A stretch of DNA of 35,271 nt from a virus. Position 1 is the first letter of the stretch. Each line of letters opens with the position of its first letter. The stretch spans positions 1-35,271 of IMG/VR virus record IMGVR_UViG_3300032516_000089. One strand, 5' to 3'. The translations under genes and the position numbers were made by a program. The notes below the pieces were generated by a model. The model was not told the origin of the DNA, searched no databases, and saw nothing but the letters and a program-made list of their open reading frames with translations. Shown here one piece after another: positions 1-35,271 of this stretch.

Positions 1-26
1 CCCTTTTGGCGTTTCAGTCTAATTCC
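1..26. repeat. terminal direct repeat, left copy (circular contig overlap)
   Basis: The first 26 bases are identical to positions 35246-35271. An exact, short end overlap of this kind is what an assembler leaves on a circular or circularly permuted molecule. The unit genome is therefore 35,245 bp, and the gene at 14-280 reads through to the region upstream of terS. A genuine packaged terminal repeat is less likely because the repeat is so short and cuts through a gene end. Confidence 0.85.
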
Positions 27-280
27 CCGGATCTTAACGCTTTTACTGCTTTTTTTGTTTTCGATTTTACATAAGATTTAATATTCTTCTTATGCGTCTT
101 TAACTCGCGGCTTATTTCTGTGTCCCGGCGTGCTATGATCTTTTGTATTTCTTTTTTCGCTTCTTCGTTTATTTTTTTAGTGATCTCATTTTCTGCTTTA
201 AGGTATTTTATTACCTTTAAGTAAGCGATAAAGAATACCGCTAAAAAGATTATAAAACTTATCCCGATCAGTATTTTCAT
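14..280 (-). CDS. small membrane-anchored coiled-coil protein
   Basis: An 88-residue protein of unknown function. Residues 1-24 are one hydrophobic membrane segment. The rest is charged, lysine/glutamate-rich and probably helical or coiled coil (about residues 28-70), with a basic stretch near 60-80. The ATG follows an AGGGGGAAAA ribosome site and lies about 18 nt after the predicted start of transcription from a consensus promoter (305-333). It is thus the first gene of its own transcript. In the circle the next gene downstream is terS. The layout resembles small phage inner-membrane proteins, such as exclusion or lysis accessory proteins, but no family is recognised. Confidence 0.7.
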   Translation of the reverse strand: MKILIGISFIIFLAVFFIAYLKVIKYLKAENEITKKINEEAKKEIQKIIARRDTEISRELKTHKKNIKSYVKSKTKKAVKALRSGELD

Positions 281-304
281 TTTCTTTTCCCCCTATGATC
301 CGGG

Positions 305-333
305 ATTATAGCATAACTTCCGTATTTTGTCAA
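305..333 (-). promoter_or_regulatory. sigma70-type promoter P1
   Basis: On the minus strand a perfect -35 box TTGACA (328-333) is followed by exactly 17 bp and a perfect -10 box TATAAT (305-310). Transcription would start near 298, about 18 nt before the ATG of the 88-aa membrane protein. This is the strongest promoter in the window by consensus. Its position right after the small gene 334-477 makes it a fresh start at the end of the modification block. Confidence 0.88.
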
Positions 334-477
334 TTATAAATAATTCCAGCCGATAAGAAATAATATATAAATGACTTTACATATCAGCCCGAATATCATA
401 AAAGACAGCAAAAATAAAGCCGCCAAGCATATATTCGTAATGATATGGACGATCCTTGCATAAGTTTCTTTTTTCAT
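334..477 (-). CDS. 47-aa membrane peptide
   Basis: The ATG follows the purine block AAAGGGGGAAAA and overlaps the stop of the upstream gene as ATGA. The 47-residue product begins MKKETYARIV and then is almost wholly hydrophobic (about residues 10-45), enough for one long or two short membrane helices. There are cysteines at residues 17 and 33. The stop lies directly against the -35 box of promoter P1. Function is unknown. Small membrane peptides of this size in phages include holin-like and exclusion proteins, but nothing here decides between them. Confidence 0.65.
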   Translation of the reverse strand: MKKETYARIVHIITNICLAALFLLSFMIFGLICKVIYILFLIGWNYL

Positions 478-641
478 TTTTCCCCCTTTGTTTTTGGTAA
501 ACATAAATAATAATTTCCGGTTTCTTTTTTAAACTTTATGCTCTTGTCTTCAATTTTCTTTTCTCTTGCGTAAGTCAATAGTTTTTCCGGGTTTTTGTCT
601 ATTGCATACGTTCTGCCGTTAAACTCTATTTCTTTTATCAA
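474..641 (-). CDS. 55-aa hypothetical protein with TTG start
   Basis: No ATG is available, but a TTG at 639-641 sits right after AAAAAAGGGGGAAAA, the same ribosome site used by other genes here, so TTG is taken as the start. The product is 55 residues, lysine-rich and probably a small alpha/beta fold, with 'EIEFNGRTYAIDKNPEK' near its start. It ends TKGEK, because its last codons hold the ribosome site of the next gene, and its stop overlaps that gene's ATG (ATGA). No family is recognised. Confidence 0.6.
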   Translation of the reverse strand: MIKEIEFNGRTYAIDKNPEKLLTYAREKKIEDKSIKFKKETGNYYLCLPKTKGEK

Positions 642-684
642 TTTTCCCCCTTTTTTAAATTGCAGCAGTCGTCCGGGTTAGCAT

Positions 685-972
685 TTACATTTTCTCGATC
701 GGCTGAAAGCAGTCAGTCATTCCGCCAAGCCGGACGATCTGCGCGCCTTGCATACGCGCTTTCCGTATTTGACGCGCGACGTCGCTTATAGCAGCGATCT
801 TTGGCGTTTCGGCGTCCCATAGTTTACGAAATGATAATAAATGTTTTGAATAACAGTAAGCGCAGTTATGAAAGCAACCGCAACCGTAAGTATCGATCCT
901 TACCGGATATTTACAGCGGCTTTTTTCTGCGCCTGCCGGGATCTTTAAAACGCTGCCGAAATGTTTTTTCAT
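685..972 (-). pseudogene. truncated radical SAM protein (N-terminal stub)
   Basis: The 95-residue product carries a radical SAM cluster motif C33-x3-C37-x2-C40 in the context DTYGCGCFHNCAYCYS, typical of the spore-photoproduct-lyase-like branch. It continues to RLGGMTDCFQPIEKM, which corresponds to the second strand of the barrel, and then stops. The neighbouring full-length paralogue is 426 residues, so most of the barrel is missing. The start overlaps the upstream radical SAM gene as ATGA, with a weak AAGGA site, so it is still coupled to the cassette. Either a deletion removed its 3' part or it survives as a small cluster-binding protein. No continuation was seen in the other frames of the 43 bp before the next gene. 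Confidence 0.7.
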
Positions 973-2249
973 TTTTTATAATCCTTGTAGTAATAAATGA
1001 CGTCGCCGTTTGCGTCAAGTTTTTTAGGGATCAGTATTCCGCCAAAATATTTATATGGTGATCTATGCGCGTTCGGAGTATTCCATATTTCCCGGATAAA
1101 ATCGTATAAACTTTGATTTTGACGCAGCGCCCGGCTTTCGCTATTTAACACATTATACCCGGTTGTTCGTGTCCAAGGGATCTTTTTAAACATATCTAAA
1201 TATTTACTGATCTGCGAAAACTCGACGCGCCCGGTTTTTTTTGCGATCATAAGCGCTTCTGTAAATTGACCGCGGCAATAATTCCAACTTTCCGGCAATC
1301 CGCAACAAGATCCGTTATGACATTTTTCTTTATGGTTTGCGTCGCTTACATAAAATCTTAATCCGATCTTATCGCATAGCGCCGACATTTTTTCCATAAA
1401 AGGTTTTTTAACAAAATAGTTTAATCGGTAATATCCAGCGCCGGACGAATTCTTACGGTAATAATCCCATATATCATAACCGATTATTTCCGACATTTGT
1501 TTATATCTGTCTTTCAGTCGATCGTCAGCGCGTCCGTCCATACAAAAGAATTCCGTTGAAACTGCCGTTGCGCCGGCGTCCTTTGCCTGTTTTATTAGAT
1601 CTAAATATTCGTCCTTACGATCGCTTAAACCGATTATAAAGGGACGCAGCCGCAGCGTCGCGCCGCCTTTGTTTAATGACGTATATTTTCTTATAGCAGC
1701 GATCCGGCGCGCCGGACTGTCGACGCCTTTTTCCATTTCCTTTGCTGTTTTTTCGTTTAAGTTTATGATCGTAAACTTGCAATTCCAATTATCTTGATCT
1801 TTAAATAATTCTATATAGCGCGGATCTTCCATAAACCAAGTCGACTTTGTGCTAAAACATATCGGATAATTTATTGATTTTAAAAACTTTAATATTTCAT
1901 ACGTCGTTCCGTGCTTTCTTTCGTATTCGTCAAACTGATCCGCTAAGCCGCCGTATTGCATTACCTTTTTATCCCGGACATAATCAAAGAATTGACGATC
2001 GCCTTCTGATTTTGATTTTAAAAGAAATATATTTTTTACTTTCTCGACGTTTACGGACGTCAATTCTTTTACGTTCTGATAATCGACTTTCTCGTAAACA
2101 TTATTTTTATGCGCTGACTTAGACTTTTGAAAATAAGAAAAACAATATAAGCAATTATAACTGCATTTATTATAAGTGTCAAACGTCATAGGCATTGAAC
2201 AATCTAATAATTCTTGCGACCAGCGCGGCGATCCGTAATTGTTTTTCAT
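969..2249 (-). CDS. radical SAM enzyme, likely acting on modified DNA bases
   Basis: Start chosen at 2249 rather than 2261, because this ATG follows TTGGGGGAAACT and overlaps the upstream stop as ATGA. The 426-residue product has the S-adenosylmethionine-binding 4Fe-4S motif C29-x3-C33-x2-C36 in the context DTYNKCSYNCLYCFS. A glycine-bearing second strand follows (MQYGGLADQF), then a barrel-length region. Near the C-terminus lie four more cysteines (310, 315, 316, 325) that could hold a second cluster. The family makes a 5'-deoxyadenosyl radical and abstracts hydrogen from unreactive carbons. Coupling to a TAGT-like glycosyltransferase and a ParB-fold gene suggests action on DNA bases; that role is inference. 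A generic tRNA or peptide modifier is the main alternative. Confidence 0.85.
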   Translation of the reverse strand: MKNNYGSPRWSQELLDCSMPMTFDTYNKCSYNCLYCFSYFQKSKSAHKNNVYEKVDYQNVKELTSVNVEKVKNIFLLKSKSEGDRQFFDYVRDKKVMQYGGLADQFDEYERKHGTTYEILKFLKSINYPICFSTKSTWFMEDPRYIELFKDQDNWNCKFTIINLNEKTAKEMEKGVDSPARRIAAIRKYTSLNKGGATLRLRPFIIGLSDRKDEYLDLIKQAKDAGATAVSTEFFCMDGRADDRLKDRYKQMSEIIGYDIWDYYRKNSSGAGYYRLNYFVKKPFMEKMSALCDKIGLRFYVSDANHKEKCHNGSCCGLPESWNYCRGQFTEALMIAKKTGRVEFSQISKYLDMFKKIPWTRTTGYNVLNSESRALRQNQSLYDFIREIWNTPNAHRSPYKYFGGILIPKKLDANGDVIYYYKDYKK

Positions 2250-2971
2250 AGTTTCCCCCAATTAAATCGTATTTCTTTTTGACCGTGTTTTTCTACTTCC
2301 CGGACGCAGTCGCTTCCGTATTTGTTTTTTAAATAAGCGATCGCATTTGTCATTATTTCCGGCTGCTTATAGATCCCGGCAGCGCCGCCGTCCATTCCTT
2401 TCATTTTATGTTTAAACATATATTTATAATAGCAAGCCGTTTTGTAGCCGTCCCGGATCAGTTTAGCCGACATATCATAATCATTAAATATTTTTATCTT
2501 ATCGTCATAGCCGCCGACTGCGACAAGATCAGCCGTTCTGTTTATCATTATTCCCCAAGCGCCGATTTTTTCTTTTATATCTTCTTTCGTAAACCAATTA
2601 TGACCGATAAAAGATAACATAAATTGACTGTATTTCTTTGCTTGCATTATATTTATCATTTCCCTAAATACTTTATCAAGATCCGTCGGCTGATTTCTGC
2701 GATCGACTATTCCCCTAATATCGTCGTCAGAAAACATAAAATATTCTATTCTGTTTTCTGCTGCGTGCTTTAACATTTGATTTAATAAATACGGAAAGCC
2801 GCAGTCATTTTTAGGCATAACTATTATTTTATGCCAATGACTATAAAGCGCGGTATAATCTTCTTTTTCTTGCGGCTCAATAAATAAATGGATTGGATAA
2901 TATAATTTAGCCATAGGGAATAACAAGCGGCTTTTGCTGCCGATAAATACCGGGACGCTTATTTTATTCAT
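2246..2971 (-). CDS. TET-associated-type glycosyltransferase (TAGT/GREB1-like)
   Basis: A 241-residue GT-A-fold transferase. Features match the phage family related to the base-J glucosyltransferase: a YYPIHLFIEPQEKEDY segment (about 24-39), VMPKNDCGFPYLLNQML (51-67), an acidic metal and sugar-nucleotide motif DDDI at 82-85, then a GGYDD segment and conserved aromatic/histidine stretches toward the C-terminus. Known members add a sugar to oxidised 5-methylpyrimidines in DNA. No TET/JBP oxygenase was found here, so the acceptor is probably made another way. The gene overlaps the ParB-fold gene upstream and the radical SAM gene downstream by 4 bp each (ATGA). Family membership is from recall of motifs, not a search. 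A generic GT2 enzyme is the fallback. Confidence 0.75.
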   Translation of the reverse strand: MNKISVPVFIGSKSRLLFPMAKLYYPIHLFIEPQEKEDYTALYSHWHKIIVMPKNDCGFPYLLNQMLKHAAENRIEYFMFSDDDIRGIVDRRNQPTDLDKVFREMINIMQAKKYSQFMLSFIGHNWFTKEDIKEKIGAWGIMINRTADLVAVGGYDDKIKIFNDYDMSAKLIRDGYKTACYYKYMFKHKMKGMDGGAAGIYKQPEIMTNAIAYLKNKYGSDCVREVEKHGQKEIRFNWGKL

Positions 2972-3567
2972 ATAATTTTATATTTATTATTTATTATTGA
3001 AAATTGAATTACTTTCTGCGTCGCTTTTAATCCGATCTTATCCCGGAAAGCATTGACAGTTTCCGCGTCATCAAATTGCAGTATTAAATATTCCCCTTTG
3101 TTTTCGACTTCGCCTTGTATATCGACGTCCGGGATCTGATCTTTGCTATTGATCCTATTAAGCAGCGTCGCCAAAGACGTGTCCGGCGTTTTAAGATCGA
3201 CCTTAAAATCGTCTAAGTTAATGTCCAGCCCTTTTAACTGATCGGCTAAAAGATCTTCGACATAGAAACCAGCCCTGTCATTATCCGATAAACTAATTTT
3301 AACGCGTTCTGCTTCGTCTTTTACTTCTATTACGGTGATCCATACTTGCTTTATTTTCAATTCGCGCAGCGCGCGCAGCCGCATATTTCCGCCAAGCGTA
3401 ATATAACGATCGCCGGCGATCTCACAAAGAAGCGGCTTATATACGCCTAATTCTTTTATCTGACTTTTAAGCCGTTCAAGATCTTCCGGCTTTATATCGC
3501 GCGCGTTATCTTTCCAATTATCGATCTTATCTATGTCTATGATCTTTGACTTCTCAATTATTTTCAT
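2968..3567 (-). CDS. ParB/sulfiredoxin-fold protein
   Basis: The 199-residue product opens with a ParB N-terminal domain. 'LKSQIKELGVYKPLLCE' (about 33-49) and the phosphate/nucleotide-binding box GGNMRLRAL (59-67) correspond to the GxxRxxA motif of ParB CTPases and related kinases. Residues after about 115 are a distinct C-terminal part with no recognised family and no helix-turn-helix of a partition protein. There is no ParA gene, so plasmid-type segregation is unlikely. Phages often place this fold beside DNA methyltransferases and base-modifying enzymes. The archaeal serine kinase SerK also uses it, so a small-molecule or base kinase role is possible. It is the first gene of the modification cassette; its ATG overlaps the previous stop by one base. 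Confidence 0.8.
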   Translation of the reverse strand: MKIIEKSKIIDIDKIDNWKDNARDIKPEDLERLKSQIKELGVYKPLLCEIAGDRYITLGGNMRLRALRELKIKQVWITVIEVKDEAERVKISLSDNDRAGFYVEDLLADQLKGLDINLDDFKVDLKTPDTSLATLLNRINSKDQIPDVDIQGEVENKGEYLILQFDDAETVNAFRDKIGLKATQKVIQFSIINNKYKII

Positions 3568-3701
3568 TATTCCCCCTTTTTATTTTTTTCATAACCACTT
3601 TTATCTTCGCATATTTCCCCGGTTTCGTCCGTGAAACCGCAAACGCCGTCCGTAAATATTCCAAAATATAAACACGTTTCGCATTCTTTTTCTACGTCCA
3701 T
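3567..3701 (-). CDS. 44-aa zinc-ribbon-like peptide
   Basis: The ATG at 3699-3701 follows AAAAGGGGGAAAA. The 44-residue product has four cysteines spaced as one CxxC (CETC at 7-10) plus C21 and C31, suited to a single zinc or iron-sulfur site. It ends NKKGE, with the last codons forming the ribosome site of the ParB-fold gene, and shares one base with its start (TAATG). Function is unknown. Its position directly ahead of the modification cassette suggests coupling to it. Confidence 0.65.
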   Translation of the reverse strand: MDVEKECETCLYFGIFTDGVCGFTDETGEICEDKSGYEKNKKGE

Positions 3702-3712
3702 TTTTCCCCCTT

Positions 3713-4045
3713 TTAAAACGGCGGCTTATCGCTGTCAAGCGAATTAGTAAACTCTTCGTCCGTTTTGTATTTTGTCCCGGCTGACTGATCCGCCGGCTTA
3801 TTGTCCCGGTTTCTGAAAGTGTCAGCCGCCGGACAAGTCGAGAAATGCGACATATAACCTTTGCGCGCTTCATAGATCCATTTTCCCTTTTCGTCCTTTG
3901 TCCCGGTTGAAACTAAAAGAAACGCGGCGTCCGGGTTTATTGGGTGTGCCTTTAAGATCCCGGCTTTATTCCTTGCTATGACAAAGTTTATTTCCTTGCC
4001 GCAGCCCTTACATTTTGGTTGTATCCAAACTTTTTTTTCTTCCAT
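3713..4045 (-). CDS. 110-aa protein with putative zinc site
   Basis: The start follows AAAGGGGGAATA. Near the N-terminus is CKGCGKEINF (C12, C15), and around residue 72 is HFSTCP, giving a possible C-C-H-C zinc site. Between them is AHPINPDAAFLLVSTG, a strand-rich region. The C-terminal third is polar and likely disordered. This resembles small uncharacterised phage zinc proteins found in recombination and replication regions. No definite family or function. The stop overlaps nothing; 11 bp separate it from the next gene. Confidence 0.65.
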   Translation of the reverse strand: MEEKKVWIQPKCKGCGKEINFVIARNKAGILKAHPINPDAAFLLVSTGTKDEKGKWIYEARKGYMSHFSTCPAADTFRNRDNKPADQSAGTKYKTDEEFTNSLDSDKPPF

Positions 4046-4320
4046 TATTCCCCCTTTGTAAAATAATATCCGCAGCCGTCAATATTTGTCGGGACGTCCG
4101 GAAAGTCTTTACAGAAGCCCGGACGGCTTGCGTAATTTTTACATATCGCTTTGCCTTTCTTAAAATATAAATATCTGCATTTATCTTTTAGATCTATTCT
4201 TCCCCCTTTTAAAAAGACTTTTATTCTGACTATTATTTTCTCAATCGGTTTCATAGATCCGTAAGTATAATATGTTTGACAACATTTTCCGCAACGCTTG
4301 CAAGCGCCTTTCCGTTCCAT
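4045..4320 (-). CDS. YkgJ-like CxxCxxCC metal-binding protein
   Basis: Start set at 4320, where AAGGGGGAAAA directly precedes ATG, rather than the upstream ATG at 4368, which lies inside the methyltransferase gene. The 91-residue product contains CKRCGKCCQTYY near residue 7, then CRYLYF, a further C in AICKNYASRPGFCKDFP, and a late DGCGYYF. This cysteine pattern is that of the YkgJ/UPF0153 family, thought to bind zinc or an iron-sulfur cluster. Its biochemical role is unsettled. The gene ends KGE, and its stop overlaps the next start as TAATG. Confidence 0.75.
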   Translation of the reverse strand: MERKGACKRCGKCCQTYYTYGSMKPIEKIIVRIKVFLKGGRIDLKDKCRYLYFKKGKAICKNYASRPGFCKDFPDVPTNIDGCGYYFTKGE

Positions 4321-4330
4321 TTTTTCCCCC

Positions 4331-5119
4331 TTAAAATAATACTTCTTGTCGCAATCTTTCTTCCGCAATTTTACAGTATTTCGGACTTATTTCAATACCG
4401 ATAAATTTTCTTCCTAAATTCTTACAAGCAAGCGCGGTTGTTCCGCTTCCGGAAAATGGGTCAAGGATTATATTGCTTTCATTACTCCACGATAAAATAT
4501 GTTCCTTTGCAAGTTTTTCCGGAAATGTTGCGGGGTGCTGAAATACTGATTTATCTGATGATGATTTTCCATAACCGACATCATAAATCCAAACATTATC
4601 TTTAACCCTTTCGTCTTTTCCCATCTCATATTTCATATCAGAACAAGAACCATCTGCATTTCTTTGTGTTGATGATTTATGTTTTTTCCCAATAGTTTTT
4701 ACTTTTATCAAATTAGTTGTGTTTGGTGTTCCCTTGCTAAATATAAACATATATTCAAATACATTAAAATACCTATTTGACGGCGGAAAGGGAAAACTAT
4801 TTTTTTGATATATCATAGTATCGTGCAAATTAAATCCTATTTCTTTAAAATATAATGCTTGCTTGAAACTTGTTCCGGTTTCGCTTCCGTCAATTGTTGC
4901 GTCCCCGACAACCCAAACAACAACGCAACCGTTTTTAATTATTCGAAATATTTCTTTTGCTGTATTTTCAAAGTCAAAACTATATCCTTTATAGTCCCTT
5001 AAATTATCATACGGCGGACTTGTTAAAATCATATCAATAGAATTTTCCGGTATTCCCTTCATTACTTCAAGACAATCGCCGCATATAATTTTATTTATGT
5101 AGTCATCGGGATAGTTCAT
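4331..5119 (-). CDS. beta-class DNA methyltransferase (N4-cytosine or N6-adenine)
   Basis: The 262-residue enzyme has catalytic motif IV TSPPY at 33-37 near the N-terminus and the SAM-binding motif I DPFSGSGTT at 220-228 near the C-terminus. This order places it in the beta group of amino-methyltransferases, which add a methyl to the exocyclic amine of cytosine or adenine. The middle part, including PSNRYFNVFEYMFIFSKG and DNVWIYDVGYG, would hold target recognition. No restriction endonuclease lies beside it, so it is probably a protective orphan methyltransferase. It sits in a 1.6-kb stretch without any GATC, unlike the rest of the genome, which points to separate acquisition. It starts with an ATGA overlap. 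Confidence 0.9.
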   Translation of the reverse strand: MNYPDDYINKIICGDCLEVMKGIPENSIDMILTSPPYDNLRDYKGYSFDFENTAKEIFRIIKNGCVVVWVVGDATIDGSETGTSFKQALYFKEIGFNLHDTMIYQKNSFPFPPSNRYFNVFEYMFIFSKGTPNTTNLIKVKTIGKKHKSSTQRNADGSCSDMKYEMGKDERVKDNVWIYDVGYGKSSSDKSVFQHPATFPEKLAKEHILSWSNESNIILDPFSGSGTTALACKNLGRKFIGIEISPKYCKIAEERLRQEVLF

Positions 5120-5313
5120 CTCTCTATCTCCCCTTTTAAGTCTTGTATAGACAACTCTGACAGTATTTCTTTTAATGATAAATCACAAATAGGACTTAAT
5201 CCTTCAACTTCCTTCATTTTACTTTTAATGATAGCGATAACTTTATTAAATGCGTCTTTATATCCTTTTTCATAACTTCTTTCCGCTATTTTTTCGACTA
5301 TTTTATCTTCCAT
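5116..5313 (-). CDS. 65-aa helical protein
   Basis: The start follows AAGGGGGAATA, and the stop overlaps the methyltransferase ATG. The 65-residue product is charged and predicted helical ('VEKIAERSYEKGYKDAFNKVIAIIKSKMKEVEG'), with two cysteines absent but one at 'PICDLSL'. It belongs to the AT-rich island with the methyltransferase. Similar short helical proteins in phages are usually of unknown role. Confidence 0.6.
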   Translation of the reverse strand: MEDKIVEKIAERSYEKGYKDAFNKVIAIIKSKMKEVEGLSPICDLSLKEILSELSIQDLKGEIER

Positions 5314-5405
5314 TATTCCCCCTTTATTTTTTTAATTAATATCCATATTCCCCAAAATACAACCAAACAAAAACTTAAAAAATTGCATATATCCGCTATA
5401 TTCAT
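5313..5405 (-). CDS. 30-aa single-pass membrane peptide
   Basis: The ATG follows GAGGGGGAATA, and the stop TAA overlaps the next ATG (TAATG). The product is 30 residues: MNIADICNF, then a hydrophobic helix (LSFCLVVFWGIWILI), then KKIKGE. The whole frame fits exactly between its two neighbours with one-base overlaps on each side, which is good evidence that it is translated. Function is unknown. Confidence 0.6.
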   Translation of the reverse strand: MNIADICNFLSFCLVVFWGIWILIKKIKGE

Positions 5406-5626
5406 TATTCCCCCTCTTCTTTAATTTTAAAATATTTATTTACGCCATTTTTTATTATGTCAATATCTTCTTTTTCTTTTGAAGTTATTGTTATATTTCC
5501 TGTAATATAATAAAATATAGTTTCCTTTTTTTCATAATCAAAAATAATGTCAACTATTTTATCAGTATTTATATACGTTATTTTTTTACCGGTATTTAAA
5601 ATTAGCCATTTCTTTTTATTAAACAT
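5405..5626 (-). CDS. 73-aa hypothetical protein
   Basis: Start after AAAGGGGGAATA. The product is strand-rich ('KKITYINTDKIVDIIFDYEKKETIFYYITGNITITSK') and ends EEGE, where the final codons hold the next ribosome site. The sequence resembles the small beta-rich proteins common in Gram-positive phages and bacteria, but no family can be assigned. It lies in the low-GATC island. Confidence 0.6.
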   Translation of the reverse strand: MFNKKKWLILNTGKKITYINTDKIVDIIFDYEKKETIFYYITGNITITSKEKEDIDIIKNGVNKYFKIKEEGE

Positions 5627-6078
5627 TATTCCCCCTTTACTTTATGACTTTTTATTATATTTCCTTCAACTTCAAAGCCGTTTTTCGTCATACTAATATT
5701 TTTAATTTCTAATTTATCTATAACGGTTATTTCTTTTTTATTTTTAATATCTCTTTCTAAAATAGGCATAGCGCATTTTTTACAAGTTTTGTATATTTCT
5801 TTTTTACAGCCAAGCCCTTTTACATAGTTTTCTAATACCGCTTTTAATACCGGACGCAGCATTACGACGATCGACGCCGTCCGTATATAATTGCTTTCGT
5901 GATTAGCGTTCTCTTGCGTCCATAGCGCCGGACAACATAACCGGACACCGCGCCGCTTACCGCTTGCGCCGTGATGTAATTCACAAAGTTTATCGGCGTG
6001 CCATACTGTTTTATTTATATCATAGATTTTCGTTTCAAAATCTCTAACGCTTTTATGATAAAGTTTTTTAGGGATCAT
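5626..6078 (-). CDS. 150-aa hypothetical protein with CxxC motif
   Basis: The 150-residue product has 'TVWHADKLCELHHGASGKRRGVRLCCPALW' in its first half, a central helix around 65-90, and CKKEIYKTCKKC, a possible metal site, near residues 90-102. The C-terminal 40 residues look strand-rich. The first half uses the GC-richer codons of the main genome and the last third the AT-rich style of the island, so the composition boundary near 5868 falls inside this gene. The HAD sequence is not convincing as an Fe(II)-dioxygenase HxD motif because no downstream partner histidine fits. Function unknown. Confidence 0.6.
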   Translation of the reverse strand: MIPKKLYHKSVRDFETKIYDINKTVWHADKLCELHHGASGKRRGVRLCCPALWTQENANHESNYIRTASIVVMLRPVLKAVLENYVKGLGCKKEIYKTCKKCAMPILERDIKNKKEITVIDKLEIKNISMTKNGFEVEGNIIKSHKVKGE

Positions 6079-6641
6079 TTCGCCGCCTTTGTCTTTGCGA
6101 TCAGTATTAAATTATCGTCGATCTTTTTACGTTCAAAAGAATTAGCCGCGCCGATCTTATTAAAGATTTCGTCCCGGCAAGCGATATGGATTATTAGGTT
6201 TATGTATTCGTCAGCCGACTTATCAATTTCGCCGCTGCAATTTTCTTCTATTTCTGCGCCGATATTTACTTTCATATTACAGGTTATTTCGCCTTTTGCT
6301 ATCTGGTTTCCGCATAAATCACAAAAATTAGTTATGACGTTTACTTTTGGCGCATTATCCGGGATCGCTGCGACCTTTGACGCGTCCGGGATCTGCGGCG
6401 CTGCTTTTAGGATCTTAAAATCGCTGTCAGCGTCTACGATCTTATCGCCGGCGATCAGCCCGGTAAGCATTAAGCCGATTTTATTGCCCTTTATTATATC
6501 ATACCAATTAGAGAAATTGCGATATTTTTCATAAACGCAAGTGCGATATGATCTTCCTTCAAAACTTTTAAAGAATATATACCAAAAATTGCCGCCGTCC
6601 CTTGCTTTCCTTTTATCTATTTTCAAGATTGTAGCGTTCAT
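6075..6641 (-). CDS. possible OB-fold/zinc protein
   Basis: The 188-residue product starts after AAAGGGGGAAAAT. Residues 1-70 look like a small beta-barrel with an aromatic-rich surface ('GGNFWYIFFKSFEGRSYRTCVYEKYRNFSNWYDII'), as in OB-fold nucleic-acid-binding proteins. About residues 107-160 hold CDLCGNQIAKGEITC and further cysteines and histidines, a likely zinc ribbon. Lying with the replication genes, it might be a single-stranded DNA-binding protein, but this is inference from shape only. Its stop overlaps the next ATG (ATGA). Confidence 0.5.
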   Translation of the reverse strand: MNATILKIDKRKARDGGNFWYIFFKSFEGRSYRTCVYEKYRNFSNWYDIIKGNKIGLMLTGLIAGDKIVDADSDFKILKAAPQIPDASKVAAIPDNAPKVNVITNFCDLCGNQIAKGEITCNMKVNIGAEIEENCSGEIDKSADEYINLIIHIACRDEIFNKIGAANSFERKKIDDNLILIAKTKAAK

Positions 6642-6771
6642 ATTTTCCCCCTTTATGACAATGTTTTATATACTGATCCATTCTTGGCGGATCTGACTTT
6701 AAATAAGCCGGATATGCGCAGCCGAACAGGATCGCAGCCGCTATTGCTGCTAATAAAAGTTTTTTAATCAT
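6613..6771 (-). CDS. small lipoprotein
   Basis: Start taken at 6771 (MIKKLLLAAIAAAILFGC), since it follows GAAAGGAAC with fair spacing and begins a clean type II signal peptide. The lipobox is LFGC with the cysteine at residue 18. The mature part is only 35 residues, basic and histidine-bearing (YIKHCHKGGKYERYNLENR). Its start overlaps the upstream gene's end by 8 bp and its end overlaps the next gene by 29 bp. Small phage lipoproteins often block superinfection at the envelope or act as outer-membrane spanins. Without an inner-membrane partner beside it, exclusion is the better guess. Confidence 0.65.
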   Translation of the reverse strand: MIKKLLLAAIAAAILFGCAYPAYLKSDPPRMDQYIKHCHKGGKYERYNLENR

Positions 6772-7093
6772 AATATAACTGTTCCTTTCCCGGTATTGCC
6801 GGGACAAGTTTGACCGTGTGTTCGACTTTGTCAATTTCATATTGATAATAATTTCCGTTGATATAAGTATAATCAATCGGTTGTTTCAAATTCCAGCGAA
6901 CAAGAAAATTAAACTTCCAAACATAAATTGTAAAATATCTATTATGATAATTTCGGTCGCGCCTTCCGATTGAATAAAACGGCGAAAATTCATAACTAAA
7001 AGATATTCCAAAGCGTTCAACGCCGACCGTAAAGCCGACGCAATTTAGACTGTGCTTTAAAAAATATATTTGTTTATACAATGGACGCTTCAT
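6764..7093 (-). CDS. 109-aa hypothetical protein
   Basis: Start after AAAGGGGGAATA. The product is aromatic-rich (many Y, F and W in 'FSPFYSIGRRDRNYHNRYFTIYVWKFNFLVRW') and basic, with no clear membrane segment. It looks like a compact beta-rich protein. Related short proteins occur beside replication genes in other phages, but no function is known to me. It overlaps the helicase-loader gene upstream by 20 bp. Confidence 0.6.
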   Translation of the reverse strand: MKRPLYKQIYFLKHSLNCVGFTVGVERFGISFSYEFSPFYSIGRRDRNYHNRYFTIYVWKFNFLVRWNLKQPIDYTYINGNYYQYEIDKVEHTVKLVPAIPGKEQLYYD

Positions 7094-7712
7094 TATTCCC
7101 CCTTTCGATCTTTAATATTTCGCAGCGTTCTTCTATGCGCCGCGTGATCGCGCCGCCGTATATCTCGGCAAGATCATTTAAAGAATAATTTGACGATATT
7201 ACCAGCCCGATATTATACCGGTAAACGTCATTATAAAAATTAAACAGCGCTTCAATATCCCAATTAGCGATCTTTATTTTGCCTATGTCGTCGATGTAAA
7301 ACGTCGCCGCTTCGTTCAGTTTTTCCCGGATCGCGCCGCTTTTTATGCTATCGACTAACTGCGTTTCTGTCAATATCGTCGACGATAGCCAGCGACCGCT
7401 TGTGTAATTTTCTTCAAAGATCGCCGCTAATAAATGCGTCTTGCCTAATCCGACGTCGCCGTAAATAAAAAATGATCCGGCTGGCGTTTTCTTTAAATAT
7501 CTGACGGCTTCACGCATTGACGCATTTCTGCCTTCGTAATTATCCAGCGTCTTACTTTCAAAAAGATCGCCGAATAACCGGCGCTTCGTCGCGCGCATTG
7601 TGCAACGACAAGGCGCTAATGCGTCATTTCCGGCTGCCGTCTTTGTCAATATATATCCGGTATCGCTGCATAAATTACAGTTATATGTTTGCTGGTTTTT
7701 TTCGGACGTCAT
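7074..7712 (-). CDS. dnaC: DnaC-like helicase loader (AAA+ ATPase)
   Basis: The 212-residue protein has an N-terminal zinc-binding part (C12, C15, C35, C37), a Walker A motif GDVGLGKT at 85-92 and Walker B FYIDDIG near 138-144. This is the layout of phage and bacterial DnaC/DnaI loaders, which open the replicative helicase ring and place it on single-stranded DNA at the origin. The ATG follows AAAGGAG, one of the few canonical Shine-Dalgarno sites here. It overlaps the initiator gene upstream by 32 bp, so the two are co-translated. No phage DnaB helicase is present, so the host helicase is probably recruited. Confidence 0.88.
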   Translation of the reverse strand: MTSEKNQQTYNCNLCSDTGYILTKTAAGNDALAPCRCTMRATKRRLFGDLFESKTLDNYEGRNASMREAVRYLKKTPAGSFFIYGDVGLGKTHLLAAIFEENYTSGRWLSSTILTETQLVDSIKSGAIREKLNEAATFYIDDIGKIKIANWDIEALFNFYNDVYRYNIGLVISSNYSLNDLAEIYGGAITRRIEERCEILKIERGNNEASIV

Positions 7713-8466
7713 AATTTAAACTCCTTTCGCGTTTTAAAACTGATCCGGCTTTATCTGCCGGCTTCATTTGGACAACTAAACGCGTGAATTTATCTCGCAG
7801 CGTTCCCATTGATAAAATGTTTTGCCGCCAAAAACTATGCGACTGCGACCATAACAGGACGTCCCGGATCTGCGCCAGCGTCCTTTTATCGCGTTCTACC
7901 ATAAGCCGAACGTCCTTTGTCCATTTCTTTACTTGCTGATCGCTTATCTTAGCGCCGGGATCGTTTTTAAGTATTTCGTCCCTTAAAAGATTAGCGATTA
8001 AAAGAAACTCCGGCTTAATTATATCTTCTAAAGCATTTAAGTTAATATCTAATAAAGCATTTTCCCTGCATTTTTCCAGCGGCTGGATATTCGCCGGAGT
8101 GGTTTTTGTGTCCACTTCCGCATTTTCGCCGGAGTGGATTTTCTCGTCGTCCCATAGATATTTAACCTTTATATACCAGCCGACGACCAGCCCGGTTATT
8201 ACGTCCTTTCTCTTAATATCTTCGATCAATTTAAGATCGATTAAAACTTTTTTAGCGGCTTGTATCCGGCGTTCTGTTATATTTAAACCTTTCATTGCAT
8301 AGCCGGTTGTCGCTTTTATCTGACTTGTGCCTTGCCATTTCGCCGTATAATAATAAAAAAGATATAACGCGATAAGATCTATCGCGTTATCGTATTTTGA
8401 CAGAACGTCAAACGTCCGTTTCGTTATTATTAAAAGGCGGCTTTCTATAAAATCTTGATCTTCCAT
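7681..8466 (-). CDS. replication initiator / replisome organiser (DnaD-like)
   Basis: The 261-residue protein has an N-terminal winged-helix-like domain (about 1-100, with 'IKATTGYAMKGLNITERRIQAAKKVLIDLKLI' as the recognition region). A polar linker follows (about 110-140), then a helical C-terminal region ending with SFWRQNILSMGTLRDKFTRLVVQM, a signature of phage replication proteins that bind origin DNA and recruit a loader. The next gene is the loader. The linker contains a DNA repeat read in two frames (8087-8142), suggesting the origin lies inside this gene, as in lambda O and lactococcal phage Rep genes. Start after AAAAGGGGGAAAAA. Confidence 0.75.
   Translation of the reverse strand: MEDQDFIESRLLIITKRTFDVLSKYDNAIDLIALYLFYYYTAKWQGTSQIKATTGYAMKGLNITERRIQAAKKVLIDLKLIEDIKRKDVITGLVVGWYIKVKYLWDDEKIHSGENAEVDTKTTPANIQPLEKCRENALLDINLNALEDIIKPEFLLIANLLRDEILKNDPGAKISDQQVKKWTKDVRLMVERDKRTLAQIRDVLLWSQSHSFWRQNILSMGTLRDKFTRLVVQMKPADKAGSVLKRERSLNYDVRKKPANI
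8087..8142. repeat. direct repeats inside initiator gene, candidate replication origin
   Basis: Two 21-nt copies (8087-8107 and 8122-8142) share the core TTCGCCGGAGTGG and differ at two positions; their starts are 35 bp apart. An inverted partial copy (TCCACT) lies between them. The copies are translated in different reading frames (IHSGEN versus TTPANI), so the repeat is kept at DNA level and not because of the protein. Their place in the variable linker of an initiator gene is the classic site for iterons. Confidence 0.5.
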
Positions 8467-8478
8467 TTTTTCCCCCTT

Positions 8479-9591
8479 TTAATTTTTTAAGATCCCGGAC
8501 TTTTTTGCCTTTTTTGCTGCTGTCTTTATTTTATCTAATGCGCCGGCTGTCGTGAAATGATTAGAAACTCCGATCTTTGTATAATCATACGCAGCGCGCG
8601 GCTTCGTTTCTTCGTTCTTATGACAGTTTTCGACATAAATAATCTTATCGCCGACAATAAGATCCTTTTTTAAATTAGTGTCGAAATGCGCTTTTAACAT
8701 TTCTTTTAAAACTTTTTCTTTTGCTGTTATAGCGCTGATCTGATTTTTAACTTGGACGAATTGCTTACCTATGTCGTTTATATCGTCCAGCCGCGCTTCG
8801 CCTGTCCTTTCTTGAAGCAGCGCAAAATATTGCTTACATTTCTCGGGACAATATTGACAGTAAGCGGCAATATCCGGGTTAGGCGAAAAGTCGACTTCGG
8901 CAGCCATTTTTTCCCATATCATTTCAAGATAGTCGCCGACGTCATTTAATTGGACAATATCTTTTTTGACTTTCTTTTTATAGCCGCCTTTCGTTTCCCC
9001 GGTATCAGTTATTTCGCAGTCAAGCGACTGCCGCGAAACATATATTTCTTTTGCGTCCGGGAATTCTTGCATAATAATAAAAGCGTATATTCCTAACTGC
9101 AAGTCGCGCTGTAATTCTTCGTTAGACGGAATAAGCGCGCCGCTTTTAAAATCTATTACTTCTATCTGATCCGCGCCCGGACAGTCGACGCGATCGATCC
9201 TTCCTTCGATTACTGCGCCGCCTTTTAATTTGTATTTAAAAGGATATTCCGCTTTTAAGATAATCGCTTTTTCTGCGACCGTCTTTAAAGTATAAGCGCG
9301 CATATTTTCCTTTCCGTTCGTATAAGCCGCCGGATCAAAATGATAATTTTTTACTTCGTCGTCATAGATCCCGGCGACGTCGTCAAAAGAAATATCGTCT
9401 TTTGACTTCATAATCATTTCATTTATCCGACTGACTACCGCGTGTTGCATAGATCCGAATTGAAGCGCAAAACTTTCAGCGCTGCGCTTACCTTCGTGAT
9501 ATTTAATATAATAATAACGCGGACAGTTAATAAAATCTTTTATCTGACTAAACGAAATATGATCCTTTGCTAATCCGGTTTTGTCCGTCAT
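8479..9591 (-). CDS. Cas4/RecB-like PD-(D/E)XK exonuclease
   Basis: The 370-residue protein has the order expected for a RecB/Cas4 nuclease: H50 in FGSMQHAVV, D133 in EGRIDRVD, then D147 and K149 in EVIDFKSG, and QLGIYAF (about 165-171) for the last motif. C23 plus C245, C248 and C252 (YCQYCPEKC) fit an iron-sulfur cluster as in AddB/Cas4 enzymes. The C-terminal 100 residues after the cysteine cluster are an added helical region. Such nucleases make 3' single strands for recombination. The neighbouring gene is a candidate annealing protein, and the two overlap by 4 bp, which fits an Exo/Bet-like pair. Confidence 0.88.
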   Translation of the reverse strand: MTDKTGLAKDHISFSQIKDFINCPRYYYIKYHEGKRSAESFALQFGSMQHAVVSRINEMIMKSKDDISFDDVAGIYDDEVKNYHFDPAAYTNGKENMRAYTLKTVAEKAIILKAEYPFKYKLKGGAVIEGRIDRVDCPGADQIEVIDFKSGALIPSNEELQRDLQLGIYAFIIMQEFPDAKEIYVSRQSLDCEITDTGETKGGYKKKVKKDIVQLNDVGDYLEMIWEKMAAEVDFSPNPDIAAYCQYCPEKCKQYFALLQERTGEARLDDINDIGKQFVQVKNQISAITAKEKVLKEMLKAHFDTNLKKDLIVGDKIIYVENCHKNEETKPRAAYDYTKIGVSNHFTTAGALDKIKTAAKKAKKSGILKN

Positions 9592-10475
9592 TTTATTATT
9601 TCCCCCTTGTCATTTAATTTAATGCAATTCATATTTTCTACGAATTGTTCAAGCGTTAGGATATTTGAATTGACTTTTGAAGTTTTTCCCGGCTGGTTTC
9701 CGTATATATCGGCAAGCCCGCGCCCGATCTTTTTTAAAACTTCTACGCTAAGATCTTTAAGCGACGCGACTTTATACGACTTATGCAGCCACGCCCGGAC
9801 TTTATCTTTATCGACAGCCATTCCGCCGATTATCGCATAGATCCGGGACAGCGCAGCCGTTTTCTCTTTACCGTCCTGTTCTGCGGCTTGGTTTCCGTCA
9901 GCCAGCGCCTTTACTGCTTTCTGATTTTCTTCGAGCGCCGGATCGACATTTACCTTTGCTATGAAACCGCGTTTTACGCAATAGTTTATAAATAGCAATT
10001 TCATTTCCGCCGGCAATTGTTTCAATAACGCGTTGCGTTCTGCGTTCGTTGAAGCCGTCCGATCCCCGAAGCGATCGCCGCGCTTCCATTGACAAGTCGA
10101 CCGGGTTATTTCTTTTGTCTTTGGATTTTCGCAAAAAACTATTTCCCTAAACCAGCCGTCGCCTAAATCTTCCCTTTCGTATTTAAACTTCGGTATAAAA
10201 TTAAATGCTTTCGCTTGCGTAAATCTGATCGCTTCACGCGCGCCGACGGCTCTAATTCCCCGGACGATCTGAACTTCGCCGCTGATCGTTTGCTTAAACT
10301 CATAGGCGTATTTATTTGTTAATTCCCCGGCGATTTCTGCTTCTATTCCTTTCATTTCTTGGTATTCTAAAATCTTACAGGTTATTTTGGCTTGATCCCT
10401 TGCGGCAGTCGTCAGCGCATTTATTACCTTTCCTTCAAAAACTTTCTTTTTACGGTTAGAGCAATTTTTCTTCAT
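9588..10475 (-). CDS. possible single-strand annealing recombinase
   Basis: The 295-residue protein contains TASTNAERNALLKQLPAEM (about 140-158), which resembles the 'A-R-NAL-x2-xP' segment near the core of phage annealing proteins (Rad52/ERF and Sak-like groups). Before it lies a strand-rich region with conserved aromatics. The C-terminal third after about 200 looks helical, possibly for subunit or nuclease contact. Pairing by ATGA overlap with a Cas4/RecB-like nuclease supports a role in recombination. The identity rests on one motif and on context, so confidence is moderate. It ends NDKGEIIK, the final codons carrying the nuclease's ribosome site. Confidence 0.45.
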   Translation of the reverse strand: MKKNCSNRKKKVFEGKVINALTTAARDQAKITCKILEYQEMKGIEAEIAGELTNKYAYEFKQTISGEVQIVRGIRAVGAREAIRFTQAKAFNFIPKFKYEREDLGDGWFREIVFCENPKTKEITRSTCQWKRGDRFGDRTASTNAERNALLKQLPAEMKLLFINYCVKRGFIAKVNVDPALEENQKAVKALADGNQAAEQDGKEKTAALSRIYAIIGGMAVDKDKVRAWLHKSYKVASLKDLSVEVLKKIGRGLADIYGNQPGKTSKVNSNILTLEQFVENMNCIKLNDKGEIIK

Positions 10476-10492
10476 TTTAATTTTCCCCCTTT

Positions 10493-10666
10493 TTACGATT
10501 TTAAATTATCTTGATTTTTTAAAATATTTCTTATCCCGGCGCGGATCTGATCGGCGATAGAATAGCGCGTGTTATTTCTTATTTCTACCATAGCGGCATA
10601 TTCTTCTTGACTGATTTCCGCAAAAACTTTTTTCCCTTCTTCTCTTTTTGCCATTTTCTTTACCAT
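10493..10666 (-). CDS. ribbon-helix-helix DNA-binding protein
   Basis: Start set at 10666, where AAAGGGGGAAAAA precedes ATG. An upstream ATG at 10717 would translate a GC-rich hairpin and is not used. The 57-residue product has a basic N-terminus (MVKKMAKREEGKK), a short strand (VFAEIS) and two helices (QEEYAAMVEIRNN and SIADQIRAGIRNIL). This is the Arc/CopG layout, in which paired strands read the DNA groove. It is the best candidate for a transcription regulator in the genome. Its targets could be the inverted repeats near 13580-13630, but this is inference. Confidence 0.7.
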   Translation of the reverse strand: MVKKMAKREEGKKVFAEISQEEYAAMVEIRNNTRYSIADQIRAGIRNILKNQDNLKS

Positions 10667-10683
10667 TTTTTCCCCCTTTATTT

Positions 10684-10716
10684 TGGCGCGGCTGCTGATC
10701 TTAAACAGCCGCGCCA
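10684..10716 (-). promoter_or_regulatory. GC-rich hairpin before the RHH gene
   Basis: TGGCGCGGCTG and its exact complement CAGCCGCGCCA form an 11-bp perfect stem with an 11-nt loop, just upstream of the ribosome site at 10493-10666. No U-run follows on the minus strand, so it is not a standard terminator. It may protect or process the mRNA, or set expression of the RHH protein. Confidence 0.7.
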
Positions 10717-10722
10717 TAGATT

Positions 10723-11412
10723 TTAAAGACGTGTTGCGCTTATTTCTTTTTTGTATTCTTCCGGTATTGCTTTCGCGTCTAATATTTCAAAATCCCAAAC
10801 GATTATTGCGCGAATTCCCGGTATTACTATTTTGCCATTTGTGCTTGCGATAGCGCTTCTTATTTTGTCGTTATCGACTATTTTACGAAAGGACGTCCCG
10901 GCGATCGACGTTTCTTGCGTCTTGATCGTCTTTGTTTCTGCGACTGCTGCGACGGCGCTTTCCTTTTGCGCCTGTAATATGATCCTTTCGTCGCCGCGCG
11001 TCCCTTTCATTTCCTTTTTGAAAGCGGCGTCAACTTTTGCCTGTTCGGCTGCGATCTTAGCCAGCGTCTTTGCGTTTTCTGCTGCGATCCTTGCGGCTTC
11101 TTTTGCGCGGTATTTCATTATTTCGCCGTTCTGTAAATCGATAGCCGACAATATTTTATCGGTTATCTTTTTGAATTCGGCGTCGATCAGTTTTACCGAC
11201 TTCTTTATCGGATCGACTATTTCCTTGCGCTTATCTTCTTTCGCCTTGTAATACGCTTTTAAGCCGCTTAAAAACTCGATCGCGATATTTAGATCTGCTG
11301 CCGTTTTTACTGCGACGATCGAATTTATTATATTGGCTTTACTAAACTCGGCGGCGCTTTCTTTTATTACTTCTGCTGCTTTTGGATCTATACCGGTTAG
11401 AGTGCTTTCCAT
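10723..11412 (-). CDS. coiled-coil phage protein of recombination region
   Basis: The 229-residue protein is mainly helical. Residues 35-85 (AADLNIAIEFLSGLKAYYKAKEDKRKEIVDPIKKSVKLID) and 90-165, rich in alanine and lysine, look like a long coiled coil. A small strand-rich domain at the C-terminus has GIRAIIVWDFEILDAKAIPEEY. Proteins of this design lie beside recombinases in many phages, but their activity is not established. It is the first gene after promoter P3, so it is likely made strongly and early. Start after AAAGGGGGAAACGAT. Confidence 0.65.
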   Translation of the reverse strand: MESTLTGIDPKAAEVIKESAAEFSKANIINSIVAVKTAADLNIAIEFLSGLKAYYKAKEDKRKEIVDPIKKSVKLIDAEFKKITDKILSAIDLQNGEIMKYRAKEAARIAAENAKTLAKIAAEQAKVDAAFKKEMKGTRGDERIILQAQKESAVAAVAETKTIKTQETSIAGTSFRKIVDNDKIRSAIASTNGKIVIPGIRAIIVWDFEILDAKAIPEEYKKEISATRL

Positions 11413-11437
11413 ATCGTTTCCCCCTTTTATTACTCTT

Positions 11438-11466
11438 ATTTTACTCTTTTTTTAATACCGTGTCAA
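11438..11466 (-). promoter_or_regulatory. sigma70-type promoter P3
   Basis: Minus strand: perfect -35 TTGACA (11461-11466), 17-bp spacer rich in A, -10 TAAAAT (11438-11443, one change from TATAAT). It would start transcription near 11431, about 20 nt before the gene at 10723-11412. The A-rich spacer makes it weaker than P1 by consensus but credible. Confidence 0.75.
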
Positions 11467-11479
11467 TAGAAAAATGATC

Positions 11480-11641
11480 TTAAAACCTGTCGGCGTGGAT
11501 CTGCGCGACTTGCCTTTCTTGGCGGCGCTGCGCGTCAGCGATAAAAGAAACGTCATATTTAAAGGCGCGCGTTTCTACTTTGCCTTTGCGTATGATCCCG
11601 GACATTACCAGCCGTCTTTTACCTTTCTTAAATATCTTCAT
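11480..11641 (-). CDS. 53-aa basic hypothetical protein
   Basis: The ATG at 11639-11641 follows AAAAGGGGGAAAAT. The 53-residue product is strongly basic at its N-terminus (MKIFKKGKRRLVMSG), with a short strand region and a helical, arginine/glutamine-rich end (ADAQRRQERQVAQIHADRF). The charge suggests nucleic-acid binding. No family recognised. It lies between the DUF932 gene and promoter P3. Confidence 0.6.
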   Translation of the reverse strand: MKIFKKGKRRLVMSGIIRKGKVETRAFKYDVSFIADAQRRQERQVAQIHADRF

Positions 11642-11684
11642 ATTTTCCCCCTTTTATTTATTAAGATTTTGCTTCTATGCTTAT

Positions 11685-11709
11685 CCGCGCCGGCTCATAA
11701 CCAGCGCGG
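11685..11709 (-). promoter_or_regulatory. GC-rich imperfect hairpin
   Basis: CCGCGC (11685-11690) pairs with GCGCGG (11704-11709), with a further two pairs beyond one mismatch. It lies between the DUF932 stop and the ribosome site of the 53-aa gene. It resembles the other intergenic hairpins of this region and lacks a U-run. Confidence 0.55.
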
Positions 11710-11722
11710 TAAGGACAGAAAC

Positions 11723-12586
11723 TTACTGCTTTTTTAATTCTGCCATTTTCTCGGTAAGCGACCAAAGCGCTTTATTCAATTTAAGATCCTGTCCGATCCC
11801 ATTTACCGCGCGCATTTTCTTATAACCTTTATTTGTCGATAACTGCCAGCGGCTTCCTTTTATCAAGTTTTCCTGTATTACGTTATATGTCGTCCATAGA
11901 TCCTTTGCGTCAGCGTCGACCTTGCGACGCGGTATTAAAAGATCAGCGGCTTTAAAGCGTGTTTTAACCGGCGCGCCGGCTTCTGCTTCTGCGTTGTCTT
12001 TATCTGCGTCTAAATCGCCGCCGTTATTAAATCTTATATCCATAGCGCCTTCTGCCAAAATCTGCCTTTCTGCCGGCTCTAAGTTTATCCCTTTAAATCT
12101 GTCGACTTGCTTTATTACATTTCCGCTTTCCTGTGCGATCTGCATTGACGCATTTAAAACGTCGCGCGGCGAATTACCTATATGTTTTACTTTTACAGAA
12201 TAGCGCGTCGATCCGACGACTAAGCCGTTGCTGCAAACAAGCCGGTAAATCCCGGCTGTCATATTATATGACGACGTGCCGTCATTTGAATTGGACAATA
12301 CCAATTCAAAAATGTCCTTTAAAGATCCGCCGGCATAAGTCGCGACAGTTTTTTCGTGCCAAAACTTTATGACGTGCTGCTGAAAGCCCTGTCGGCTATC
12401 GTCCCGGACGTTCTGTTCGTGCGCGCTTACCGGCAGCCAGCGTTCTTTGCCAAGCAAGTTTATTATGTCGACAGTCGGAAAGCGTTCGTATTTATCCGAT
12501 CTGCTTTCGTGCTTATCCGCCGCGAATACTGACGGCGCGACTTCTCTTACTGCGTCCAGCGTCATTACGTTTCTTGATCCGTTCAT
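11723..12586 (-). CDS. DUF932-family phage/plasmid protein
   Basis: The 287-residue protein matches the DUF932 (phage/plasmid-like, TIGR03299-type) layout. It has an N-terminal domain with RFPTVDIINLLGKERWLPVSAHEQNVRDD (about 36-64), FQQHVIKFWHEK, then the typical segment NMTAGIYRLVCSNGLVVGSTRYSVKVKHIGN (about 105-135), and a C-terminal domain with WTTYNVIQENLIKG. The family is frequent in phages and plasmids. Its biochemistry is unsettled, though it is often near recombination or anti-defence genes. Start after ATAGGGGGAAAGT. Hairpins on both sides isolate it from neighbours, perhaps to balance its expression. Confidence 0.8.
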   Translation of the reverse strand: MNGSRNVMTLDAVREVAPSVFAADKHESRSDKYERFPTVDIINLLGKERWLPVSAHEQNVRDDSRQGFQQHVIKFWHEKTVATYAGGSLKDIFELVLSNSNDGTSSYNMTAGIYRLVCSNGLVVGSTRYSVKVKHIGNSPRDVLNASMQIAQESGNVIKQVDRFKGINLEPAERQILAEGAMDIRFNNGGDLDADKDNAEAEAGAPVKTRFKAADLLIPRRKVDADAKDLWTTYNVIQENLIKGSRWQLSTNKGYKKMRAVNGIGQDLKLNKALWSLTEKMAELKKQ

Positions 12587-12648
12587 ACTTTCCCCCTATT
12601 TGTTTCCCCCGGTTTATAGTTTACCGGAAACTTATTTAATCTTTGCTT

Positions 12649-12671
12649 CTGCGCCGGGACGACCGGCGCAG
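12649..12671 (-). promoter_or_regulatory. GC-rich perfect hairpin
   Basis: CTGCGCCGG and CCGGCGCAG form a 9-bp perfect stem with a 5-nt loop between the 12681-12983 gene and the DUF932 gene. A second, weaker stem (CCGGT/ACCGG) lies at about 12610-12627, with two G5 tracts after it on the minus strand. No U-run follows. Confidence 0.7.
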
Positions 12672-12680
12672 CCGTAAAGA

Positions 12681-12983
12681 CTAAATTTCGTCGATCCCAA
12701 AGTCGACGCCGTTATGAAACTGTCCAAACTCGGTGATCATAGTAAATGAAACTTTTTTTACTTCTGGGAAAAACTTTAAAACGTCCCAAAAGTTTTTTAT
12801 CTGTGCTGCTTCTTTGGACATAATGCAAGTCCCTTGCAGTCCATCGAAAAACAATTTTCCGCTGATCCATTCGCCGTTTATCTCGACTTCTTTTATCGCA
12901 AGCGGTATCCATTTTACTTTGTCAAAGCCGATCCCGGTTAGGTATCTTTCAAGCCCTTTCATTTCTTTTTTTGCTGTTTTCAT
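12681..12983 (-). CDS. 100-aa hypothetical protein
   Basis: The 100-residue product starts after AAGGGGGAAAAT. The middle is strand-rich ('VEINGEWISGKLFFDGLQGTCIMSKEAAQIKNFWDVLKFFPEVKKVSFTMITEFGQF'), and the C-terminus is acidic. It seems a small globular alpha/beta protein. No known family. It sits in the early block led by promoter P4. Confidence 0.6.
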   Translation of the reverse strand: MKTAKKEMKGLERYLTGIGFDKVKWIPLAIKEVEINGEWISGKLFFDGLQGTCIMSKEAAQIKNFWDVLKFFPEVKKVSFTMITEFGQFHNGVDFGIDEI

Positions 12984-12995
12984 ATTTTCCCCCTT

Positions 12996-13016
12996 GCCGC
13001 GATAAGCCGTCGCGGC
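12996..13016 (-). promoter_or_regulatory. GC-rich hairpin touching a ribosome site
   Basis: GCCGCGA and TCGCGGC make a 7-bp perfect stem with a 7-nt loop. On the minus strand the stem is followed at once by AAGGGGGAAAATATG, so its base abuts the Shine-Dalgarno of the 100-aa gene. A competing fold with outer TTGCCG/CGGCAA is possible, which could switch access to the ribosome site. Confidence 0.6.
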
Positions 13017-13028
13017 TCGGCAATTTTT

Positions 13029-13376
13029 TTATCTTAATTTTTTTACGTTAAGCGTCATACTTTCGCCGGGTTTTAAATATCTGTCTTCGTCTTTTTTCCC
13101 GGATCTGTCTTTCTCTATTGCTGCAAACATTTTTTCATAATTCGCGTCCTGTTCGGCAGTCGCTTGCCATACGTCGCGCTCTAATTCCAATTCTATTTTT
13201 ACTACTTCCAGCGCGTCTAATAATCTTTTATTCTTCTCATAGCCGCAATAACCTTCGTCGTCTTTAAATCTTTTATCGATCCTGTTGTTATACTCGATTA
13301 TCGTTTCTACTTTTTTTATACTTTCCTTTACCAATTTTACCGCGTGCGCTGTGTCCTTGCATATATGTTTTTTCAT
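13029..13376 (-). CDS. 115-aa helical protein
   Basis: Start after AAAGGGGGAATAA, with an ATGA overlap to the upstream gene. The 115-residue product is largely helical and charged ('HAVKLVKESIKKVETIIEYNNRIDKRF' and 'LLDALEVVKIELELERDVWQATAEQDANYEKMFAAIEKDR'), suggesting a coiled-coil hairpin or helical bundle. No family recognised. Confidence 0.6.
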   Translation of the reverse strand: MKKHICKDTAHAVKLVKESIKKVETIIEYNNRIDKRFKDDEGYCGYEKNKRLLDALEVVKIELELERDVWQATAEQDANYEKMFAAIEKDRSGKKDEDRYLKPGESMTLNVKKLR

Positions 13377-13495
13377 TTATTCCCCCTTTCGTTCATTATT
13401 TTTAAACCTTCTTTACAATTTTCTATGATCTGTCTTTCTGCTGCCGGGACGTTTAAAAATCTTTCCGTCATTTCTTCGCTTTCTTTTACCGTCAT
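13373..13495 (-). CDS. 40-aa first gene of the early transcript
   Basis: Start chosen at 13495 (MTVKESEEMTERF), because GTTGGGGGAAAAA directly precedes it. An upstream GTG at 13558 in the same frame would fall inside the promoter and is rejected. The 40-residue product is helical and acidic at first, basic at the end (EGLKIMNERGNK), and its stop overlaps the next ATG. It is the promoter-proximal gene of P4 and so probably the earliest expressed. Function is unknown; small first genes like this are often host-takeover proteins. Confidence 0.6.
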   Translation of the reverse strand: MTVKESEEMTERFLNVPAAERQIIENCKEGLKIMNERGNK

Positions 13496-13548
13496 TTTTC
13501 CCCCAACTTTCTTTCTCTTTTGCGGATCTTCTCCGCCGATCTGCAATA

Positions 13549-13577
13549 AGTATATCACAAAATAAAGGATCTGTCCA
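13549..13577 (-). promoter_or_regulatory. sigma70-type early promoter P4
   Basis: Minus strand: -35 TGGACA (13572-13577), 17-bp spacer, -10 TATACT (13549-13554); each box is one change from consensus. Transcription would start near 13541, giving about a 46-nt leader with a small GCGGA/TCCGC hairpin and then the ribosome site of the 40-aa gene. Its place after the late block suggests the main early promoter. Confidence 0.75.
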
Positions 13578-13578
13578 G

Positions 13579-13607
13579 CGAAAAATGACTATTTCAGTCG
13601 TTTTTCG
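13579..13607. promoter_or_regulatory. inverted repeat upstream of P4 -35 (operator or terminator)
   Basis: CGAAAAATGACT and AGTCGTTTTTCG are complementary over 11 of 12 positions around a 5-nt ATTTC centre. The repeat ends one base from the -35 box, so a bound dimer would touch polymerase. The arms are AT-rich with a T-run on the far side, so a weak terminator for late transcripts is also possible. Confidence 0.55.
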
Positions 13608-13621
13608 GTGTCGAAAGGATA

Positions 13622-13633
13622 GCGTTTAAACGC
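13622..13633. promoter_or_regulatory. 12-bp perfect palindrome GCGTTTAAACGC
   Basis: A perfect dyad about 45 bp upstream of the P4 -35 box. Another AACGC half-site is at 13657-13661. A dyad of this size suits a dimeric regulator such as a ribbon-helix-helix protein; one is encoded at 10493-10666. Confidence 0.5.
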
Positions 13634-13702
13634 CTTTAATATACTATTTATATGTGAACGCTGGATCTGCTTTATAAAAGATTTTTTTTATTTTAAGGTA
13701 GG

Positions 13703-13765
13703 AAGCCGGCTTTTTTCAAGATTTTATCAAAAAGTTAAAATAAGATCTTGCCGACGCGCCGGCTT
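13703..13765. repeat. nested inverted repeat between late and early blocks
   Basis: Outer arms AAGCCGGC (13703-13710) and GCCGGCTT (13758-13765). Inner arms CAAGAT (13717-13722) and ATCTTG (13745-13750). Innermost TTTTA and TAAAA (13722-13726 and 13736-13740). All three pairs are co-centred, so a single long stem with internal loops can form. On the minus strand no U-run follows the outer stem. It could mark the end of late mRNA, an RNA-processing site or a replication structure. Confidence 0.55.
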
Positions 13766-13777
13766 TATTTGATAGGA

Positions 13778-14254
13778 TTAAAACAGTAATTGTATAAATG
13801 CGATCCCTTTTATTTCTTTAAATAAATCTTTTTGAATTATCATAGCGTTTATTTGAACATTTGATATAATGACGCTGCCGCCAGCGCCGAATTCATTTAA
13901 AGCATTAAAAGGATTAAAAGCAATTCCGATCCCGGCAGTTTGATATATTTTTTTCTCGCTAAATATTTCTTTATACTGCGTTTCTACTAATGTAATTGTT
14001 TTTGTCGACGTTTCGGACGAAGTGTTTATACTTAGATTAGATCCGCTGACGATCGTTTCGCCGTTTGGTTTTATCGTCGCGCCTGTTGCGCCTGTGATCG
14101 CTGCTGTTGCTTTTATCGTAATAAACGTCGTCCCGGTTGTCTTTGTGTTTATAAAAACTTTATCGTGAATAACGCTGACGTCCGGCGCTTTTGGTATTAA
14201 ATAACCTATGACAAAACATATAACGGCAATTATTATTATCTTTATTTTATCCAT
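13778..14254 (-). CDS. membrane-anchored beta-rich protein
   Basis: The 158-residue protein has an N-terminal signal-anchor (residues 3-20, IKIIIIAVICFVIGYLIP). A threonine-rich, repetitive region follows (about 38-90, 'TTGTTFITIKATAAITGATGATIKPNGETIV'). The C-terminal half alternates small and hydrophobic residues and ends FIQLLF, with a final aromatic as in outer-membrane strands. It overlaps the RuvC-like gene by 8 bp and ends the late block. Place and topology suggest an envelope role, for example a spanin-like lysis protein or exclusion factor, but no family is recognised. Confidence 0.6.
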   Translation of the reverse strand: MDKIKIIIIAVICFVIGYLIPKAPDVSVIHDKVFINTKTTGTTFITIKATAAITGATGATIKPNGETIVSGSNLSINTSSETSTKTITLVETQYKEIFSEKKIYQTAGIGIAFNPFNALNEFGAGGSVIISNVQINAMIIQKDLFKEIKGIAFIQLLF

Positions 14255-14897
14255 TTTTATTTTCCCCTTTTAGATCTATAAGCAGTTTATGCGCGCATAA
14301 GATCGCGTCCGCTATGTCGTGCCGGTATTTATAATCAACGCTATCGTCCGGGATCTTTATTCCGTATAACTGACATATTTTATTATAGATTATTTCCTTT
14401 ATCCCGGATCTGTCATAACCTTCTTTTTTTAATGCGCGCGGATTAACGCCGATCGCTGCTTTCATCGCGCTGGACGCTATAAAGACGACGTCATTTCCGT
14501 TATAATCAAAACACGTTAAATAAACTACGCCGTTAAAATAGTTTAATAGTTTTGCTACGCCGGCGAATTTTAAAGCGATCATATCTTCAATAGCGCATAA
14601 CGTCGGCTGGTATTTATTTAAGATCCCGGATAACTCATTCCGCGTTTGCCGCAGTCGATCCGGGACGATCCCGGACGGCTTTATTACGCCGTAAGCGATT
14701 AGTTTTCCGCTGGCGTCCATTACCGACCAGCCGGACGAATTAGACGAAATATCCAAGCCCATAATGATTATGTCGTTTTTTGACTGTAAAATCCTTTCGA
14801 CGTTTGCGTTTAACGCATAATTTTTGCCCGGACGCGTCTTTATACGTCCCGGCTGTTTATCTTCCAGCCGCGACCTGTTTCCTTGATGTTTTACCAT
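14247..14897 (-). CDS. RuvC-like Holliday junction resolvase
   Basis: The 216-residue protein shows the RNase-H-fold acid set of RuvC: D49 in MGLDISSNSSGWSVM, E104 in LCAIEDMIA, and H193, D194 and D197 in YRHDIADAILCA. Residues 1-40 are a basic leader that could contact DNA. Such enzymes cut four-way or branched DNA, which here would resolve recombination intermediates before or during packaging. It lies at the end of the late block, after the lysis-type genes, an unusual place compared with phages that keep it with replication. Start after GGAG at good spacing. Confidence 0.85.
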   Translation of the reverse strand: MVKHQGNRSRLEDKQPGRIKTRPGKNYALNANVERILQSKNDIIIMGLDISSNSSGWSVMDASGKLIAYGVIKPSGIVPDRLRQTRNELSGILNKYQPTLCAIEDMIALKFAGVAKLLNYFNGVVYLTCFDYNGNDVVFIASSAMKAAIGVNPRALKKEGYDRSGIKEIIYNKICQLYGIKIPDDSVDYKYRHDIADAILCAHKLLIDLKGENKNG

Positions 14898-14900
14898 AGT

Positions 14901-15665
14901 CTATAACTCCATTGAAACGTCATTTTTGTATTTTTCAAGCGCCCGGTTTATATTAGCGTATAGCGTCCAGCCCCAAGACGAATAAGCGAACGCCTTTTTG
15001 CAGCGGACGCGTTCATTTATCCATATAAAAAACATAGCGACGCCGATTTCTTCGTCAGTATAAACATTACATTTCTTGTTTTTTAAGTGATCCGGTAGTT
15101 TAGAGAAGCCATAATCCCACGCTTCCGTTGAATAATCCCATTTTTTTGTTTTTTCATCGTATTTTGAACCGCTGTTTATCTGCGTTAAATTGCGATCTAT
15201 TGAAATTACGCGCCCGGTTTCGTCTTTATTATGACATTCGACTGTTGGATTATAATGCGTTTCTTGTGCGATCCATACCATTGTAAATACTTCCGGGACA
15301 ATCTGCCCTTTTTTGCATACTTCCGCCGCTTCTGCTGTCAGCAGCGACTTATATTTTAATGCGTATTTATATATCTTCTGTAAATGCGCCGGATCGCGCG
15401 CGTAAGGATTATTAGGATCTGAATAACCGGCATTTCTGAAGTATTGAATAATCTCATTACTGACGACGTGCAACCGGTTTTCTTCTATGGACGACGCGGC
15501 GACTTCCTTCCACGTCCTTACTTCAACGCGTAATTTAATATTTTCTTTTGTGATATTTAAAAGGCGCATTCTCATCTCTTCCATTGTATCATATAGCGGC
15601 GCGTCGGCTTGACTTGCGGCGACTGTTATAAATAATAATGTCATTAAAAATATTTTTATTTTCAT
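14901..15665 (-). CDS. secreted lytic transglycosylase (SLT/goose-lysozyme-like)
   Basis: The 254-residue protein opens with a signal peptide (MKIKIFLMTLLFITVAASQA) and a short helix. A lysozyme-like domain follows, with a likely catalytic E135 in MVWIAQETHYNP and RNLTQINSGSKY about 25 residues later, a pattern of the SLT fold. WDYSTEAWDYGFSKL and the C-terminal helices (FFIWINERVRCKKAFAYSSWGW) complete it. The enzyme would cut the glycan backbone of peptidoglycan. With a signal peptide it can be exported by the Sec system without a holin pore, as SAR or secreted endolysins are. The next gene is a second possible wall hydrolase. Confidence 0.75.
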   Translation of the reverse strand: MKIKIFLMTLLFITVAASQADAPLYDTMEEMRMRLLNITKENIKLRVEVRTWKEVAASSIEENRLHVVSNEIIQYFRNAGYSDPNNPYARDPAHLQKIYKYALKYKSLLTAEAAEVCKKGQIVPEVFTMVWIAQETHYNPTVECHNKDETGRVISIDRNLTQINSGSKYDEKTKKWDYSTEAWDYGFSKLPDHLKNKKCNVYTDEEIGVAMFFIWINERVRCKKAFAYSSWGWTLYANINRALEKYKNDVSMEL

Positions 15666-15684
15666 AGGTTTTTTTGTTTTTGTT

Positions 15685-16242
15685 TTAATTGATATATTCC
15701 TTGAAGTATTGAAGGCATAATCTTTCGTTAAATGTAAGAACGTCTATATGCGGCGTATATTTTAAAAGCGCGTAAGTGATCGCGGTTTCCGGCTCGCATT
15801 GTTTCATTTCTTTATCTAATAACTCATTTATAACGCCCGGCTTATATGCGTCATACCAAAAGCGATAAGTCGCGGCAGCGCCTTTTATCTGGTTTACGAA
15901 ACCTTGATATTTTTTTATCGACGCTATGCTATCCGGGACGCCGCAGCCGCAAGCCCAATTTAACGGATAAATCTTTTCGCCATTTGGACGCGTATATTCT
16001 TTTACTTCGTCGACGCTTTTTTTACTAATTAAGCCCTGTTCCCTTTGAAGCGTTATCATTATTATTCTTTGGTTTATATCATACTGCGCGCAGAAAGAAT
16101 TGATAATATTTCCCGGCATAAAATTATCAATTTTATAATCCTTTAAAAAACAATTTTGCGTAAAAAAGAAATGATTTGAATTGAAGTCTTTATCATATCC
16201 TTTTAAACATTCGTTTTTTATTAGTGTCTTTTGTTTTGTCAT
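15685..16242 (-). CDS. lysozyme-like wall hydrolase candidate
   Basis: The 185-residue protein has a helix with QREQGL (E68), then PLNWACGCGVPDS (about 93-104) and KKYQGFVNQIKGAAATYRFWYDAY (110-133). The order E-x-G-L, GxGxPD, F-x-x-Q-I and a tyrosine-rich helix recalls a poorly characterised group of secreted lysozyme-like bacterial proteins. It has no signal peptide. Its place right after a holin-like membrane protein and before the secreted transglycosylase supports a lysis role; a virion-associated wall hydrolase is the alternative. The family call is from memory. Confidence 0.5.
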   Translation of the reverse strand: MTKQKTLIKNECLKGYDKDFNSNHFFFTQNCFLKDYKIDNFMPGNIINSFCAQYDINQRIIMITLQREQGLISKKSVDEVKEYTRPNGEKIYPLNWACGCGVPDSIASIKKYQGFVNQIKGAAATYRFWYDAYKPGVINELLDKEMKQCEPETAITYALLKYTPHIDVLTFNERLCLQYFKEYIN

Positions 16243-16475
16243 TATTTACCGTCCGGGACAGGATCTAATAAGTCTTTGCTTTTTCCTGTTTTTTTATCTA
16301 TCCAACTTGCGCCTAAAACTCCTGCAACGCATATTCCGGTTATATCCCTGTAAATACTACCGTCAATATTTTTCATTACAAGCCATATATTCGCCGCCGT
16401 CCATACGATAGCGCAGAACATTAGTTTTGTGCTTAATAATCTATCCCCGAATGACATTATTTTTGCTTTAAACAT
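16242..16475 (-). CDS. holin-like membrane protein
   Basis: The 77-residue protein has a first membrane helix (LMFCAIVWTAANIWLVM, about 19-35) and a second less hydrophobic one (DITGICVAGVLGASWI, about 44-59), followed by a charged tail KKTGKSKDLLDPVPDGK. Two helices and a charged C-terminus match class II or III holins. Downstream lie two wall-hydrolase candidates, the first sharing one base with this stop (TAATG). Start after TTAGGGGGAAAT. Confidence 0.6.
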   Translation of the reverse strand: MFKAKIMSFGDRLLSTKLMFCAIVWTAANIWLVMKNIDGSIYRDITGICVAGVLGASWIDKKTGKSKDLLDPVPDGK

Positions 16476-16483
16476 ATTTCCCC

Positions 16484-16714
16484 CTAACCAATAATAAATT
16501 TTATTATATACGGTATTGCTTTACTGCCTAAATCTATACCAAGCAATAAAGCCGCTGCTATAAGCCAGCGCAATATCAACGCAATTTTTTTATCTATCTT
16601 TGAACTAAAACCATTTAAGTTATCTTTATTTAATTGTATATCTTTTTCGTGTATAGCGCATTTTGCTATCGTCCCATCATTTATATCTTTTACTTTCGCG
16701 AAGCCATTTGCCAT
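16484..16714 (-). CDS. small membrane protein with cytoplasmic head
   Basis: Start set at 16714 (MANGFAKVKD), where AAAAGGGGAAAAACTACA precedes the ATG; earlier ATGs in frame lie in the end of the upstream gene. The 76-residue product is polar for about 45 residues, then has one membrane segment (ALILRWLIAAALLLGIDL) and a short hydrophobic tail. This is the shape of some antiholins and of XhlA-type phage membrane proteins. It may partner the holin-like protein next to it. Confidence 0.6.
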   Translation of the reverse strand: MANGFAKVKDINDGTIAKCAIHEKDIQLNKDNLNGFSSKIDKKIALILRWLIAAALLLGIDLGSKAIPYIIKFIIG

Positions 16715-16734
16715 TGTAGTTTTTCCCCTTTTCA

Positions 16735-16950
16735 TTAAGTAGTTTTTTTCCAATTTCCTACCGCAACGCCATAAGCGCCGTAAACGTCTTGCGTCCCGGT
16801 ATCAATATAAATCTGTCCTATAAAAGCCGGGACAATAAGCGTCGGCGCGCCTGCGCCGCTTTTTGCTATCTTTTTTAAATTAGCAGCGATCAGTAATTCA
16901 AGCGTTTCTATTTTTTTGTGTTGTTCAATTACTATTTCTTCTAATGTCAT
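16735..16950 (-). CDS. 71-aa protein near the tail-tip genes
   Basis: The 71-residue product begins with a heptad-like helix (LEEIVIEQHKKIETLELLIAANLKKI). It then has a short beta domain with 'TLIVPAFIGQIYIDTGTQDVYGAYGVAVGNWKKTT', a form seen as the last turn of tail-fibre or baseplate accessory proteins. It lies directly after the large tail-tip protein, so a structural or chaperone role is likely. Confidence 0.55.
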   Translation of the reverse strand: MTLEEIVIEQHKKIETLELLIAANLKKIAKSGAGAPTLIVPAFIGQIYIDTGTQDVYGAYGVAVGNWKKTT

Positions 16951-16959
16951 TTTTATTCC

Positions 16960-18936
16960 TTACTGCGACGATAATTCCATATCGGCAGTTATCCCGGACG
17001 CGCTGATTTTATATTTAACGCGCTTTATATATAACTCATACGCTATTAAAAAAGATAAAAATATTTCCGTCAATTCTATTGACGTTAAAGGATTATTACT
17101 TTCGAATTCCCAATATAATTTTAAATATCTATATGCTTGTATTTTATCGCGCGTTGAAAAACTCGCAAGCGGCGGAAAAAAATCTATCGTCCAAGAATAA
17201 AGTTTTGCCGTATAATATGCGTCCGTTGTTGCGAATTCAATCTTAACGCGCCAATATCTATGCTTTCCCAATGCAGTAAGATCCGAATAACCTTGTGTCA
17301 TAGTTAGCGTTGTAAATCCTGTCCAAGCAATATTATCGTCGCTTGTCGCGACCTTAAAAGTTAAAGTTGTGCTGGTTTGTTGTAAATAATAATCAGCGCT
17401 AAACGTGCAAAAATAAGCCGGGACGACGCCTAAATCAATGTCGTTCTGTATATACCCGGACGCGTGATAAAAAGGCGCGGCGTTTATCGCAAGCAATACA
17501 GCGCCGGCTTCCGTCGCCGTGTCGATCTGACTTTGGACTTCATTATTTCCTTCAAAATCTGCTTTACTGTTTAATGTTTTATAATCTGCGGTATTAGCAT
17601 AACTAATTTTTCTTGTTATTAGTTGCGTTTCTACTAATTTTATTCCGAATATTAAATCATATCCGGCGCGCATTGTCCACGCCGCGCCGCTCCAATTACC
17701 TTCGACGCCTTTCGCATAACTGCCGACATATTCTTCGCCGACATAAAGATAATCCGTTCCATTTATTGCATAATCGGCTTTTACTACAAAGTGATATTGC
17801 GTATTATTAGTTAATGGTATCGTCGCTGACGAAAAACTAAATTCCGTATAAGTGTATTCTGTCTTTCCGGACATTATTGTTGTTGCTTCGACTAAACTTG
17901 AAGTATAACCGCTTATTATTGCATTTGGTTTTCCGGCGCCGTCGTCCGTCCATATTTCAATCCAAACTTTTTTACCGGCTGTGATCGCGCCGACTTCGTA
18001 TAAATGAAGTCGTATTTTATCGACAATTCCGTCTTTTGTTAATTTGAAACCTTGTGAAATATATGTCCTTGCCGCTGCGTCGCGTAAATAGATCCCGGCG
18101 TTAATTTTTTCTTGCGGCAATTCTTCGTCCCAATAATTTTGATTATAAACTTCTACATAAGATCCCGGTATAATCGGACGACTACCTAAATCTAATATTG
18201 CAGAAAACGCGCCCGGCTTTTCCGCATATCGATCTATATATATTCCGTAAATATCCCATATTGTAAATTGATAATAACAATCTAAACCGAACCAAGTATC
18301 GCCGCTCATAAAATGATCTTGCACTGTATTATTATTTACATTTGCTATTGCTATCGGCGCGCTTGTAAATAAAACGCCGGCTTCATATAATTCAAGAGTA
18401 TAATTTGTTGCGTCTTTTATTATTTTGCATACGCCGCCATTCGCGGACGCCGCGCCGCAATGTGTATAACCCCCCCACGCTGCGCCATTCCAATATTTTA
18501 ATGCGCCTATTCCTGCATCGAAATAAAATATTACATAATTTCCTGCAAGTGTTATATGAAAACATATTTTTGGATTATACGCGAATTTACCTATTCCAGC
18601 AATACAAGATAAAGGATTAGACTCTTTTATTGTAGATTTAAAATTTAATTTTATTTCATATTCAGAAGGTAAAATATCGCTTTCAATATACGCGCCATTT
18701 CCGTTGAAATGATTTCTTATTATTTCTATTTTAGAATTAATAAACATAGCGCCTTCAATTATTGTTGACGTTCCGAAAAATGTCGCGTGTAAAATTGTGC
18801 TTACAAGTTTATCGTCAGTTCGATCTTGCTTCATCGTTATAGCGCCGTCTTGCCAATCCGGTGTCATAATAAACTTAATGATCCCGGCGTCAAAATCTGA
18901 CTTTGTCGTTATGTATTTATCAATAGTCGCCGCCAT
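16960..18936 (-). CDS. tail-tip or receptor-binding protein
   Basis: The 658-residue protein is strand-rich throughout. Residues about 60-240 look like a concanavalin-type carbohydrate-binding domain ('YWNGAAWGGYTH', 'WFGLDCYYQFTIWDIYGIYID'). About 285-440 resembles the 'choice-of-anchor' jelly-roll seen in surface proteins ('KKVWIEIWTDDGAGKPNAIISGY', 'NNTQYHFVVKAD'). About 485-600 is another beta-sandwich. These modules fit host surface recognition at the tail end, right after the hub gene. Not a typical trimeric fibre, as there is no collagen or coiled-coil stem. Its start follows AAGGCGGTTTAA, which is also the previous gene's end. Confidence 0.7.
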   Translation of the reverse strand: MAATIDKYITTKSDFDAGIIKFIMTPDWQDGAITMKQDRTDDKLVSTILHATFFGTSTIIEGAMFINSKIEIIRNHFNGNGAYIESDILPSEYEIKLNFKSTIKESNPLSCIAGIGKFAYNPKICFHITLAGNYVIFYFDAGIGALKYWNGAAWGGYTHCGAASANGGVCKIIKDATNYTLELYEAGVLFTSAPIAIANVNNNTVQDHFMSGDTWFGLDCYYQFTIWDIYGIYIDRYAEKPGAFSAILDLGSRPIIPGSYVEVYNQNYWDEELPQEKINAGIYLRDAAARTYISQGFKLTKDGIVDKIRLHLYEVGAITAGKKVWIEIWTDDGAGKPNAIISGYTSSLVEATTIMSGKTEYTYTEFSFSSATIPLTNNTQYHFVVKADYAINGTDYLYVGEEYVGSYAKGVEGNWSGAAWTMRAGYDLIFGIKLVETQLITRKISYANTADYKTLNSKADFEGNNEVQSQIDTATEAGAVLLAINAAPFYHASGYIQNDIDLGVVPAYFCTFSADYYLQQTSTTLTFKVATSDDNIAWTGFTTLTMTQGYSDLTALGKHRYWRVKIEFATTDAYYTAKLYSWTIDFFPPLASFSTRDKIQAYRYLKLYWEFESNNPLTSIELTEIFLSFLIAYELYIKRVKYKISASGITADMELSSQ

Positions 18937-19875
18937 TTAAACCGCCTTTAACATAATTCTTGCTTTACCTTTTGCTTCTATTTTCTCGCCTAAAAAAGTT
19001 ATATCTATATTTGAAATAGTTGCCGTTATGATCGGATCTTTTTTTTGGTTTAATATCCCGGTTGCCCATTGTGTTGCGTCCGCTATGTTATTTGTAGTTG
19101 GTATTGTAATTATATCTTCTCGCAGCCCATAAAGCGCCTGCGAAACTAAATTCTCGACCGTTGTTATATAATTAGATCCGCCAGCGATCGCGCCGCCTTT
19201 AACGTAATATCTGTTGACGATCCCGGCGACGTCTTCCTTTGGTAAGAAATTATCAATATGTTTTTCGACTGCTTTAACCGCTGCGACTTGAACGTTAGGA
19301 TCGCGCGCGCGGAAAAAAAACTCCCGGACTTCATCGACGCCAGCGATCCACGTTTCCCCGGCTGCGACTAAATCAAAGATCGCTTTTTTCGCTTTTGTAT
19401 AATCGAATATCATTTCCGTTGCTGTGTAAGTCGTCGCGCTGATCTTAGCCACGTTTTTAATTACTCTTGTTTTTGGCGTAATATATGTGTCTAATAGATC
19501 CGTCGCGATAACGCTTAATTCCGTTGCTAAATAACTTTTATTTGCTACGATCGTATCTAATTCCGCTAAAAAACCATAACCGGAAAATAAATAAATATTA
19601 TCCGTTCTTCCGCTTTCCGGTATTTTCTGAATATAACCGGAATACCAAGGCGTCGCCGTGTCCATTAAATAAATAACGATTATATCATTTCTTAATATTT
19701 CAAAGGACGGAAGCGCGGTTAAAACAAGGTTAAATGATCCGCAGCCGGTTTCGTTTAATTCAAAATCAAACTTATTTATATAACGTTGCGTCGTTTCGTT
19801 AGTTAATTCGCCAATCTTTAAACCGTTTTTATCGTAAAACATTATTTTATAATGCGGCGATTTTCTGCGTCCCAT
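18937..19875 (-). CDS. tail hub protein (Gp37-like/Tal type)
   Basis: The 312-residue protein matches the Siphovirus ReqiPepy6 Gp37-like type: a strand-rich start ('YKIMFYDKNGLKIGELTNETTQRYINKFDFELNETGCGSFNLVL'), then IIVIYLMDTATPWYSGYIQKI, a helical middle and a final small beta domain. These proteins form the trimeric hub (T4 gp27-like fold) closing the tail tube. It is flanked by the Dit-like gene and the tail-tip gene, the usual order. Length is near the family norm. The GTWIAG-type region (AGETWIAGVDE) is typical of the fold's middle. Confidence 0.75.
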   Translation of the reverse strand: MGRRKSPHYKIMFYDKNGLKIGELTNETTQRYINKFDFELNETGCGSFNLVLTALPSFEILRNDIIVIYLMDTATPWYSGYIQKIPESGRTDNIYLFSGYGFLAELDTIVANKSYLATELSVIATDLLDTYITPKTRVIKNVAKISATTYTATEMIFDYTKAKKAIFDLVAAGETWIAGVDEVREFFFRARDPNVQVAAVKAVEKHIDNFLPKEDVAGIVNRYYVKGGAIAGGSNYITTVENLVSQALYGLREDIITIPTTNNIADATQWATGILNQKKDPIITATISNIDITFLGEKIEAKGKARIMLKAV

Positions 19876-19876
19876 T

Positions 19877-20626
19877 TTACAATTCCTTTTTATACCACTT
19901 TGTTATCATTGTGCAATTTGCGCCGGTGTATTTTATTGTATTATTCCCCGGAAGCAGCCGCAAAAATGATCCGGTAAATAAATCTATTGTATTTGTCGTT
20001 CCCCTTTCTACTGTCCCTTCCAAGTTATCAATCGTCAGAACGTTTGTATTTAAAAAGTTTGCGTCAATATAACTACATAATCTTGAATTGTCTGTTGTGT
20101 TTTCTATCGATAATGTCGGATTATTCGCAGCGTTAGTTATTTCTATTACCGGAAATACTTCATAAAGCCCGGCGTTAGCAATAACCCAAGTCGTCGGACT
20201 TGCCGCGATAACTTTTGTATCAGTCGTCAGCGTGTCATAATAAATAAAAGGATCTTCACAAAGACAATTAAACTTTAAATGCGTTAATCTGAGAAAGCCG
20301 CCGTCAACGAATTGCTGTTCTACATCCGTAATCTGTCGGACATTTATATATTTCCCGGACGTCCAAGAAAGTTTTAGATCCAATTTATTAAGCCAAACAA
20401 AATAATCTTGAATTGCGGTTTCATAAGCCGCTGTCGACGCGCCGCGTATTATTCCTTCAATGCTTATAATGCGCGGATCTACTTTGCAATCGCCGACGGA
20501 TCTTGCGCCGTCCCGGTAAGCCAGCGATAACATTGTGTTTCTTTTTTTAAACGAAAATGATTTTATTTTAAAGTTAGCGTCCAGCGTTTTAGTTGCTGCT
20601 AATGTGTCAGTTAGTATTATCGACAT
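19877..20626 (-). CDS. distal tail protein (Dit-like)
   Basis: The 249-residue protein has an N-terminal beta domain with a conserved helix-strand stretch (TAAYETAIQDYFVWLNKLDLKLSW) and LTHLKFNCLCEDPFIYYDTL (about 112-131), a signature of Dit/T4 gp27-adjacent tail proteins. A C-terminal jelly roll (about 140-249) follows. Dit forms the hexameric ring linking tube and hub. It follows the tape measure gene with a one-base-overlap start (TAATG-type) and precedes the hub gene, as expected. Confidence 0.75.
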   Translation of the reverse strand: MSIILTDTLAATKTLDANFKIKSFSFKKRNTMLSLAYRDGARSVGDCKVDPRIISIEGIIRGASTAAYETAIQDYFVWLNKLDLKLSWTSGKYINVRQITDVEQQFVDGGFLRLTHLKFNCLCEDPFIYYDTLTTDTKVIAASPTTWVIANAGLYEVFPVIEITNAANNPTLSIENTTDNSRLCSYIDANFLNTNVLTIDNLEGTVERGTTNTIDLFTGSFLRLLPGNNTIKYTGANCTMITKWYKKEL

Positions 20627-22557
20627 TATATTGTTCCCCTTACGCGATTTTGAACGGCTGCGCCAATCCTTTCGCCTATTAAATCAGCGTCAAGATCGCT
20701 TGCTATTCCCCCGGCAATATTTACGTTAATTACCATTCCGCCGATCCCGGCAGCCGCTAACGTCGCCGGTGTTCCTATCGCTTCCCCGGCGTGCGCCATA
20801 ACCAGCGCCGGCGCGCCCGATCCGGCAGAAGCAAAAGACGGCAAAGGAAGTTTCGTTCCGCCAGCGCCTACAATTCCGCCGTCAGCGAAGCCGACTATTC
20901 CGTGAATAACTGCCTTTGCCGCAGCGCCGGCAGCCGCTATAAGCGGTATAAGCAATAAAGTCGCGCCAAAGGATAGGAAGCCGCCTAACGCTGCTTTCCC
21001 GGTTTCAAGCGCTTCTGTTATACCGATCGACTGTATTGCTTTATCAATTTCAGTATCTATGATCGCGCGCGCGCTTGCTTTTGCCGCGTCTTCAAGCGCC
21101 GTCCCGAATGATTTCTGCCCGGATAAATACGACTGCGCGGCTGCGTTTGATATTTGCTGGATCGCTGCGTTAGTCGACTGAACGTTCTTTTTACGATCTT
21201 CCATTTGTTTTGCGTCCGTGTCGTTAAACTTTTTTCCGGCTGTTGATAGATAATTATAATATTCGTCCTGTGTTATTTTACCTTCTTCTAACAATAACGC
21301 CATAGCCGCTTTATTATCTTGAAATATTTTTAATTCTGCTTCTGTATAACCGCGCGCCAGCGCCAGCAATTCTTCTGTCGTCGCTGCTGCTGTTTCTGTT
21401 GCGCCTTCTACTGATCCTTCAAAAGTGTCGACAGCCGAAGCAGTTTCTTCATAAACAACTTTGATGTCTTTTACGCTTGTCTTTACGTTATTTATCCCGG
21501 CGATTAAAGTATTAAAAAACGCTTTCCTTTCGTCGCGTGACTTATTCCCGGCTTCTACTTCTTCTTCTGTTGCTACTTTCATTTCTTCAAGTGATTTTAC
21601 CCACGCGCGCGCCGGCGCGTATACAATAGATATTGCTTTTACAATTTCAATTATCCCGGATATAATACCGCCAAAAACTTTTAATAAAACATTCCCGGCG
21701 TTTGTCCATATATCCGACATAAACGAAACCGCTTGAACTAACATTCCGACGGCGTTTATTACGAAAATAATTCCGTCTTTTACCAGCCCGGCTAACATTT
21801 CTTTATGTTCGCTTACCCATTTTGTAGCGTCTTCAATTACCTTTACCAAAATAGAAAATATCTGCTGTAATCCTTTATTATTTGTAATGACTGCGCCGAC
21901 TTCTTCCTGTAAGTCATTATATACATTACCTAATTGTTTTAAGCGCCCGGAAAATGACTGCGTTTGTGCTGCGGCTGATCCGCCGAATAGTTTTGTAATC
22001 CCTTCTACGACTTGCGTTGCGCGTTCTGTTTTCGTCGCGCTTTCTTCTACGTCAATTCCATATCTTTTTAACGCGTTAGACGACGTCCCTATTGATTTTG
22101 CTACTACGTCGCCGGCGCTGGCTAAGTCCATTCCTTTTGCTGCGGCAAGATCCAGCGTTGCTTTCGTCGCTTTATTTAATGCTTCGCCTTCAAGTCCAAA
22201 ATTACTTAATAACTTTTGAACGACATTTATTTCATCGTCGCCATAAATAGAAACTTTTTGTAATGCGCTTGCATAATCTAAGTTTGCTTTAAAAGCGGCT
22301 TGCGTAAACGTCCCGGCTTGTTGCATAGCAGCCGCCAGCGTCATTTGATTTTTCTGCGCTTCTGCTGCTGCGCTTATAGATCGTCCTAACTCATTTACCA
22401 AAGATCCGAACGCCGACGCCAGCGCTTGCGCTGCGCCTTTGGCTATGTCGGACATAATATTACCCATAGCGATAGTCTTTGCGCTTACGCCTTCAACCGC
22501 GCCTTGCGCGCCTGTGCTATCGCCGTCTATAACTAAAACCCATTTTTGTTGCGCCAT
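20626..22557 (-). CDS. tape measure protein
   Basis: The 643-residue protein is alanine-rich and helical. It has an N-terminal domain with a conserved phage tape-measure pattern (about 60-200, including YGDDEINVVQKLLSNFGLEGEALNKATKATLDLAAAKGMDLASAGDVVAKSIG). Hydrophobic segments occur near 260-300 and 545-575 (LGGFLSFGATLLLIPLIAAAGAAAKAVIHGIVGFADGG), the latter able to span a membrane during DNA entry. Tape measures set tail length; at roughly 1.5 angstroms per residue this gives a tail of about 95 nm. The start follows the stop of the frameshifted chaperone by 6 nt. Confidence 0.88.
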   Translation of the reverse strand: MAQQKWVLVIDGDSTGAQGAVEGVSAKTIAMGNIMSDIAKGAAQALASAFGSLVNELGRSISAAAEAQKNQMTLAAAMQQAGTFTQAAFKANLDYASALQKVSIYGDDEINVVQKLLSNFGLEGEALNKATKATLDLAAAKGMDLASAGDVVAKSIGTSSNALKRYGIDVEESATKTERATQVVEGITKLFGGSAAAQTQSFSGRLKQLGNVYNDLQEEVGAVITNNKGLQQIFSILVKVIEDATKWVSEHKEMLAGLVKDGIIFVINAVGMLVQAVSFMSDIWTNAGNVLLKVFGGIISGIIEIVKAISIVYAPARAWVKSLEEMKVATEEEVEAGNKSRDERKAFFNTLIAGINNVKTSVKDIKVVYEETASAVDTFEGSVEGATETAAATTEELLALARGYTEAELKIFQDNKAAMALLLEEGKITQDEYYNYLSTAGKKFNDTDAKQMEDRKKNVQSTNAAIQQISNAAAQSYLSGQKSFGTALEDAAKASARAIIDTEIDKAIQSIGITEALETGKAALGGFLSFGATLLLIPLIAAAGAAAKAVIHGIVGFADGGIVGAGGTKLPLPSFASAGSGAPALVMAHAGEAIGTPATLAAAGIGGMVINVNIAGGIASDLDADLIGERIGAAVQNRVRGTI

Positions 22558-22563
22558 TTTATT

Positions 22564-23111
22564 TTATCCTTTTATCTTTTTTTTACGCCATTGTTCAGCG
22601 TTCGCGCGCCATTTGTTTATTTCCGGATCTTCTTTTTTATACATATTAGTTAATAACTCTTGATAAACTAAAAATGTGACGAACGGTAATTCCATTATTT
22701 CCCTGTGAGAGAAATTAAGACGCATAAGCAAAACGCCAAAAAGATCTGCCAGCCGGATTATTTCGTTTCCGGCTGGCTTCCCACGTTTTTTCCTTTATCG
22801 TCTTTTAATTCCTGTCCGTAAAGAAAGGCGACTAATTTAGGTAATTGATCGCTGACGTCAAGATTTTCTAAAACTTCTTTACTGATCGGCGTAATGAAAA
22901 ACGCTTGGATCGACGTAATCAGCGCGTCAATGCTTTCCGGTGAAGCCGGCGACTTCTGCCAAACTTCCGCGCTTTTTAAAAGTTTTAAAGTCGTCTTAAC
23001 TGACGCGTCCCCTTTTACCTTATAGGTTATTTTATTTATTACTACTTCCCTATCTTCCGGGACGAACGCGTCAAGATCAATTATTTTAATTTTGCCTTCT
23101 TTTTCGGACAT
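22564..23111 (-). CDS. tail assembly chaperone, frameshift product (gpGT-like)
   Basis: Programmed -1 frameshift extension of the 117-aa chaperone below. Translation starts at 23111, reads 109 codons in frame 0 to AAC (22785-22787), slips back one base, and continues for 73 codons in the -1 frame to TAA at 22564-22566, giving 182 residues. The added part begins RGKPAGNEIIRLADLFGVLLMRLNFSHREIMELPFVTFL and ends in a basic KWRANAEQWRKKKIKG. This T-like tail binds the tube protein in known systems and lies directly before the tape measure gene, exactly as in lambda. The coordinates are for the whole fusion, so the span contains one repeated base. Confidence 0.9.
22748..22791 (-). promoter_or_regulatory. 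-1 ribosomal frameshift signal (slippery site and stem-loop)
   Basis: The heptamer A AAA AAC (22785-22791) is in the correct phase for codons AAA AAC in frame 0 to re-pair one base back. After a 7-nt spacer, GCCAGCCGG (22769-22777) pairs perfectly with CCGGCTGGC (22748-22756) around a 12-nt loop that contains the frame-0 stop (22758-22760). Site, spacer and stem all match the standard model for tail chaperone frameshifting. Confidence 0.95.
22758..23111 (-). CDS. tail assembly chaperone (gpG-like)
   Basis: The 117-residue product of frame 0, made when no slip occurs. It starts after AGGGGGAAATT. 'VPEDREVVINKITYKVKGDASVKTTLKLLKSAEVW' and 'ALITSIQAFFITPISKEVLENLDVSDQLPKLVAFLYGQ' fit the small acidic chaperone that coats the tape measure in long-tailed siphophages. 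A lysine-rich end (KDDKGKNVGSQPETK) is replaced in the frameshift product. It lies between tube and tape measure genes, as expected. Confidence 0.85.
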   Translation of the reverse strand: MSEKEGKIKIIDLDAFVPEDREVVINKITYKVKGDASVKTTLKLLKSAEVWQKSPASPESIDALITSIQAFFITPISKEVLENLDVSDQLPKLVAFLYGQELKDDKGKNVGSQPETK

Positions 23112-23123
23112 AATTTCCCCCTG

Positions 23124-24113
23124 TTATACGTCGTAATCAGCCGCGAACGAATTCTTTATGACGACGTCTAATAAATTATCTGCGCCCGGCTTAATTGCAT
23201 ATCCGACGCATTCTTGCATTATTGGACTTGCTTCCCCGGACAAGTTTACCGGCGCGCCTATATGTTTAATATGCTTTAAGTTTATGTCCAGCGATCTTAT
23301 TGCGTCAAGCGCGCCATATCCGGCTTGAACGCGGAAAGATCCGTCGGCGATTGTATCGACGATCGCCGTTCCGGCATTATAATAAACTTTCTTATAATGC
23401 GTTGCATTTAAAAACTTTAACGTAAAATTGACTTCTATTGTCAGCAATTTTTCAATTATTTCTGCCGGCGTAATAGTCGTCCCAAACCATATATCAAAAT
23501 TATTAGATATCTTAAAAGAAAACTTTGATATTTCTACCGTTCCGCCGCCGTCGACTGTATAAGTCGGCGTATCAAAAAACATAATCGGATCGTTTGCTTC
23601 ATAAGTCGGCGTTGACGCTGCGACTTGAACGACGCCTTTCGTCCCGATCAGCGAAGCCGTGCATTTTATCGGCTGGCTGCTTTCGCCTTCAATAGTTAAA
23701 TCGCTGACGTGAAGATCTTGAAAGCGTTCTACTATTGTTGGCGTCGCCGGATCTATTCCGCGTTCCAGCGTAAAGAAATGCGGTGTTGCTACTTCTATTG
23801 TGTGCTGTGCTGGCGAAACGCCGCCGACCGCTGCAACGTAAGTATCTTTTCCCATAAGCATATTTAAAAAGAAACCTAACACGTCCGGGCGCGCATAGAA
23901 AGAAACGTCGCCGCTGACTTTATGCGTCGACTTATACGCTTCGATTGTATAGCGACCGAAGCCGCCTTCTGCTGCTTTTAAATCTTCCTGTTCATTTACT
24001 AAACCTTCGGATAAATACTTAATAAAAAGCCCGGCTGTTGGAGCAACCGGCGTTCCGAATGTTGTTTGCTTTCCTACTCCGATATAACCATTTGTCGATA
24101 AAATTGGCGGCAT
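23124..24113 (-). CDS. major tail tube protein
   Basis: The 329-residue protein begins STNGYIGVGKQTTFGTPVAPTAG, the common opening of phage tail tube proteins. It continues as a beta-rich fold with YKSTHKVSGDVSFYARPDVLGFFLNML. The stretch FTLKFLNATHYKKVYYNAGT near 230-250 and a final NIDLKHIKH region complete it. Such subunits stack as hexamer rings to form the tail tube. Start after AAAGGGGGAATAAAAAT. The next genes are the chaperones and tape measure. Confidence 0.85.
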   Translation of the reverse strand: MPPILSTNGYIGVGKQTTFGTPVAPTAGLFIKYLSEGLVNEQEDLKAAEGGFGRYTIEAYKSTHKVSGDVSFYARPDVLGFFLNMLMGKDTYVAAVGGVSPAQHTIEVATPHFFTLERGIDPATPTIVERFQDLHVSDLTIEGESSQPIKCTASLIGTKGVVQVAASTPTYEANDPIMFFDTPTYTVDGGGTVEISKFSFKISNNFDIWFGTTITPAEIIEKLLTIEVNFTLKFLNATHYKKVYYNAGTAIVDTIADGSFRVQAGYGALDAIRSLDINLKHIKHIGAPVNLSGEASPIMQECVGYAIKPGADNLLDVVIKNSFAADYDV

Positions 24114-24117
24114 ATTT

Positions 24118-24345
24118 TTATTCCCCCTTTAATTTTTTGCTTTCATAGATCGGCTTAAAGCCGTTGCTAACTTTTGCTCGATCTTCCGAAAGCGGATAGA
24201 TTTTTCCTTTTTCTAACAAGCCGAATTCAGCCGTAAATAATTCTGCGCCTGTCCATTCAGCGCCGATATATTTTTTATCGACTGCCGGCTTGTCTATATC
24301 AATTATATCCTGTTTTTTTTCTTTGTCAATATATTTCTTTGTCAT
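24118..24345 (-). CDS. 75-aa hypothetical protein between tube and terminator genes
   Basis: The 75-residue product has a charged start (MTKKYIDKEKKQDIIDIDKPAVD) and a short fold around 'AEWTGAELFTAEFGLLEKGKIYPLSEDRAKV', ending KKLKGE with the next ribosome site in its last codons. Similar small genes lie at this place in other siphophages, but the function is not known. Confidence 0.6.
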   Translation of the reverse strand: MTKKYIDKEKKQDIIDIDKPAVDKKYIGAEWTGAELFTAEFGLLEKGKIYPLSEDRAKVSNGFKPIYESKKLKGE

Positions 24346-24355
24346 AATTCCCCCT

Positions 24356-26368
24356 TTAATCTTCTTCCGTCATAGTAGTTAAATTAAACTCTACAATTAA
24401 AACTGTGTTATTCTGATCTAAGACAGCGCTTACGATCCCGGACGGTATTGTTTCCTTTAATACTGTATTTGATAAATTAAGATCCGACTTAAACGCCGAT
24501 AATATACTTTTTGACAGCGCCTTTACGTCGTCCTGTGCTGTCTTTGCGTCTAACAGCCGGACATAAAGACGCATAAGCCATTTATGATTGACCGTATAAC
24601 TAACCGCTTCTGTTTGTGTTTGATCGAAGCCGTCATACCATAGCGTAAGCGCCGGTAATTCCGGTATTAGTTTCGGCTCGTAATTTAATATCGTCTTTAA
24701 TCCCGGACAGTAAAGCGTTAGTAAATTGACGATCGCAGTTTCTATAAGCGCTATGTCATAATTACCGTTTGCTGAAACCGTTATCGTCGACGGCGCGAAT
24801 TCGTCCGATCCGCCGACGTCATTTATCGCTATAAACTTTGCCGTTTGTCCTGTGCATAAGCCGATTTGATAAGCCCAAATAATAGCGCGGTAATGTATTC
24901 CCGAAACCAGCGTTAAAGCGAAAGCGTGATCGTTTATTATGACGACCTGTTCCGCCGGACGCCCGGTAATGTCCATTTCTGCCGTTAGCATTTTTTCCTG
25001 TGTCGGCGCATAATTGCTTAAAAACTGATTAGTAATAACCGGGATCGCTAACCAATAATAAGCGCCATATTCCCAAAAATGACGCGTATAATTTAAAAAG
25101 TCGTAAGTAAAATAAGCCGATAGATCGACGCCAGCCGCTATACAAGGCGACGCGTTTTGTAGTTTATAATCAGTCGCAAGGACGCCGCCAGCGTTCACGA
25201 ATAAAGGATCTGCGCTTATAGAAGTAAGATCTTGACCGCTGTTCGCTTGCCAAATTGCTAACGTCGCGCAAGGAATTGTATTCCAAATGTAAGCAATATA
25301 TCCAGCAGTCTTATATAAACAATTTCTATCTGATTTTATATATCCGACGTCAGCCGGGACAGTAAAAATACAACCGCCGCCGCCGGCTTCAAATAAAATA
25401 TTATTAGTTAAATAATTTGCGCCGGTCAAGGACGTCATTGAAACAAGCCAGCCCGCGCCATATATAGTATTATTATAAGTCCGGTTGCCGCTTCCGTTTG
25501 AAATGCTTAAAGAAACATATCCGATATTTTTTATTAAATTATTGTAAATCAAATTATTGTTTCCGGTTATGTCAATACCAATATAATATGGATTGTCATA
25601 TACATAATTATTATAAATCTTCATATTGTTGCCGCCGACTAAAATTAAAGCGACTGTTCCATTGTATAATTCGTTGTCGTGAATTTCCGCATTATCAGCG
25701 CCGCCATAACCATAGGAAGAAACGCCATAATTTACATTATAAACTTTATTATTATATATTTTACAATTTGCCGCGACATTTACAACAATTCCAAACGTTA
25801 TATCGTGAACAATATTGTTGTGAACAATATCATTATTTCGACAACCAATTCCATTATTAGAATTATAAATATTGTTATTAAATGCTTCGCAATTTTCCCC
25901 CAATGACAACGGCGCATAACAATTATAAACAACATTATTTTTTATAATTCCATATTTTGAAGCATAAATAAAATATATTCCATAACCGCTTGCGCAATCG
26001 TGAACAATTAAATTTTCAAAAATTACATAATCGCAATTATAAATATACGTTGAAAATGCGGAAGCGAAGTTTTTTATTTCAAATCCTTTTATTGTTAAAT
26101 AGTCGGTTTCGTAAAAATAAAATCCATAAGTCGTAATATTTTGACCGTCTAATATCGGACTATTTCCGGCGGCGGCTTCTATTACAAGTCTATAAGTCGC
26201 AGTTGGCTTTAATACATTTTGCGACATTGGCGTTTCCGTATATGATCCATTATATACGCGTATTGTTTGCGTTTCCGTGAACGGTGTCGATCCGACAGCC
26301 GCTTCAAGATCCGCGATCGCTGCCGATATTGTAGCAAACGGCTTTCCGCTTCCGACTTCTCTTATCAT
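24356..26368 (-). CDS. beta-helix protein fused to a tail-terminator-like domain
   Basis: A 670-residue fusion. Residues 1 to about 440 are a right-handed parallel beta-helix: repeated N-rich turns (ENLIVHDC, IKNNVVYNC, FNNNIYNS, VHNNIVHDI, IYNNKVYNV, IYNNYVYDN, IYNNLIKNI). They end with DPLFVNAGG and NASPCIAAG, as in secreted bacterial beta-helix proteins. About 445-535 is a small beta domain. About 536-670 (from NYDIALIETAIVNLL to the end) resembles siphophage tail terminators such as lambda gpU, including the helix and strands of ALTLWYDGFDQT and KWLMRLYVRLL. Its place just before the tube gene is where a terminator belongs. The helix half lacks GATC for about 1 kb, unlike the rest, suggesting a later gain. 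Confidence 0.75.
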   Translation of the reverse strand: MIREVGSGKPFATISAAIADLEAAVGSTPFTETQTIRVYNGSYTETPMSQNVLKPTATYRLVIEAAAGNSPILDGQNITTYGFYFYETDYLTIKGFEIKNFASAFSTYIYNCDYVIFENLIVHDCASGYGIYFIYASKYGIIKNNVVYNCYAPLSLGENCEAFNNNIYNSNNGIGCRNNDIVHNNIVHDITFGIVVNVAANCKIYNNKVYNVNYGVSSYGYGGADNAEIHDNELYNGTVALILVGGNNMKIYNNYVYDNPYYIGIDITGNNNLIYNNLIKNIGYVSLSISNGSGNRTYNNTIYGAGWLVSMTSLTGANYLTNNILFEAGGGGCIFTVPADVGYIKSDRNCLYKTAGYIAYIWNTIPCATLAIWQANSGQDLTSISADPLFVNAGGVLATDYKLQNASPCIAAGVDLSAYFTYDFLNYTRHFWEYGAYYWLAIPVITNQFLSNYAPTQEKMLTAEMDITGRPAEQVVIINDHAFALTLVSGIHYRAIIWAYQIGLCTGQTAKFIAINDVGGSDEFAPSTITVSANGNYDIALIETAIVNLLTLYCPGLKTILNYEPKLIPELPALTLWYDGFDQTQTEAVSYTVNHKWLMRLYVRLLDAKTAQDDVKALSKSILSAFKSDLNLSNTVLKETIPSGIVSAVLDQNNTVLIVEFNLTTMTEED

Positions 26369-26667
26369 TTATCCGCCTTTGGCGCTAACCTTTCGGGAAG
26401 ATCCGGGACATTAAAAGCCGGGATCGCTTCGGGATCTGCTAATTGATATTCTACCGGTGTAATAATGATCGCTGCTTCTGCATTATTTACGCAGTATTTA
26501 TTATTCTTCGACCACGCTTTTGTTTTTGCTTCTGTTATGTCAGCGTTTAAAATACCAAAATTATTTTCGTTCAATTCTTCCGATCCAAAAATAAAATCGT
26601 CCGGCTTAATAGCGACGATCTTAAAATAACCGTAAAGATCTTTATTTTTGCTGTAAAGTATTTTCAT
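26365..26667 (-). CDS. 100-aa hypothetical head-tail region protein
   Basis: The 100-residue product starts after GGGGGAACGGCTGGCTTACA, with long spacing. The middle (IKPDDFIFGSEELNENNFGILNADITEAKTKAWSKNNKYCVNNAEAAIIITPVEYQ) is beta-rich, and the C-terminus is proline-rich. Genes of this size between gpG-like and terminator genes are common in siphophages and are probably structural. It overlaps neighbours by 4 bp on both sides. Confidence 0.6.
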   Translation of the reverse strand: MKILYSKNKDLYGYFKIVAIKPDDFIFGSEELNENNFGILNADITEAKTKAWSKNNKYCVNNAEAAIIITPVEYQLADPEAIPAFNVPDLPERLAPKADK

Positions 26668-27197
26668 TGTAAGCCAGCCGTTCCCCCGATCTTATTTAAC
26701 ATAGTTTCAAGTGTCGACATTATGCTATCAATGGACGCTTCCATTCCGCGTTCAAAATATCTCTTTGGCTTTATCTCGACTTGCTGCTTAAATATAAAAT
26801 CTGTTCCATATTCAAGATCCGATCCGCCTTTACGCGCGCCTGTCTTTTGTCCTTTTATCGACATTGGTATAAATAGCGCCTTTGCTTTTTTAGGACGTAT
26901 TATTCCGCCGTATTCTTGTATATCGCCATAGATCCGGTTATGTCCTATCTGTAATCTAAGCCCGGTTAATTGATAAACGATCGTCCCGGATAAGCCGGCT
27001 GATCCGTGAAATAACGGAAGCCGTGTTTGGTGTCCCATATTCCAGCCCGGCACAATGTTTCTTTTGACGTTCTCTTGTATCTTACGTCCGACGTTTAGCA
27101 GCGCGCGTTGAAACGCAGAATAAACTGTCGAAGTCGGATCTTTTAATAAAGGTTTAGCGGCGTCCGGGATATTTAATTTAATTTTGTTAATCGGCAT
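26664..27197 (-). CDS. tail completion protein (Mu gpG/HK97 gp10-like)
   Basis: The 177-residue protein has the helix-turn pattern of the phage virion morphogenesis family: an N-terminal helix ('AFQRALLNVGRKIQENVKRNI'), then GLSGTIVYQLTGLRLQIGHNRIYGDIQEYGGIIRPKKAKALFIPM (about 75-119), with EYGG and PxKAKAL-FIPM as conserved cores, and a late helix. Mu gpG and HK97 gp10-type proteins sit at the head-tail joint. Position after the connector gene fits. Confidence 0.8.
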   Translation of the reverse strand: MPINKIKLNIPDAAKPLLKDPTSTVYSAFQRALLNVGRKIQENVKRNIVPGWNMGHQTRLPLFHGSAGLSGTIVYQLTGLRLQIGHNRIYGDIQEYGGIIRPKKAKALFIPMSIKGQKTGARKGGSDLEYGTDFIFKQQVEIKPKRYFERGMEASIDSIMSTLETMLNKIGGTAGLQ

Positions 27198-27209
27198 TTC
27201 TTTTCCTTT

Positions 27210-27776
27210 TTAAAATCTTATTTTCATATACGGTGTAAGCATAGAAATAACGTCGGACGATAAAAACTTTTTTGGATCTGACAGGATAACGCCGTCGCGT
27301 AATGTCTGTGAAAAATCTGCGTTATCTCTTTTATAAATAAACTCGATCTGTAAAAAAGCCGCTAATTGAAGATCCGCCGGCATATTAGCGATCGCTGCGC
27401 CATAACCGCAAGCATATTTTACTTGTATATTCTGAAAGCCCGGCGCGAATATTCCGTTTATATACCGGATCAGCCCGGCTTTTGAATTGATTTTAAAATC
27501 GGTTAGCGTCATTATTTCCGGCGTGTCATCAAAATAAAATTGGACTTCTGTAAGCGTATTTATCGGGCTATTTTCGACGATCAGTATATCTTCCCCCGAT
27601 CCGTCATAAACTTCGGTAAGATTTTGGTTTATAAACTTCTGCGCGCAATAACTTTCAAACATTTGCGACGTTCCGTTTATTAGATTTTCTACAATAGCGT
27701 CGTCAGCCGTCCCTAACAGTTTAATCATAGATTTGCAGCCAGCAACGCTTACGATCGCATTAGCATTTAAGCCCAT
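27210..27776 (-). CDS. head-tail connector protein (gp6-like)
   Basis: The 188-residue protein has N-terminal helices ('DDAIVENLINGTSQMFESYCAQKFINQNLTEVYDGSGEDILIVENSPI') and then a small beta domain, the pattern of HK97 gp6 and SPP1 gp15-type adaptors that ring the portal. The stretch YDGSGEDILIVENSPI is the clearest family mark. The C-terminal part holds helices with LQLAAFLQIEFIYKRD. It starts after CAGGGGGAATT. Confidence 0.78.
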   Translation of the reverse strand: MGLNANAIVSVAGCKSMIKLLGTADDAIVENLINGTSQMFESYCAQKFINQNLTEVYDGSGEDILIVENSPINTLTEVQFYFDDTPEIMTLTDFKINSKAGLIRYINGIFAPGFQNIQVKYACGYGAAIANMPADLQLAAFLQIEFIYKRDNADFSQTLRDGVILSDPKKFLSSDVISMLTPYMKIRF

Positions 27777-27787
27777 AATTCCCCCTG

Positions 27788-28198
27788 TTATTTCTTGGCT
27801 TTCTTTTTACCTAATATCTTTGCCGCGATCCCGGTTGCGTCTTTTTTATCTGTGTCTTCCCCGGTTATTACTTTTTTAATCGGCGCTTCAATTTCTTTTT
27901 CTACCGGCTGCGCTGCGACTGATCCGACTTCTTCAATATAACCGGCGTTCATAAGCGCTTGCGCGCGCGCGTCGTCAACTTCTACTTTTAATATTTCCCC
28001 TTTTAAATGTCTTGCGCCTTTCTCTACAAGATTATCGATGGTTGAACGGTATTGTTTTTCCATTTTAGTATTCCCCCTTGCTTCTGCCGCTGCTTCTGTT
28101 TTACTGTCGACGGCGTCTTCTTCTTTTAAAGAAAGGACGGCTTGCGCCGTCCCTTCTTCCTTTGTCATTCCGAATACTTTTTTATAGTCTAATACCAT
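27788..28198 (-). CDS. 136-aa head protein, possible dual start
   Basis: The 136-residue product has an acidic helical N-terminus and a central LKGEILKVEVDDARAQALMNAGYIEEV, a type of small domain seen in phage head proteins. A lysine-rich end follows (GKKKAKK). An inner ATG at 28061-28063 (residue 46) follows AAGGGGGAATACTAAA, a better ribosome site than that at the annotated start (GAGATCATAAA). The inner frame would give 91 residues and may be the main product. It shares the last stop of the upstream gene by proximity only. Confidence 0.6.
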   Translation of the reverse strand: MVLDYKKVFGMTKEEGTAQAVLSLKEEDAVDSKTEAAAEARGNTKMEKQYRSTIDNLVEKGARHLKGEILKVEVDDARAQALMNAGYIEEVGSVAAQPVEKEIEAPIKKVITGEDTDKKDATGIAAKILGKKKAKK

Positions 28199-28199
28199 T

Positions 28200-28742
28200 T
28201 TATGATCTCAATATCCCGGTTACGACATATTCGCAAGTCGCTGTTGCGCTGTCGAATTTCATATATATTGCGCTGTCTTTTTCTGCGACGAATATTGCTG
28301 TTGCGTTTGTCTTATCGACAGTCGCTATTCCGCAAGGAATTACCCAATCGGCTGCCTGTGTTCCGCCTGTTCCTACGCAGCGGTAAACTTTTGCGCCGGC
28401 TGAATAAGTGTTCACAAGGTTAGCGCCTAATGTATAACTAACGTTCGCTGCGACTGCGCCCATTGTTTGTATTTCATAAATTGTAGGATCAACGACGTCC
28501 TGTATAATAACTACGTCATTTAATACGATCCCGGCTGTAAGCGTGCATAACATTACTTTCTGTCCGGCTGCGCCGCCAGCGGTTGCGCGGCTTAATGTCG
28601 ATCTCCATAACGACATATAGGTTGACGCTTTATCGTTTGTCATAGAAAGCCAAGTCAATATCCTTTGAAGATTTGTCTTTGCCGGAAGCGCTAAAACTAA
28701 TCCAGCGCCAGCGACTTTTGCCTGCGAAAAAAATGTTTTCAT
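28200..28742 (-). CDS. beta-rich head protein, possible decoration
   Basis: The 180-residue protein is beta-rich and hydrophobic ('AGIVLNDVVIIQDVVDPTIYEIQTMGAVAANVSYTLGANLVNTYSAGAKVYRCVGTGGTQ'), ending in strands (SAIYMKFDSATATCEYVVTGILRS). It lies directly after the capsid gene, the usual place of decoration or head-fibre proteins. No definite family. Its mRNA start is preceded by an 8-bp GC hairpin. Confidence 0.55.
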   Translation of the reverse strand: MKTFFSQAKVAGAGLVLALPAKTNLQRILTWLSMTNDKASTYMSLWRSTLSRATAGGAAGQKVMLCTLTAGIVLNDVVIIQDVVDPTIYEIQTMGAVAANVSYTLGANLVNTYSAGAKVYRCVGTGGTQAADWVIPCGIATVDKTNATAIFVAEKDSAIYMKFDSATATCEYVVTGILRS

Positions 28743-28771
28743 TTGTTATTTCCCCCTTTTTAATTTGACTT

Positions 28772-28805
28772 CCGCGCCGTCGAATAGTTTCGCATACCGG
28801 CGCGG
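28772..28805 (-). promoter_or_regulatory. GC-rich hairpin after the capsid gene
   Basis: CCGCGCCG (28772-28779) pairs perfectly with CGGCGCGG (28798-28805) around an 18-nt loop. It lies between the capsid stop and the ribosome site of the next gene. No U-run follows. A stem after the capsid gene could stabilise its mRNA and lower read-through. Confidence 0.65.
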
Positions 28806-28836
28806 TAAGCCATTACTCTAACCGTTTAATTTAAAA

Positions 28837-30045
28837 CTACGCCATTGTTATTCCAGTTATCCTTGCAAACTTCGACGCGTCGGCGATCCTAAATGCAACT
28901 CTTTTTACGCCGCGGAAGCAAGTCTGGTCGTATTCGAAATATCTTTCTTTGCTTACGTCAATTACCATTTCTTGCCTGTCGCCGATAAATGCGTAAGAGA
29001 AGTCGCCGGCGATCATATAACTTTCATTTACGCCAACGCCTAAATTGCTGGGAATATATTTGTCAGCGTAAATATTCGCGTCCCAAAGTGTAGAAGGGAA
29101 GCCCTTTACTGACGGCTGCTGATAAATATACATTCCTTCGTCGTCTTTCATTTTCCTTAATTTTCTTTTTTCTCTTAAAGCGTGTAAAACTGCAACGTCA
29201 GCGCCTTCGTCTTCTTCTACTGCGCCGATAAGATCCGCTGCGTCGTCCATTAAGTCGCCGCTGTAAGGAATGGTTGAAATTCCGGCTGTGTTATAAATAC
29301 CGGTGATTGGATCGCCTGCGCCGCCTGTTCCCTGTAAAAATGCGGTTTCTTCGCCGCGTATCATAGCCAGCGCGAATAAATTCATCAACACGTCATCAAC
29401 AGCCGGGTTGCTATCTGCAAGCAACTCGTCGCTGACTAATGTCTTTACTACAAGTTTATAAGCGGTTAATGTCATCTGCTCGAATGTCGGATCTGACGCA
29501 GTCTTTAAGCCGTTCTCGTCAATCCAATAAGCAGTATTTCCGCCAGCAACGACCGGGACGGTCATTGTCCGGGACATCATAGGATAAATATTGGCAAGGT
29601 TTCTGATAATCGAATTTTCTTTTATTAGGTTTACTATCTTTGTGGACTGCTCGACCGGGACTAAAAAGCCGCCGGTTGCGCCAGCGCCTTCGGCAAGTAT
29701 TTTCTTATCTGCTTCTTCGCCGTAAAACTTTGAAGCCGACTGCAATTTATATTTATCGATTATTCTTTTATCGCCTGTCTTTATTCCGACAAGTATTTCC
29801 CTAAATGACTGCTTTTCGCCGCGTTCGCTAATTACTGCCGGCGCTTTCATTTTGCTGATCGCTTCCGTCAGCCCGGACGTCGCTTCTTTTACTGCCGTTC
29901 CGACTGCTGCCGAAACTGCGTCAGCAACTTCTTTTAAAGAAACTTCCTTTGTTTCTTTTGCTTCAAGCCCGGACAATTCCGTTTTTTCTGCTTCGGTTAT
30001 TGTGCCGGCTGCTGCTTTTGCCCTTAACTCTTTTAATCTGTCCAT
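28837..30045 (-). CDS. HK97-type major capsid protein
   Basis: The 402-residue protein has an N-terminal helical delta/scaffold region (about 1-110; KELRAKAAAGTITEAEKTELSGLEAKE...). The HK97 fold follows: EGAGATGGFLVPVEQSTKIVNLIKENSIIRNLANIYPMM, VPVVAGGNTAYWIDENGLKT, FLQGTGGAGDPITGIYN and the late YFEYDQTCFRGVKRVAFRIAD. The delta region is normally removed by the protease encoded next to it. Start after AAAGGGGGAAATACAAA. It is the most abundant structural protein by analogy. Confidence 0.92.
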   Translation of the reverse strand: MDRLKELRAKAAAGTITEAEKTELSGLEAKETKEVSLKEVADAVSAAVGTAVKEATSGLTEAISKMKAPAVISERGEKQSFREILVGIKTGDKRIIDKYKLQSASKFYGEEADKKILAEGAGATGGFLVPVEQSTKIVNLIKENSIIRNLANIYPMMSRTMTVPVVAGGNTAYWIDENGLKTASDPTFEQMTLTAYKLVVKTLVSDELLADSNPAVDDVLMNLFALAMIRGEETAFLQGTGGAGDPITGIYNTAGISTIPYSGDLMDDAADLIGAVEEDEGADVAVLHALREKRKLRKMKDDEGMYIYQQPSVKGFPSTLWDANIYADKYIPSNLGVGVNESYMIAGDFSYAFIGDRQEMVIDVSKERYFEYDQTCFRGVKRVAFRIADASKFARITGITMA

Positions 30046-30061
30046 TTTGTATTTCCCCCTT

Positions 30062-30985
30062 TTATTCGACTTCGCCTTTTATTCGCTTAATTTCTCTGCG
30101 GACGATCCCGGCGACGTTTACGCTTTTTACTGCCGCCTTTAAATCTTCCGCTGAAATTCCCGGCGCTGCTGGCGCGTCTTTTATTTTCTTATCTGATATT
30201 ATAACAAACTTATTGCTTTTGTCAAGTGTTTTTTCTGCTTCGTCGTCAGTCGCCGGATCGGTTGCGTCCAATAATTCCTTTAATGCGCTGACTGCTGACT
30301 GTATAAGATCCCGGTTGCGCTTCGACAGGACGCGACCTTCTTTTAAATTAAACAATTCATCAAGCGACTTTTTTAGGACTTCGTTTTCTGCTGTTATGTT
30401 TTTTAACTCGTCCATAAGATCGCGCGTAAAACTGCTTTCTTTTACTACCGGCTCGGCTGCTGCCGGCGGATCAGTTTTAATTACTTCTTCTTTCTCAAAA
30501 GTTTTAACGAACGCCAGCCCTTCTTGACTTTTTATCAGCCCGGACGCAGCGCGTTCCATAAGCGCGTTTGCATTACAAGGGACAGGGACGCAAGAAACTT
30601 CCAGCAATTCCGCGTTCCTAAATATTTTACTGTCTTCGCTGTCCCGATCTGCTTGAAAGCCGACGCTGAACGCATTTAAAAAGCCGCCTTTATATAACTC
30701 GAATATATCATTAGCAAAATCAGTCTTAGCAAATTGTATTTTTTGTATTAAACCTTTTTTATCTGTCTTCGTCCATAGCGCCTTTGCTACCGGCGGCTGA
30801 CTGTAATTATGCGCCCATAATATAACCGGGTTTTTTTCGTAATTCATCAACTTCCATTCTTCCGGCGGAATATACTCGCCAACGCGATCCTGTTCCCCGG
30901 TTGATACTAACGCCGTGATCGATCGTTCTTCTTCATCGACGCTTTTTATTGCCGCTGCGTATTCCTTAAATATTTTTATAATCAT
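30062..30985 (-). CDS. prohead protease with C-terminal helical extension
   Basis: The 307-residue protein has the herpesvirus-assemblin-like protease fold: H59 in PVILWAHNYSQPP, S107 in GFLNAFSVGFQAD and a following E in NAELLEVSCVPVPCNANAL. This is the usual catalytic serine-histidine arrangement of caudovirus proteases. Residues about 170-307 are a charged helical extension ('MDELKNITAENEVLKKSLDEL') that may act as internal scaffold. It matures the capsid by cutting the delta region. Start after AAAGGGGGAAAACAAA. Confidence 0.88.
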   Translation of the reverse strand: MIIKIFKEYAAAIKSVDEEERSITALVSTGEQDRVGEYIPPEEWKLMNYEKNPVILWAHNYSQPPVAKALWTKTDKKGLIQKIQFAKTDFANDIFELYKGGFLNAFSVGFQADRDSEDSKIFRNAELLEVSCVPVPCNANALMERAASGLIKSQEGLAFVKTFEKEEVIKTDPPAAAEPVVKESSFTRDLMDELKNITAENEVLKKSLDELFNLKEGRVLSKRNRDLIQSAVSALKELLDATDPATDDEAEKTLDKSNKFVIISDKKIKDAPAAPGISAEDLKAAVKSVNVAGIVRREIKRIKGEVE

Positions 30986-31170
30986 TTTGTTTTCCCCCTT
31001 TTGTTTTTTAAAGCGTTCCGCGTTCTGCTGATTTTAAACTCGCATATATTATTATTTGCTGTGATTAAAACGCATAAGCGCGGATAACGCCCCAATATCG
31101 ATTTTACTTGCGGGTTTTTACAGCCGCCATTATCTTTTATAAACTCGCAATTTACAATTTTATCTGTCAT
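30982..31170 (-). CDS. 62-aa cysteine-rich protein between portal and protease
   Basis: The 62-residue product has four cysteines (C8, C17, C33, C43) in a possible zinc-ribbon spacing ('CEFIKDNGGCKNPQVKSILGRYPRLCVLITANNNICEF') and a basic tail. Its start site is weak (TTGAGAAATAAAT). It fits between the portal and protease genes with a 4-bp overlap to the latter. Function unknown. Confidence 0.55.
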   Translation of the reverse strand: MTDKIVNCEFIKDNGGCKNPQVKSILGRYPRLCVLITANNNICEFKISRTRNALKNKRGKTK

Positions 31171-31172
31171 AT

Positions 31173-33278
31173 TTATTTCTCAATGATCGGAAGCATTGTG
31201 CAAGTGCAATTTATAGTTTCTCCGGGTTGATCTGTCGACTGATCGCCGGGATAAAGTAAGCCGTTGCTAAAACGTTCCGACATTTTTACGCGTTCGTCAT
31301 TCATCGCTATATGATTTTCCCTTGGAGTATATCCGCCGCCGCCGTGCAACCATTCCTTCCATTCGACGCCGCCTTCTTTATTCCATTGATCTAAGATCCC
31401 TTTATTTTCTGCGTCCGATATTTCCGTTCGTGCAATACGCATAGCGCGAAACTCTTGCGCGAAATTAAATACGTTCTGGACGCGATCTTTTAACTGTCCG
31501 ACAGTTTCCCCGGCTGTCAGCCCGGCGTTTAATTCTGCGCGCAACTGATCTTGCGTTGTTTTATTTGTATTGAAACTGAATATAAACTTTTTATTTTTAA
31601 GCCATAACTCCGCTGTTGGATTAGTTAGTCTTATACTCGGCGCGATCCCGATTAGTTTAGCGCCGTGTTCTACGCCAGCAATATAAGCGTCGTCTATATC
31701 TACGCCGGCGACTTCTGCGAATTCTTTCTCCCAAAAGTTTATGTCGAATATGATCGTCCGGGACGCGTCTTTCTCAAAAGATTTTCCGGCGTATTTATCT
31801 AAGTTATCCATTACTTCTTTCTCTTGCTTCCTAAATAGTCGTTGCATAGTCGAACGCATATTATAGGTTTCTCTATCAAAACGCGCTTTATAGATCGCGA
31901 ATACGCGCGCGCGCGTGAAATACTTATCGACGTTTCTTTTTGGCGCGTTCTTTTCGGCTTCTGCGGCTGCTGCTTCGGCGGCTGAAGCTTCTTCTTCGGC
32001 TGGCGGCTTAGGCGCTGCGGCTGGCGGCTGTTCGGCTGGCGCTTCCGGTTCTGATCCTAACGGCGCGACTGCCAGCGGTAAGATCGGGACGCTTCCCCAT
32101 TCTACCGGCTCTAATCCGTCATTTTCTCTTTCTTCGTTTATGGTTGAATATCCGGTATTTAGGCGCGCGTTCCTTTCTGTTATCTCTAATTCCCTGTTAG
32201 CCGGGACGACGCTTCCGAATTCTACAAACAGTTTATTTGTCCCGGACTGTTTATACAACGGCATAATTTTTTCGTTTATCTTCTCTTGAAAGCGTTTTAG
32301 TTTCGGCTGGATATTTCGCAGCGCAAAAGTATATTCCGACGCTTCCGCATTAGCGCGGTTTACGTCTTCGACCAGCCCTAAGATCGACTTAGGGACGCGG
32401 AATATTCCTAATATTGTGTCCCGGTTAATATTCTTCGACTGAACATAAGACATTTCTTGCGCCGACATTGTTATATTTTCAAACTTTAAGCCGCGCGATA
32501 GGATCGCGACTTTACCGGCTTTATTCGTGCCGCCGTATAACTGCTTCCATTGCTGACGCATACGATCCGCTTCCGCTTGACTTATGACTTGATCCGACGA
32601 CAGCAGCCCGGCTGGTAATGCGCCGTTCTTAAAACTCGTCGCTTGATATTGCGACATATATTTATCAGTATCAACGGCATAAGCCGCAGCGATCAGCGGC
32701 GACATTCCATAAAACATATTATTAGGATTAGTATATTTAAAATGAACGATCTCTTCCGGACTGAATGCGATCGGTGTTGATCCGGCTGGCTGGTAAATAT
32801 ATCCTTTTATAAAGTTATTCGGATCCGGGACGATCTTCATATCTTGTGCCGGGACGATCCATATTTCCGCCGGGACGCCGACGCCATTAAGCGATAAATA
32901 CCAATAGGCGTTCCCTGTAAGCAACTGAAATGTTTCTGTTATTTCTCTCAACTCAAAAGCGTTCATAAAAGGATTGACGTTAGACATAACGTCTAAAAAT
33001 ATATGATCCTTTATTTCTTCCGTCTTATCGCCGCGCGCGATATATAATTTTAACTGCGCCAACGCGCAACTTTCTGCGATCGCAGCGACGCAAGCATATA
33101 CCCAACTTTCGTTCGCTTCGACCTGTTCTTGATAATCCGTCGGTTGCATTTTACCATATCGGCTTTCTGTCGGATTGATGAAGCCGGCTATCACGTCGGA
33201 CGGCTTTGCTTTTAATTCCGGGTTTAGCATTTCTGATAATCTTCTACGCGTGTTATTGATAACGTCATTTATAATCAT
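31173..33278 (-). CDS. portal protein fused to MuF-type minor head protein
   Basis: A 701-residue fusion. Residues about 40-400 are an HK97-type portal: YQEQVEANESWVYACVAAIAESCALAQLKLY, FHxx-type FELREITETFQLLTGNAYWYL, PxDIVHFKYTNP-like EEIVHFKYTNPNNMFYGMSPLIAA, and FRVPKSILGLVED. An alanine/proline/glutamate linker (about 415-455) leads to a helical region. It then reaches the MuF/SPP1 gp7 domain near 600-700 with RIARTEISDAENKG, WKEWLH, HIAMNDERV and a final GETINCTCTMLPI. The dodecameric portal would thus carry twelve MuF domains. Start after AAGGGGGAAAA. Fusions of this kind exist in other phages but are not common. Confidence 0.85.
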   Translation of the reverse strand: MIINDVINNTRRRLSEMLNPELKAKPSDVIAGFINPTESRYGKMQPTDYQEQVEANESWVYACVAAIAESCALAQLKLYIARGDKTEEIKDHIFLDVMSNVNPFMNAFELREITETFQLLTGNAYWYLSLNGVGVPAEIWIVPAQDMKIVPDPNNFIKGYIYQPAGSTPIAFSPEEIVHFKYTNPNNMFYGMSPLIAAAYAVDTDKYMSQYQATSFKNGALPAGLLSSDQVISQAEADRMRQQWKQLYGGTNKAGKVAILSRGLKFENITMSAQEMSYVQSKNINRDTILGIFRVPKSILGLVEDVNRANAEASEYTFALRNIQPKLKRFQEKINEKIMPLYKQSGTNKLFVEFGSVVPANRELEITERNARLNTGYSTINEERENDGLEPVEWGSVPILPLAVAPLGSEPEAPAEQPPAAAPKPPAEEEASAAEAAAAEAEKNAPKRNVDKYFTRARVFAIYKARFDRETYNMRSTMQRLFRKQEKEVMDNLDKYAGKSFEKDASRTIIFDINFWEKEFAEVAGVDIDDAYIAGVEHGAKLIGIAPSIRLTNPTAELWLKNKKFIFSFNTNKTTQDQLRAELNAGLTAGETVGQLKDRVQNVFNFAQEFRAMRIARTEISDAENKGILDQWNKEGGVEWKEWLHGGGGYTPRENHIAMNDERVKMSERFSNGLLYPGDQSTDQPGETINCTCTMLPIIEK

Positions 33279-33287
33279 TTTTCCCCC

Positions 33288-34739
33288 TTAGAGTAATAAA
33301 GCGTTATTATTATTTATAAATGCTTGGACAGCCAGCGCGTTAGACCAAAAGGCGTCGCCGTGTCCGTCAGCCGTTTCCGGCGACTGTAAATTACCGTCGA
33401 CTGATAGGATCGATCGCGTTTGCCTTTCGTCGTTTAATAATATGATCGTCTTATTTCCGACTTTCTTATCAAACTCGGCAGCGATCATTTCTTTTCCGCC
33501 GGCTGTAAAAACAAACGGCTTCATTTCGTCCGGCAGTTCGCCGCGTTCCATAAATCCTTCAAACTCGCCGCGCGTGTTATCCCATAACATTTCGCTTATT
33601 CCGAAACGCCGGATCGCTGCTTTGAATATGTCGATCTGATTATTAAAGTCGACGCCGTCTAACCATATCGACGCGACTTGTATTAAATAAATTATATCGT
33701 CGTCCGGGACGGCTTCATAAACGGTTAAATGTGAAGGGTGTCGTTTCTTCCCTAAATCAGCGCCGGCAAAACATTCCCCGAATGCGTCGTCAGTTTCTTT
33801 TTTATACGGCGAATAATTTTTTAACTGCTTATCGATCCGCGCTTCGATCTCGCCGTGCGAAAAATAACCTTCTGCCGATCTGACCGGCTGCAACTGGTAT
33901 TCCCTTTGAAAGTTCTTTTTTCCTGTTTCGTTTAATTCTATGTCGATCAGTCTATCGAAAGGAAACTTCTCGATCCATAAAACTATTTTCTTTTTGCGAT
34001 CTATTATCGCCGGGCATAACTTCCAATTCCAGCCGGGCAGCGTCCTTAACTTAAACATAATATCCGTTTCGTCTTGCGACGTGCCGACGACGTGTAGAAA
34101 GCCGCCTTCTTTCGGCAACGACGTTATTTCTGCTTCAAAGATCTGCGTTATTTTCTCGATCTGCGTAAGATCCAGTTTCTTCTGCGGATCTCTTAGGATA
34201 TCGTCGCATATTACGCCGTCCGGGTGTTTACCGCGCTTAAATGACTGGACGCCAGCCGGCTTTACGCTGACGATATGTTCGCCGTTTAAATATTCTATTA
34301 TGCTTTCGGCTGTCGGCTTTAAATCCCGGATATGATTAAAGAAAGGATTACATTGTATATATTGTTTTATTCTTTTTATTTTCTCGCAAGCCAGTTCGTC
34401 AGAATACATAATATATAAATATTCCGAAACCATTTTATTTTCTATATCGCTGCGGAAGATCAGCCAAGCGACATAACCGGCTATAACAGTCGTCTTACCG
34501 TGTTTACGCGCTGCCAGCGTGCAAGTTTTATTATACCGCTGTAAGCGATCGCATAAATCATTAAGCCAAGAGCCGCTGACGTATTCGCCTTCGATTATCT
34601 GCAAGGAAATTGAAAATATTGTATCAAAAAAGAATACAAAATCTTCACGCGCCCGGCGCGATATTTCCCGGCTTAATAGGAAGTCGTCGTCTTTTAAACT
34701 CTTCTCGTAATTTATCGCTGTCCCATTTTGCATAAACAT
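33288..34739 (-). CDS. terL: terminase large subunit
   Basis: Start set at 34739, where GTGGGGAAA precedes ATG, in place of the upstream ATG at 34748. The 483-residue protein has an ATPase domain with Walker A AARKHGKTT (76-84) and Walker B GVICDDIL (about 174-181), plus a coupling region GTSQDET. The nuclease domain has FAGADLGKKRHPSHLTVYEA (first metal acid) and a late DGHGDAFWSNALAV, where acids bind the second metal. It drives DNA packaging into the head and cuts the concatemer. It overlaps the end of terS by 95 bp. Confidence 0.92.
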   Translation of the reverse strand: MFMQNGTAINYEKSLKDDDFLLSREISRRAREDFVFFFDTIFSISLQIIEGEYVSGSWLNDLCDRLQRYNKTCTLAARKHGKTTVIAGYVAWLIFRSDIENKMVSEYLYIMYSDELACEKIKRIKQYIQCNPFFNHIRDLKPTAESIIEYLNGEHIVSVKPAGVQSFKRGKHPDGVICDDILRDPQKKLDLTQIEKITQIFEAEITSLPKEGGFLHVVGTSQDETDIMFKLRTLPGWNWKLCPAIIDRKKKIVLWIEKFPFDRLIDIELNETGKKNFQREYQLQPVRSAEGYFSHGEIEARIDKQLKNYSPYKKETDDAFGECFAGADLGKKRHPSHLTVYEAVPDDDIIYLIQVASIWLDGVDFNNQIDIFKAAIRRFGISEMLWDNTRGEFEGFMERGELPDEMKPFVFTAGGKEMIAAEFDKKVGNKTIILLNDERQTRSILSVDGNLQSPETADGHGDAFWSNALAVQAFINNNNALLL

Positions 34740-35178
34740 TTTCCCCACTTACGTTCGTGATATTTTGGTTTAAATAAAAGTTTGTATTGTCCCGGTCTAA
34801 TCCGTGAATGCGCGCGATCCGGGACGCTGCTTCGTTTATTTCGTGTATATATCCGACTTTTGCATTTTCTGGTATTCCGACTTGATTGACTTTTTGAAAA
34901 CACGTTCGGATTACTTCTTTTAGGTTTGCGTCAATTTTTTCCTTGACGTCTTCGATCGGCTCTAACGCTGCGATCGCTTTAAGATCTTCTGCGACTGTCG
35001 CCGACGTGATATTAAATTGCGCTGCGATTTCTGACTTTATTACTCCCATACTCCAAAGGCGATATTCTTTTAAACGTCTTGCCCATAACTCCCGGCTGGA
35101 CGCAGTCGATCTGCCGCCGTGCGATCCCGGCTTGCCGCTGCTGGTTGTCTTAATTAGTTTATTCCCTTTTGTTTTCAT
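34645..35178 (-). CDS. terS: terminase small subunit
   Basis: The 177-residue protein has a basic N-terminus, a helix-turn-helix region (about 38-70, RLWSMGVIKSEIAAQFNITSATVAEDLKAI), a central coiled helical part for oligomerisation and a polar, basic C-terminus. This fits phage small terminases that bind the packaging site. It directly follows promoter P2: transcription would start within about 2 nt of the ATG, so the message would be nearly leaderless. The site AAAAGGGAATAA within codons 4-7 has no start codon at the right distance. The packaging site is probably in or near this gene. Confidence 0.78.
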   Translation of the reverse strand: MKTKGNKLIKTTSSGKPGSHGGRSTASSRELWARRLKEYRLWSMGVIKSEIAAQFNITSATVAEDLKAIAALEPIEDVKEKIDANLKEVIRTCFQKVNQVGIPENAKVGYIHEINEAASRIARIHGLDRDNTNFYLNQNITNVSGENVYAKWDSDKLREEFKRRRLPIKPGNIAPGA

Positions 35179-35185
35179 TAGTTTA

Positions 35186-35213
35186 ATTATAACAAAAGAT
35201 CCTAAAAAGTCAA
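35186..35213 (-). promoter_or_regulatory. sigma70-type late promoter P2
   Basis: Minus strand: -35 TTGACT (35208-35213), 16-bp spacer, perfect -10 TATAAT (35186-35191). Start of transcription is expected near 35179, right at the terS ATG. It is the only clear promoter ahead of the long structural block. Confidence 0.8.
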
Positions 35214-35245
35214 GATAAATATATATATCGACTTAATAGGATCTT
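35196..35245. repeat. imperfect inverted repeat overlapping promoter P2
   Basis: The 16-nt arms at 35196-35211 and 35230-35245 pair with two mismatches around an 18-nt AT-rich centre; the outer 9 bp (AAGATCCTA/TAGGATCTT) are perfect. The inner arm contains part of the -35 box and spacer of P2. On the minus strand the stem is followed by TTGTT. It may be an operator, a terminator for the transcript coming from P1, or the cohesive/packaging site. Confidence 0.65.
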
Positions 35246-35271
35246 CCCTTTTGGCGTTTCAGTCTAATTCC
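35246..35271. repeat. terminal direct repeat, right copy
   Basis: Identical to positions 1-26. It contains the last codons of the gene at 14-280, confirming that the sequence wraps around. No separate feature is encoded here. Confidence 0.85.

Follow-up and report, generated by a model that had tools for sequence, protein, structure and literature searches.

The DNA analysed here (the window: 35,271 nucleotides, positions 1 to 35,271 of IMG/VR virus record IMGVR_UViG_3300032516_000089) carries a compact gene cassette that is probably a DNA-base hypermodification module, with a radical SAM enzyme (rSAM1) performing the first step in place of a TET/JBP enzyme or a thymidylate-synthase (TS)-type hydroxymethylase. 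Strong evidence, from gene neighbourhoods in the window and in related loci, places rSAM1 in the first-step slot of hypermodification cassettes. As to the reaction, we give about even chances, by analogy with characterized enzymes, to rSAM1 being a radical SAM DNA thymine hydroxylase that would form 5-hydroxymethyluracil in DNA independently of O2, an anaerobic counterpart of TET/JBP.

TET/JBP enzymes require oxygen; how the viruses of strict anaerobes make hydroxymethyl-derived bases after replication is therefore a puzzle. If the proposal is correct, the replacement of TET by a radical SAM enzyme constitutes a third route to hypermodified DNA and a new chemistry, the activation of thymine's methyl group within DNA without O2. 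In a large group of phages, most of them uncultured, the resulting handle would be the substrate for glycosylation or for addition of an amino acid. The enzymes would form a large unexplored set for writing or labelling DNA, and the phages of gut and rumen offer a direct test of the prediction. To the extent that it could be checked, this kind of pathway (phage hypermodification) is known and its first enzyme is new: no earlier mention of the rSAM1 family was found in the literature searched, the main earlier computational survey lying outside it.

Genome and cassette organization

The cassette comprises four ORFs on the minus strand (Table 1). They are joined by ATGA at three gene junctions (2968-2971, 2246-2249, and 969-972), an arrangement that requires the rSAM1 gene to start at ATG 2249 (426 aa); an alternative TTG start at 2261 gives 430 aa. 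The ORFs, the three overlaps, and the motifs GGNMRLRAL, DDDI, EPQE, and CxxxCxxC are all present as described in an earlier sequence-only reading of this DNA. Because its identical 26-bp ends let the record close on itself, the window is probably a complete, terminally redundant phage genome of 35.2 kb. Terminase genes lie downstream of the cassette across the junction of the record ends, and the same is seen in relatives. The absence of TET/JBP from which the sequence-only reading had argued was borne out: no TET/JBP (PF12851), TS-type hydroxymethylase (PF00303), ThyX, or C5-cytosine methylase was found in the window.

Table 1. Coordinates of the cassette genes and other features in the window
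Feature	Position	Strand	Basis
Remnant of the rSAM2 C-terminus (NANPDDCCNLKK...), in a different frame from the stub	638..685	-	frame translation
N-terminal 95-aa remnant (stub) of second radical SAM gene rSAM2	685..972	-	identity to rSAM2 N-termini
rSAM1, SPL-like radical SAM enzyme, proposed O2-independent C5-handle installer	969..2249	-	motif, fold model
TAGT family GT-A glycosyltransferase, 241 aa; proposed base glycosylation	2246..2971	-	PF20691, PHROG 842
ParB_N-domain protein, 199 aa; would bind DNA and deliver the handle-installing enzyme	2968..3567	-	PF02195
Terminase large subunit	33288-34748		
Direct terminal repeat, copy 1, 26 bp	1..26	.	identical to 35246-35271
Direct terminal repeat, copy 2, 26 bp	35246..35271	.	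identical to 1-26

Profile searches agree with the families suggested from the letters alone. The ParB_N match (E 7e-8, 32.8 bits) exceeds the gathering threshold of 26.3 and the TAGT match (E 3e-8, 34.3 bits) that of 27.5, while the Radical_SAM match of rSAM1 (PF04055, E 1.6e-6, 28.8 bits) falls just below its cut-off of 29.5. The TAGT protein also matches PHROG 842 (E 3e-22) and has a predicted GT-A fold (pLDDT 85), with the metal motif DDDI at residues 82-85; D83 and D164 are invariant and D82 nearly so among 13 TAGTs. Its proposed function is sugar transfer to a hydroxymethyl pyrimidine in DNA. Among solved folds, those closest to the model belong to generic GT-A enzymes, for example the teichoic acid transferases TarP/TarS, a likeness that says little either way about its role. 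A cell-envelope sugar pathway, named by the sequence-only reading as the placement that would count against it, does not apply by sequence family (TAGT, PF20691).

The radical SAM protein rSAM1

The CX3CX2C motif (C33, C37, and C40, numbered from the TTG start) is conserved in all 91 rSAM1 relatives, as are C21, C240, C319, and C320. These four additional cysteines could hold an auxiliary cluster serving as electron acceptor. The AlphaFold model of rSAM1 (pLDDT 92.8, pTM 0.92) matches structures of the radical SAM superfamily, a partial TIM barrel. All its top hits among solved structures are to spore photoproduct lyase (SPL; Z 19.4-19.6), followed by SuiB (Z 16.1) and pyruvate formate-lyase activase (Z 15.6). 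Against SplB, the nearest of these (Z 19.6), 267 residues align at 14% identity; rSAM1 differs from it in having an extra C-terminal region and the four additional invariant cysteines.

At the sequence level the relationship with SPL is weak (E 0.0023). Where a hydrogen-donor cysteine of the C141 type (B. subtilis SPL numbering) was looked for, the corresponding alignment places GGLAD opposite AATSD, and the SPLs used have no cysteine there either. A PDB search by sequence returned nothing useful, and the SPL family TIGR04070 was absent from the NCBIfam matches of rSAM1 at E values up to 0.01. The best NCBIfam match is the PA0069 / Rv2578c family (E 1.5e-13), yet its score lies far under the family cut-off (50.5 vs 360 bits). 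We know of no established function for this family.

Relatives, hosts, and cassette types

IMG/VR holds 203 confirmed rSAM1 relatives, of which the best 80 were used, and 19 further loci were recovered from genome contigs. There was no rSAM1 match in named phages among 50,697 records; a query with an rSAM1 relative gave weak partial matches only. The labels of the 19 genome loci (Methanobrevibacter, Bacteroides, Phocaeicola, Prevotella, Selenomonas, Clostridia, Victivallales, and comparable groups) point to taxa that we take to be anaerobes, and many of the loci are from rumen or gut. Selenomonas ruminantium S137 (L099) is a cultured carrier, with a kinase-type cassette.

The six-frame ORFs of all loci were searched with profiles of ParB, TAGT, kinase, amino acid:DNA transferase (ADDT), acetyltransferase, SAM synthetase, and other proteins, and cassette types were counted in the 71 deduplicated rSAM1 loci with at least 2.5 kb of upstream sequence. 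ParB is nearby in 70 of the 71. ParB and TAGT occur together in 23 loci, as in the window; kinase and ADDT occur in 35, of which 24 also have an acetyltransferase and one lacks ParB. Seven loci have ParB and kinase, and six have no decorator of either class. TAGT and rSAM1 genes overlap or abut in 25 loci, and two (L009 and L011) encode a single 698-aa TAGT-rSAM1 fusion protein. The grouping noticed in the window thus recurs, in the order ParB-(TAGT or kinase/ADDT)-rSAM, in dozens of diverse contigs; given this recurrence, the overlapping or abutting genes, and the fusion, the arrangement is not due to chance.

The ADDT of the sister cassettes belongs to PF18724 (E 6.5e-9 in L018), and their kinase weakly resembles the 5-hmdU DNA kinase (PF18748, E 4e-4), an enzyme with a hydroxymethyl substrate (PMC6449724). 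Since this kinase is a separate P-loop protein, the suggestion that the ParB-fold protein might itself be a kinase is not supported. Where their substrates are known, both TAGT and kinase/ADDT act on a 5-hydroxymethyl pyrimidine, and their common partner rSAM1 is therefore a natural candidate for its supplier. Strict mutual exclusivity of TAGT and ADDT was considered as a rule and rejected: it holds among the 71 rSAM1 loci and throughout the TET set, and is broken by L214 and L206-L209.

Exchange with TET and TS-type enzymes

Phage TET/JBP-TAGT and TET-kinase-ADDT cassettes have the ParB, TAGT, kinase, and ADDT families and the compact arrangement in common with rSAM1 cassettes. In loci gathered using TET profiles, ParB directly precedes TET in most cases, and TAGT or ADDT plus kinase comes after TET. 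The difference lies in the slot of the first enzyme, which holds the 2OG-Fe dioxygenase TET in one set and the radical SAM enzyme in the other. Of the 45 well-flanked TET loci, one (L105) also has rSAM1; its record is the one that appears as L005 among the rSAM1 loci, with ParB-rSAM1 on one strand and ParB-TET-PLP enzyme-ADDT-kinase on the opposite strand. A slot-for-slot swap of TET and rSAM1 within one cassette type is well supported by these observations.

An ADDT scan blind to the first enzyme yielded 80 loci, 49 of them well flanked. rSAM1 was found in 23 of these, TET in 14, a TS-type enzyme in eight, and none in four; no locus had two together. The ADDT query alignment held rSAM1- and TET-type ADDTs, so that these proportions are biased and the zero overlap is the informative part. 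With loci collapsed at 50% ADDT identity the counts were 6/3/4/0 (rSAM1/TET/TS-type/none), with an expected overlap of 3.3 and an observed overlap of 0; permutation p values for exclusivity were <5e-5, <5e-5, and 4e-4 at 95%, 70%, and 50% identity, respectively. Sampled TS and TET calls were confirmed with Pfam. Across 40 rSAM1 records, some of which may be fragments, there was one TET, no TS, one ThyX, and four C5-cytosine methylases. As a calibration, TS scored above cut-off in none of 26 TET records and was found in phage M6.

The TS-type route, known from phages M6 and ViI, likewise uses kinase and ADDT as decorators on a hydroxymethyl group, as in the rSAM1 sister cassettes, and a radical SAM gene occurs in M6 too. 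It differs in that free nucleotides receive the handle, through a kind of enzyme not seen in the 40 rSAM1 records. The window cassette is further unlike this route in having no kinase or ADDT, neither of which was found within 6 kb of rSAM1. A custom ParB profile detected ParB in none of eight TS-type loci, a result that, with PF02195 also missing ParB in some rSAM1 records, is no more than suggestive: ParB may accompany first enzymes acting on DNA and not those acting on nucleotides.

rSAM1 and TET cassettes differ also in SAM synthetase: a gene for it lies no more than 6 kb from rSAM1 in 31 of 91 loci, against none of 81 for TET (Fisher p 2e-10, with loci counted regardless of relatedness). 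TET does not use SAM. The linkage may reflect SAM consumption by rSAM1, at one SAM per modified base, and could also have other reasons.

Proposed pathway and alternatives

The reaction of SPL with thymine in DNA proceeds by way of a thymine-methyl radical; in the C141A variant of SPL this radical is trapped by SO2- (giving TpTSO2-) with approximately one SAM per turnover (PMC3742179). In the proposed order of events, the ParB-fold protein would bind phage DNA and recruit rSAM1, which would cleave SAM; the 5'-deoxyadenosyl radical would then abstract a hydrogen from the 5-methyl group of thymine in DNA. An SPL-type pocket that oxidised the thymine-methyl radical rather than returning the hydrogen, with capture by water, would yield 5-hydroxymethyluracil or an equivalent C5 handle. 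In the window, TAGT would add a sugar to this handle, giving a base-J-like glycosylated base. In the sister phages it would be phosphorylated and an amino acid added, by the kinase plus ADDT and often with an acetyltransferase. The thymine target, the radical mechanism, the hydroxyl handle, the ParB guide, and the sugar are all inferred from established chemistry.

The sequence-only reading had suggested that, without TET/JBP, the handle for the sugar may be the work of the radical SAM enzyme. This core idea is supported: rSAM1 and TET replace one another in the same cassette, the first enzymes exclude each other in the ADDT scan, other handle enzymes are scarce in the 40 records, and the rSAM1 fold is closest to SPL. 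Its chemical part carries over as the analogy set out above. L005 is the counter-case, in showing that rSAM1 can coexist with TET, another handle enzyme.

The handle may not be 5-hydroxymethyluracil. The base could be cytosine, or rSAM1 could place an aldehyde or a further one-carbon unit at C5 or attach a cofactor fragment there by radical addition; radical SAM chemistry is very diverse, some cassettes carry additional radical SAM genes (L006, L007, and those with rSAM2), and the substrates of TAGT-type enzymes also include cytosine-derived bases and bases that already carry glucose (PMC13390438). We regard this as unlikely: the hydroxymethyl group is the known or predicted substrate of both decorator classes, and the closest fold is that of the thymine-specific SPL. 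A cytosine target reached through a C5 methylase was rejected, as the methylase is limited to the four of 40 rSAM1 records mentioned above.

Phage M6 provides the model for a role later in the pathway, in which rSAM1 would be a tailoring enzyme and the handle would come from an unrecognised enzyme or the host. The M6 radical SAM protein is encoded beside kinase and ADDT genes in a phage that has a TS-type hydroxymethylase, and Lee et al. 2022 reportedly found that it acts downstream as an isomerase. rSAM1 is distantly related to this protein (profile E 9e-6), with no meaningful BLASTP match between the two, and L005 does combine TET, kinase, ADDT, and PLP enzyme with rSAM1. Such a role seems quite unlikely for rSAM1, however: the 23 TAGT-type cassettes, including that of the window, have no amino-acid transferase and so leave nothing to isomerise, in the ADDT scan rSAM1 occurs with neither TET nor TS, and searches of 40 rSAM1 records found no gene for either enzyme in 39 of them.

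That rSAM1 is instead an SPL-like repair or an RNA- or protein-modifying enzyme, with TAGT modifying something other than DNA, is very improbable. SPL is the nearest fold to rSAM1, many phage radical SAM genes are annotated as DNA repair photolyase, and the solved structures closest to the TAGT model include TarP/TarS, but DNA repair would not require the persistently linked and even fused TAGT, the linkage to ADDT and a hydroxymethyl-kinase-like protein, or the exchange with TET.

The stub and rSAM2

The sequence-only reading had counted the short fourth gene as a working component of the cassette. This is not supported: the stub resembles a second radical SAM protein, rSAM2 (278-285 aa, 11 loci), to whose N-termini it is approximately 49-56% identical. 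Because a C-terminal tail matching rSAM2 follows the stub immediately in another frame, the stub is an internally deleted rSAM2 gene of which the N-terminal third remains, and a functional or designed small protein was rejected in favour of a deletion remnant of the approximately 280-aa rSAM2. rSAM2 is optional in the cassettes and homologous to rSAM1 (profile E 4e-20), and its best NCBIfam match is likewise the PA0069 / Rv2578c family (E 1.6e-27).

ParB and the first enzyme

The ParB_N-domain protein (ParB) is the rule next to rSAM1, the SPL-like radical SAM enzyme, and is common next to the dioxygenase TET, whereas a profile search of limited sensitivity found none beside the thymidylate-synthase-type (TS-type) first enzymes at the amino acid:DNA transferase (ADDT) loci L206, L208, L209, L211, L223, L224, L248 and L270. 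Since these TS-type enzymes work at the nucleotide level, the distribution hints, within the limits that profile sensitivity sets on the comparison, that ParB serves first enzymes acting on DNA. One phage (L005, a record identical to L105) has two candidate first-step enzymes in a single genome.

Variation among cassettes

The decorators are not strictly exclusive, because rare cassettes (L214 and L206-L209) combine ADDT, the hydroxymethyl-DNA-kinase-like protein and the glycosyltransferase TAGT, each with one first enzyme, rSAM1 or TS-type. Confined to TAGT-type cassettes is a pair of HAD/choline-kinase-like and cytidylyltransferase-like genes, inserted between ParB and TAGT (near rSAM1 in L020, L040, L042, L044, L055 and L071), which suggests a nucleotide-activated non-sugar or modified-sugar donor. 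The cassettes of L006 and L007 additionally encode other kinds of radical SAM protein, of which one carries a B12-binding-like N-terminus; their presence suggests more carbon chemistry on the base. The L084 cassette, on a Methanobrevibacter MAG contig assigned to an archaeon, lacks kinase, ADDT and TAGT; its handle may be acetylated directly. In the window, the PF03692 protein possibly binds zinc or iron.

Coordinates of cassette variants and of window genes upstream of the cassette
Feature	Record	Position	Remark
ParB-rSAM1; ParB-TET-PLP enzyme-ADDT-kinase	L005	7378-13607	opposite strands
ADDT + kinase + TAGT	L214	338-4331	
Additional radical SAM gene	L006	5957-7258	
Additional radical SAM gene	L007	4312-5235	
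ParB-acetyltransferase-rSAM1-SAM synthetase	L084	132-3209	
CxxCxxCC-domain protein (PF03692)	window	4045-4368	just upstream of cassette
N6/N4 DNA methylase	window	4331-5119	adjoins PF03692 gene
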